In this document: piece by piece, positions 1 through 39,568 of the stretch
Layout: each line of letters opens with the position of its first letter
Position numbering within the stretch: the stretch's first letter is position 1
DNA from: a virus
IMG/VR virus record: IMGVR_UViG_3300043446_001093
Location: 1 to 39,568 of that record
DNA length: 39,568 nt
Reading direction: 5' to 3' (one strand)
Translations under genes and position numbers: made by a program
The notes under the pieces: generated by a model
Databases searched by the model: none
Told to the model about the DNA's origin: nothing
The model's input: only the letters and a program-made list of their open reading frames with translations

Positions 1-410
1 AAGAGGCGCATTGCAGCCATTTTCTGGAGCATCTGACCAACTTTGAAGGTAAGTGGCAGCGTACCCACTTCTTCAATGAGTTGTTCCGCGTATTGACTCC
101 GGGGGCTAAATGCACCCTTATCATTCCGCATTGGGCATCCACGCGCTACTACGGTGATCCTACCCACAAGGAGCCGTTCTCAGAGATGGGTTTCTACTAC
201 CTGTCCAAGGAGTGGCGCATGGGCAATGCCCCCCATGCTGATAAGGAGGTGAACCCAAATGGATACGACTGCAATTTTATCGCAGTGTGGGGCAACGGTA
301 TGCACCCTGCTATTGTTCAGCGTAGTCCTGATTTTCAGCAGTTCGCTATGTCGTGGTTTAAAGAAGCTATACATGATATTCATGCGACGTTGACCAAGCC
401 GGAGAAGTAG
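1..410 (+). CDS. Class I SAM-dependent methyltransferase, C-terminal part (5' end outside window)
   Basis: The frame is open from base 3, so 135 residues of a gene that begins left of the window are visible. The segment reads CSHFLEHLTNFEG, then NELFRVLTPGAKCTLIIPHW. This is the usual second half of a type-11/class I methyltransferase: the post-motif 'LEHL' helix, then 'E-RVLkPGG-l-i-iP' (here RVLTPGAKCTLIIP). The SAM-binding N-terminus is missing, so the substrate cannot be inferred. Candidates are DNA, a virion glycan or a small molecule. It lies directly upstream of tail genes, and its stop is one base from the next start. A TTG at 81 is in frame but is unlikely to be a start, because the conserved LEHL segment lies upstream of it. 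Confidence 0.8.
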   Translation, partial: EAHCSHFLEHLTNFEGKWQRTHFFNELFRVLTPGAKCTLIIPHWASTRYYGDPTHKEPFSEMGFYYLSKEWRMGNAPHADKEVNPNGYDCNFIAVWGNGMHPAIVQRSPDFQQFAMSWFKEAIHDIHATLTKPEK

Positions 411-411
411 C

Positions 412-660
412 GTGGCGTGGACTGTTATAAATGATGCACAGACGCCTAACTGGAGTATCATTACTAACAGTACTACCAGCGGTACGACTGCGTTTCAGGC
501 CGATGCGTTTCAGACTGACGCCTTCCAGATATCCTATAGCAGTTCGTGGACTATCGTGGATGACACACAAACCGCAGGGTGGAGTAATATAGCTAACAGC
601 CAGACCAGCGGGTGGACCGTCATCATCACTCCCCCTGCGGTAACGTGGACCCAGATATAG
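412..660 (+). CDS. Small Trp-repeat virion-associated protein
   Basis: 82 residues from a GTG start two bases after the methyltransferase stop. It consists of degenerate repeats of the form W-[TS]-x-I-x-[DN]-x-Q-T (AWTVINDAQT, NWSIITNS, SWTIVDDTQT, GWSNIANSQT, GWTVIITPP, TWTQI), with a pair of AFQ[AT]DAFQ units in the middle. The regular Trp spacing suggests a small beta-rich or solenoid-like structural protein. It sits between the methyltransferase and the tail fibre, so I infer a tail accessory or fibre-associated role. No named family is recognised. It has no signal peptide or membrane segment. Confidence 0.6.
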   Translation: MAWTVINDAQTPNWSIITNSTTSGTTAFQADAFQTDAFQISYSSSWTIVDDTQTAGWSNIANSQTSGWTVIITPPAVTWTQI

Positions 661-670
661 GTACAGCCCC

Positions 671-2389
671 ATGTCCAGCACATACTCCAGCTACAAATTT
701 GAACTGATTGGAACAGGCGAGCAAGCGGGTACGTGGGGGGCATCGACCAACACGAACATTGGCACCGCCATAGAACAAGCGATTGGCGGCTACGTCACGG
801 TTACGTTTACCGCTACGACCAAGACCCTCACGCTTAGCAATACCAACGTCGCTCAAGATGCCCGCGCACTCTACTTGAACCTGACCGGTAGTCCCGGCGG
901 TGCTGCTACGCTTGAAGTCCCAGCGATCCAGAAAGCCTACATCATCAAGAACGCCACGACCGGCGGGTATACCGTCACTGCCAAAGTGACCGGCATGACA
1001 GGGGTGGATATTCCCAATGGCAAGACCATGCTGGTCTACAACAACGGTACGGACGTTGTTCTGGCGCACGACAACTTTAGCGCACCCGTTACGGTAAACG
1101 TAAACTCTTCATCCGATGCTTTGCGTGTTACCCAAACCGGTAGCGGTAACGCGCTTATTGTTGAAGATAGCACTAATCCCGATGCCACTCCGTTTGTCAT
1201 TACATCTGACGGGATAGGTGTAGTCGGCTATACCGCGTCTACTACTAATGGATCAATATTGCCTTCGCTGTTTCAAGTTAATGGAATTGCGTGCCTTCAA
1301 TCTTCGTGGTGGGGAAACGATGCCTTTGGCCCAATTCAGTATTTTCAAAAAGCGCGATCTGGAACTTATGGTACGCAGGGAATAGTTTCAAATAGCGATC
1401 TTCTAGGGTTTATCAGCTTCCAAGGTTCTGATGGAGTAGGGTTTATTCCGGGGGCTTCAATACGTGCCGTAGTGCAGGGCACTCCCGGCGTAAACGATAT
1501 GCCAACCAAATTAGTATTCAGTACTACTTATGATGGAGCAGCAACTCCTACCACTGCGCTTACAATTAACTCTGAAGGGGTTATAGAAGTCGGTTCTGGT
1601 TCAGGCGCTACCGCAAGCGGTACGCTTATGAAATTTACGCGGGACATGACCGCAACCGCTGGCTTGAACAGCTACGGTGTGTTTGTTACTTCCGCTATCA
1701 CGTCTGCTACTTCCCAAGCGTTTTCGTTTTATAGCGATGCCACTACAGCAGCTACGGCATTTACGCTCACTAACTTGAACCATTATGGTGCTGGCGCTAC
1801 TACTCCCGGTGCGGGTTCTACCATAACCAATATGCGGGGGTTCTACGTTACGTCAAGTATGTCCACGGCGACAAACAACTATGGGTTTGTTTCGGCGCTT
1901 GCATCTGCTACGAACACGTGGGGTTTCTACGCATCTGGCACCGCGAACAACGCGTTCAATGGCAACTGCCGATTTGGTGGTGTTACTGCTCCTGTAGCTA
2001 CGGTTGACGTAACCGGTAGCGTGGCCGCTACGACCACTATTCTGTCTTCCGGTGCGACTTCGGGGATTGGCTACACCACGGGTGCAGGTGGTACGGTTAC
2101 TCAAGCTACCTCGCGGACTACGGGGGTCACGCTTAACAAAACCACCGGGGCCATCACACTTGTATCCGCTGCGGGTAGTGCCAGCTATCAATCGTTTACC
2201 GTTACGAACTCCGCTGTCGCCGCTACTGATGTTGTCATCGTCAACCAAAAAAGCGGTACGGATAAATACATTATCCTTGTTACTGCGGTAGCCGCTGGGT
2301 CATTTCAAATTACGTTTGCTACTACCGGTGGGACCACGACAGAACAACCTGTCTTTAACTTCGCTGTTATCAAGGGAGTTGCTGCATAA
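671..2389 (+). CDS. Tail fibre / receptor-binding protein
   Basis: 572 residues. The N-terminus contains GTGEQAGTWGASTNTN, followed by a short beta-rich unit (residues about 40-140) that recurs at the start of many phage fibre proteins and probably attaches the fibre to the tail. The middle (about 145-460) is rich in Thr, Ser, Gly and Ala, with repeated short beta strands typical of trimeric fibre shafts. The C-terminal ~110 residues (GIGYTTGAGGTVTQATSRTTGVTLN onward) form a head-like unit found at the ends of environmental phage fibres. Its stop codon shares a base with the start of the next gene, the first of the lysis cassette. Receptor specificity cannot be read from the sequence. Confidence 0.8.
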   Translation: MSSTYSSYKFELIGTGEQAGTWGASTNTNIGTAIEQAIGGYVTVTFTATTKTLTLSNTNVAQDARALYLNLTGSPGGAATLEVPAIQKAYIIKNATTGGYTVTAKVTGMTGVDIPNGKTMLVYNNGTDVVLAHDNFSAPVTVNVNSSSDALRVTQTGSGNALIVEDSTNPDATPFVITSDGIGVVGYTASTTNGSILPSLFQVNGIACLQSSWWGNDAFGPIQYFQKARSGTYGTQGIVSNSDLLGFISFQGSDGVGFIPGASIRAVVQGTPGVNDMPTKLVFSTTYDGAATPTTALTINSEGVIEVGSGSGATASGTLMKFTRDMTATAGLNSYGVFVTSAITSATSQAFSFYSDATTAATAFTLTNLNHYGAGATTPGAGSTITNMRGFYVTSSMSTATNNYGFVSALASATNTWGFYASGTANNAFNGNCRFGGVTAPVATVDVTGSVAATTTILSSGATSGIGYTTGAGGTVTQATSRTTGVTLNKTTGAITLVSAAGSASYQSFTVTNSAVAATDVVIVNQKSGTDKYIILVTAVAAGSFQITFATTGGTTTEQPVFNFAVIKGVAA

Positions 2390-2637
2390 TGAACTCCGGG
2401 GAACTCCAGTGGTTGATTAACGCGGGGTTTACTCTTATGGCGACTATCTTTGGATGGCTGGCCCGTCAACTGTGGGATGCGGTAGGCGCACTCAAGAAAG
2501 ACCTGTCGAAGCTGCGTGAAGAAATCGCCAACGACCGTGTACACAAGACCGATTTCAAAGACCTGTCCGATGCAATCTTTCGCAAGCTGGACCGGATCGA
2601 AGACAAGTTGGATGGTAAGGCAGATAAGGGACACTGA
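2389..2637 (+). CDS. Small membrane/coiled-coil protein, holin- or spanin-like
   Basis: 82 residues. One hydrophobic segment near the N-terminus (about residues 8-25, INAGFTLMATIFGWLA) is followed by a charged helical stretch with heptad character (LKKDLSKLREEIANDR ... FRKLDRIEDKLDGK). A short TM anchor plus a coiled-coil tail is seen in haemolysin XhlA-type holin accessories and in inner-membrane spanins. Its place immediately before the endolysin, with a one-base overlap on each side, supports a lysis role. I cannot decide between holin accessory and i-spanin. No outer spanin lipoprotein is seen embedded in or after it. Confidence 0.65.
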   Translation: MNSGELQWLINAGFTLMATIFGWLARQLWDAVGALKKDLSKLREEIANDRVHKTDFKDLSDAIFRKLDRIEDKLDGKADKGH

Positions 2638-2984
2638 TGGGTATGGTTGAGTCTCTGGGAGACAAGCAGCGCCGGTTCACGCGTATGGTCGCAGACCTGA
2701 TCATCTGGGCGTATGATAACGGCTATGAATTGACCTTCGGGGATGCTTACCGCGATCCTCGTTTGCATAACGTCATGGGTATGCCGGGGGGTTATGGGCA
2801 CCCCTTCTCCAACCATAAAATCCGGTTGGCGGTAGACTTTAACCTGTTCAAGAAAGGTAAGTACCTAGAGTCCACTGAAGACCATCTTCCGCTTGGGGAG
2901 CATTGGGAGTCGATGGGCGGTACATGGGGCGGGCGATTCCGCGATGGTAATCACTACTCACTGGAACATGAGGGACACAAATGA
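2637..2984 (+). CDS. Endolysin, M15-type peptidase (L-Ala-D-Glu / D-Ala-D-Ala endopeptidase family)
   Basis: 115 residues, the usual size for T5-type single-domain M15 endolysins. Visible zinc-peptidase features are: a substrate-pocket Arg (TFGDAYRDPR, about residues 37-46); SNHKIRLAVDFNLFKKGKY, which matches SxHxxxxAxDxN with the zinc His and Asp; the Glu-containing LGEHWESMGG; and GRFRDGNHYSLEH, which provides the last His. The Gly of the common HxxGxAxD motif is Arg here, a conservative family variant. It would cleave peptidoglycan stem peptides at the end of infection. It has no signal sequence, so it needs the holin-like partners on either side. The start overlaps the preceding stop. Confidence 0.9.
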   Translation: MGMVESLGDKQRRFTRMVADLIIWAYDNGYELTFGDAYRDPRLHNVMGMPGGYGHPFSNHKIRLAVDFNLFKKGKYLESTEDHLPLGEHWESMGGTWGGRFRDGNHYSLEHEGHK

Positions 2985-3163
2985 GCGACCAAACCCCTGC
3001 CAAGCGTTCGCAGCGCAACAAAATCGTATCCTTCCTGAGCGGCACCTTGACCATCATTGCCTCTGGCGGTGCGTCTGGTGCAGTTGATCCTGTGATCGCA
3101 GCCAAAGTTGGTTTGATTGGCGGTATTCTGAATCTGGCAGTTAACAACTTCTGGAAGAAGTGA
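2981..3163 (+). CDS. Holin-like small membrane protein
   Basis: 60 residues, starting inside the endolysin stop (ATGA-type overlap). A positively charged N-terminus (TPAKRSQRNK) precedes two short hydrophobic stretches, VSFLSGTLTIIASGGASGAV and AAKVGLIGGILNLAVNNF, and a basic C-terminus (WKK). Its size, topology and position directly after the endolysin fit a class II-type holin. With the 82-residue membrane protein before the endolysin, the lysis cassette has two candidate pore or accessory proteins, and I cannot say which is the timer. Confidence 0.65.
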   Translation: MSDQTPAKRSQRNKIVSFLSGTLTIIASGGASGAVDPVIAAKVGLIGGILNLAVNNFWKK

Positions 3164-3167
3164 TGCC

Positions 3168-5114
3168 GTGGCACTTCAAAAACTCCAGCTTAAACCGGGA
3201 GTAAACCGGGAATCCACCACCTTTGCCAATGAAGGTGGGTGGTATGAATGCGAGAAAGTTCGCTTTCGATCCGGGTTCCCTGAAAAACTGGGGGGATGGA
3301 AACGGGACGAAGGGCTCTATGCTAGCTCGCTTGCTCCTCCTAGCGGTAAATTCTGGGGTGTTGCTCGGGCTCTTTGGATTTGGGTAACGACCACAGGGTT
3401 TAACCTGTTGGGTATCGGCTCAAACCTGAAAGTCACTCTTCAGAACAGTGCAAACGGCGAGTATTACGACATCACCCCGCTTCGGGATACCACTACCGCT
3501 GGAGCGGCTACGTTTGCTGCGTCTAACGGGTCAACCACACTTACCGTTACTGACACTGCCCACGGAGCTTATGCCGGGGACTTTGTTACCTTCTCTGGTG
3601 CCGTCAGCCTTGGCGGCAACATCACCGCTACGGTTCTTAATACTGAGTTCCGTATCGTCACGGTTGTTGACGCTAATACCTATACGGTTACCGCTACCGC
3701 TACGGCCAGTGTGGGCGATGTGGGCAACGGTGGTGCGGCTGTTGTAGCCGCTTACCAGATACACTGCTCAGCGGAGATCGATACTCCTACGTCTGGATGG
3801 AGCGCGGGCGGTTGGGGTGGGGTTACTGCTGGAGGTTCTACTACAGGGTGGGGCGTCTCTGCTGGCTTGAACGAAATCGGCCTGTGGAGCTTTTATAACT
3901 ACGGCGACTATCTGCTGATGAACCGCCGGGGTGGCCCCATCTATATGTATGTCCCGCAGCCAGCCATTATCCCGGTGGATCGGGCTGTCCTGCTCTCCTC
4001 GACCAGCCCCGGTATCTACGTCACGGACGCATACTGCCCGTCCGTGTGCAACATCATCATGGTCTCGGACTCCTCCCGTATTGTTATCGCTATGGGATGT
4101 AACGACCTTGGCGAGACAGAAATGGACCCCCTTCTGGTGCGGTGGTCTGACCAAGAATCCTACGCTACGTGGTATCCACAGGTAACGAACCAAGCCGGTA
4201 GTTACCGTCTTAGCCACGGCTCCAAGATCATCAGCGCCCTGCAAACCAGACAGGAAATCCTGATCTGGACGGATCAAGCTCTGTACTCCATGCAGTATCT
4301 CGGGCCCCCCTATACGTGGGGGTTCAACATCATGGGAGACAACCTGTCTATCTTTGGCCCCAACGTGGTTGCTACGGCAAACAACGTGGTCTACTGGATG
4401 GGGCAAGACAAGTTCTACACCTACTCCGGGCGCATTGAGACCCTCCCCTGCACACTTCGCCAGTACATCTTTGGCGACATCAACATTGTGCAGTCCGCTC
4501 AATTCTTCGCTAGTACCAACGAAGGGTTTAATGAAATCTGGTGGTTCTATTGTTCGGCTGAGTCGGACACGATTGATCGTTATGTGATCTACAACTACCT
4601 TGAGCGTATCTGGTACTACGGCACGATGGCGCGGACTGCATGGATAGATAGTGGCCTGCGGCACTATCCCGTTGCTGCGGGCTACGATGGCCTGATTTTC
4701 TACCATGAAGATGGTGTAGACGACGGGTCTACGTTCCCAGCTACAGCAATGGAATCCTATATCAAGTCTGCGGATATGTCTGTCAGCGACGGATATAACT
4801 ACGGGTTCGTTTGGCGGATGATCCCTGATGTTACGTTTGACGGGTCTGAGAACGCGGCTCCAGAAGTAACGCTGACCCTGACGCCTCGTAGATTCCCCGG
4901 TTCTGACTATGGAACAGAACACCCCGAAGATGTTGTCAGCGATAACAGCTACACTTTCCAGCGCAACTACCTTGTTCAGCGGTTTACAGAACAGGTCTAC
5001 CCGCGTCTGCGTGGACGGCATATCCGCTTTGGAATATCGTCTAACACTGTGGGAACTCAATGGCAGTTGGGCGTTCCACACTTCGATGTGCGGCCTGACG
5101 GACGGCGGGGCTAA
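3168..5114 (+). CDS. Virion structural protein of tail/neck (large beta-rich, nozzle- or stabilisation-protein-like)
   Basis: 648 residues from GTG, four bases after the holin-like gene. The N-terminus (MALQKLQLKPGVNREST ... GGWYECEKVRFRSGFPEKLGGW) belongs to a family common in environmental phages, where it is listed as a tail or neck structural protein. A repeat-like insert at about residues 105-195 (TVTDTAHGAYAGDFVTFSG ... FRIVTVVDANTYTV) looks like a small beta domain. The remainder has many WxxGxDKFY/YSG-type turns (YWMGQDKFYTYSGRIE), as in beta-propeller tail-hub proteins such as P22 gp10. I infer a tail hub or nozzle role. The exact equivalence is not provable here. Confidence 0.75.
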   Translation: MALQKLQLKPGVNRESTTFANEGGWYECEKVRFRSGFPEKLGGWKRDEGLYASSLAPPSGKFWGVARALWIWVTTTGFNLLGIGSNLKVTLQNSANGEYYDITPLRDTTTAGAATFAASNGSTTLTVTDTAHGAYAGDFVTFSGAVSLGGNITATVLNTEFRIVTVVDANTYTVTATATASVGDVGNGGAAVVAAYQIHCSAEIDTPTSGWSAGGWGGVTAGGSTTGWGVSAGLNEIGLWSFYNYGDYLLMNRRGGPIYMYVPQPAIIPVDRAVLLSSTSPGIYVTDAYCPSVCNIIMVSDSSRIVIAMGCNDLGETEMDPLLVRWSDQESYATWYPQVTNQAGSYRLSHGSKIISALQTRQEILIWTDQALYSMQYLGPPYTWGFNIMGDNLSIFGPNVVATANNVVYWMGQDKFYTYSGRIETLPCTLRQYIFGDINIVQSAQFFASTNEGFNEIWWFYCSAESDTIDRYVIYNYLERIWYYGTMARTAWIDSGLRHYPVAAGYDGLIFYHEDGVDDGSTFPATAMESYIKSADMSVSDGYNYGFVWRMIPDVTFDGSENAAPEVTLTLTPRRFPGSDYGTEHPEDVVSDNSYTFQRNYLVQRFTEQVYPRLRGRHIRFGISSNTVGTQWQLGVPHFDVRPDGRRG

Positions 5115-5116
5115 TC

Positions 5117-5308
5117 ATGGAGATCATCCCCAGCAAAGCTCCTAGCCTCATCCTCCCTACGGTTGAGTACGACCCCCGCCAACAGCAGCAGTTGAATAGC
5201 CAGCTTAGGCTCTATTTTTCTCAGGTGGACAACGACATCTACCAACTGATTCAGGAAGTCGGGAACCTCAATGTGCGTAGCTGGCTCGGGCTGGGGGATG
5301 GCTGCTAG
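5117..5308 (+). CDS. Small conserved virion-region protein
   Basis: 63 residues. It starts with a Pro-rich head (IPSKAPSLILPTVEYDPRQQQQL), followed by an amphipathic helix (NSQLRLYFSQVDNDIYQLIQEVG). It is wedged between two structural genes: two bases after the first, and its last base is the first base of the next start. Comparable short helical proteins with a YDPxQQxQL motif are often found at this place in podovirus-like genomes. I do not recognise a function. A minor structural or assembly role is inferred from position only. Confidence 0.6.
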   Translation: MEIIPSKAPSLILPTVEYDPRQQQQLNSQLRLYFSQVDNDIYQLIQEVGNLNVRSWLGLGDGC

Positions 5309-5646
5309 TGGCTAACTTTCAGAACATCATTGGATGGCAGCTTGGGCAGGCGGCGCTCACCACGTCTTACGCCACGCTGTACACCGTACCGGCGAATTAC
5401 CGTACCTATATAAAGCAGTTTGATATCTGTAACACCACGGCGGGGGCGATCAATGTCTACGTCTCGTTTGTGCCCAGTGGCGGAACTGCTGGTACATCTA
5501 ACGCTATTCTGTATAACGCAAGTGTCCCGGCGTATAGCACGTTGCAGTGGTGCGGTGCCCAAGTAATTAACGCAGCAGGAACAGTCCAAGCCAAGGCTTC
5601 GGCAGCGGGCTGCACCATCACCGTCACAGGCGGGGAAGCTCAGTGA
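5308..5646 (+). CDS. Small virion structural protein
   Basis: 112 residues from GTG, coupled to both neighbours. It is beta-rich and Ala/Thr/Gly-rich: WQLGQAALTTSYATLYTVPANYRTYIKQFDICNTTAGAINVYVSFVP. The pattern of a short strand, an 'NT' turn and an aligned aliphatic strand, with a 'QVINAAGTVQAKASAAGCTITVTG' end, resembles jelly-roll-type head or tail decoration proteins found near tail genes in marine and freshwater phages. It has no signal peptide or transmembrane segment. Assignment to a specific virion position is inference. Confidence 0.65.
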   Translation: MANFQNIIGWQLGQAALTTSYATLYTVPANYRTYIKQFDICNTTAGAINVYVSFVPSGGTAGTSNAILYNASVPAYSTLQWCGAQVINAAGTVQAKASAAGCTITVTGGEAQ

Positions 5647-6902
5647 GTATCACGCTTTATCCGGCTCGCGGTAGCTCCAGCACTACTCCGGCTTACACGG
5701 CATTCGGCGGCAATACCGCCGACTCGTTTGGGCGGCTGCGTACCAGCCAGCCGTTCACGCTCTTTGATAGCCAGAACCGTTACGCAAGAGACGTAGCTTA
5801 CGACACTGAGACGGCAACGGGTGGCACGGTAACTTTCGTTACCAACCAGAGCGCCGTGGCGCTCGCCGTTACTACGTCCTCTGGATCGACTGCACGGACA
5901 CAGACATTCAGATCGTTTGCATATCAACCGGGAAAAAGTTTTCTCACTATGCAGACGTTCACGATGGCTGCGGCGCAGACGAACCTGACGCAGCGCGTTG
6001 GCTTGTTCAACACCAATAACGGGGTGTATCTGGAACAGGCGAACTCAACGGTTTCGTTCGTTATTCGCACATACACGGGCGGCTCGGTCAGCAATGCTCG
6101 TACTGTGGCTCAGACAAGTTGGAACGTGGACCCGTTCAACGGGACCGGGCCTAGCGGCATCACGCTGGACCTAACAAAGACGCAGATTCTGTTCATCAAT
6201 CTGGAGTGGCTTGGCGTAGGTATCGTCAAGTGTGGGTTTGTGATTGCCGGGGTGTTCTACACCGCGCATGAGTTTTACAACGCCAACGTAGGCACCGTGG
6301 TGTATATGCAGACGGCGATCCTGCCGTTGCGCTACGAAATCTTTACCACAGCCGCGACTAGCTCTACGGCCACGCTTCAGCAGATTTGCTCTACCGTCAT
6401 CTCGGAAGGCGGCTACGAACACGTATCTCAGCCGTATGTAGCCCGTAACGCCAACACCGTTACGTTAACTTCAGCGGCCACTTTTTACCCTATCGTCTCA
6501 ATACGTTTAAATTCTAGCTATTTGGGTGCGGTAGCCCTGCTGTCAGGCATGACTTTCCTGCCTATTGGCTCAGCTAACTATGAAGTCATTATCGTCAAGA
6601 ACGCGACACTGACCGGGGCTACGTGGGGATCAACACTTGCAGCGGGGCAGATGGATGTTGATACGGGTGCTTCTGGTACGGCTATAACCCCCACTGCGGA
6701 CAGCATCGTGCAGACGGTGTACACCACGGCGTCCAACCAAGCCCAGACTTCATTGGCGTCTCCTATTGGGTACAACTTAGACCTCCAGTTCGGGGTCTCT
6801 TTGGCGGGGGTCAGTGACACATTTACTCTTGCGGCAAGGGCCATAGCAGGCGCATCAAATACCTGTATGGGGTCTTTGGTCGTTTACAATTTAACCGTAT
6901 GA
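5643..6902 (+). CDS. Tail fibre/tailspike-like or decoration structural protein
   Basis: 419 residues from GTG, overlapping the previous stop (GTGA). It contains TADSFGRLRTSQPFTLFDSQNRYA (about residues 25-48). This 'dAFGRLRvS-PfTlFDs' signature introduces a beta-rich structural domain in many cyanophage and other environmental phage virion proteins. The following ~360 residues are predicted all-beta with regular Ser/Thr/Gly turns and no low-complexity region. It ends the tail-structural group before the internal-protein group. It could be a second fibre or a head decoration protein. Confidence 0.7.
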   Translation: MSITLYPARGSSSTTPAYTAFGGNTADSFGRLRTSQPFTLFDSQNRYARDVAYDTETATGGTVTFVTNQSAVALAVTTSSGSTARTQTFRSFAYQPGKSFLTMQTFTMAAAQTNLTQRVGLFNTNNGVYLEQANSTVSFVIRTYTGGSVSNARTVAQTSWNVDPFNGTGPSGITLDLTKTQILFINLEWLGVGIVKCGFVIAGVFYTAHEFYNANVGTVVYMQTAILPLRYEIFTTAATSSTATLQQICSTVISEGGYEHVSQPYVARNANTVTLTSAATFYPIVSIRLNSSYLGAVALLSGMTFLPIGSANYEVIIVKNATLTGATWGSTLAAGQMDVDTGASGTAITPTADSIVQTVYTTASNQAQTSLASPIGYNLDLQFGVSLAGVSDTFTLAARAIAGASNTCMGSLVVYNLTV

Positions 6903-6938
6903 TAGCGTTACTGCTATTCCTGATTGGGGATAACCATC

Positions 6939-8864
6939 ATGCCTTATCGTGACACAGCCTCTGGCATTGCTGCTCTGGGACGCCACGGGGACGATACGCT
7001 CGTCCATATGAACCGTGATGAAGTCCAAGGGCTTCAAGCACTTGCAATGGCGCAGGGCGGTAGCCTGACCATCAACCCGCATACGGGCCTACCGGAAGCA
7101 TTTGGTCTTGGTGACATATTCAAGAAAGCAAAACCGTTTCTTCCGATGATTGCCGGTGCTGTTACTACCGCGATGGGTATGGGGCCTGTGGGTGCAACGC
7201 TTGCTGGCGGCTTAACCGGAGCAGCTACGTCCAAAGGTAACCTCCTCCAAGGCTTCGCTATGGGAGCATTGGGTGGTTATGGCGGTGCGGGTCTTGCAAC
7301 TGGGCTTGGTGCTGGAGCGGCTGGCGGTGCTGGTGCTGGTGCTGGTGCTGGTGGAGCTAATCAAGCAGCGGTTGAAGCGGCAAAAAATACGGCGCAATCA
7401 ACTTCTACTGTGTCTGAAGCAGCGAAATCTGCTGCAAATAAAGCCATGCTGGGGTCTCCCTCGCAGTCTTTGGTTACTAACCCCTCACCGGGTATAAGCA
7501 CCCTTTCACCCCGAAATGCGTCAATGCTGGCTAATGCTCCTCAAACTGGAGTGGCTCCTGCTTCCCCTACTCCTACCGGGCCATTGGCAGGATCAGGCTT
7601 TGATAAAGCCGCAAATAGTTTGGCAAGCCATCTTCCGCAGGGCGTGCAAAATGTTCTCAACAAACCACCCGGACTGGTGGGTTCGGGACTTGCTGCATTG
7701 GCTTCCAGCCAAGGTTTGTCGGAGCCTGAAGATATGAAGCCCCCAAAACCGACGTTCCGCAACTACGATTTTAACCCTGATACACGGCAATTTACTTTTA
7801 CAGGGACTTCTGACGAGTTTATTGACCCGTATGGTTCTGGTATGGCGGGCGGTGGAGCAGTCAATAATATGTCTGCCCAAAACTCTTACCTCGCTTCATT
7901 GACGCGTGGGGGAGCAGGGGACACCGATATTGACGGCTATAGCGGCGAAGCGCGTTATGCCGGAGGTGGAGCAGCGGGGGGTAAAGCTCCTACGCAATCT
8001 CAGCAAGCACTTGATTACTTGATGGGCCGTAGCTCGTCTTCTCCTCGTTATGGAGTTACGTTTAGGTACGATTCTCCGACAAATACTGACACTGGGAATA
8101 CCGGTGGAGGAAATACCGGCGGCGGGAATACCGGTGGGGGAAAAGGCGGTAATCAAGATGTACCGTGGAAAGACCTAAATCAACAGTTCATTAAATCTTG
8201 GACGCCTGAACAACGGGCTCTTCGTGGTGGGGCAAACGGAAACAAAGACTTCTTTGCGTCTCTTACCGCAGATCAAACTGCGTTGTATAACCAGATACAA
8301 GCACTGAAAAAAGGTACTACCCCTACTCCTGTTAATCCCGGTGGCGGTACTGGTGGTGGAACCGGCGGCGTAGGTCCGATTGATACTGGCGGTGGAACCG
8401 GCGGTGTAGGTCCAATTGATACTGGCGGTGGTGGAACCGGCGGGATTGGTGATATCGGCGGGGGAACCGGCGGCGTAGGTCCAATTGATACTGGCGGTGG
8501 CGGCGGTGGCGGTGGCGGTGGCGGCGGTGGCGGCGGTTTCGGTCCCGGAGGCGATAGAGGAGATGGGGTATATCATGCTCGCGGTGGTAGGATAAGCCGT
8601 CCCAAAGGTCGCTACCTCAAAGGCCCCGGTGATGGCGTGTCCGATAGCATCCCCGCAGTGATCCATACGGGCAAGCAAAAGCAACCCGCTAAACTTGCCG
8701 CTGGAGAGTTTGTTGTCCCTGCACGTATTGTCGCAGAACTTGGCAACGGTTCTTCTGATGCGGGTGCCAAGCAACTGTATCAAATGCTTGACCGAATCGA
8801 AGCTCGGATGCGTAAGTCTCGGCGCGGAAAAGACTCCGGCGCTCGTAATGAACTCGTCGCTTAA
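6939..8864 (+). CDS. Glycine-rich virion (internal/ejection-type) protein
   Basis: 641 residues from the ATG at 6939, preceded by GGGGA at good spacing. An in-frame TTG at 6924 is less likely. The N-terminus (IAALGRHGDDTLVHMNRDEVQGLQ, GGSLTINPHTGLPEA) and the C-terminus (KLAAGEFVVPARIVAELGNGSSDAGAKQLYQMLDRI) are conserved in a family of phage virion proteins. Between them lie an Ala/Gly membrane-active stretch (about residues 50-145), a Gly-Thr-rich linker with repeated GGVGPIDTGGG units, and 15 consecutive Gly codons (8493-8537). The GEFVVP unit also occurs in other internal virion proteins. I infer it is packaged and travels with DNA at ejection. It is the first of four consecutive genes of this type. 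Confidence 0.7.
   Translation: MPYRDTASGIAALGRHGDDTLVHMNRDEVQGLQALAMAQGGSLTINPHTGLPEAFGLGDIFKKAKPFLPMIAGAVTTAMGMGPVGATLAGGLTGAATSKGNLLQGFAMGALGGYGGAGLATGLGAGAAGGAGAGAGAGGANQAAVEAAKNTAQSTSTVSEAAKSAANKAMLGSPSQSLVTNPSPGISTLSPRNASMLANAPQTGVAPASPTPTGPLAGSGFDKAANSLASHLPQGVQNVLNKPPGLVGSGLAALASSQGLSEPEDMKPPKPTFRNYDFNPDTRQFTFTGTSDEFIDPYGSGMAGGGAVNNMSAQNSYLASLTRGGAGDTDIDGYSGEARYAGGGAAGGKAPTQSQQALDYLMGRSSSSPRYGVTFRYDSPTNTDTGNTGGGNTGGGNTGGGKGGNQDVPWKDLNQQFIKSWTPEQRALRGGANGNKDFFASLTADQTALYNQIQALKKGTTPTPVNPGGGTGGGTGGVGPIDTGGGTGGVGPIDTGGGGTGGIGDIGGGTGGVGPIDTGGGGGGGGGGGGGGGFGPGGDRGDGVYHARGGRISRPKGRYLKGPGDGVSDSIPAVIHTGKQKQPAKLAAGEFVVPARIVAELGNGSSDAGAKQLYQMLDRIEARMRKSRRGKDSGARNELVA
8338..8537 (+). repeat. Glycine-codon low-complexity tandem repeat
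   Basis: Within the glycine-rich virion gene, GGCGGT/GGTGGA/GGAACC triplets encode repeated GGVGPIDTGGG(T) units and then an uninterrupted run of 15 Gly codons made only of GGC and GGT (8493-8537). This is a slippage-prone tract. It stays in frame, so length changes by multiples of three would alter only the linker. Confidence 0.85.
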
Positions 8865-8882
8865 TCAAACGGAGTAAGCGTC

Positions 8883-10928
8883 ATGGCTGAGAATACTTAT
8901 TACGCTGGTTATTCTGCTGAAACTGAACCCTATTTTGAAAGTTTGCTGGCTCGCTCTGCGGCACTAACTGCAAAAGACCCGTGGAAAGCCTACCAAGGTG
9001 AACGGTACGCGCAGTTTACCCCGGCGCAGAAAAAATATTTCAACGCGATGCTCAAACGGGGTGTTGATCCCCGAATGATGGAAGCTGCCGGGCGAACCGG
9101 CGCAGGATTGGATCGGCTTTATAACGCAAAGTACGATCCTACCAAATTTAATTTTGGTAAACAGATTACTCCAAAGCAGCTTAAAAATTACCAGATGGGG
9201 AAGCAGGGGAGGTTTGCCGCCCCTAAAGACTGGCGTGACCAGATCAATAAAGGCAAAGCTCAAGTAGGCAAATATGACGAAAAGCTCAAAGCCTTCCAAA
9301 TGGGGAAGCAGGGTAAGTTTGCCGCCCCAAAAGATTGGTCTCGTGATGCTGCTCAGGCTAAAGCTCAGGAAACCAAATACACTGAGAAGTTGAAAAACTT
9401 CCAGATGGGTAAACTGGACCAAGTAAAAGGCAACGCTAATCTCGCCAAAAACGCGGCGCAGATGAAAGGCGCTACTACGAATTTTAAAGGAAACGTGAAG
9501 ACCGGGAGCTTCACTAACCCCGGTGCGGCTGACAAATATATGTCGCCGTATATGCAAAGCGTAGTTGATATTCAACAACGTGAAGCGCAGCGGCAAGCTG
9601 ATATCGCTGCACAAACGCGTGGGGCTGAAGCGGTTCAGGCTGGAGCATTTGGCGGCTCACGGCAAGCTATCATGGAAGCCGAAGCTGCGCGTAACCTCGC
9701 ACAGCAGAAAGGTGATATTCAAGCCAAAGGTCTGCAAGAGGCTTATGGGCAGGCGCAGTCCCAGTTCAACCAAGAGCAGCAGAACAGGCTGACTGCCCAG
9801 CAGGCTAACCAGAGCGCCAACCTTCAAGCGGGCCTTGCTAACCTGAACAACCGCCAGCAAGCAGCGGTGCAGAACCAAGCTGCCAAATTGCAAATGCAAG
9901 GGATGTCTGCTCAACAAGCCCTTCAAGCGGCGTTAGCTAATCAGCAAACGGAGTTGCAGCGCAGGCAGGGTAACCAGCAGGCAGGCATGAGTGTGCAACA
10001 GCTACGGTCTAACAACCGTATGCAAGTCCAGATGCAGAATCTGGCTAACAAACAGCAGACTCAGCTTGCCAATGCCGCAGCGCGGCTTCAAGCGCAGGGG
10101 ATGACGCAGCAGCAAGCATTCCAACGCGCTCAGTCAATGTTCCAAGACACGTTTAATCGGCAGCAAGCCAATCTTCAATCTAAACTTGGCGTGCAACAAC
10201 TTGGGTCTGGTAACCGCCAACAGATTCAAATGCAGAATCTGGCTAATCGTCAACAAACGGAGCTAGCCAACGCTGCAAGAGATTTTGAAGCGCAGGGGAT
10301 GACGCAGCAGCAAGCATTCCAACGCGCCCAAGCCATGTTCCAAGACACGTTTAATCGGCAGCAAGCCAATCTTCAAGCCAAACTCGGTACACAACAGTTT
10401 GGCGCGGGACAGGACATGACTGCACAGCAAGCCAACCTCAATGCACGTATGGAACGTGCTCGCATGGCTGAACAGTCTCGTCAGTTTGGTGCTAACTCTG
10501 ACTATCAGAATATGATGGGATATTTGCAGGGTGCCAATAATCTGGCAAATATCGGGCAGGGCATCTATGGGCAAGAGTCTACTAATCTTGCTGGAGTCCG
10601 TGATATAGGTAACCAACAGCAGCAAGCTGTTCAACAGGTTCTTACCGGTAACTATCAAGATTGGATGGACGAAAGAAACGATCCATACAACAAGATAAAC
10701 TGGGAGAGTAATATCTTCCGGGGCCTTGCAAACCCGCAAGGTCAACAAACCATGTATAACCGTCCACCATCAATGTTTAATCAATTGGCGGGAGCAGGGT
10801 TGGCGTACTACGGGATGCAGCAACAACAGCAGCAGCCCGGATTTAGTTATTCTCTTGGTCGCGCAGGGGGCGGTGCTATCCCCCCCGCTGGATTGATGGA
10901 CCTTGCGATGAATCAGGCTTACGCGTAA
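8883..10928 (+). CDS. Gln-rich repeat virion protein (internal/tail-associated)
   Basis: 681 residues, with GGAG 8 bases before the ATG. Residues 104-190 hold three copies of a 35-residue unit beginning QMGK(Q)G. Residues about 220-280 carry the recognisable core MSPYMQSVVDIQQREAQRQ ... RGAEAVQAGAFGGSRQAIMEAEAARNLAQQ, which is shared by many phage virion proteins of this gene group. Residues about 280-530 are a long Gln/Ala coiled-coil region containing two 66-residue repeats. The C-terminus ends in poly-Gln and a GGGAIPP segment. No enzyme motif is seen. I infer a long helical internal or tail-associated protein acting with the neighbouring large proteins in DNA delivery. Confidence 0.7.
   Translation: MAENTYYAGYSAETEPYFESLLARSAALTAKDPWKAYQGERYAQFTPAQKKYFNAMLKRGVDPRMMEAAGRTGAGLDRLYNAKYDPTKFNFGKQITPKQLKNYQMGKQGRFAAPKDWRDQINKGKAQVGKYDEKLKAFQMGKQGKFAAPKDWSRDAAQAKAQETKYTEKLKNFQMGKLDQVKGNANLAKNAAQMKGATTNFKGNVKTGSFTNPGAADKYMSPYMQSVVDIQQREAQRQADIAAQTRGAEAVQAGAFGGSRQAIMEAEAARNLAQQKGDIQAKGLQEAYGQAQSQFNQEQQNRLTAQQANQSANLQAGLANLNNRQQAAVQNQAAKLQMQGMSAQQALQAALANQQTELQRRQGNQQAGMSVQQLRSNNRMQVQMQNLANKQQTQLANAAARLQAQGMTQQQAFQRAQSMFQDTFNRQQANLQSKLGVQQLGSGNRQQIQMQNLANRQQTELANAARDFEAQGMTQQQAFQRAQAMFQDTFNRQQANLQAKLGTQQFGAGQDMTAQQANLNARMERARMAEQSRQFGANSDYQNMMGYLQGANNLANIGQGIYGQESTNLAGVRDIGNQQQQAVQQVLTGNYQDWMDERNDPYNKINWESNIFRGLANPQGQQTMYNRPPSMFNQLAGAGLAYYGMQQQQQQPGFSYSLGRAGGGAIPPAGLMDLAMNQAYA
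9192..9410 (+). repeat. Three in-frame 105-bp tandem units (35 codons)
   Basis: Units start at 9192, 9297 and 9402, each opening with codons for QMGK. The first two share QMGKQG[RK]FAAPKDW and the KY-[DT]EKLK end. The third is truncated to QMGKLDQ. The period is exactly 105 bases, consistent with tandem duplication inside the Gln-rich virion gene. Confidence 0.85.
10032..10400 (+). repeat. Two in-frame 198-bp direct repeats (66 codons)
   Basis: Copies start at 10032 and 10230, with codons for MQNLAN[KR]QQT. Both contain QGMTQQQAFQRAQ and MFQDTFNRQQANLQ. The DNA around GCGCAGGGGATGACGCAGCA is identical in the two copies, indicating a fairly recent duplication within the coiled-coil region. 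Confidence 0.9.
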
Positions 10929-10940
10929 CGGGAGTCAGAG

Positions 10941-12494
10941 ATGCTTCAGAACAATCCCTACAAGCTGACCAGTCAGGTTACGCTCGCTCCTGATCCGCAA
11001 CTTACCTCCATGATGGAGAAGTACAAAGCGTCAGGGGACGCAGTGGCGTTCTCTGTGGTGTTCAATGAAATACAACGCCGCAAAGAAGTTAGGGATGCCG
11101 CTCAAGCCAAGATGGCGGGTGGCCCGAAGCAAAAAGTAGCTGACCAACTTATTCAGGAAGCCAAGCAAGCGCAGATGCCCGCTCGCCCGATGCCACAAGG
11201 TATGCCACAAGGTATGCCGCCCGGTCCCCCGCAAGGTATGGGTGGTCCACAAGGTGGTCCCCCACCGCAAGGTATGCCGCAGGGTATGCCGCCCGGTCCT
11301 CCGCAAGGGGGTCCGCCGCCTGAAGGTCCGCCGCCTCAGGGCCTGCCCGAGGATTCCGGTATCGCTCAACTCCCTGCGTCTAACATTGCCAACATGGCGG
11401 GTGGCGGGATCGTGTCGTTTGCAGGGGATGGGGATAGCTACGTTCCATTTGACAGTAGTCTTGAAGGAGCCCCGCATACGATGCGGGTTCCGTATTCTTC
11501 AGACGAAACTGTAGATGAAAACGCAGATGGAGGGGGTAACGATCATCCCCGATTCGATGCGCGTGACTCTGCGGGTGACTACCGTAAAACAATGGAAGAA
11601 TTGTTTGCTGACCAAGAACGGCAAAACAAAGAATACGAGACCAAACGTGCTGCTCTAGGCGAGGCGTATGCCAACGCAGAAGACCGGGACAAAGAACTCA
11701 GTCAGCGATACGCTGACGAAGAGCGGTTCCAAAAAGGTATGCCTTGGATCAGTGCAGGTCTGGCTCTTATGCAGTCCACTGGCAGGGGTATCTCCGGCCT
11801 TGCCGATGCAGGCACCGCTGGAATAAGCGCGTTAGTATCCGGACGCGAGAAACTTGCCTCCCTCAAAGACAAGCAACGCGACTATATGCAGACCGTGACA
11901 GAAGCTCGCCGTGCCGAGAAACGCGGTGATCTTGATAAGCTCCGTGAACTTCAAGCATCTTTGGCGGGGCAACGCGCCAACATGGCAGGTGTTGCGGCTC
12001 AATTGGGTCAGGGTGACCGGGAGCTTGCTGCTAAATACGATATTGCAAATTTGGAGGCGGGGGCAAAGGGAGGCAAGGGCACGGATAAAAATGTGGCCTA
12101 TGTATACCTAGATAGGGCAATGAAACTTAGAGATGCAGCGGATGATCCAAAAAATGCTGCTCAAAGAACAGCATTTTTAGCAAAAGCAGATGAGTATAAT
12201 GCGCTTGGATACGACATATTGTACGCAGGTCAGGGAGTAGAACCAAAAAAACAAGCCGCTCAACAAAAAGCGTTGTTGGATAAAAGTCCTAACATTGCCG
12301 GTGCTCTTAGTTTGCTAAAAGACCCTGATCCACAAAAGCAAGCTCAGGGTGAACAACAGCTACGAGTAATCAGTGGAAGTACCGGCGTTCCAGTCGCTAG
12401 AATAAAAGAGCTATATGGTATTGGTAGTACCAACGGCGGTGCAAGTAGTGCGCCTATGAGAAACTGGGAAGACGCTCCTGACGATGAAGAATGA
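10941..12494 (+). CDS. Virion protein with collagen-like Pro/Gly/Gln linker
   Basis: 517 residues, with GGGAG upstream of the ATG. A helical N-terminus (about 1-80) is followed by a PQGMPQGMPPGPPQG-type low-complexity linker (about 83-135). Next comes ASNIANMAGGGIVSFAGDG, a short motif common in this class of phage internal proteins, then a long charged coiled coil (about 195-260, DQERQNKEYETKRAALGEAYANAEDRDKEL) and a hydrophobic Gly/Ala segment (WISAGLALMQSTGRGISGLADAGTAGISALVSG). The last ~120 residues are helical. It lies between the Gln-rich protein and the giant protein and shares their low-complexity style. I infer an internal or ejection role; no enzymatic motif is visible. Confidence 0.7.
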   Translation: MLQNNPYKLTSQVTLAPDPQLTSMMEKYKASGDAVAFSVVFNEIQRRKEVRDAAQAKMAGGPKQKVADQLIQEAKQAQMPARPMPQGMPQGMPPGPPQGMGGPQGGPPPQGMPQGMPPGPPQGGPPPEGPPPQGLPEDSGIAQLPASNIANMAGGGIVSFAGDGDSYVPFDSSLEGAPHTMRVPYSSDETVDENADGGGNDHPRFDARDSAGDYRKTMEELFADQERQNKEYETKRAALGEAYANAEDRDKELSQRYADEERFQKGMPWISAGLALMQSTGRGISGLADAGTAGISALVSGREKLASLKDKQRDYMQTVTEARRAEKRGDLDKLRELQASLAGQRANMAGVAAQLGQGDRELAAKYDIANLEAGAKGGKGTDKNVAYVYLDRAMKLRDAADDPKNAAQRTAFLAKADEYNALGYDILYAGQGVEPKKQAAQQKALLDKSPNIAGALSLLKDPDPQKQAQGEQQLRVISGSTGVPVARIKELYGIGSTNGGASSAPMRNWEDAPDDEE

Positions 12495-12503
12495 GGTAGT
12501 TAA

Positions 12504-15500
12504 GTGGACATTCGACTTCCTAATGGAGCAATTATCCGCAACGTACCCGAAGGTGCGACTAAAGGGCAAATAAGTCGAAAGGCTATAAAACTAGGTTTAG
12601 CCAAACCCGAAGACTTCGCGGACAGAGGGATTGTCTCCTCTCTGGTAGGCGGCACCAAACGCTTTGCCTCCAGTATACAAACTGCTGCTGAATCGCTGAC
12701 GGGTTCTCCTGAAGAAGCAGGAATAGCCGCGCTTAAGCGCGAAAAACAAATCAGTTCTGAAAACGCGCCCGGTGCTGACTGGAGCAGAGTATCGGAGGCG
12801 TACAAGAAAGAAGGCCCGTGGGCGGCTACAAAAGAAGCTGTTAGTCAAGTTCCTTCTGCCATTGCGGAGATGGGTCCGTACATGGCCGCTATGGGAGCTT
12901 CAGCAAGAACTGGAGCCATGATAGGTACGGCGCTTGAAGGGGGAGTCCCCGGCCCCGGCACTGTGATTGGCGGTGGTATAGGTGCTTTTCTTCCTTCACT
13001 TATAACGCGCTACGGCGGTAACATCGAAGCGAAAGCTGCCGCAGACCAAGCTGAAGGCAAGCCTGTTGAAATTAACCGTGCGGCTGCTCTTGGCGCAGCC
13101 GTTCCTCAAGCGGGGCTTGATGTCTATGCCACTGCTGTTCCTGTTCTTGGTAGGAAAGCGGTAAACAGTATCCTTGGCTCTGTACTTGGAAAAGCCGCGA
13201 CTAAAGGCACTACGGCTGAGCTTGAGAAAGTTGCTGCTCAAACACTTACGCGGCGCGTTGCTAGCGGTATAGGAGAAAACCTTGCTGTTCAAGGCATGGT
13301 TCAACCTGCTCAAGTAATGCTTACTCGCCTGCAAGCCGGGCAAGATTTGCTGAGCCCTGAAGCTATCAATGAGTACGGCCATGCCGCATACATGGCAACG
13401 CTTGTCTCTCCGATGGGGGCATACAGCGGGGTCAAAGAACGCACCAATGCACGAGAGCAATTGGACAGACGCAACCTTGCGTTGGACAACGCCCGGCAGA
13501 AACTTGCAGAAAAGATCGATGCGGCCAAAGCCACCCCGGATGCACCTGATCCGCCCATGAGTGCGCTGAATATCCAGCGTCTGCTGGGTATCAAGTTGAC
13601 TGAAGCAAGCGAGATTCGGCGCGGTCTGTATGAGCGCGGTGATCTTGTAGGAAGCACGGGCGGTGGGAGAACATATAAACTCTTCCTCAACCGTGACAAT
13701 CTTCCCAAGCCAGAAGAAACCGCCAAGCCTGCGGAAGAAGCGGCAGCGACGACAGCAGCTACACCTTACACCGGGGAGCAACTGCTGGGCGAATTTGTTG
13801 AGCGTCCCCCAGAGGAACCGACCGCGCCTCCCGTTGCTGGTGCGCCTCCCGCCGCTGCTACTGGCGAGGCTGCCGCTGCGCCTCCTGTTGCTGGTGCGCC
13901 TCCCACTGAGACGCCGCCCGTTGTACGCAGAGGTAGAGGCAGGCAGCAAAAGCCCCCCGCAGAAAGAACTACGTCGCCTGAGAATCCCATATTTCAGGCC
14001 GGGGCTTCGCTTGTCAAAGATATGCACGAGGCGAGAACGCCGATTACACCGGAGAACTTCCGTAACGCGCTTACTCCCTTGGTTGGAGAAGTACCCCCGC
14101 TCCAAATTGGCAATCTGCTCAACGCGCTGGAACGAAACAATCTGTTGTCTAAAGCAGGGGAAAACAAAGTACGCACGTACACCCCGCCGACAGAAATTCC
14201 TGCGTTCCAACCCGCCGCTACGGAGACAGGCAGTGAAAGTAATATCAATCAGCTTGGACGAGGTGATGTCGGGGCTGGAGAACCTGTCGATGTCGCAGCT
14301 AGAAGCGGCGTGGAACCACCTGTACAAGGAGGAGAGCGCCCCGCCGGAGTCCCTGAAGTCAATATCGCAGGACGAGTGGAGAATGTTGGAGAGCCTGCTG
14401 CTGTGGCTGCTGCTCCAGAAGGAAGAGTCGAGCCTGCACTAAGAGAGCAGATAGAACCCGCTGAAGTTGTAGGAGATAAAGACGCAGCGCGTATCGCGGC
14501 TTCCCAAGCCTTTAATGCTTTTAATGAAAGCCTTACTCCTACACAAAGAAGATTATTTGCTGACCCAAAAAGCGGAGGCACATTTCTTAAAACTCTTACT
14601 CCCGAACAAAAAAATCTTCTTGATTCCGTAAACAGAACCAATGAAGAATATAACAATATCTTGAGCGCGCAAAAAACTGTAACGAAACCTCCTACAGTTG
14701 AACGGGTAGAACCTCCCGTAGTTGAACAGGCAGAACCCCCCGCAGCCCCGCGTCCTCAGACCATCCCTGAAGGTGAGCCGGTCCCCCGTAGCGCACAACC
14801 GTCTTCGCCGGATGTGTTTGCTCCTACGCCTGAGCAGGCGAGGATTTCTACTGAGGTGATTGATAGTGGGCTTGTGCCCGGACGTGGGATTGAACGCGCC
14901 AGAAGATTGCAGGAACGGCAGCAACAGGAGGAACAAGAGAAACAAAAAACCACTGAAGCTCCCCCGGAAGAAGGCGTCTCCGTTAAGCATGATTCCGTAG
15001 CTGAGTCGCTGCGTGCAGGCAACCTTGGTGAAGCCCTGTACCGCCTGCGGGAAGAGTCGAGCGGCAAGAGCCCGCTCAGTTGGCTGGCTGATCGGCTGCT
15101 AAATATTGTACAAATTAGGGATGACCGGACTCCATTAATTAAATTGGAAGTGGCAAGGATTGCTAGAGAGCAGGGTATTGATAAGCGAGAAGCGCCTACT
15201 CTTCACGCAGCCCTTACCAAGGAAGTCGAGAAAGCAATCCTGTCTGACTTTGACCTGACTAAATATGATTTTTCAGGCATAACAAATCAGGTTACTAAAA
15301 AAGGTAAACCAACAGCAGCGGCTAAACTTGTACAAGAATTCAAACCTCAAGTTGAGCGCATGGTACCTGTTGCCAAAGGCAAGGCGCAGTTTAACCGAGC
15401 AACGGGTAGGCTTGAGTTTATTAAGCCTGAACCTGAACAGCAGTTCGCGCCTGTATATAACAGGGTAACTGGCAAACTGGAGGATATCCCTACCAAACCT

Positions 15501-18500
15501 CTTGCTCCGGCGCAGAAACCTTTTACGCTTGATGATCTTCCAAAAACCACGTCGCCGTTCAAGAAGACGGCATTTGGTGGAGCTAAAGTATTCGTAGAGG
15601 GCAATGCTGATCTAAAGGGTCAGCACAAAGCGGTTGTCGAACGCCTCAAGCGCGAAGGCAAACTCGCGGAGTACAACCCCAAGACCAACACGTTCTACTT
15701 TACGGAAGCTGGCCTTACTGATCGCACCATCCTACACGAGATGGTGCATTCGGCTACGGTCGATGTAATGAAGAAGTTCTTGTCGGGTAAAATGGGTGAG
15801 CTTACTGATATACAGCGTCAGGGAGCTAAAGAAATTGTTGATGTCTACAACGATACAAAAGCTGTATTGGGAGACAAGTTTAAAAACGCTTACGAAAATG
15901 AATACGAGTTCATCACCCATGCGATGACCCATGAAGGGTTCCAACGCGCCCTGTCCAACTTTAGCGCACCTAAAACGGCGCGTGAAAAACTCCGGTCTGC
16001 ATGGGACAGCTTTACGCTTGCCGTAGCCAAGATGGTTGGGTTGGATAAGTTCGCAAGACAGAAAGAAATGGATTTGTCGTCTAGCCGTACCTTGGAGCCG
16101 GGAAGAGGGTTGCGCCGTGTACGGGCCGAAGCCGCCGACACAATGGACAACGCACTGCTCACGGTTATCAATGCAGTCGGTGACATCCTCACCGTACCCA
16201 AAGCCGGAGTGGAAGTTGAACCTCTTGCGGCCCGCCGTCCGGGCCGCGTTGCACGTCGCCGCCGTGTTCCGGCTGTTCAGCAGATACGTCCGTCTACGCA
16301 ACCGTTAGGAAGTACGCAGGGCACGTTTACCCGTGCAGCGCCCAAGAGCAGGATAGGTGAGGTTGCTACCGCTGTAAGAGAACTCTTTACAAGAAAGGGC
16401 TACGAAGAAGCGGCATTCAAACTCCAGAACGCCGAACGTGCGTGGTTGGTGCAGGATGACTCGCTTCAGCGGATGAATGAGCTTCAGCGCACTGGGCCGA
16501 ATCGTAACAACACTTACGAGATAATGACCGGCGCAAAAGGCAAAAAAGAAGTATTGGAGAAAACGAAGATTAATCCGCTCATGCGGACTCTTGGGGATGC
16601 CATATCTGCCTATAACAAAAGGCGCGGATTCAACGACATAGATGAAGCAGCGGAGCATCTTGGCGTGCTTCGCATGGCAGCAAATGAACTGGAAAAACGT
16701 AAACAGAATTATGTAGAGAACATACCGCTGAAGGACGCTCAGGTTCTGACGTTGAACAATCAGCCTATCAGTCCTGCTGCATATCGTGACGCACTGCTCG
16801 ACTATACAGTTCAGGACCGTGATCTTGTTACTAACGGGGAAGCTCGCCGCATCAAGCAGCAGCTTGAGATTCTTGCCCAGCGTTACGGAGAGATTGGCGG
16901 TAAAAGCAGGAGTGACCGTGTACCTGTGAACGCGGCTGATGCACTGGACATGAACTCCTCACACTACCAAGTTGTCGGATACGACAACGCCAGACTAAAC
17001 GCATGGCGTAGGGTTCTTGCACGTGAGATGCGTCAGTATGGTCCTGAAATACGCGGAGTCTTTGACGCGATTGACGCTATCAACAAAGAGCGTATCGCTA
17101 TGGAGAAAGAAGCTAACTACTGGACTCAGGCTACGGACAACCTGATGGCGGTTTACGGCTACGAATACTACGTACCGTACAAAAGCATGGAACAAGGGAC
17201 TGCAAACACTAGCTTTGATCTTGATAGTAGCGCACGGGCTGGGACGCAGTACCGTCAGTTTGAAGACAAAGCTCGCGGCCATAAGCAGGAGATTACCAAC
17301 CCGATATTCCAGATTATTACTGATCTGGACCGTGCTGCTACGCGGGCCTCTACTGTAGGGATAACGGAGTCCATCAAGAATCAGATTGTTGGACCAAATC
17401 CTACCCTTGCCGGGAAATTGGTAGAAAAGGTTTCATTTGCGGACAAGTACAACGGCGTTCAGAAAGAAGACCTTAGCAAATACAACGTATTCTTCCATCA
17501 TATGCCTGACGGCAGTACGGAGGTCTACTCGCTTGATAACAAGCGGCTTGTCGAAGGATTGAACGGCTTTAACACTAACCTTAATTGGTTCCTGCGAACA
17601 GCTAACGCTATTACGCAGTTCATGGGTAAACAACACACGTTCTACAACACCAAGTTTGCACCTTATAACTTCGCCCGTGACGTGCTAACTAACTCGCTTA
17701 ACGCCGCAGGTAAATTTGGCCCTGTTACGTCAGCTAAAGTTATTGGAGCGGTGGCGCGTAACATGGCAGAGACCGGGTTGTTTATTCGCGCTGCCAAGAT
17801 TTCGTGGCTCTACGAAAAAGGAGATGTTGCGGCCATCAAGAATATGAAGGGCACGTTTGCGAAAAACGCATATGAGTATCTTATCGAAGAAGGTGGGCGA
17901 GGTTCATACCAGAAAGTATTGGATATCGGTACTATAGAAAAGCGGGCGCTTAAAAATAACGGGTACATAAAAAGTTGGGAAACCTTTAACCAAATATTTA
18001 CAACGTATGCAGATGCGTTTGAATTCACTAGCCGTGTGTCCACATACGGCGTAATCAAAAACGAATTGATTGCACAAGGTAAAGCTCGTGGGCTCAACAT
18101 AAATGACCCGATATTCAAGCAGGGTGTCAGGCAGGGTGCTGCGGCGTTCACTAAAAACACGTTCAACTACGAACAAGTCGGTGAACACGGTAGGGCGCTG
18201 GGTTCGCTTTATATGTTTATGCGTCCGTCGCTTACGTCGGCTGCGCGAGTCATGGATACCCTGCTCCCCGCTTTGCAGTCGGTTGAAGGTGCTATGGAGC
18301 AAGGGCCTAGCATCCTCAAGATAACGGACCCTACTAATCCTAACTTTGCCCGTGCAGAAGCAGCCCGCAAAGCATTCAAGGAAAACTATGCGAAAGAGAA
18401 ACGGAACGCGACCATAATTATGTTTGGACTCATGGGTGCAGGGGCGGCTATCTATAACTGGACGCTGAGCAACGCGCCGACTGATAGCTCTGGGCGCAAC

Positions 18501-19475
18501 GTCACGGCTACAGATGATATGAGTTTGTGGACGCGGAACGTCCGCATACCGATGAAACTTGCTGGCGAAGGCAATGAATTTATAAACGGGCCGTGGGGAT
18601 TCGGTCCCGGTGCGTTCGCGGCGATGGGCGCACAAATGGAAGCGTACAGACAGGGTAATCAAAAACTTGGCGACATGATTCAAAACCTTGTACCTATTGT
18701 GCTGGACTCTTTCTTGCCCATCCCTGCACCGCGTTTTTCTCCTCTTGAAAACCCAACCGATTTTATACTCGACACGATTGCGTTTAGCCCAATCAAGCCA
18801 TTAGTAGAGTTTTCAATCAACACTGATTCGCTTGGACGAAGCATTTATAACGACCGTATAAACAAATACGGAGACGCGTATTCAGGCGGCCAAAGTGTAC
18901 CCTCGTGGATACGGGATGCTACTGAATGGATGATGAACAAAACGGCGGGGTTTGATATCCCTTGGAACTTAAAGCCAGAAATTTTGAATTATCTTGTAGG
19001 CAGCTACTTTGATGCTATCGGGTCATTTATAAATTCCGTGAGCAGTCTTAAAGACCTGATAGCTGGCAACAAAGACTTCGACATAAAGACAGATGTGCCG
19101 ATCATCAGTAGTTTCATTGGTAAACGATCAAGCGTAGATGCCAATAAGTTCTCCGATCTTCGTGCCGACATGGAGCGCAGGGTAGCTAACCTGAGTGCGT
19201 TTGAGGATCGGGCGGAATTCGATGCCTACATCAGAGCGCATCCGCAGGATTACTTCATTACCAAGTTGTACACCAACTTGATAAATGGACCGCTGAAAGA
19301 AATTCAGACGCAAGAAAACCAGATTAACTCTGGTAAAGGACTCTATTCTGGTCTGGATGATCGGGCGAGGAAGGTGTTGCTGCGGGAAAATAGGGCGCAG
19401 AAAGAACAGTTGATGGGCGAGTTTGTGGCTAGCGTAGAAGCTCTCAAAGCTCAGGCAAAAGCTGGGCTGGACTAA
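12504..19475 (+). CDS. Giant polyvalent ejection-type virion protein with zincin domain
   Basis: 2323 residues from GTG with a GAGG ribosome-binding site. The N-terminus (IRLPNGAIIRNVPEGATKGQISRKAIKLGLAKPEDF) matches the opening of many giant phage internal proteins. Hydrophobic Ala/Gly helices follow (about 110-270), then Pro-rich linkers (about 410-490 and 740-800). A zinc-peptidase motif ILHEMVHSATVD places H1078, E1079 and H1082. The C-terminal third has the TKFAPYNFARDVLTNSLNAAGKFGP segment (about 1710-1735) and WGFGPGAFAA ... FLPIPAPRFSPLENP, as in the large polyvalent-protein-associated domain usually called LPD38. Such proteins are packaged and injected, functionally comparable to T7 gp16. 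The peptidase could open cell wall or process partners. It ends tail to tail with the leftward genes. Confidence 0.85.
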   Translation: MDIRLPNGAIIRNVPEGATKGQISRKAIKLGLAKPEDFADRGIVSSLVGGTKRFASSIQTAAESLTGSPEEAGIAALKREKQISSENAPGADWSRVSEAYKKEGPWAATKEAVSQVPSAIAEMGPYMAAMGASARTGAMIGTALEGGVPGPGTVIGGGIGAFLPSLITRYGGNIEAKAAADQAEGKPVEINRAAALGAAVPQAGLDVYATAVPVLGRKAVNSILGSVLGKAATKGTTAELEKVAAQTLTRRVASGIGENLAVQGMVQPAQVMLTRLQAGQDLLSPEAINEYGHAAYMATLVSPMGAYSGVKERTNAREQLDRRNLALDNARQKLAEKIDAAKATPDAPDPPMSALNIQRLLGIKLTEASEIRRGLYERGDLVGSTGGGRTYKLFLNRDNLPKPEETAKPAEEAAATTAATPYTGEQLLGEFVERPPEEPTAPPVAGAPPAAATGEAAAAPPVAGAPPTETPPVVRRGRGRQQKPPAERTTSPENPIFQAGASLVKDMHEARTPITPENFRNALTPLVGEVPPLQIGNLLNALERNNLLSKAGENKVRTYTPPTEIPAFQPAATETGSESNINQLGRGDVGAGEPVDVAARSGVEPPVQGGERPAGVPEVNIAGRVENVGEPAAVAAAPEGRVEPALREQIEPAEVVGDKDAARIAASQAFNAFNESLTPTQRRLFADPKSGGTFLKTLTPEQKNLLDSVNRTNEEYNNILSAQKTVTKPPTVERVEPPVVEQAEPPAAPRPQTIPEGEPVPRSAQPSSPDVFAPTPEQARISTEVIDSGLVPGRGIERARRLQERQQQEEQEKQKTTEAPPEEGVSVKHDSVAESLRAGNLGEALYRLREESSGKSPLSWLADRLLNIVQIRDDRTPLIKLEVARIAREQGIDKREAPTLHAALTKEVEKAILSDFDLTKYDFSGITNQVTKKGKPTAAAKLVQEFKPQVERMVPVAKGKAQFNRATGRLEFIKPEPEQQFAPVYNRVTGKLEDIPTKPLAPAQKPFTLDDLPKTTSPFKKTAFGGAKVFVEGNADLKGQHKAVVERLKREGKLAEYNPKTNTFYFTEAGLTDRTILHEMVHSATVDVMKKFLSGKMGELTDIQRQGAKEIVDVYNDTKAVLGDKFKNAYENEYEFITHAMTHEGFQRALSNFSAPKTAREKLRSAWDSFTLAVAKMVGLDKFARQKEMDLSSSRTLEPGRGLRRVRAEAADTMDNALLTVINAVGDILTVPKAGVEVEPLAARRPGRVARRRRVPAVQQIRPSTQPLGSTQGTFTRAAPKSRIGEVATAVRELFTRKGYEEAAFKLQNAERAWLVQDDSLQRMNELQRTGPNRNNTYEIMTGAKGKKEVLEKTKINPLMRTLGDAISAYNKRRGFNDIDEAAEHLGVLRMAANELEKRKQNYVENIPLKDAQVLTLNNQPISPAAYRDALLDYTVQDRDLVTNGEARRIKQQLEILAQRYGEIGGKSRSDRVPVNAADALDMNSSHYQVVGYDNARLNAWRRVLAREMRQYGPEIRGVFDAIDAINKERIAMEKEANYWTQATDNLMAVYGYEYYVPYKSMEQGTANTSFDLDSSARAGTQYRQFEDKARGHKQEITNPIFQIITDLDRAATRASTVGITESIKNQIVGPNPTLAGKLVEKVSFADKYNGVQKEDLSKYNVFFHHMPDGSTEVYSLDNKRLVEGLNGFNTNLNWFLRTANAITQFMGKQHTFYNTKFAPYNFARDVLTNSLNAAGKFGPVTSAKVIGAVARNMAETGLFIRAAKISWLYEKGDVAAIKNMKGTFAKNAYEYLIEEGGRGSYQKVLDIGTIEKRALKNNGYIKSWETFNQIFTTYADAFEFTSRVSTYGVIKNELIAQGKARGLNINDPIFKQGVRQGAAAFTKNTFNYEQVGEHGRALGSLYMFMRPSLTSAARVMDTLLPALQSVEGAMEQGPSILKITDPTNPNFARAEAARKAFKENYAKEKRNATIIMFGLMGAGAAIYNWTLSNAPTDSSGRNVTATDDMSLWTRNVRIPMKLAGEGNEFINGPWGFGPGAFAAMGAQMEAYRQGNQKLGDMIQNLVPIVLDSFLPIPAPRFSPLENPTDFILDTIAFSPIKPLVEFSINTDSLGRSIYNDRINKYGDAYSGGQSVPSWIRDATEWMMNKTAGFDIPWNLKPEILNYLVGSYFDAIGSFINSVSSLKDLIAGNKDFDIKTDVPIISSFIGKRSSVDANKFSDLRADMERRVANLSAFEDRAEFDAYIRAHPQDYFITKLYTNLINGPLKEIQTQENQINSGKGLYSGLDDRARKVLLRENRAQKEQLMGEFVASVEALKAQAKAGLD

Positions 19476-19681
19476 CCCGTGCGCCAGACCCGGACGCCAA
19501 GGACGCCATCCTTCATAGAAGTGTAGGCTTTTATTTTGACCTTGGCGTCCTTGGCCCGCGTGTCCACAACGTAAAGCATCGTGGCAGGCTTGAGCGTCGG
19601 GATAAAGAAACTCTGCCCGATACTCATCCACTCAAAGGGGAAGCCCCAGACGGGCTCTCCCACCAACTCGTTCTCATCCAT
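19472..19681 (-). CDS. Small conserved phage protein downstream of primase-helicase
   Basis: 69 residues from the ATG at 19681, which overlaps the end of the primase-helicase gene by 8 bases. A longer in-frame start at 19726 lies deeper inside that gene and is less likely. It reads FEWMSIGQSFFIPTLKPATMLYVVDTRAKDAKVKIKAYTSMKDGVLGVRVWRT. The pattern GxSFF-P, then a basic helix, then an 'E/KDGVLGVRVWR' end recurs in small uncharacterised replication-region proteins of environmental phages. It could bind nucleic acid, but no specific role can be assigned. Its stop overlaps the stop of the giant virion gene by three bases on the other strand. Confidence 0.7.
   Translation of the reverse strand: MDENELVGEPVWGFPFEWMSIGQSFFIPTLKPATMLYVVDTRAKDAKVKIKAYTSMKDGVLGVRVWRTG
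19492..19550. repeat. Inverted repeat GGACGCCAAGG / CCTTGGCGTCC near the convergence point
   Basis: 11-bp arms at 19492-19502 and 19540-19550, within the 69-residue gene (encoding AKDAK on one side), just past the end of the rightward giant gene. Possible end-of-transcript hairpin for either strand, but the loop is long (37 bases). Confidence 0.4.
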
Positions 19682-22508
19682 TGAAGAACTCGTCAGGTAT
19701 GACGTTCTTGAACCCGTAGACCGCAACCGGGGCGTTGGTACTCATTCCGGGCCACCCGTTAGTAAGACGTTGCTTACCCTCAAAGGTCAGGACGCCTTTC
19801 TCTTTCATGTACGTGGCAAACTCCCGCTCGCTAAGCTGCTGCTCTGACAGGAACAGTTTTAGCTCACGCTTCGACACGTAGAACATCCGGGTGTCTATCT
19901 CCACCCTGCCCACCAACGCGGCGCGGGGTTCGCGCATAACACGGTCATCGTTCAGCACCAGCACGCCAGACTGATGCTTGTTCTGGAACTCGCCCAGTAC
20001 CGACTCGTAATCGACCTTGTTGATCCTGACCGTGCCGTCCCGAATGGAGATGATCCGGGCAATGACCACCGCGTACATACGCTGGAGATCGTAGTTCACT
20101 ATCCCTGCTTCCCCTGCCAACTGCCCAGCAGCGAAGGAAACCGAGACCAACGACTCATAGAACCGGTAGGTAGTGTCCTTACCAAAGCTCACCCCAAACT
20201 TCTCTGCCCACTGCGCTACCACGTTGTGGATGTAGTCTGGCCCTACAGCAAACAGATACTTGATGAACTCAGGCCCCGCGTGCCCGTAGTTCAGTCGAAA
20301 CACGTCAAATATCTCTTTGCCCAACGACGGGTTCTTAATAAGAGGTACGGGGCGGTCGATCTGGAACTCAATCAGTCGGGCAAGTTCCCCATCAGGAGCA
20401 GCCTTGAACGACGTTAGCTTGTCAGTCAGAGATTGGTTAGATGTGAGGAAGGTTATGAGTGCCGCTGTCAGGTCTATCTCGCGCACAGCGTTCACTGACG
20501 CCTGCATCCGCAGCTTGCTCTTGCCCTGAGACACCTTGTAGATAAGGTTGGACACTTCTTCAGGCTTGCGGTTGGACGCCTCATCCAGACCCATCATTAT
20601 GTTCTTCAGGCCCATGTACCACTGCACCAGCGCGTTGTCCGTCGCGCTCTCCTTGCCCCCTGCCAGACTCAAGTCCACTGGGTCTCCGAACAGGCTGAGC
20701 GCAGCGTACAGCGCACCTGTCTTGGCGTTGCCTGACCCCCCGGTGTAGCACACGCTTACACCTTTGGTAGAGGTGTAGGGCATGAGGGGAGAGCCAAGCC
20801 CGCACAGCAGAGCAAACGCGTGCATTTCAAACGAAGGCTGATTCAGCTTCTGTGCCGCTTCCTTCCACAGATCATAACTGCCTACGGGTTTCAACAGCTT
20901 GGCGATACTGCTCACCAGCGGAGACGCAGCGGTCTTGACCACCTTGCCAGAGCGTTGGATTTCAGAGTTGCCAATGACGAACCCGTTCCCGTCTGCCGTC
21001 CAACCCATCTGCATTCTGGTCTGCTCAGCACTTTGCTTGTTCAACATAAACTCTCCCCACTTACGAATGTATTCGACCATTATCGGAGTGTCAGTCAGGT
21101 TGAAGAACACGCCATGCCGAATGAACAAATCCTTGAACTTCTCTGAGGAACCGCAGAACGACATGGGCAGGAGAAAGTCCCGTGCCTCGTCGTGCGGCAT
21201 GATGTGGCGCATCAACAGCGCCTCGCCCTCGTGCGGGCCGTACATACGTTTGATCGGGTAGAGGTCATGCCGCCACAGGCACACCTCCTTCTGGTTCATC
21301 CAGTTACCTTCCTTGTCTTTCTTGGGTGGTGGCGTGTACCAGACACCGCCGTTCATCCCACGCTTGAACGGCTCCATCTCCTTTGGATACGTTATGTAGA
21401 CTGGAATCTCTTCGGGATTCTCGTCCTCCCGAATTGCGTTCTCCGGGGCACTCGTCGGGGCTTTGAGTCTTCTGGCGAGGGCGAGAGGGTTTGTGATATG
21501 TCCTTTGTGGGGGCAGTTATCGCAGACGCCGGGGTTGTCATTGTCGAGTACCACGCAGCTATGCGGCATGGACTTGCCGTCTTTGTTGATCGTTCCATTG
21601 GCTTTCTTCAGCGTCTCTTCGGGAGAGTATTTAGGATACGGAGAAGACATGATGTGGATTGCTTCTTCCCAATCCACACACGCACGGGCAAGGGACAGCC
21701 CCGCCCGCCACAAGGGCTCACTCAGTGTCGCCGCATTCTCCAGCACATACTTGATCTGGGCGCAGCCGCCCTCGTCATCCAGACTCTTCTGTGCCAGTAC
21801 CTCAAAGACGGTTTCAAAGTTAGGATCGATCTTGGCAACGCTGCCCGTGTCCTCGTCCAGCCCTTTCTGAACAGACGCAAGAACACTTGATAACGTATTA
21901 TCCGGTTCTACTTGATCTAGGAATTCTTTAAACGAATCAAAGCTGTACTCCCACATCTCGTCTGTCAGAAAACCAGACTGCATGGGGGGATCGGTTTTGT
22001 AGTTAAGCGAACCGGGGCAGCGCATGATGCGTGCCCTGTCTGCCGTCACAGCCGCGTCGATCTTGATATGCCTGAGACAGAACGCCTTGAAGCGCGTGGC
22101 GTAGGGCAGCCACTCCTCTGACGGCACATCTTCTTCAAACGGCCAGTACGCGTGTACGCCTGTGCCGGAGTCCACCAGAATGGGTGGTGGCAGTTCATTT
22201 CCCTCTACGAAATTGAAGAGGTCAATGATGGCTTCGTTCTTGTCCGCGTACTTCTTAGGGCCTTCGCCCACGTCCAGATCAAGGCAGAAGCACCGCGTGA
22301 ACAGTGCGTTGTCAGCCTTGCGGCTGTGGTTCTGGAACGTGCTGAAAGCTACGAATACGTTTAACTGTTCCTTCTCTAGCTCCTCTACTATCGTCAGTAA
22401 CTCGGTGAGTGTCTCAGCGAAGCGGTTCCGAATCTTTCCGTCTATGATACCGCTTGCACAATAGACACCCTGCGTTGGCAATACTTTCTCGTAAAATTGT
22501 TTTCTCAT
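19674..22508 (-). CDS. Primase-helicase fusion: AEP-type primase domain plus P-loop helicase domain
   Basis: 944 residues. The N-terminus is an archaeo-eukaryotic primase-type domain: CLDLDVGEG (residues 75-83, metal-binding DxD), SGTGVHAYW (114-122, the SxGxGxH-type nucleotide site), and DAAVTADRARIMRCPGSLNYK (151-171). A Cys/His cluster (C318, C329, C332, H334) may bind zinc. The C-terminal half has a Walker A GGSGNAKTG (590-598), Walker B IMMGLDEAS (637-645) and a following FLTSNQSL sensor, like DUF927-type phage/plasmid helicases. It probably unwinds and primes phage DNA for the polymerase at 26732. No ribosome-binding site is obvious, and a strong terminator lies just upstream. Confidence 0.88.
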   Translation of the reverse strand: MRKQFYEKVLPTQGVYCASGIIDGKIRNRFAETLTELLTIVEELEKEQLNVFVAFSTFQNHSRKADNALFTRCFCLDLDVGEGPKKYADKNEAIIDLFNFVEGNELPPPILVDSGTGVHAYWPFEEDVPSEEWLPYATRFKAFCLRHIKIDAAVTADRARIMRCPGSLNYKTDPPMQSGFLTDEMWEYSFDSFKEFLDQVEPDNTLSSVLASVQKGLDEDTGSVAKIDPNFETVFEVLAQKSLDDEGGCAQIKYVLENAATLSEPLWRAGLSLARACVDWEEAIHIMSSPYPKYSPEETLKKANGTINKDGKSMPHSCVVLDNDNPGVCDNCPHKGHITNPLALARRLKAPTSAPENAIREDENPEEIPVYITYPKEMEPFKRGMNGGVWYTPPPKKDKEGNWMNQKEVCLWRHDLYPIKRMYGPHEGEALLMRHIMPHDEARDFLLPMSFCGSSEKFKDLFIRHGVFFNLTDTPIMVEYIRKWGEFMLNKQSAEQTRMQMGWTADGNGFVIGNSEIQRSGKVVKTAASPLVSSIAKLLKPVGSYDLWKEAAQKLNQPSFEMHAFALLCGLGSPLMPYTSTKGVSVCYTGGSGNAKTGALYAALSLFGDPVDLSLAGGKESATDNALVQWYMGLKNIMMGLDEASNRKPEEVSNLIYKVSQGKSKLRMQASVNAVREIDLTAALITFLTSNQSLTDKLTSFKAAPDGELARLIEFQIDRPVPLIKNPSLGKEIFDVFRLNYGHAGPEFIKYLFAVGPDYIHNVVAQWAEKFGVSFGKDTTYRFYESLVSVSFAAGQLAGEAGIVNYDLQRMYAVVIARIISIRDGTVRINKVDYESVLGEFQNKHQSGVLVLNDDRVMREPRAALVGRVEIDTRMFYVSKRELKLFLSEQQLSEREFATYMKEKGVLTFEGKQRLTNGWPGMSTNAPVAVYGFKNVIPDEFFNG

Positions 22509-22520
22509 GGCCCGCAGAGA

Positions 22521-22553
22521 TAAAAAAAGCGGAGTGGCAAAGCCGACTCCGCT
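22521..22553 (-). terminator. Rho-independent terminator (leftward) before the primase-helicase
   Basis: Read on the minus strand, AGCGGAGT and ACTCCGCT form a perfect 8-bp stem that can continue through GGC/GCC to a TTT loop. Seven T residues follow immediately (A-tract 22522-22528 on the plus strand). It lies between the helix-turn-helix gene and the primase-helicase start at 22508, so it should terminate or attenuate leftward transcripts there. Confidence 0.85.
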
Positions 22554-22574
22554 AAGTTGATTTACCGCAATAAC

Positions 22575-22889
22575 TTAGATACGCACTCCTGCAAGGTTCT
22601 CAATGTAAACCTTGGCTTCTTGGTTTGAGTTGACCGGGAGGACTCCTCTTTCCAAATCTCCCCGGAGCAAATCCATGAATACCCTGACGTTCTTGCGCCG
22701 TGCTTTGCGGATTTCTTGTCCGCGAAACCAACTGTAGACCGTCATGCGGGACGTTTCCAGTGCTACTGCAACATATGTAGCCGGGAGTTTAGCGGCCACG
22801 CACAACCGTCCAAGCTCAATCCCAAGGCTGGGCTCCTCCGGTTCTTGTTGCAGGACCAGAAGAAACTTGTCGCTGTATGGGCGTGGCAT
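22575..22889 (-). CDS. Small helix-turn-helix DNA-binding protein
   Basis: 104 residues from an ATG with AAGGAG at ideal spacing. Residues about 28-65 read LCVAAKLPATYVAVALETSRMTVYSWFRGQEIRK, which fits an XRE-like helix-turn-helix: helix, 'PATYVA', turn, then the recognition helix 'SRMTVYSWFRG'. Its length is normal for a single-domain phage regulator. It follows the putative ssDNA-binding gene and is itself followed by a strong terminator. It may regulate leftward transcription or the palindromic sites further right, but that link is a guess. Confidence 0.75.
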   Translation of the reverse strand: MPRPYSDKFLLVLQQEPEEPSLGIELGRLCVAAKLPATYVAVALETSRMTVYSWFRGQEIRKARRKNVRVFMDLLRGDLERGVLPVNSNQEAKVYIENLAGVRI

Positions 22890-22898
22890 AGCTTCTCC

Positions 22899-23786
22899 TT
22901 AACCTTTCTTGGACCACTTCTTGATGATGTCGGGGACATCAGCAGGAGCAGTCGCGTCGGACTTCTTCGTCTCGCGCAGGACGGGTTCCTGCACAGTCTC
23001 TTCCGCATCACCGTAGGTGGGCGGGGCTTCCGGCTCCGCAGCAGGAGCGCGGGCAGCGGGTGCTGCCGCCTCGTCGGCCTGATAGACGTTCATCTTCACG
23101 CACGTCTCAGCCATAGCACTCTTGGCCTGATGCTGGATGGCTGCCACATCGTCCGGGTCAACGGCTGCCACCGGGGAGAACATTACCTTGGGTACGGGCG
23201 ACGAAGTATCGAACTGCATCTTCGTTACCACACGGCCCGCGCTGATGTTGTTGCTCGCCAGCATCTGGATGTACGGACGGAACGGCCAGCGACCACCGTC
23301 CTCCTTGCCGAAGCAGGAGGTAGCAGGCAGGACAAGCTGCATCACATCGCCGCTCACATCGTTAGGCAGGACCACCGCCGTGCGCCACGACAGACGGCAG
23401 GCAGAGCCCGTACCGCCCTGACCGGAGCCCTTCACAGAGTGGGGGCACTTGTCGCACGCCGCAGCCTGCGGGTTCTTGACTTCTACGTCAGGGGTCTTGC
23501 TGTTGCTCGACCAGCACGTGGGGGAAATCTTCTCTCCCTCACGGTAGCTCTGCGCGTAGTAGGTGCGCGACGGATCGTGCGCCATCTTCACGAAGATGAT
23601 GTTCATGTGCCGGTCTTCGTTCTTGCCGACCTCTTTGCCACCCGACATCTTGCGGAACACGCCGCCCTTGATGGAGATGCGCTTGACGAAACCGCCACCG
23701 CCTGCGACTGCTGCGGTGTCCTCGTCCAGACCCGTCTGGAGTGCGGCAAGGTTGCTCTGAATGGAACGGATAAGATCGTTGCTCAT
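22899..23786 (-). CDS. Probable single-stranded DNA-binding protein with Cys cluster
   Basis: 295 residues. The central part (about 33-215) is beta-rich and holds C91 (PTCWSSN), C111 and C114 (CDKCPHSVKG) and C130 (GSACR), a likely zinc site. The C-terminal ~70 residues are Ala/Pro/Glu-rich and flexible, ending in a short helix (DIIKKWSKKG). In environmental phages this protein type lies among primase, helicase and polymerase genes and is presumed to coat single-stranded DNA. The gene order here agrees. The call rests on context and layout, not on a classical OB-fold motif. Unlike many SSBs, its C-terminal tip is basic rather than acidic. Confidence 0.6.
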   Translation of the reverse strand: MSNDLIRSIQSNLAALQTGLDEDTAAVAGGGGFVKRISIKGGVFRKMSGGKEVGKNEDRHMNIIFVKMAHDPSRTYYAQSYREGEKISPTCWSSNSKTPDVEVKNPQAAACDKCPHSVKGSGQGGTGSACRLSWRTAVVLPNDVSGDVMQLVLPATSCFGKEDGGRWPFRPYIQMLASNNISAGRVVTKMQFDTSSPVPKVMFSPVAAVDPDDVAAIQHQAKSAMAETCVKMNVYQADEAAAPAARAPAAEPEAPPTYGDAEETVQEPVLRETKKSDATAPADVPDIIKKWSKKG

Positions 23787-23797
23787 GGTTTGTTACC

Positions 23798-24202
23798 TTA
23801 CTGGTTGGAAGACTTACGAACGGAAATACCGTATTCACGCATGACATTCACGCCGGGGGGCAGCCCATCTCCTTCATGCTCAGAGAGAAACTGCTTGAAA
23901 TTGCTCTGGTGAATCCGCTTCTCCAGCAGTTCCACCGCCTGATGTTCCAGAACGAACTTGCGAAACCCATCCCAGTCATTGCAGAAGAACCGCTCGTTCA
24001 GCTTCCGCATTACCGTACCGTGCTGGGTCTTGATGCTGTCTGCGTTCACATCGTTACAGACCGCCAGCATCATGGCTTCGATCTCTGCCATGTCTGCTTT
24101 GAGCGCCGCATCCTTCGTCTCGTACTCCCGCAAGATGCGTTCCCGCTCCCCACGGATCGTGAGATAGACACTGACCAACTCTTCTACGTTTACGTTACTC
24201 AT
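23798..24202 (-). CDS. Conserved replication-region protein with N-terminal coiled coil
   Basis: 134 residues. It starts 8 bases inside the end of the helicase gene (ATGAGTAA junction). Residues about 5-50 are a charged helix (VYLTIRGERERILREYETKDAALKADMAEIEAMML). They are followed by a beta/alpha unit, TQHGTVMRKLNERFFCNDWDGFRKFVLEHQAVELLEKRIHQSNFKQFL, and a PPGVNVMREYGISVRK end. The same architecture (helix, 'T-xGT-y', 'DWdaF--wV', 'ErRv', 'PPGV') is frequent in phages next to SSB or recombination genes, where a Gam-like nuclease-inhibitor role is sometimes suggested. I cannot confirm that role. Confidence 0.7.
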   Translation of the reverse strand: MSNVNVEELVSVYLTIRGERERILREYETKDAALKADMAEIEAMMLAVCNDVNADSIKTQHGTVMRKLNERFFCNDWDGFRKFVLEHQAVELLEKRIHQSNFKQFLSEHEGDGLPPGVNVMREYGISVRKSSNQ

Positions 24203-25778
24203 CGTTCAACTCCTGTTTGTACAGATCAACCAATTTGAGGTGACTATCAATCTTACCTTGCAGCATCTGGTAGACCTTCCGTTCGGCATCCGACCCTTGG
24301 AGATGCACGACCGTCATCTTGTTCTGCTGCCCTACCCTGTCGATACGTCCGATACACTGCATATAAGTCTCGACTGACAATACGGGACTCCAGAACACTA
24401 TGGTGTCTGCTGCCGTCAGGGTTACCCCGTGGGAGGCAGACTGTGGCTGGATCACCAGCACACGTGGGTTCTCGCTCGACTGAAATCTACTGATCGTTTC
24501 TGCTCGGTTCTTCGCGCTGACTGAACCACTGATCACTTCATTAGTTACTCCTTCTTTATCTAAGTACTTCGTGATAACTTCAATAGTATGGAGAAACGGG
24601 ACAAATACTATAACCTTGTGGAGGGTCTCGTCCAGCACTTCTTGCAGCGCGTTGAGCCTCGGGGATATGTCAAATTCCACAATATCTTTGTTGTCGGTGT
24701 AGACCGCACCCCCTGAGATTTGCAGGAGTTTGCTCATGGCAGTCGCCGCATTGACCGCCGACACTTGCTCGCCCGCCGCTTCGATCAGCAACTGGGTCTT
24801 CAGCGCCTTGTAGTACTTCGCCACTTGGGGCGTCAGCGGTATCTCTCGTGTCTGATAAGTCACGTCTGGCAGGTCTAGGCACTCGGCCTTACTGAACCGG
24901 ATCGCGGGCTGGAGCGCACTGAACACATCGTCCTTGGCCGTAGACTTGGGCGTCCACTTAAACCGCGTGGCTTGGATCATCACCTTGTCGCGCCATGCCG
25001 TGACGAACTTTGGAACGCGCTCAGGGGAGATCATCTTGGCAAGGCCGTAGGCATCCACCGGGGACTGTGATGCCGGGGTGCCGGTCATCATCCATATCCA
25101 TGTCTGCGGGGTAATCAGCTTGGCGAGTGTCTTCCACCGCACTGTGCTAACAGTTTTGTAGGCGTTGGCCTCGTCAATGATGATGAGATCGAACTTGGCC
25201 GCTGCGATCTCGTCCCGGACAACTCCTACGCCATCGAAGTTAATGATGACGAAATCGTAGTTGCTCTGGATGATCTTCGCCCGCTTGCCCTTGTCACCGT
25301 GCGCGACCGCCGCCGTCCGGTGCATCGTGGTCTTGAAGATGTCTGCCTGCCATGCGGAGTACATGATCGACAAAGGACAAATCACAAGGACACGCTTGAT
25401 GAGGCCCAGCCTCATCAGATAATCAGCAGACCAAATTGCTGCTGATGTTTTTCCTGTACCTGCTTCGTTGAAACAGAACGCTCGCGGGCGCAGCGACAGG
25501 TACGCCGCCGTGTCCATCTGGTGCTTGAACGGGGTGTAGAGTCCGGGCCACTTATAGTCCCGGAGCATGGGTGAGGGCAGTTGTGGCAGTGGCATGGGGT
25601 GAAGTGAGTCAAAGAGGCGCGTGACCTCCATGATCTCCTTGTGGCCCCAGTAGACCACCATGTTCGTCTTGGTGTTGGACTCGTGCAGCTTCTCTGCTTT
25701 GTCTATCCGCTGGACAACTGCATCGGCAACATGACTAGGGACACACAGCTCTATGGCTGTATCTTCTATAACTTTCAT
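24195..25778 (-). CDS. SNF2-type (superfamily 2) DNA helicase/ATPase
   Basis: 527 residues with a complete set of superfamily 2 motifs. They are: PFKHQ (83-87, Q-motif region); NEAGTGKTS (104-112, Walker A); IIIDEANAYK (200-208, DEAx box with Asn); MMTGTPASQ (motif III, about 230-238); and, in the second RecA-like domain, QSASHGVTLTAAD and QCIGRIDRVGQQNKMTVVHL (motifs V and VI). The GRIDRVGQ ending is typical of the SNF2/Rad54-like branch used by phages for replication or recombination. It is probably an ATP-driven DNA translocase or fork-remodelling enzyme working with the primase-helicase and polymerase. It is coupled to the coiled-coil gene downstream. Confidence 0.9.
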   Translation of the reverse strand: MKVIEDTAIELCVPSHVADAVVQRIDKAEKLHESNTKTNMVVYWGHKEIMEVTRLFDSLHPMPLPQLPSPMLRDYKWPGLYTPFKHQMDTAAYLSLRPRAFCFNEAGTGKTSAAIWSADYLMRLGLIKRVLVICPLSIMYSAWQADIFKTTMHRTAAVAHGDKGKRAKIIQSNYDFVIINFDGVGVVRDEIAAAKFDLIIIDEANAYKTVSTVRWKTLAKLITPQTWIWMMTGTPASQSPVDAYGLAKMISPERVPKFVTAWRDKVMIQATRFKWTPKSTAKDDVFSALQPAIRFSKAECLDLPDVTYQTREIPLTPQVAKYYKALKTQLLIEAAGEQVSAVNAATAMSKLLQISGGAVYTDNKDIVEFDISPRLNALQEVLDETLHKVIVFVPFLHTIEVITKYLDKEGVTNEVISGSVSAKNRAETISRFQSSENPRVLVIQPQSASHGVTLTAADTIVFWSPVLSVETYMQCIGRIDRVGQQNKMTVVHLQGSDAERKVYQMLQGKIDSHLKLVDLYKQELNDE

Positions 25779-25821
25779 AAACCACCTTTGACTAAAAACT
25801 GTTAGGACTTAAATAAGCCAA

Positions 25822-26082
25822 CTACTTCATCGAACTGTCTTTGTTCCTCGGGAATGAACGGTTCTTGTGAGGGGACTCCAGCCGTATCCCGTCCTTGTTG
25901 CTGCCACCCTTGGACAGGGCTTTCACATGGGCAACGTCCTTGCCCTTGCGGGCTGACGGGCCTTTCGTTGCATCTATCTTGCGGCGGGCGCGTTGGCGCT
26001 CCATCCGATCCTCGTGTTCGCCCCGCTTGAGTTGCATTTGGTACTCATGCTTATAGGGACGCTTGGAAGGAGGGTATGACAT
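25822..26082 (-). CDS. Small HNH-like protein with a degenerate motif
   Basis: 86 very basic residues. The end reads GKDVAHVKALSKGGSNKDGIRLESPHKNRSFPRN. This aligns with the HNH pattern 'DvdHkxPLskGGsNxxxNLrlxxxxxNrsf': H52, N62 and H72/N74 are in place, but the Asp before the first His is Ala. It lacks the CxxC pairs of classical HNH nucleases. Phages often encode such short HNH-like proteins in replication modules. Catalytic activity is uncertain; a structural DNA-binding role is equally possible. It lies between the Cas4/RecB-like nuclease and the SNF2 helicase. Confidence 0.65.
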   Translation of the reverse strand: MSYPPSKRPYKHEYQMQLKRGEHEDRMERQRARRKIDATKGPSARKGKDVAHVKALSKGGSNKDGIRLESPHKNRSFPRNKDSSMK

Positions 26083-26084
26083 AA

Positions 26085-26735
26085 CTACTCCTTATGATGT
26101 TCACAGGTGGTGACCGGGCACCACTTGCATAGGGGGGTTGGGTTGGCAGGCCAGACGTTGTTGTCGGTCGCCGTTCTCAGTCGCAGCAAGTCCCACGCAA
26201 ACACGTTCCACATCGACGTGAGGTGATCTCGCGTGTACGTTTCCTCAATGAAACTGTTATGGGCCACGAACAGCAGCCCGCCTTTGACTTTTTGAACTTC
26301 CGGGAAATGCTCAAACACCATCAGCGCCATCAGCTTTAGCTGCTTGGTGTCCGGGTACTTCGCGCTTCCCGTTTTGTAGTCAATCACAAACGCACTGTCG
26401 CCATCCACGATCAGCAAGTCTGCTATCCCACGCACCCAGTACTCCGGGGCATCGAACGCGCACGGTTCTTTCGCTTCGGTCAGTGCCATCTTGTGTTCAG
26501 GGTAACGCGTGCCGGGTATCTCCAGCAGCGCGTCCAGCATGGGCTGATACTTCTTATAGAACGTAGGCAGTGGCGTGCCATCCCGCGTGTAGTCCTCCAG
26601 CGCCTTGTGTACCTCCGTGCCATACAGCATTTGCTGCGTGACAGCCTTGGTGAACTTCCGTAGAACCTTGACCTCGTTGTACTGGCGAGGGCAGTTCACG
26701 AAGTCCTTCAAGCCACTGAAAGACCACTTAATCAT
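26085..26735 (-). CDS. Cas4/RecB-like PD-(D/E)XK nuclease with four-Cys Fe-S cluster
   Basis: 216 residues. MIKWSFSGLKDFVNCPRQY provides the first Cys (C15). YGTEVHKALEDY (38-49) has the motif I His. RGIADLLIVDGDSAFVIDYKTGS (102-124) gives D106, D119 and K121 of the nuclease core, and KQLKLMALM (131-139) supplies the Gln of the QxxxY-like motif. C203, C206 and C211 in PLCKWCPVTTCEHH complete the four-Cys set that encloses a 4Fe-4S cluster in Cas4 and AddB proteins. It probably resects DNA ends in phage recombination or replication. No Cas1 or Cas2 is present, so a CRISPR role is not suggested. Its ATG overlaps the polymerase stop. Confidence 0.85.
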   Translation of the reverse strand: MIKWSFSGLKDFVNCPRQYNEVKVLRKFTKAVTQQMLYGTEVHKALEDYTRDGTPLPTFYKKYQPMLDALLEIPGTRYPEHKMALTEAKEPCAFDAPEYWVRGIADLLIVDGDSAFVIDYKTGSAKYPDTKQLKLMALMVFEHFPEVQKVKGGLLFVAHNSFIEETYTRDHLTSMWNVFAWDLLRLRTATDNNVWPANPTPLCKWCPVTTCEHHKE

Positions 26736-29425
26736 TTACAGTTTCCGTATGAAGTACCTTGCTTGGCTTCGCACGCAATCGGCAAGCCTTGCGCCCACAT
26801 AGGGGTAGTGGACATACACAAGGTTATATACTCCACCGCATTAGTCAAGTCTTCTTTAGGCACCACGCACATCGCGGCGTCATGCACAGTCAGCACCACA
26901 CGATACTCACGGTTTATCCACAGCATTTGCTGCCCAACGATGATCCTCGCCAGAGCCTGCACGATGTTCTCGACCATCGCCCCGCCCCAGATGCTGACCG
27001 GGCCTTTGCGGCTGTCGTAGATAACCCGCTCGCCATCTCGTCTGAGGTTCTTGTACCGGATATGTAGACCGTTAGGTAACCTAACGCCATTGGCACTGAC
27101 CGTCACGATGCCATGCAAGCCCAGCTTCAACAGCTTGGTCGAGCCACTCATCATGTAGTTAAGTGCTTGGTCACACTCACGCCAGAGGGCGGTGATATAA
27201 GAGTTGGCAGATCGATAAACATCAACCATACGTTTACTTTCTTCTTCTGAAACTATTGCTCCCGGTGGGGTAGTCTTCAGCGTGTGCTTTAACTTCTTTG
27301 CCCCAGTACCGTAGCCAAGACCAAGAACGCAGTTGTGTACGATGATCGGCCCTCGGTCAGTCAGAACCGTAAACCTGTTGCGCGAGCCGCTGTTCAAGAT
27401 GTCGTATACGGGCTTCAAGGTCTGCAATTTTTCTTTTATTAGCGGTGTTTTGTGCGGGGGAAACAAACCGGATATTTCCGGGTTCGTAGTTCCCATTAAC
27501 ATCAATGCGATCAATCTGGAACGCCGGGTTATTCCATCCTCCAAGAGTTTGAACATACCGTAGAAATTCAAACCGATCTGCTCTCCACGGCTCATAAACT
27601 GTAATGCCGCGCCGCCCGTAGTGTTTATAATTGACGTTGTTGGGGTTATGGCAGCGGGAAATCGCTGCGGATAATCGGTTAAGTAGTCTAGAGCGGTGCT
27701 GATCGTCTGACAGAACTTCTTTATATTTCCACCATCGCTTATCGCCCGCCTTTCGTTTCGCGCACTCATTGCATGAGGTTGATCTTCCTGCTCTGAGATT
27801 GTGCCCAGCGTAGGAGTACTCACTCCCGCAACGCCTGCATCGACAGACAGCCTGCCATCCCCAACTGCGTCCTGTTCGTTTAGATGAGTGCCGCTGATAG
27901 CCGATAACGATGAGATCGCCAAATTCAGTGCCGATTGGAATGCGGTACCGTGGGTTTGGACAAACTGCGCGATCTCCCAATTTGTAGGAGCCGTCAGAAT
28001 TTCGTGGTCGGGGGTCAGTTCCAGCCCATGCAGATTGATAATCGGCTTCACTCCCATAAATGAGACGCCGCAATGACTCACCCATTCAACACCATCCCAA
28101 AGCTGATCACTTGTCGTGACGTTTATTATTCTGACCCACCCTCTCCTAGTCAATACCTGAGTATCGTCACTTAAACAAGTCTTTCCTACGAATCTTTCAG
28201 TAGGATTGGCTTTAGTGATCGGTCTACCGTAAATCTTGGCGGCAAACTCAGAATAAACGTCTTGGCCTTCAGCGAATTGTTTAACTACGTCATCCTGCCC
28301 TGCCCACCACGCCAGCACCCGCGCTTCGATCTGTGAGGAGTCACAGTCAACGATCACGTGCCCCGACGGAGCCATGATGGAGTTCTTGAGCGCCTTCTTT
28401 TTCTTGTCCCGGCTAGGCAAGTTCTGGAAATTAACTGAGTCCATACCAGCCCAGCGTCCGGTATGCGCCCCGTAGTACTTGAGCGGGATCGGCAGCTTGC
28501 CTTTGTTCCGCGCCCCGATACCAATAAACCGCTCGACGCGGGCCTCCTCCAGCGTGGACTTGGTGCCCAGACGCACGGCGCACAGTTGCTGAATCGTAGG
28601 GTCTTCGTGTTCTTGCAGCGCCATGAACCCCTCGTCGTTCTTGGCGAGCGCGTAGGTCTCCGTGCCCGTGGCCGGCCTTATCTTCATGGGAACTTCTACG
28701 CCACGCTCGCGCAGGATGGCAGCGAACTGGGGGTTACTACATAGTCTCTTGCGAACTGACTCCTCGTCCTCGCAGCCCAACTCCCGCATCAAGCCGCCCA
28801 GCAGTTCCTGCTTTTCACTGCGTACTTCTTCAAGCCGCTCGACCAGCAGCGCATCGTCTACGTGAAGCGTAGGACACGTAAACATCCTGATGGTCATGTC
28901 GATCAGGCCAAGCTCAGAGTCAGGGAAACCGTATGACAAGATATTGAACAACGCAAACGTAAGCTCTACGTCGTTCTTGCAGTACTCACCGTAGCGAGCG
29001 AGTTCTTCTGGAGTGAAGTCCTCCAGTCGTTTACCCAGCGCGTTGACCACCTCCGTGCCTTTTGCGCCAAGCTCATACCTCGACACCAGTGCTGCCAGCG
29101 AGCCGCCTGCATCAACCCCGTGGATCGCCCGCGCCATACATAGCGTGTCGTAGTAAAACGCCGGTACAACGCCAAAGCGCCACGCCAGTATCGCACCGTC
29201 GAACAAAGTGTTATGACACAACACACACGCGGTGTCCCAGTCGATCTGCGCCAGACGTGCAGCGATAGCGTCGTGCCCTGCCACCCATTCCGTAGGCCCC
29301 GCATCTATCTTGATACCCACGCCGATCTCGTGGAACTCAGGGTTGTTGATGTACTCCTCTGTTGTGAGGTTGGTCAGGCCCATGCCCTGCCGGTAAAAAG
29401 TCTCAAAGTCCAATGTCACAAACAT
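26732..29425 (-). CDS. Family A DNA polymerase with 3'-5' exonuclease domain, interrupted by an intein
   Basis: 897 residues in the precursor, 615 after removal of the intein (residues 417-698). Exonuclease motifs are: I VTLDFETF (3-10), II HNTLFDGA (71-78) and III YGEYCKNDVE (145-154). Polymerase motif A is VDCDSSQIEAR (359-369). Motif B, 'ERFVGKT / CVLGLGYGTGAKKL', is split by the intein between T416 and C699. Motif C is VLTVHDAAMCVV, with Ala where E. coli Pol I has Glu after HD, a variant common in phage enzymes. It replicates the phage genome with the primase-helicase and ssDNA-binding protein. Splicing is needed because the intein breaks the catalytic O-helix. The stop overlaps the nuclease start. 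Confidence 0.93.
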   Translation of the reverse strand: MFVTLDFETFYRQGMGLTNLTTEEYINNPEFHEIGVGIKIDAGPTEWVAGHDAIAARLAQIDWDTACVLCHNTLFDGAILAWRFGVVPAFYYDTLCMARAIHGVDAGGSLAALVSRYELGAKGTEVVNALGKRLEDFTPEELARYGEYCKNDVELTFALFNILSYGFPDSELGLIDMTIRMFTCPTLHVDDALLVERLEEVRSEKQELLGGLMRELGCEDEESVRKRLCSNPQFAAILRERGVEVPMKIRPATGTETYALAKNDEGFMALQEHEDPTIQQLCAVRLGTKSTLEEARVERFIGIGARNKGKLPIPLKYYGAHTGRWAGMDSVNFQNLPSRDKKKKALKNSIMAPSGHVIVDCDSSQIEARVLAWWAGQDDVVKQFAEGQDVYSEFAAKIYGRPITKANPTERFVGKTCLSDDTQVLTRRGWVRIINVTTSDQLWDGVEWVSHCGVSFMGVKPIINLHGLELTPDHEILTAPTNWEIAQFVQTHGTAFQSALNLAISSLSAISGTHLNEQDAVGDGRLSVDAGVAGVSTPTLGTISEQEDQPHAMSARNERRAISDGGNIKKFCQTISTALDYLTDYPQRFPAAITPTTSIINTTGGAALQFMSRGEQIGLNFYGMFKLLEDGITRRSRLIALMLMGTTNPEISGLFPPHKTPLIKEKLQTLKPVYDILNSGSRNRFTVLTDRGPIIVHNCVLGLGYGTGAKKLKHTLKTTPPGAIVSEEESKRMVDVYRSANSYITALWRECDQALNYMMSGSTKLLKLGLHGIVTVSANGVRLPNGLHIRYKNLRRDGERVIYDSRKGPVSIWGGAMVENIVQALARIIVGQQMLWINREYRVVLTVHDAAMCVVPKEDLTNAVEYITLCMSTTPMWAQGLPIACEAKQGTSYGNCK
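27070..27086. repeat. GTTAGG palindrome, copy 3 (inside the polymerase gene)
   Basis: CGTTAGG-TAA-CCTAACG, a perfect 17-base dyad in the polymerase C-terminal extein. It has the same arm sequence and 3-base centre as the leader copy at 36875-36897. Confidence 0.75.
27332..28177 (-). other. Intein (282 residues) in polymerase motif B
   Basis: This is polymerase precursor residues 417-698. Block A is CLSDDTQVLTRRGWVRI with Cys1. The WDGVEWVSHCGV and PIINLHGLE strands lead into block B, LTPDHEILTA, with the TxxH-type Thr/His. Block F/G is NRFTVLTDRGPIIVHN, followed by Cys+1 of the extein (CVLGLGYG). All residues needed for standard class 1 splicing are present: Cys1, the block B His, the terminal His-Asn and Cys+1. 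The stretch between about residue 500 and 660 resembles neither a LAGLIDADG nor an HNH domain in this frame. It is the out-of-frame translation of the nested HNH gene. A plain mini-intein needs only about 130-150 residues, so the middle is extra. Confidence 0.93.
27357..28085 (-). CDS. HNH homing endonuclease nested out of frame in the intein
   Basis: 242 codons from ATG 28085, on the same strand as the polymerase but in another frame, wholly inside the intein DNA. Residues 51-112 form an N-terminal domain IGTEFGDLIVIG ... AVCRCRRCGSEYSYAGHNLRAGRSTSCNECAKRK with Cys pairs (C81/C83/C86 and C105/C108), as in HNH homing proteins. Residues 140-218 carry the HNH core: AISRCHNPNN, YKHYGRRGITVYEPW, IDRIDVNGNYEPGNIRFV and NTANKR. 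A coiled-coil tail (IADLEARIRHLEQRLAQQV) overlaps the DNA leading into intein block F. No good ribosome-binding site precedes 28085, so the true start may be internal or depend on coupling. It would cut intein-free polymerase genes to spread the element. Confidence 0.8.
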   Translation of the reverse strand: MGESLRRLIYGSEADYQSAWAGTDPRPRNSDGSYKLGDRAVCPNPRYRIPIGTEFGDLIVIGYQRHSSKRTGRSWGWQAVCRCRRCGSEYSYAGHNLRAGRSTSCNECAKRKAGDKRWWKYKEVLSDDQHRSRLLNRLSAAISRCHNPNNVNYKHYGRRGITVYEPWRADRFEFLRYVQTLGGWNNPAFQIDRIDVNGNYEPGNIRFVSPAQNTANKRKIADLEARIRHLEQRLAQQVYGSD

Positions 29426-29428
29426 CGT

Positions 29429-29674
29429 TTACTCCTTCTTAACTGCGTCTTTCACTTTATGAACTAACCAATTCACACGTCCTAGAATGTCTAGGCTGCG
29501 CCACGCACCTTCAAACAAATCATCGTGCAGTAGTTCTTTAATCAACCGTCTCGTGTCCGCTCGCATAGGCGAGGGAAAGTAATGGTTGCACCACGGGCAC
29601 TTGACTGTTCTGTGTAACGATTTCGTAGAGTACTTGCGACTAAAGAATGAGAAGTTGCACTTGGGACAGATCAT
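29429..29674 (-). CDS. Small zinc-ribbon protein
   Basis: 81 residues. MICPKCNFSFFSRKYSTKSLHRTVKCPWCNHYF gives two CxxC pairs 23 residues apart (C3/C6 and C26/C29), a zinc ribbon. The rest is a charged helical domain (DTRRLIKELLHDDLFEGAWRSLDILGRVNWLVHKVKDAVKKE). The stop is a few bases before the polymerase start, and the ATG overlaps the stop of a 33-residue membrane-type gene. A nucleic-acid-binding or polymerase-accessory role is plausible by position; no family is recognised. Confidence 0.7.
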   Translation of the reverse strand: MICPKCNFSFFSRKYSTKSLHRTVKCPWCNHYFPSPMRADTRRLIKELLHDDLFEGAWRSLDILGRVNWLVHKVKDAVKKE

Positions 29675-29772
29675 TCGATCACCACTGCTGGGGTTTCAAA
29701 CTCGGGAACGTAGGCTGTCCACAGCCATATCATCAGGGCCGGGACGGCGAGGTCGTACCAGCTATCGATCAT
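29671..29772 (-). CDS. 33-residue hydrophobic microprotein
   Basis: MIDSWYDLAVPALMIWLWTAY followed by VPEFETPAVVIE: one hydrophobic helix rich in Trp and an acidic tail. The start (29772) overlaps the stop of the upstream zinc-finger gene by ATGA, and its stop overlaps the next start by ATGA. Perfect coupling on both sides in an otherwise gap-free operon is the main support that it is real. It is probably a tiny inner-membrane protein of unknown role. Confidence 0.6.
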   Translation of the reverse strand: MIDSWYDLAVPALMIWLWTAYVPEFETPAVVIE

Positions 29773-29936
29773 TTGAACCCCATCTTTTTTTCGTAGCACG
29801 GCTTGCACTTGATCCGGGGCCGTGTCTGATGGAGGTTGTTGATGTTCCTGATCCGCGAACAGTACGGACAGATCACCGTACCCGTGGCTTTCAGGAACCC
29901 ATCGGATGCTTCTTTACTCAGCTTGCTGTTACTCAT
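29769..29936 (-). CDS. Small zinc-finger protein
   Basis: 55 residues from ATG 29936, chosen because it makes the ATGAGTAA overlap with the preceding gene; the frame stays open further upstream. GTVICPYCSRIRNINNLHQTRPRIKCKPCYEKKMGFK has CxxC and CxxC 19 residues apart, a treble-clef or zinc-ribbon-like fold with a basic C-terminus. The same ATGAGTAA junction also occurs at 24195-24202. It probably binds nucleic acid; specific function unknown. Confidence 0.65.
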   Translation of the reverse strand: MSNSKLSKEASDGFLKATGTVICPYCSRIRNINNLHQTRPRIKCKPCYEKKMGFK

Positions 29937-30126
29937 CGTCGCCTCCCAGTAACTCGTCCAGCGCACAGCGCGTGTCCTCACACTCACCAAAGTATTTCCT
30001 GATGATAAGCGAGGCACGATGCCGTTCAGCTTGGACGATGCCTTCCAACTCCGTCTGATAGAACTTCACTTGATCCTCCAGCGACTGTACTTCTTGTTCA
30101 AGTCTTCCATAGGACTTCACGCGCAT
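29929..30126 (-). CDS. Small coiled-coil protein
   Basis: 65 residues from ATG 30126, with AGAAG about 8 bases upstream. A GTG at 30144 would extend it into the preceding gene. YGRLEQEVQSLEDQVKFYQTELEGIVQAERHRASLIIRKYF has heptad Leu/Val spacing and should form a parallel coiled coil. The tail GECEDTRCALDELLGGDDE is acidic. No enzymatic or metal motif is clear. It may act as a small adaptor or regulator in the early operon. Confidence 0.6.
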   Translation of the reverse strand: MRVKSYGRLEQEVQSLEDQVKFYQTELEGIVQAERHRASLIIRKYFGECEDTRCALDELLGGDDE

Positions 30127-30127
30127 A

Positions 30128-30301
30128 TTAAAAACTTCTTTCACTGTTGCCTGCTCCCAAGCCAGTAGGAATTTCTTTGATGGTGTTGCCCTTCGCCAGA
30201 TACTCAGCTATCTGACGGGTGATCTCATCTTGGATACGTCGTTTCTGTTCTTTCGTAGTTTCAGGCGGGGTCGCCTTGTGCGGTTCAATGTTGATGGTCA
30301 T
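30128..30301 (-). CDS. Small hypothetical protein
   Basis: 57 residues from ATG 30301; the longer in-frame reading runs into the membrane-protein gene upstream. It has a Pro/Thr-rich start (INIEPHKATPPETTKEQK) and a helix (RRIQDEITRQIAEYLAKGN) leading to TIKEIPTGLGAG. The 'yLakGntIkeiPtG' ending resembles small phage proteins with a helix-turn-like end that may bind nucleic acid. No named family is assigned. It is one of a run of short coupled genes. Confidence 0.55.
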   Translation of the reverse strand: MTINIEPHKATPPETTKEQKRRIQDEITRQIAEYLAKGNTIKEIPTGLGAGNSERSF

Positions 30302-30302
30302 G

Positions 30303-30506
30303 TCACAGTCCCAGTAGATAGATGCCAACGGCAAACGCAGTGAATGCAAGGAAGCACACAGCCGCAGACTCTTGGCCGATTCGGTCTGCATCTTCTTTCC
30401 ATTCTGAGCTAGCCCAGTACTGTCCGGTCGCGTGCTCAGCCTCGTCCAGCGTCCTGTAGAACTCCTTCTTCCAATGCTTCAATTCATCTTGTTCATACTT
30501 GTTCAT
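30303..30506 (-). CDS. Small C-terminally anchored membrane protein
   Basis: 67 residues from ATG 30506. A charged helix (NKYEQDELKHWKKEFYRTLDEAEHATGQYWASSEWKEDADRIGQE) precedes one C-terminal TM segment (SAAVCFLAFTAFAVGIYLLGL), so the bulk should face the cytoplasm. The start overlaps the preceding gene by four bases. Small tail-anchored proteins of this sort in phage early regions can alter host membrane processes, but no specific function can be inferred. Confidence 0.6.
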   Translation of the reverse strand: MNKYEQDELKHWKKEFYRTLDEAEHATGQYWASSEWKEDADRIGQESAAVCFLAFTAFAVGIYLLGL

Positions 30507-30670
30507 GGCTTGCTCCCGAAACACTCGTACTGATGGGTTGTACCGTTGATGTCCACGTAATGCTCACCGCATCCCGACGCCCAGCCCACAAGGGTGGCTC
30601 CGAAGAGCGCACCCAAGAGGCCGAAGAGAACCAGAGCGGCTACGTCACTCCTCGTCAACTTCGTCTTCAT
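30503..30670 (-). CDS. Small single-TM protein with periplasmic Cys pair
   Basis: 55 residues from the second of two adjacent ATGs (30670), which is 6 bases from a strong AAGGAG. A basic N-terminus (KTKLTRSD) precedes a TM helix (VAALVLFGLLGALFGATLVGW), then ASGCGEHYVDINGTTHQYECFGSKP. The ASGC after the TM is only a weak lipobox because position -3 is Ala. The two Cys (31 and 50) could form a disulfide outside the membrane. It begins inside the upstream acidic gene, in a different frame. Confidence 0.55.
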   Translation of the reverse strand: MKTKLTRSDVAALVLFGLLGALFGATLVGWASGCGEHYVDINGTTHQYECFGSKP

Positions 30671-30821
30671 CATCGTCTCCTTCCAACTCAGCCAACTCTT
30701 CGTCACTTAATTCTGCGTCACATACTGAACGACCAAACATCCGCATGAACATATCGTCCACGGTATCGCGCATACTGATAAGCAGCGCCTCCATCTCCGG
30801 GTCGTCTTTTTTGATGCTCAT
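30645..30821 (-). CDS. Short acidic protein (58 residues)
   Basis: It starts at ATG 30821 with GAGGAGG seven bases upstream and overlaps the stop of the DUF3310 gene by ATGA. It reads SIKKDDPEMEALLISMRDTVDDMFMRMFGRSVCDAELSDEELAELEGDDDEDEVDEE. A Met-rich amphipathic helix is followed by an extremely acidic tail (13 Asp/Glu among the last 16 residues). The good ribosome-binding site and coupling make it credible. DNA-mimic or inhibitor proteins can have such tails, but that is speculation. The downstream TM gene starts inside it in another frame. Confidence 0.65.
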   Translation of the reverse strand: MSIKKDDPEMEALLISMRDTVDDMFMRMFGRSVCDAELSDEELAELEGDDDEDEVDEE

Positions 30822-31219
30822 TGTTGTGCCTCCTCAATTGCACGGTTGAGATACCACTGCGCCTTCTTCAAGTCTTCAAGGTAGTTGCCCTTGTGTTGCG
30901 AGCGAGAGACGTACTTGATGACGTTGCCCAGCAAGTACGAAAAGTTCTTTGCCCGAATGAAGTCGATCACCTCAATGCCGCCCACCATGTAGTGCGACGG
31001 GTGATTCACGGGGTCGGGTTGTACAGGTTCCTGTACAGGTTCAAGCGCAATCGTGTAAATATCGACCGGCCCCTGCTCAGCCGCCGCTTCCTTCGCCACA
31101 CGATACCGCACCTGATACACGGCGGCTGGCGTAACCTTTAGCTTCTTCACGATGTCTTTAACGCTGTCACCTGCTTTGATCAACTTAGTGATCTGTGCGG
31201 TTTTACTTTGCTTCTTCAT
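30818..31219 (-). CDS. DUF3310 protein with N-terminal helix-turn-helix
   Basis: 133 residues. Residues about 5-45 (SKTAQITKLIKAGDSVKDIVKKLKVTPAAVYQVRYRVAK) look like a helix-turn-helix of the resolvase/sigma type. Residues 72-130 (NHPSHYMVGGIEVIDFI ... YLLGNVIKYVSRSQHKGNYLEDLKKAQWYLNRAIE) match the DUF3310 pattern, the family that includes T7 gp1.7-like nucleotide kinases. The role may be nucleotide metabolism or regulation. The combination of both parts in one chain occurs in some phages. The start lies 17 bases inside the VRR-NUC gene. Confidence 0.85.
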   Translation of the reverse strand: MKKQSKTAQITKLIKAGDSVKDIVKKLKVTPAAVYQVRYRVAKEAAAEQGPVDIYTIALEPVQEPVQPDPVNHPSHYMVGGIEVIDFIRAKNFSYLLGNVIKYVSRSQHKGNYLEDLKKAQWYLNRAIEEAQQ

Positions 31220-31505
31220 AGTTGATACCTTTTAAAAGTGTTTCCAAAAGACTGATGTTGTCTTCGTTGATGACAATCGCTGTCCCGCCCGCTAGTTCAA
31301 TACGTTTCATATTGTTTAGCTGAAGCGCGGTGGGCGTGTTCCCGTTTGCTTTGCACTCTATGCCAATGAACCTCCCGTGATAACAACAGATAAAATCAGG
31401 AACCCCGGAAGCGCCGTAGCCACCCGTCACCGGCATGGTGTAATACGCGCTGTACTTCTCAAGTATCAACCGCACCTTCTGTTTGACTTTCGCTTCCGGG
31501 GTCAT
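31203..31505 (-). CDS. VRR-NUC / PD-(D/E)XK nuclease (Holliday-junction-resolvase-like)
   Basis: 100 residues from ATG 31505. A longer in-frame reading has a non-protein-like N-terminus inside the upstream gene. Motifs are: a helical N-terminus with E4 (MTPEAKVKQKVRLILEK); GYGASGVPDFICCYHGRFIGIECKANG with D36, E48 and K50; and TALQLNNMKRIELAGG with the trailing Gln. This is the compact VRR-NUC fold used in phage structure-specific nucleases. It may resolve branched replication or recombination intermediates made by the SNF2 helicase and Cas4-like nuclease. Confidence 0.88.
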   Translation of the reverse strand: MTPEAKVKQKVRLILEKYSAYYTMPVTGGYGASGVPDFICCYHGRFIGIECKANGNTPTALQLNNMKRIELAGGTAIVINEDNISLLETLLKGINYEEAK

Positions 31506-31512
31506 GTGTACC

Positions 31513-32529
31513 TCACTTGTCGAGCAAATACATTTGCCAATGGTTGTGGTGATTGACAGACATCGCGTTGATCTCGGGCCACGCACACGCTGTCTGTGAG
31601 ATCGCCGGGATGTAGTCATTTGTGGTTTTCACGAACGACGACACACCACCACTTGAACGCAAGAAGTGCTGGTTGATAGCCATGCTCGTGAGAAGATCGT
31701 TCGGCACCTCGTCGATGCTCGGGTATGTGGTGAACGGTATCGTCACCTGAACCTTGGGGCCGATTGTGTATGAGGAAACATGGTTTATCAAGTCTGTCTT
31801 GTTGTTATCAGACAAACGCACCGCGCCTACCGTGATGGCAACCGAATTTCTTTCGGCTACCTTGCGCGGCATGACAACCCACTTCTCATTGGCAAACATC
31901 TCGTTAACAGAATCTCGCCACTGCGTATCCAGATTAGTCGCCTTGTGGATGTACTTGTGAATGCGCTCGACCTTAGCCATGACAGCCTGCGGCACTGACA
32001 AGACAGACTGATTCTCAAGAAGGACCGGCGTGAGATGCGCCATCTCCTTGATGTTCAACACAGAAGGCTCGCCCGGAGAGACATACGTCACCTCACGAAA
32101 CCTGCCGATAATCTCACTTACCGCAGTGCTAATCCCCTCTCCCGTCCTGCGGGACATATGCAGTGGACTGTTGCCTCGCACTCTCTCTTTGGTGAGGGCG
32201 CTGACAATGTAGTTCGCCTTGGCAGACTCTGCGTACTGGGAGATGTTGTACCCGGTGATGTCTCCCAAAAGACGGCTGCGAGTCCAAAGCGTGAACTTGG
32301 GGTCATAACCCTTGCTCAGACTGACCGCACCGATAAACACGCCCGCCGCATCACAGAAGTACGCTGTGTCCATTGAATTAATTACATCATCACCCGTGTA
32401 CCCGATCAGCTTGGGTATGGAGTCGCATCGCACAATGAAGTTCTTGATGACGTAGGCAAGATCACCTCTAGCGATCTTTTGCTTCTGTGCATCGGTGAAG
32501 AAGCCGGGGTAGAAATAACTGTCCAACAT
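31513..32529 (-). CDS. Conserved phage protein of unknown function
   Basis: 338 residues from ATG 32529, which forms a TAATG junction with the upstream stop. It is a soluble, mixed alpha/beta protein: an N-terminal acidic/aromatic patch (LDSYFYPGFFTDAQKQK), a middle part RVRGNSPLHMSRRTGEGIS, and a C-terminal NDLLTSMAINQHFLRSSGGVSSFVKTTNDYIPAISQTACAWPEINAMS. I see no catalytic motif. Its length and position between the VRR-NUC gene and the VWA/MoxR group suggest a conserved member of this early block, perhaps a structural partner of the AAA+ system. Confidence 0.6.
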   Translation of the reverse strand: MLDSYFYPGFFTDAQKQKIARGDLAYVIKNFIVRCDSIPKLIGYTGDDVINSMDTAYFCDAAGVFIGAVSLSKGYDPKFTLWTRSRLLGDITGYNISQYAESAKANYIVSALTKERVRGNSPLHMSRRTGEGISTAVSEIIGRFREVTYVSPGEPSVLNIKEMAHLTPVLLENQSVLSVPQAVMAKVERIHKYIHKATNLDTQWRDSVNEMFANEKWVVMPRKVAERNSVAITVGAVRLSDNNKTDLINHVSSYTIGPKVQVTIPFTTYPSIDEVPNDLLTSMAINQHFLRSSGGVSSFVKTTNDYIPAISQTACAWPEINAMSVNHHNHWQMYLLDK

Positions 32530-32837
32530 TACACTTGCTCCTCTACTGTGTTTCCCATCCACGAATCATCTGCTTCATGGATATGGGCGTGTTTAACTGT
32601 CAGGTCTGTCTCGGGTACATGGGCATCGCCCGCCACGTAGTGCTTCACTCCGTTACGCGAGTAGGTGACAAACGCTTCGTGTACCGCCTCCGGGATTACA
32701 TCCGTAACCGGGGTAAGGCAAGTCAACGTAGGCCGCATCTCGCAGAAACTCTCGTACAGTTCTGCGTACCGCTCTTCTGTCACGATGGCATACCACTCCC
32801 GGTAGCCATACTCCTCGTCGATCAATAAAAGAATCAT
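32529..32837 (-). CDS. Small acidic hypothetical protein
   Basis: 102 residues from ATG 32837, with AGGAG six bases away (leader AGGAGAGTGTG); the GTG three bases earlier is not preferred. It reads MILLLIDEEYGYREWYAIVTEERYAELYESFCEMRP, then TPVTDVIPEAVHEAFV, with an His/Asp/Glu-rich end (VKHAHIHEADDSWMGNTVEEQV). The clustered His and Asp might bind a metal. No family is recognised. The leader is nearly identical to that of the next gene upstream at 33023. Confidence 0.55.
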   Translation of the reverse strand: MILLLIDEEYGYREWYAIVTEERYAELYESFCEMRPTLTCLTPVTDVIPEAVHEAFVTYSRNGVKHYVAGDAHVPETDLTVKHAHIHEADDSWMGNTVEEQV

Positions 32838-32849
32838 CACACTCTCCTG

Positions 32850-33023
32850 TTACTTGATTAACCGAAACGCCCGAAGGCGCGACACATTCAACTGCAATGC
32901 ACCACCAACAAACCCCAGCGTGAGGATGAGGATCAGCCCATCCAACACGCTGGCAACACCCTGCACAACCATCAGGGCGCGATCAGCCACGCCCCGATAC
33001 TGCGTCTTATAAAGAATTCGCAT
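32850..33023 (-). CDS. Small membrane protein
   Basis: 57 residues from ATG 33023, with AAGGAGAGTGTG directly upstream (ideal spacing). A basic N-terminus (RILYKTQYRGVADR) is followed by a hydrophobic stretch (ALMVVQGVASVLDGLILILTLGFVGGALQL, one long or two short TM helices) and a basic C-terminus (NVSRLRAFRLIK). Single early-region membrane proteins like this could be superinfection or host-takeover factors. Nothing more specific can be supported. Confidence 0.55.
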   Translation of the reverse strand: MRILYKTQYRGVADRALMVVQGVASVLDGLILILTLGFVGGALQLNVSRLRAFRLIK

Positions 33024-33033
33024 CACACTCTCC

Positions 33034-34452
33034 TTACTTGAACACAACCATCTTGCCACCAGCAGGCGGCACGAACTGCTCGTTACCCTTGACCACCCAC
33101 AGCGTCGGAACGCGCACAGTCCACGTGATGTCGGACTCGACGTATCCATCAGTGAAGACAATCACGAAGTCAGCGTCGGTGTTGTTGGCCTTCATGTAGT
33201 CACTGACACATGAGACTCGTGTACCGCCGAAGCCCTTGGGTTTGAGCGCACTGCGAAGGTTTGCGTAGCTATCCTCGGTGAACCGTTGCTCCCCGTGTAC
33301 AGCAGTGTCCCACCACAGCACGATCAGTTCTTCTGGCACACACTGCTCGCACAGCATGACCACCAGCGAAGTCACACGGTTGATCTCTGCCTGCGATATG
33401 GAAGCGGACGTATCAATCGCCAGCAGGGCAGAGCCCGCACGCTCGTTGTACGTGGATGGTCTGTAAATATCGTCAACGATGCGGCGACGGTTGAACTTGG
33501 AGAACGTGTAGTCCGTGTTGCCACGGGTCTGTGAGACAAAGAAGTCACGCAGCACGTCTTCCCACCGGACCTCGGGCTCCATCAGTTCCTGCACAGCACG
33601 CGGCAGCTTGACGTTGGACACGCCAGCCAGCAGGCCCGCCTCTTGGATGCCTCGGTCGATCTGGTCGATCATGTCCTTGATCTCGTCATCAGTCAGGTCA
33701 CTCACACCTGACGTGTCGTGATCGTCCAGCGTCTCCAGCGAATACTCCTTGCCATCCACCGTGACAGACGTGCGGGTGTCCTCGTCGTCACCCTTGTCAT
33801 CCTTGTCATCCTTGTCATCACGCGGGGGCTCGGGCTTGTCACCGGGCTGCGTGTCCTGCTCGTCCTTGTCATCCTTGTCACCCTTGTCACTCTCGTCACC
33901 GCCCGGACCACGCGGCGGCTCACGCGGCGGCTCGGGCTTTTCCTCGTCTTCCTTCTTCAAGAAGTTATAAACCTGACGCAACGACCAGTTGATGAACTTC
34001 TCGTCGTACAGACCACCATCGGGCAGGATGACCACGGGGTCTTCTCTGCTATTAGCTGCGGCGAGCGCGGCCCGGTCTTCGATCTCGATTGCCTTGATGA
34101 TCGCGTTGACCACGTAGTCAGCGGCTGCGTTGGTCACGCGGGGGTCTGCCTGCCACAGGTCACGGTGCCGGGGTATCTGCTTCAAGAACACGTGCAGCGC
34201 CTCGTGCAGCACAAGGCCCGCCACCTTGGGCAAGGTCTTCACCTTGGTCATCAGGAAGTCAGAGTTGTAGAACTTGTTGATGCCGTCGGTGCAGGCGGTC
34301 GGACACTTGCTGTTATCTACAGTACTCGTACCCAACAGAAGCACACCGCTGTAGAAGTACGTCTTGCGGTGGCGCATGAGTCGGACGTGTGCCTTGCGAA
34401 GTATCTGCTCCGCTGCGGCGACATTGCTCGGGATGTTAGTAGCTACGTTCAT
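33034..34452 (-). CDS. VWA-domain protein with zincin-like N-terminus (MoxR partner)
   Basis: 472 residues. The N-terminus has VLHEALHVF (H83, E84, H87), a zinc-peptidase HExxH, as in the DUF2201-type metallopeptidase/VWA family. Residues about 168-225 are an extremely charged linker with DDKDDK repeats and Pro/Arg blocks. The C-terminus is a VWA fold: MIDAS motif AIDTSASIS (345-353), GGTRVSC (409-415, the MIDAS Thr) and IVFTDGYV (431-438). It lies close to the MoxR ATPase gene (34657-35772), with only a 62-residue gene between. Such pairs act as AAA+ motors with metal-binding clients. The client in a phage infection is unknown. Confidence 0.88.
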   Translation of the reverse strand: MNVATNIPSNVAAAEQILRKAHVRLMRHRKTYFYSGVLLLGTSTVDNSKCPTACTDGINKFYNSDFLMTKVKTLPKVAGLVLHEALHVFLKQIPRHRDLWQADPRVTNAAADYVVNAIIKAIEIEDRAALAAANSREDPVVILPDGGLYDEKFINWSLRQVYNFLKKEDEEKPEPPREPPRGPGGDESDKGDKDDKDEQDTQPGDKPEPPRDDKDDKDDKGDDEDTRTSVTVDGKEYSLETLDDHDTSGVSDLTDDEIKDMIDQIDRGIQEAGLLAGVSNVKLPRAVQELMEPEVRWEDVLRDFFVSQTRGNTDYTFSKFNRRRIVDDIYRPSTYNERAGSALLAIDTSASISQAEINRVTSLVVMLCEQCVPEELIVLWWDTAVHGEQRFTEDSYANLRSALKPKGFGGTRVSCVSDYMKANNTDADFVIVFTDGYVESDITWTVRVPTLWVVKGNEQFVPPAGGKMVVFK

Positions 34453-34453
34453 G

Positions 34454-34642
34454 TCAAATCTCCTTCACTGTGTGTGGAACTACAACGACTGCGAAACCCA
34501 ACTGCTTGATCGTTCGGATACTCTCATGGCTCAGTGTTTTTTGTCCAATTAAACTTGTGAAAAGTTCTGCCGTGGTGTTCGCGGGGTAGATGCGCTCCAC
34601 CCCGTATGTCTCACGGACTCTCACCTGTACTGTATTGTCCAT
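34454..34642 (-). CDS. Small protein between the MoxR and VWA genes
   Basis: 62 residues from ATG 34642, with GGAGG seven bases upstream. It reads VQVRVRETYGVERIYPANTTAELFTSLIGQKTLSHESIRTIKQLGFAVVVVP. The pattern of a beta strand, YG-x-IYP-A, an 'LtG-KTLs' helix and a terminal GFxVVVVP strand is a compact alpha/beta unit seen as a small stand-alone protein in many phages. No function is known to me. Its place between the AAA+ ATPase and the VWA protein suggests an accessory role. The VWA ribosome-binding site lies within its end. Confidence 0.65.
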   Translation of the reverse strand: MDNTVQVRVRETYGVERIYPANTTAELFTSLIGQKTLSHESIRTIKQLGFAVVVVPHTVKEI

Positions 34643-34656
34643 GTCTCTCACCTCCC

Positions 34657-35772
34657 TCAGTTAACCAGATCACGGTTGTTGGCGTCTTTGTACCAGTCGC
34701 GCAGTTCTGCGTTCTGCATGGCGAGCTTCACCGTGCGCTTGGATTGGCACAACATGGAGAAGAACACTGCACGATACTCCTCGCTCGGCAGACGCTTGGC
34801 GTAACGCATCATTGCGCTCACTTGATCCTGCGTATCGACGGTATCCACAGCGTGGAACAGGGTGAGGATCACCGCACCGGCAGACGCCGGGATCGGCGCA
34901 CCCATCGGGTCTTTCAAGATGACCGGGATCGGGATCAAGTCCTGCTCCAGCAGGGAGAACGTCATAATCGAATCGGCAGCGGACTCACCCATCAGGCCAG
35001 CCAGTGCAACGCGAGTCAGGTCATCGCCCAGCAACGTGCGGTAGCGGATCACGGTGTCGGACTTCTCAAGCGAACGTGGCGACACGAACGACACCTGATC
35101 GGGCTTGGTCGGGTTGAAGATGAACGGGTTGTCGCGCAGTTCATCAGCAGACAGTTCCAAGTACGACGCCAAGCACTCCTTCTTGAACGACACCCATGCG
35201 CGGAGCGTGGTGCTGAGCCCCTTGTTGGTGGCGTACACGTTCCATGAGATTTCATTCGGCTTAGCCATCCTGACACGCATCACCCGGTTGCCCACGTGAG
35301 CCTCGATGGTGTCGTTCACACCGTCGCTGCGGTTGTTGGACGTAGCGAACACGATGGAACTCAAACCGTCCACACTCGGCAGGGTGCGGTTGCCCACCTC
35401 CCGCTCCAGCATGAGACGGGTGAACATCTTCTTGAGCAACTTGTCGCACTTCAAGTACTCGTCAAGCATGATGACCACGGGCTTGCCCGTGTCGAGCTTG
35501 AGCAGGGAGGACACGTAAAACTCCAACTGCTTGGTGTCCCTGTCCGGGATGTTCATCCCCAGATCACCGTCGCCCAGCGTCGGGCAGTCGAGATACACGT
35601 ACTCATACGCGTCACCCATCTGCTCGCGCAGCATCTTGAGGATTGACGATTTGCCGCAGCCGGGCTCGGACTCCACGATCACGGTGATCTGGTCACCTAC
35701 CGTGCGGATCAGGCGGGCGCAGTCGTTGATGGAAACGGGGGCAAGGCGCGAAGCAACATTCAATGCAGCCAT
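34657..35772 (-). CDS. MoxR-type AAA+ ATPase
   Basis: 371 residues. Walker A is ESEPGCGKSS (34-43), Walker B is VVIMLDEY (99-106), and sensor 1 is VFATSNNRSDG (141-151). 'VGNRVMRVRMAKPNE' downstream supplies the Arg-rich sensor/finger region. This order and the partner gene are typical of the MoxR branch (relatives include CobS and NorQ). It probably works as a ring-shaped chaperone with the VWA protein at 33034 and perhaps the 306-residue protein at 35880, inserting cofactors or remodelling a target. Confidence 0.85.
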   Translation of the reverse strand: MAALNVASRLAPVSINDCARLIRTVGDQITVIVESEPGCGKSSILKMLREQMGDAYEYVYLDCPTLGDGDLGMNIPDRDTKQLEFYVSSLLKLDTGKPVVIMLDEYLKCDKLLKKMFTRLMLEREVGNRTLPSVDGLSSIVFATSNNRSDGVNDTIEAHVGNRVMRVRMAKPNEISWNVYATNKGLSTTLRAWVSFKKECLASYLELSADELRDNPFIFNPTKPDQVSFVSPRSLEKSDTVIRYRTLLGDDLTRVALAGLMGESAADSIMTFSLLEQDLIPIPVILKDPMGAPIPASAGAVILTLFHAVDTVDTQDQVSAMMRYAKRLPSEEYRAVFFSMLCQSKRTVKLAMQNAELRDWYKDANNRDLVN

Positions 35773-35829
35773 GATGGCTCTCCTTGATAATGAACTGTGT
35801 TAACGAAGCACTAACTGAAAAACAAACAG

Positions 35830-35869
35830 GTCAAAAAAGTCCAAAACGTGGTTTTTTGACTTTTTGGAC
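35830..35869 (-). promoter_or_regulatory. Long imperfect inverted repeat upstream of the MoxR gene
   Basis: Arms 35830-35847 and 35851-35869 are complementary except for two mismatches and a one-base length difference, around a GTG loop. Both arms are A/T-rich with GTC/GAC corners. On the leftward transcript it would form a hairpin of roughly 16 pairs followed by a T-rich stretch. It lies between the 306-residue gene and the MoxR gene, so it may be an attenuator, a weak terminator or an RNA-stability hairpin. Confidence 0.6.
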
Positions 35870-35879
35870 ACCCTCACAC

Positions 35880-36800
35880 TCACATACGAAACTTGTCGAG
35901 AATGCTCGTCACCTCCTGCTCCACGTGGGAGCGCACGCTGTCGGACTCGCGCAGCTTGTCGATGGTCACGCCAGACAGCGCCATCTCAAGGCTCGTGCGG
36001 ATGTCCTCCAGTTGTTGATCTCCTGCCGGGTTGAACGACCGGAATGTGTCGATCATCTCCAGCGCCTTGTTGAGCGTGGACTCGTGCAGCTTGCGCCGCA
36101 CCACGACAGTCTCACCCTTCTTGTTCTCCTTCACGTCGGTGCCGCACGTGTGAGCGAGCGACTCCATGACACCGATCAACTGCGTCCGCTGGGCAGCGAT
36201 CATGCCCGACACCACGTCGGCGGTCTGGTTCACGTAGTGCTTTCGCAGATCATCGGCCAAGTCCTGAGCGATCTGCACGCGGAAGTCCCCGCTCGGCACG
36301 TCGGCACGCAGGGGCGTGATGCTGAACCTGCTACGCAACTCCTCGACCGTGGGGTACTCCTCGGCCTTGAACATATCGCCCAGTCGGAACGCAGCGTCGG
36401 CGCGGAGCGACACATACGCGGTCAGGAACGCCTCCAGTCGCTCGTCAAACTGCTTGACCATCTCCGTCTCCCACGCGCAGTACGCGGCATAGCGCGTCAT
36501 CGGCAGATACCACCAATCGTCCGACCACCGGAAGCAGAACTGCACCATGCCGTTACGCACGGCGCTCGTCATGGCCTTGAGTGCCTTGAACTCCGGCCCG
36601 TCGAGCAAGTGCTTGGTCACGCTGGCCGCGCCTGCGCTAGCGTTCTTCTGCGTGGTGATCTCGTTGCTGGCCTCGTAGTCCTTGACGCTGCCCGTCGTGG
36701 TACGAATGCGCTGCGCCACCAGAATGCCTGACGTTTGCAGGCTCGTGATGTGCGACGGGGCAGCAATGTTGTTGCTGATGTTGGTCATGCTCATGTTCAT
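35880..36800 (-). CDS. MoxR-associated phage protein, 306 residues (DUF3150-like by layout)
   Basis: A mostly alpha-helical soluble protein. The N-terminal ~75 residues are Ser/Thr-rich (SLQTSGILVAQRIRTTTGSVKDYEA ... KHLLDGPEFKALKAM). They are followed by an aromatic patch (CFRWSDDWWYLPMTRYAAYCAWETEM), then long helices (VKQFDERLEAFLTAYVSLRAD and DLADDLRKHYVNQTADVVSGMIAAQRTQLI). A helical protein of this size beside MoxR and VWA genes resembles the DUF3150 group seen in other phages; I make this link from layout and context, not from a diagnostic motif. It is the first gene after the promoter at 36921-36949, with two palindromes in its leader. Confidence 0.65.
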   Translation of the reverse strand: MNMSMTNISNNIAAPSHITSLQTSGILVAQRIRTTTGSVKDYEASNEITTQKNASAGAASVTKHLLDGPEFKALKAMTSAVRNGMVQFCFRWSDDWWYLPMTRYAAYCAWETEMVKQFDERLEAFLTAYVSLRADAAFRLGDMFKAEEYPTVEELRSRFSITPLRADVPSGDFRVQIAQDLADDLRKHYVNQTADVVSGMIAAQRTQLIGVMESLAHTCGTDVKENKKGETVVVRRKLHESTLNKALEMIDTFRSFNPAGDQQLEDIRTSLEMALSGVTIDKLRESDSVRSHVEQEVTSILDKFRM

Positions 36801-36822
36801 CTCTCAGTCCTCACTGTGGCGT

Positions 36823-36839
36823 CCTGACGTGGCGTCAGG
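36823..36839. repeat. CCTGACG palindrome, copy 1 (leader of the 306-residue gene)
   Basis: Arms CCTGACG and CGTCAGG (7 bp) around TGG. It is the same element as at 38316, 38843, 39288 and 39488. It lies in the untranslated leader between the promoter at 36921-36949 and the gene at 36800. Confidence 0.85.
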
Positions 36840-36874
36840 GTCAGCCGGGTTAACGAAACAACTCACTCTCACTT

Positions 36875-36897
36875 GAGCGTTAGGAACCCTAACGCTC
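36875..36897. repeat. GTTAGG palindrome, copy 1 (perfect 10-bp arms)
   Basis: Arms GAGCGTTAGG (36875-36884) and CCTAACGCTC (36888-36897) around AAC. It lies just downstream of the -10 of the leftward promoter at 36921-36949, where an operator or 5' hairpin would be expected. Related copies are at 38284-38304 and, inside the polymerase gene, at 27070-27086. Confidence 0.85.
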
Positions 36898-36920
36898 GCT
36901 CTCTCACTCAAACAGCCAAT

Positions 36921-36949
36921 AGTCTAGCATAACTTTACGTTAGAGTCAA
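36921..36949 (-). promoter_or_regulatory. Sigma70-type promoter, leftward
   Basis: On the minus strand: -35 TTGACT (36944-36949), a 17-base spacer, -10 TAGACT (36921-36926), preceded by an A-rich upstream stretch. The spacer has the core GTAAAGT-ATGC in common with the promoter at 39400-39428. It would drive the 306-residue/MoxR/VWA genes and the rest of the leftward block. Confidence 0.8.
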
Positions 36950-36955
36950 GGGGTT

Positions 36956-37039
36956 TTATTTTTGATCGCCAAGTTTTTTGTTGAGGAAAACCTCCGTCGC
37001 CAATTTCTTCAGCGCACCATCAAGTTTTGACCCGACCAT
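36956..37039 (-). CDS. Possible 27-residue microprotein
   Basis: MVGSKLDGALKKLATEVFLN followed by KKLGDQK, a short amphipathic basic helix. It follows the stop of the 144-residue gene by seven bases, near a GAGGAG, though that site is better spaced for a 12-codon reading frame starting nine bases earlier. The stop lies just before the -35 of the promoter at 36921-36949. It is protein-like in composition but too short to be sure. Confidence 0.3.
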   Translation of the reverse strand: MVGSKLDGALKKLATEVFLNKKLGDQK

Positions 37040-37046
37040 GAACTCA

Positions 37047-37481
37047 TTACACGTTCTCCTCTTCTTTGAAAGTCATAAAGCTCTCGTACTCGCTCGCATC
37101 GCGCAGCGCCGGGATGAGTTCTTCCCGCAGCATCCACTGCATGATTTGGATGAGGGACTCTTCCCAGTTGAGTGCGATCTCCTGCGGGTCACCCAACTCG
37201 TCCTCGTCGAGGAAGTAGCACCCCGGCATTCCCACGGAGTCATCCCCCTCTTCCCACTGCGGGAAGTGGAGCGAGTACATGGGGCGTTGAACAACCCCGG
37301 TGAGGGTCTTCACCGGCACCGTCTGCACCCCGTAGTCGATGCAGAAGTATGCGTCCATCGTCCCGTCCGCGCACAGAAGCGCACGGGTTCCATCGATCTT
37401 CAACGTGAGGCTTTTCCACGTATCGGGAAAAGCCTTCTGGGCAACCTCAAACATGGCGTGGCTAAAGGGTTTGTAATTCAT
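37047..37481 (-). CDS. Small acidic early-region protein
   Basis: 144 residues from ATG 37481, which forms a TGATG junction with the preceding stop and has GAGGAG upstream. It is alpha/beta: NYKPFSHAMFEVAQKAFPDTWKSLTLKIDGTRALLC, a central PQWEEGDDSVGMPGCYFLDEDELGD loop, and a C-terminal helix ALNWEESLIQIMQWMLREELIPALRDASEYESFMTFKEEENV. I do not recognise a family. Its C-terminal EEENV and the neighbour's DEENV come from a shared DNA segment that also carries the ribosome-binding site of the next gene. Confidence 0.6.
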   Translation of the reverse strand: MNYKPFSHAMFEVAQKAFPDTWKSLTLKIDGTRALLCADGTMDAYFCIDYGVQTVPVKTLTGVVQRPMYSLHFPQWEEGDDSVGMPGCYFLDEDELGDPQEIALNWEESLIQIMQWMLREELIPALRDASEYESFMTFKEEENV

Positions 37482-37503
37482 CACACGTTCTCCTCGTCGT
37501 TCA
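37479..37503. repeat. 25-bp direct repeat, copy A
   Basis: Identical over 25 bases to 37927-37951. On the minus strand it encodes the C-terminal NDEENV and stop of the 82-residue gene and provides the GAGGAG ribosome-binding site and ATG of the next gene. Confidence 0.85.
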
Positions 37504-37729
37504 TCCATGTGTCCAGTTCTGCCATCCTGCGCTCGTAGAGATCATTGATCGCATCCCCTACCGTGCGCTCCGGGGTGGTCTCCCAGAGAGACGTGTCGTA
37601 CAAGTCGTTCTGCTCACAGAACTTCTGCGCCTCGTCCTCGCTCATGTGCGCGAGCAAGTGCAACAGCGCCCATCTGTGGTTCAGATAGCCTCGCTCAAGA
37701 ATGTGCAGGATGTAGTTCTTCTTGCTCAT
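37481..37729 (-). CDS. Small early-region protein
   Basis: 82 residues from ATG 37729, overlapping the stop of the membrane-protein gene (ATGA). It reads SKKNYILHILERGYLNHRWALLHLLAHMSEDEAQKFCEQND, then RTVGDAINDLYERRMAELDTWMNDEENV. It is all-helical and acidic, with no metal site or enzymatic motif. It could be a small host-interacting protein. The 25-bp repeat at its end is also found, untranslated, before the membrane-protein gene. Confidence 0.6.
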   Translation of the reverse strand: MSKKNYILHILERGYLNHRWALLHLLAHMSEDEAQKFCEQNDLYDTSLWETTPERTVGDAINDLYERRMAELDTWMNDEENV

Positions 37730-37929
37730 TTCATGCTCTCCTCTGCACGCTTGCTGACACGCTTGCTCGCGGGGAGAAGCGCGATGATCCACCACATTGC
37801 CAGCCAATTGAGGCCCGTGTACGCAATGTGCGCCCCAAACAATGTGTTCACTGCTGCAATCGCCACGAACGGATTAGCGATGTTAAGCATCAGCACAAAC
37901 CCAATCGCACACACATTTACTTTGCTCAT
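37726..37929 (-). CDS. Small two-helix membrane protein
   Basis: 67 residues from ATG 37929, with GAGGAG about 8 bases upstream; the longer in-frame reading lacks a ribosome-binding site. Two hydrophobic segments (VCAIGFVLMLNIANPFVAIAAV and GLNWLAMWWIIALLPA) flank a short loop, and a basic tail (SKRVSKRAEESMK) should face the cytoplasm. It is probably an inner-membrane protein expressed early. Its role is unknown. Confidence 0.6.
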   Translation of the reverse strand: MSKVNVCAIGFVLMLNIANPFVAIAAVNTLFGAHIAYTGLNWLAMWWIIALLPASKRVSKRAEESMK

Positions 37930-37951
37930 CACACGTTCTCCTCGTCGTTCA
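37927..37951. repeat. 25-bp direct repeat, copy B
   Basis: Same sequence as 37479-37503. Here it is mostly untranslated leader, because the upstream 102-residue gene stops at its edge. It supplies the ribosome-binding site and ATG of the membrane-protein gene. Confidence 0.85.
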
Positions 37952-38257
37952 AACTTGAACATCGCTGCTCTCCTCTTCGGTGATTTGCTTGGCGCGGAAC
38001 CCATACTGCGTGGTCAGTGAGTTGATCCACGCCCACGCTTTTTCGCTGGCGAGGTCCCACTCGACGTCATCAGTGCCCATTGCCCGCTTGACGCGGGTAA
38101 TGAGTGACGCGGTCTTGCGGACACACAACCCCCTGCTCGAACCGCCGAATCCCTCGAAGGTTTCGCCGACGTTCAACAGGTAAACCTCGACGGTGACCCC
38201 GTCCTTCTCCAGCGCCATGACTGGCCGTCTCTTCATGTGCTTGCGTTCAATAGTCAT
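37949..38257 (-). CDS. Small early-region protein
   Basis: 102 residues from ATG 38257, with AAGGAGG eight bases upstream inside the small hairpin at 38264-38278. A basic start (TIERKHMKRRP) is followed by beta strands (VMALEKDGVTVEVYLLNVGETFEGF), a GGSSRGLCVRKTASLITRVKRAM segment and a helical acidic end (DVEWDLASEKAWAWINSLTTQYGFRAKQITEEESSDVQV). No named family. Its leader carries one copy of each palindrome family, so it is likely to be regulated together with the 39254 and 36800 genes. Confidence 0.6.
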   Translation of the reverse strand: MTIERKHMKRRPVMALEKDGVTVEVYLLNVGETFEGFGGSSRGLCVRKTASLITRVKRAMGTDDVEWDLASEKAWAWINSLTTQYGFRAKQITEEESSDVQV

Positions 38258-38263
38258 TGTCGT

Positions 38264-38278
38264 GCCCTCCTTTGGGCT
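38264..38278 (-). promoter_or_regulatory. Ribosome-binding site within a small GCCC/GGGC hairpin
   Basis: The minus strand reads AGCCCAAAGGAGGGC. GCCC and GGGC can pair and place AAGGA in the loop, 7-8 bases before ATG 38257. The same 15 bases occur at 39261-39275 before another gene. Confidence 0.7.
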
Positions 38279-38283
38279 AAGTA

Positions 38284-38304
38284 AGCGTTAGGAAATCTAA
38301 CGCT
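38284..38304. repeat. GTTAGG palindrome, copy 2 (degenerate centre)
   Basis: Arms AGCGTTAG (38284-38291) and CTAACGCT (38297-38304) around GAAAT. It lies in the leader of the 102-residue gene, next to a CCTGACG palindrome. Confidence 0.8.
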
Positions 38305-38315
38305 GTGTTGCGGTG

Positions 38316-38338
38316 CGTCCTGACGCCACGTCAGGACG
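38316..38338. repeat. CCTGACG palindrome, copy 2 (perfect 10-bp arms)
   Basis: Arms CGTCCTGACG (38316-38325) and CGTCAGGACG (38329-38338) around CCA, in the gap before the 102-residue gene. Confidence 0.9.
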
Positions 38339-38349
38339 GACACCAGTGA

Positions 38350-38547
38350 TCAAGAAGCCAGTTCCAGTTTTGCCAGCACCTCGTCCCGTACCCAATCTTG
38401 GGTGTAGCACTCCGGGCGATCCACCCAGACTACCAAGGGCAGACGTGCGTCCTCTGCCGCTCTCTTAACCTTGGCGGTTGCCCGCCGGTCGCATCCCTTG
38501 TTCCCGCAGCGCAGGAAGGGACACCACGTGCGATCTTGGTACGTCAT
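38350..38547 (-). CDS. Small Cys-containing protein
   Basis: 65 residues from ATG 38547, preferred over a GTG three bases upstream because GGAGGGAGTGTG precedes it at good spacing and it forms a TGATG junction. It reads TYQDRTWCPFLRCGNKGCDRRATAKVKRAAEDARLPLVVWVDRPECYTQDWV. C8, C13, C18 and C46 could bind zinc. The 'PLVVWVDRPECY' end resembles small phage proteins found in early regions. No function is assigned. Confidence 0.6.
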   Translation of the reverse strand: MTYQDRTWCPFLRCGNKGCDRRATAKVKRAAEDARLPLVVWVDRPECYTQDWVRDEVLAKLELAS

Positions 38548-39254
38548 CACACTCCCTCCATCTGGCGCTCGATCCGGCGAATCTTTGCCGTGTCACGCGG
38601 CTCCGGGCTGCGGGCAGCGCGGGCCTTGTCCCTGCGCGGTTTGGACTGCGCTACGGCCACACTCATGCGCCGCGTGATCTCCTCGCGGACGGCGACGGCC
38701 ACCTCCTGCGGCTCCGGGCGCTCGTACTGGTAGAAGGGCACGGTGAAGCTCCCTGCCGTCCCCTTGGTTGTCGCCACGATCACCTCCCACAGGCCGGGCT
38801 GCGTGGCCCGGATGGTTGCCCGCGTGATCTTGTTCCTGTTTGATCCTGACGCCACGTCAGGATGCGATGCCGGCTGCGGCTTGGCAGAGGGCAGGGGCTT
38901 GGTTGTCTTTTCTGCGGCCTGCGCTGCGCGTTCCTCCCGTCGCGTGCGATAGTCACGCACGATCTGGTTGATTGATTTGGCCTGCTCCTTGGCGGCCAGC
39001 TCGGCGTCGAACTCTGCCGCACGCTCCACTACCGTCATCCTGTCGCCACGACAGGACGCTGAGCGAATCTCCACGGCCTCCTTGTAGGCCTCCCGCCTGA
39101 CCGCCTGCACACTGCGCCGTGCGGCCTCCTGCGAGTGCAGGCGTGCCTCGGCCTCCTTCCTCTGGGCAGCGATAGCTGCCAACTTCTCCAGCGCCTCCCG
39201 GTGCTTGCGGAGCCTGCGCTCCGCTGCCTTTGATCCAGCCTTGCATCTACTCAT
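38547..39254 (-). CDS. Basic coiled-coil early protein with palindromes in its coding sequence
   Basis: 235 residues from ATG 39254, with AAGGAGG about 8 bases upstream; the reading frame extends further up to 39365 but without a ribosome-binding site. The N-terminal 110 residues are Arg/Ala/Glu-rich helix (KAAERRLRKHREALEKLAAIAAQRKEAEARLHSQEAARR). A linker (TTKPLPSAKPQPASHPDVASGSNRNK) follows, then a beta-like segment (ATIRATQPGLWEVIVATTKGTAGSFTVPFYQYE) and another basic helix. It probably binds nucleic acid. Two palindromes (38843-38863 and 39038-39056) lie inside the gene; the first encodes HPDVASG. It is the first gene after the promoter at 39400-39428. Confidence 0.6.
   Translation of the reverse strand: MSRCKAGSKAAERRLRKHREALEKLAAIAAQRKEAEARLHSQEAARRSVQAVRREAYKEAVEIRSASCRGDRMTVVERAAEFDAELAAKEQAKSINQIVRDYRTRREERAAQAAEKTTKPLPSAKPQPASHPDVASGSNRNKITRATIRATQPGLWEVIVATTKGTAGSFTVPFYQYERPEPQEVAVAVREEITRRMSVAVAQSKPRRDKARAARSPEPRDTAKIRRIERQMEGV
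38843..38863. repeat. CCTGACG palindrome, copy 3 (inside a gene)
   Basis: Arms ATCCTGACG and CGTCAGGAT (9 bp, perfect) around CCA, in frame within the 235-residue gene and encoding part of HPDVASG. Confidence 0.9.
39038..39056. repeat. Variant palindrome TCCTGTCG...CGACAGGA (inside a gene)
   Basis: Arms of 8 bp, perfect, around CCA. It differs from the main family only in the A/T at arm position 6, with the compensating change in the other arm. That is what selection for pairing or dyad symmetry would give. Confidence 0.8.
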
Positions 39255-39260
39255 CGTCTG

Positions 39261-39275
39261 GCCCTCCTTTGGGCT
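39261..39275 (-). promoter_or_regulatory. Ribosome-binding site within a small GCCC/GGGC hairpin
   Basis: Identical 15-base AGCCCAAAGGAGGGC leader (minus strand) as at 38264-38278, 7-8 bases before ATG 39254. Pairing of GCCC with GGGC would place the ribosome-binding site in the loop. Confidence 0.7.
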
Positions 39276-39287
39276 TCGGTGTCTGCG

Positions 39288-39306
39288 TCCTGACGCGGCG
39301 TCAGGA
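39288..39306. repeat. CCTGACG palindrome, copy 4 (leader of the 235-residue gene)
   Basis: Arms TCCTGACG and CGTCAGGA (8 bp) around CGG, upstream of the 39254 gene, between the promoter at 39400-39428 and the ribosome-binding-site hairpin. Confidence 0.85.
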
Positions 39307-39382
39307 TGAGGTTCGGTATGCGTGGCAGGCAGGCATAGCTCCCGCCGCTGCGCCGCTGCGCCCATCCCCTCATCCCCCTCCG

Positions 39383-39395
39383 CCTGTAAAACAGG
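39383..39395. promoter_or_regulatory. Short palindrome at the predicted transcription start
   Basis: CCTGT-AAA-ACAGG begins 5 bases downstream of the -10 (39400-39405) of the leftward promoter, so it overlaps the expected start point. It could be an operator. The rest of 39255-39568 contains no gene: only this site, the promoter, two longer palindromes, an A-tract and the right edge of the window. Confidence 0.5.
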
Positions 39396-39399
39396 CTAT

Positions 39400-39428
39400 A
39401 GTATAGCATGACTTTACATTTGAGTCAA
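39400..39428 (-). promoter_or_regulatory. Strong sigma70-type promoter, leftward
   Basis: On the minus strand: -35 TTGACT (39423-39428), a 17-base spacer, -10 TATACT (39400-39405), with an A-rich tract just upstream (39433-39440 on the plus strand is a T-run). The spacer shares GTAAAGT-ATGC with the promoter at 36921-36949. It should drive the 39254 gene and those following it. Confidence 0.85.
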
Positions 39429-39487
39429 CAACTATTTTTTTGGAAGGAGGGGTTTTTATTTGAGTTTTTGGCAGGTGAAGGGGGACA

Positions 39488-39506
39488 TCCTGACGCGGCG
39501 TCAGGA
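39488..39506. repeat. CCTGACG palindrome, copy 5 (upstream of the promoter)
   Basis: Arms TCCTGACG and CGTCAGGA (8 bp) around CGG, about 60 bases upstream of the -35 at 39423-39428. It may belong to a gene or leader that continues beyond the right edge. Confidence 0.85.
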
Positions 39507-39568
39507 CGGATGGGGACAGGGCGAGGGGTGCGCGGCGGACTGAAAACGAGGCCAGTGCTAAAGAGACC

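Follow-up and report, generated by a model that had tools for sequence, protein, structure and literature searches.

Inteins are conventionally known in two states, either carrying an endonuclease as an in-frame domain or carrying none, and a locus that seems to fit neither raises the question of how one stretch of DNA can specify both a protein-splicing element and a separate homing nuclease. The window considered here is the whole 39,568-nucleotide stretch of IMG/VR virus record IMGVR_UViG_3300043446_001093. On its minus strand lies a family-A DNA polymerase gene (26732..29425; PF00476, 9.2e-25; phrog_17, 6e-67), an open reading frame (ORF) with zero internal stops that encodes an 897-residue precursor and a 615-residue extein once the intein is removed. 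The intein itself, of 282 residues or 846 nucleotides (27332..28177, minus strand), was assigned from its sequence, profile matches to PDB sequences, and Foldseek searches. It extends from Cys (28177) to Asn (27332) with the junctions ...ERFVGKT/C...HN/CVLGLGYG..., is inserted in the O-helix region of the polymerase, and retains the splice residues Cys1, TxxH of block B, the His-Asn end, and Cys+1. Uninterrupted, intein-free polymerase homologs exist. In a profile search against PDB sequences, the intein matched that of Mtu RecA and other mini-inteins (6e-5).

Within the same DNA, in the -1 frame of the intein, a 242-residue ORF of the HNH endonuclease family occupies 27357..28085 (minus strand), starting with an ATG (28085) within the intein E-W codons and ending with a TGA within the block F/G region, while the third frame across the intein is full of stops. 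A sequence-only reading of the locus had described a polymerase frame running unbroken through an intein with intact splicing motifs, together with this second ORF on the same strand, and both descriptions hold in every coordinate. When the two translations were searched separately, as that reading had proposed, the HNH frame was assigned to PHROG_374 'HNH endonuclease' (7.7e-36; also phrog_3377, 3.5e-22) and the intein frame to PHROG_93 (2.6e-22). PHROGs thus recognize both products, and neither is recognized by Pfam or NCBIfam. The family core spans ORF residues 44-220 (27426..27956, minus strand), as delimited by the phrog_374 match and by invariant columns among 41 relatives, and includes the Cys pairs C83/C86 and C105/C108 and the motif YGRRGI...DRIDVNGNYEPGN. 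In free-standing as well as nested members, the first His of the canonical H-N-H site (Asp-His in I-HmuI) is replaced by an Arg, as Asp-Arg or Glu-Arg, and HNH catalysis is therefore not to be assumed. The same contig carries a second HNH endonuclease-family gene at 33034-34452 (minus strand; 472 aa; phrog_1314, 1.4e-75).

Structure prediction with AlphaFold2, using alignments of 40-41 relatives, drew a sharp line through the intein frame. The N-terminal half of the predicted splicing (Hint) domain, residues 1-95 (27893..28177, minus strand), and its C-terminal part with blocks F and G, residues 250-282 (27332..27430, minus strand), were modeled with pLDDT of about 98 (98 for residues 1-90; 92-98 in the C-terminal part). 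Between them, residues 101-239 (27461..27877, minus strand), a shadow linker that results simply from reading the HNH gene in the intein frame, remained below 50. The HNH frame had a mean pLDDT of 86, rising to about 95 from residue 51 onward, with low confidence for the N-terminal leader of about 44 residues found in the -1 class. In the intein frame, the models thus show a confidently predicted splicing domain around a middle predicted to be disordered, and in the HNH frame a confidently predicted protein. All 32 Foldseek matches of the intein model at E<=10 were inteins or Hint proteins, the top ones with probability 1.00 and E of 2e-3 at best; a Foldseek search of the HNH model against the PDB returned no significant match and no solved relative.

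These predictions bear on whether the element might instead be a group I intron that harbors the HNH ORF, as the annotation of Sodalis phage SO-1 implies. There, the notes of gp38 and gp39 read 'type I self-splicing intron', and HNH genes in introns of phage polymerase genes are already known. In every member, however, the polymerase frame stays open across the insert, the predicted Hint domain is of high confidence and has all splice residues, and no Rfam intron family was detected at E<=1 within 26700-29500, which leaves the intron reading with next to no probability. In SO-1 itself (L185, NC_013600.1, 2486-3244), the nested HNH (gp39) is annotated as an intron product and the polymerase frame is open; this element belongs to the same intein class as that of the window.

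The layout is by no means peculiar to this contig. A second IMG/VR contig is 73% identical to the window in the HNH frame and 57-58% in the intein frame, and for Salmonella phages the corresponding values are about 43% and 26-31%. It is also present in Vibrio phage 97.13, Pseudomonas phage MR14, and EBPR siphovirus 2, and, more broadly, in cultured Jerseyvirus, Kagunavirus, Dhillonvirus, Vibrio, and Pseudomonas phages, in IMG/VR, and in bacterial genomes, with about 160 phage records overall, mostly from Salmonella and E. coli phages. Every full relative that was read has open polymerase and HNH frames and a closed third frame. The inteins of Caulobacter phage RLK, Hamiltonella phage APSE-1, and loci L003 and L004 match that of the window only at their ends and contain a second HNH clade, this time in the +1 frame. 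Host proteins comprise family-A polymerases, interrupted at several sites, and SNF2-type helicases. Among 133 inteins, Cys1 and TxxH were present in 133/133, the HN end in 131, and Cys/Ser+1 in 132.

For IMG/VR, loci were fetched with the HNH protein alone as bait and classified by profiles of the intein N- and C-terminal ends. With the window-type HNH, 79 of 80 loci were nested, in another frame, within an ORF that has both intein ends, and the remaining locus was partial; with the second clade, 59 were nested in the +1 frame, 20 were free-standing, and one was partial. Sixty-three loci from bacterial genomes included nine nested in the -1 and 36 in the +1 frame (45 in all) and 18 that were not nested. 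In total, some 140 loci from viruses or phages and 45/63 from bacterial genomes share the layout, counts that were not de-replicated and hence are no prevalence estimates. A further survey (A4) found 78/80 nested, plus L308 with HNH matches in two frames, but was not used for prevalence because its query included the shadow middle, which biases it. L014, flagged as a nested locus at a lax threshold, was rejected and is a mini-intein. Two host ORFs seemingly harbor two inteins each, that of L137 with intein-end matches about 740 codons apart and that of L174 (1049 aa) with an extra Pfam Intein_splicing match at residues 162-416. The phenomenon pointed out by the sequence-only reading is real and far more widespread than first thought.

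This breadth also settles whether sequencing or assembly frameshifts could have displaced an HNH domain that is truly in frame, as in ordinary inteins. One record, Salmonella phage SS3e, does have the HNH in frame by way of a length change, but more than 100 independent loci, cultured phages included, have both frames open at the same offset, and two compensating errors per locus are not credible. Because well over a hundred independent loci keep the layout, this explanation, which the sequence-only reading had itself named as fatal, deserves scarcely any credence. In SS3e (L012, NC_006940.2), an outlier among many Jerseyvirus records, the HNH lies in frame with the N-terminal half of the intein and the polymerase is split into two ORFs with an 'HNH endonuclease' between them, probably through a sequencing error that shifted the frame, or else through a genuine defect. 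The only other exception to an out-of-frame nuclease is L141/L308 (IMGVR_UViG_2848317263_000003), a decaying copy in which two frames match the HNH and a stop lies just 3' of the C-terminal splice site.

In the HNH tree, the -1 type forms a single clade that requires one change, with support of 90/78 in the careful and 99 in the quick tree. The +1 type appears in two places, one among free-standing HNHs and the other in a Bacillota-rich group with L006. With one +1 clade placed among free-standing genes, and with mini-inteins devoid of an HNH at related polymerase sites (L014, L016), it is plausible that a homing gene invaded a mini-intein, as the sequence-only reading had suggested.

Which of the two overlapping products does selection maintain? 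Simple Nei-Gojobori counts, in which each frame is treated without regard to the overlap, gave for the HNH core of the -1 class (24 independent pairs) a dN/dS of 0.16 in the HNH frame versus 1.15 in the intein frame over the same bases, and 0.19 for the intein N-block outside the overlap. Three pairs of the +1 class gave 0.16, 1.41, and 0.07, respectively. Changes at HNH codon positions 1, 2, and 3 numbered 671, 429, and 1484, the same contrast as in dN/dS. Purifying selection in the middle thus acts on the HNH frame only, and outside the HNH on the splicing motifs. The pattern that would have spoken against the sequence-only reading, an HNH frame with stops over a conserved intein middle, is reversed, in that the HNH is conserved in every homolog and the middle drifts freely. 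That reading had also called the in-frame middle 'unrecognisable', which needs correcting for profile searches, as the PHROG_93 alignment extends through it. Such similarity is there because the DNA codes for the HNH, the middle having a dN/dS of its own of about 1.15, and PHROG_93 is in practice a collection of these intein polymerases.

What does seem to be preserved in the intein frame is its openness, again as had been supposed. No stop occurred over the HNH in any of 133/133 inteins, for which synonymous shuffling would lead one to expect 4.1 (-1 class) or 7.6 (+1 class), and the intein frame of the window was stop-free in only 0.8% of 20,000 synonymous shuffles of the HNH codons (P 0.008). 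In 22 free-standing HNHs, the other two frames averaged 9.9 and 15.4 stops and a second frame was never open. The openness is not due to chance, and absence of stops is the sole visible constraint on the intein frame in the middle. The HNH frame might alternatively be a relic of a once-active nuclease that is now silent, in an intein that survives as a domesticated element, and endonuclease loss is indeed common among inteins. Drift and stop gain would then be expected; a dN/dS of that size over 24 independent pairs, an HNH frame open in every member, and conserved start codons make this very improbable.

Those start codons indicate how a nuclease maintained by selection could be translated. 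HNH genes of the -1 class start at an ATG across the intein Glu/Lys-Trp codons, or two codons on, or at codons 38/45, and the Shine-Dalgarno (SD)-like stretch before the start is made of Trp-Asp-Gly codons. In the window, this stretch is GGGATGGTG (28090..28098, minus strand), four bases 5' of ATG 28085, with a predicted anti-SD duplex of -7.7 kcal/mol. In the +1 class, the start lies at intein codons 62-77, just 3' of block B, and is either ATG or GTG, often behind a textbook GGAGG, e.g., cagcggaggatattatttATG. Since the intein motifs are common to both, the two classes serve as mutual natural controls: a start with SD in the -1 register was found in 71/81 of the -1 versus 13/52 of the +1 class (P=1.7e-13), and in the +1 register in 47/52 of the +1 versus 1/81 of the -1 class (P=5e-29). 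Compared with random positions at -5 kcal/mol, SD sites were present in 96% vs 71% for the -1 class and 96% vs 40% for the +1 class, so that the signal of the former is the weaker against its control. Frame-specific starts and SD sites together argue for internal initiation.

A programmed -1 frameshift would dispense with internal initiation, as ribosomes slipping from the intein frame would produce a fusion of the N-intein with the HNH. Such a shift fits the -1 frame of the HNH in the class of the window and would account for the leader that overlaps the intein N-terminal half. In-register slippery heptamers, however, occur in the relevant region of only 14/81 -1-class inteins, scattered and not conserved, the +1 class would require another shift, and a TGA immediately precedes the ATG in the HNH frame of the window. 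With start codons and SD sites enriched precisely where internal initiation requires them, a frameshift is very improbable, and separate initiation within the intein remains the preferred reading.

Comparison of closely related phages suggests that the unit moves. The polymerases of the intein-free Jerseyvirus S119, a Salmonella phage, and of the intein-bearing Ent1 share 98% identity across 200 residues. At the DNA level, the 300 nt downstream of the insertion are 99% identical and the 30 nt upstream 67%. The S119-like intein-free site reads GGCAAGGCT/TGCGAACTG. Between Jerseyvirus Ent1 and Dhillonvirus EP23, the inteins are 82% identical and the flanks 66-69%, and the 21 nt just upstream of the intein are 95% identical between Jerseyvirus and Dhillonvirus. 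A stretch of 24 nt upstream of the insertion (GACTTACGCCAGAT.GGTAA.GC.; L010 2385-2408 vs L252) is common to intein-bearing phages of three genera and differs in the intein-free sister phage; it is possibly a co-conversion tract. The identity pattern is consistent with lateral movement with co-conversion of flanks, a fit that is not proof of homing.

Taken together, the window locus is very probably a dual-coding mobile intein, with a homing nuclease that is translated on its own. The scheme that we infer comprises splicing, internal initiation, cleavage, and homing. Briefly, translation of the polymerase mRNA in the polymerase frame would continue across the intein, and the split Hint domain would excise itself with the disordered linker and join a normal polymerase. 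Ribosomes would also enter the same mRNA at a start codon within the intein that is served by a ribosome-binding site of its own, and the -1-frame product would be a free HNH-family endonuclease of 242 aa or slightly shorter. This enzyme would cut intein-free polymerase alleles, whose repair would copy the entire intein and HNH unit. Selection on the middle would target the HNH protein, and the intein frame would need only to lack stops. It is likely, if somewhat less firmly so, that dual-coding inteins form a widespread unrecognized mobile class in tailed phages and bacterial genomes, with an autonomously translated out-of-frame nuclease, at least two origins in two frames, each frame-locked over deep divergence, and codons of the splicing motifs as entry sites.

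Such elements would add a third intein state, in which the nuclease is present out of frame, and some inteins classed as endonuclease-free may hide one, e.g., the Jerseyvirus polymerase intein. The Ent1 intein is annotated merely as 'encoding splicing domains', and in APSE-1 P46 the nested ORF was met by annotators and not recognized as such. PHROG_93 is labeled 'endonuclease' and describes intein polymerases, so that whole DNA polymerases (e.g., L011, PP280813.1, 1091-4237) apparently receive this automated name. The class also provides a natural case of overlapping genes in which selection is separable by frame, and it suggests how free-standing HNH genes could come to capture splicing inteins. 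The scheme is testable in Salmonella and E. coli phages that are easy to culture and have intein-free sisters.

A search confined to the open literature, which leaves priority uncertain, found no description of the dual-coding layout as a class. The nearest parallel, the ShiLan domain, was reported in 2025 as an HNH inserted out of frame and without splicing domains; its authors concluded that it remains in the protein (PMC11855218). Its HNH frame in gp65 of phage ShiLan (third, -1) was verified here. Like the window, ShiLan has an HNH in the -1 frame of a stop-free host gene, a disordered in-frame product, and a mobile distribution; unlike the window, whose HNH is surrounded by a predicted Hint domain, it lacks intein splicing domains. 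As a relative it was not retained: its HNH matched the profile of the dual-coding class marginally (E 0.0035), for which reason an independent origin is preferred. For a brucellaphage terminase, the same arrangement in another host gene is claimed in one sentence (PMC4422536).

Among self-removing elements, the mini-inteins of Streptococcus phage Javan422 and Ruminococcus phage NatCom_29429 (140-168 aa) have related splicing blocks in polymerase genes without a nested HNH, and possibly represent a state before invasion or after loss. Classical inteins with LAGLIDADG or HNH nucleases share with the window a splicing domain and nuclease information between blocks B and F, but their nuclease is a domain of the intein, whereas that of the window is a separate ORF in another frame over a non-conserved intein linker. 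Group I introns of the I-HmuI type likewise combine a free nuclease gene having its own start with a self-removing element of a polymerase gene. The element of the window differs in being removed, as predicted, at the protein level, and its host frame must therefore stay open through the nuclease gene.
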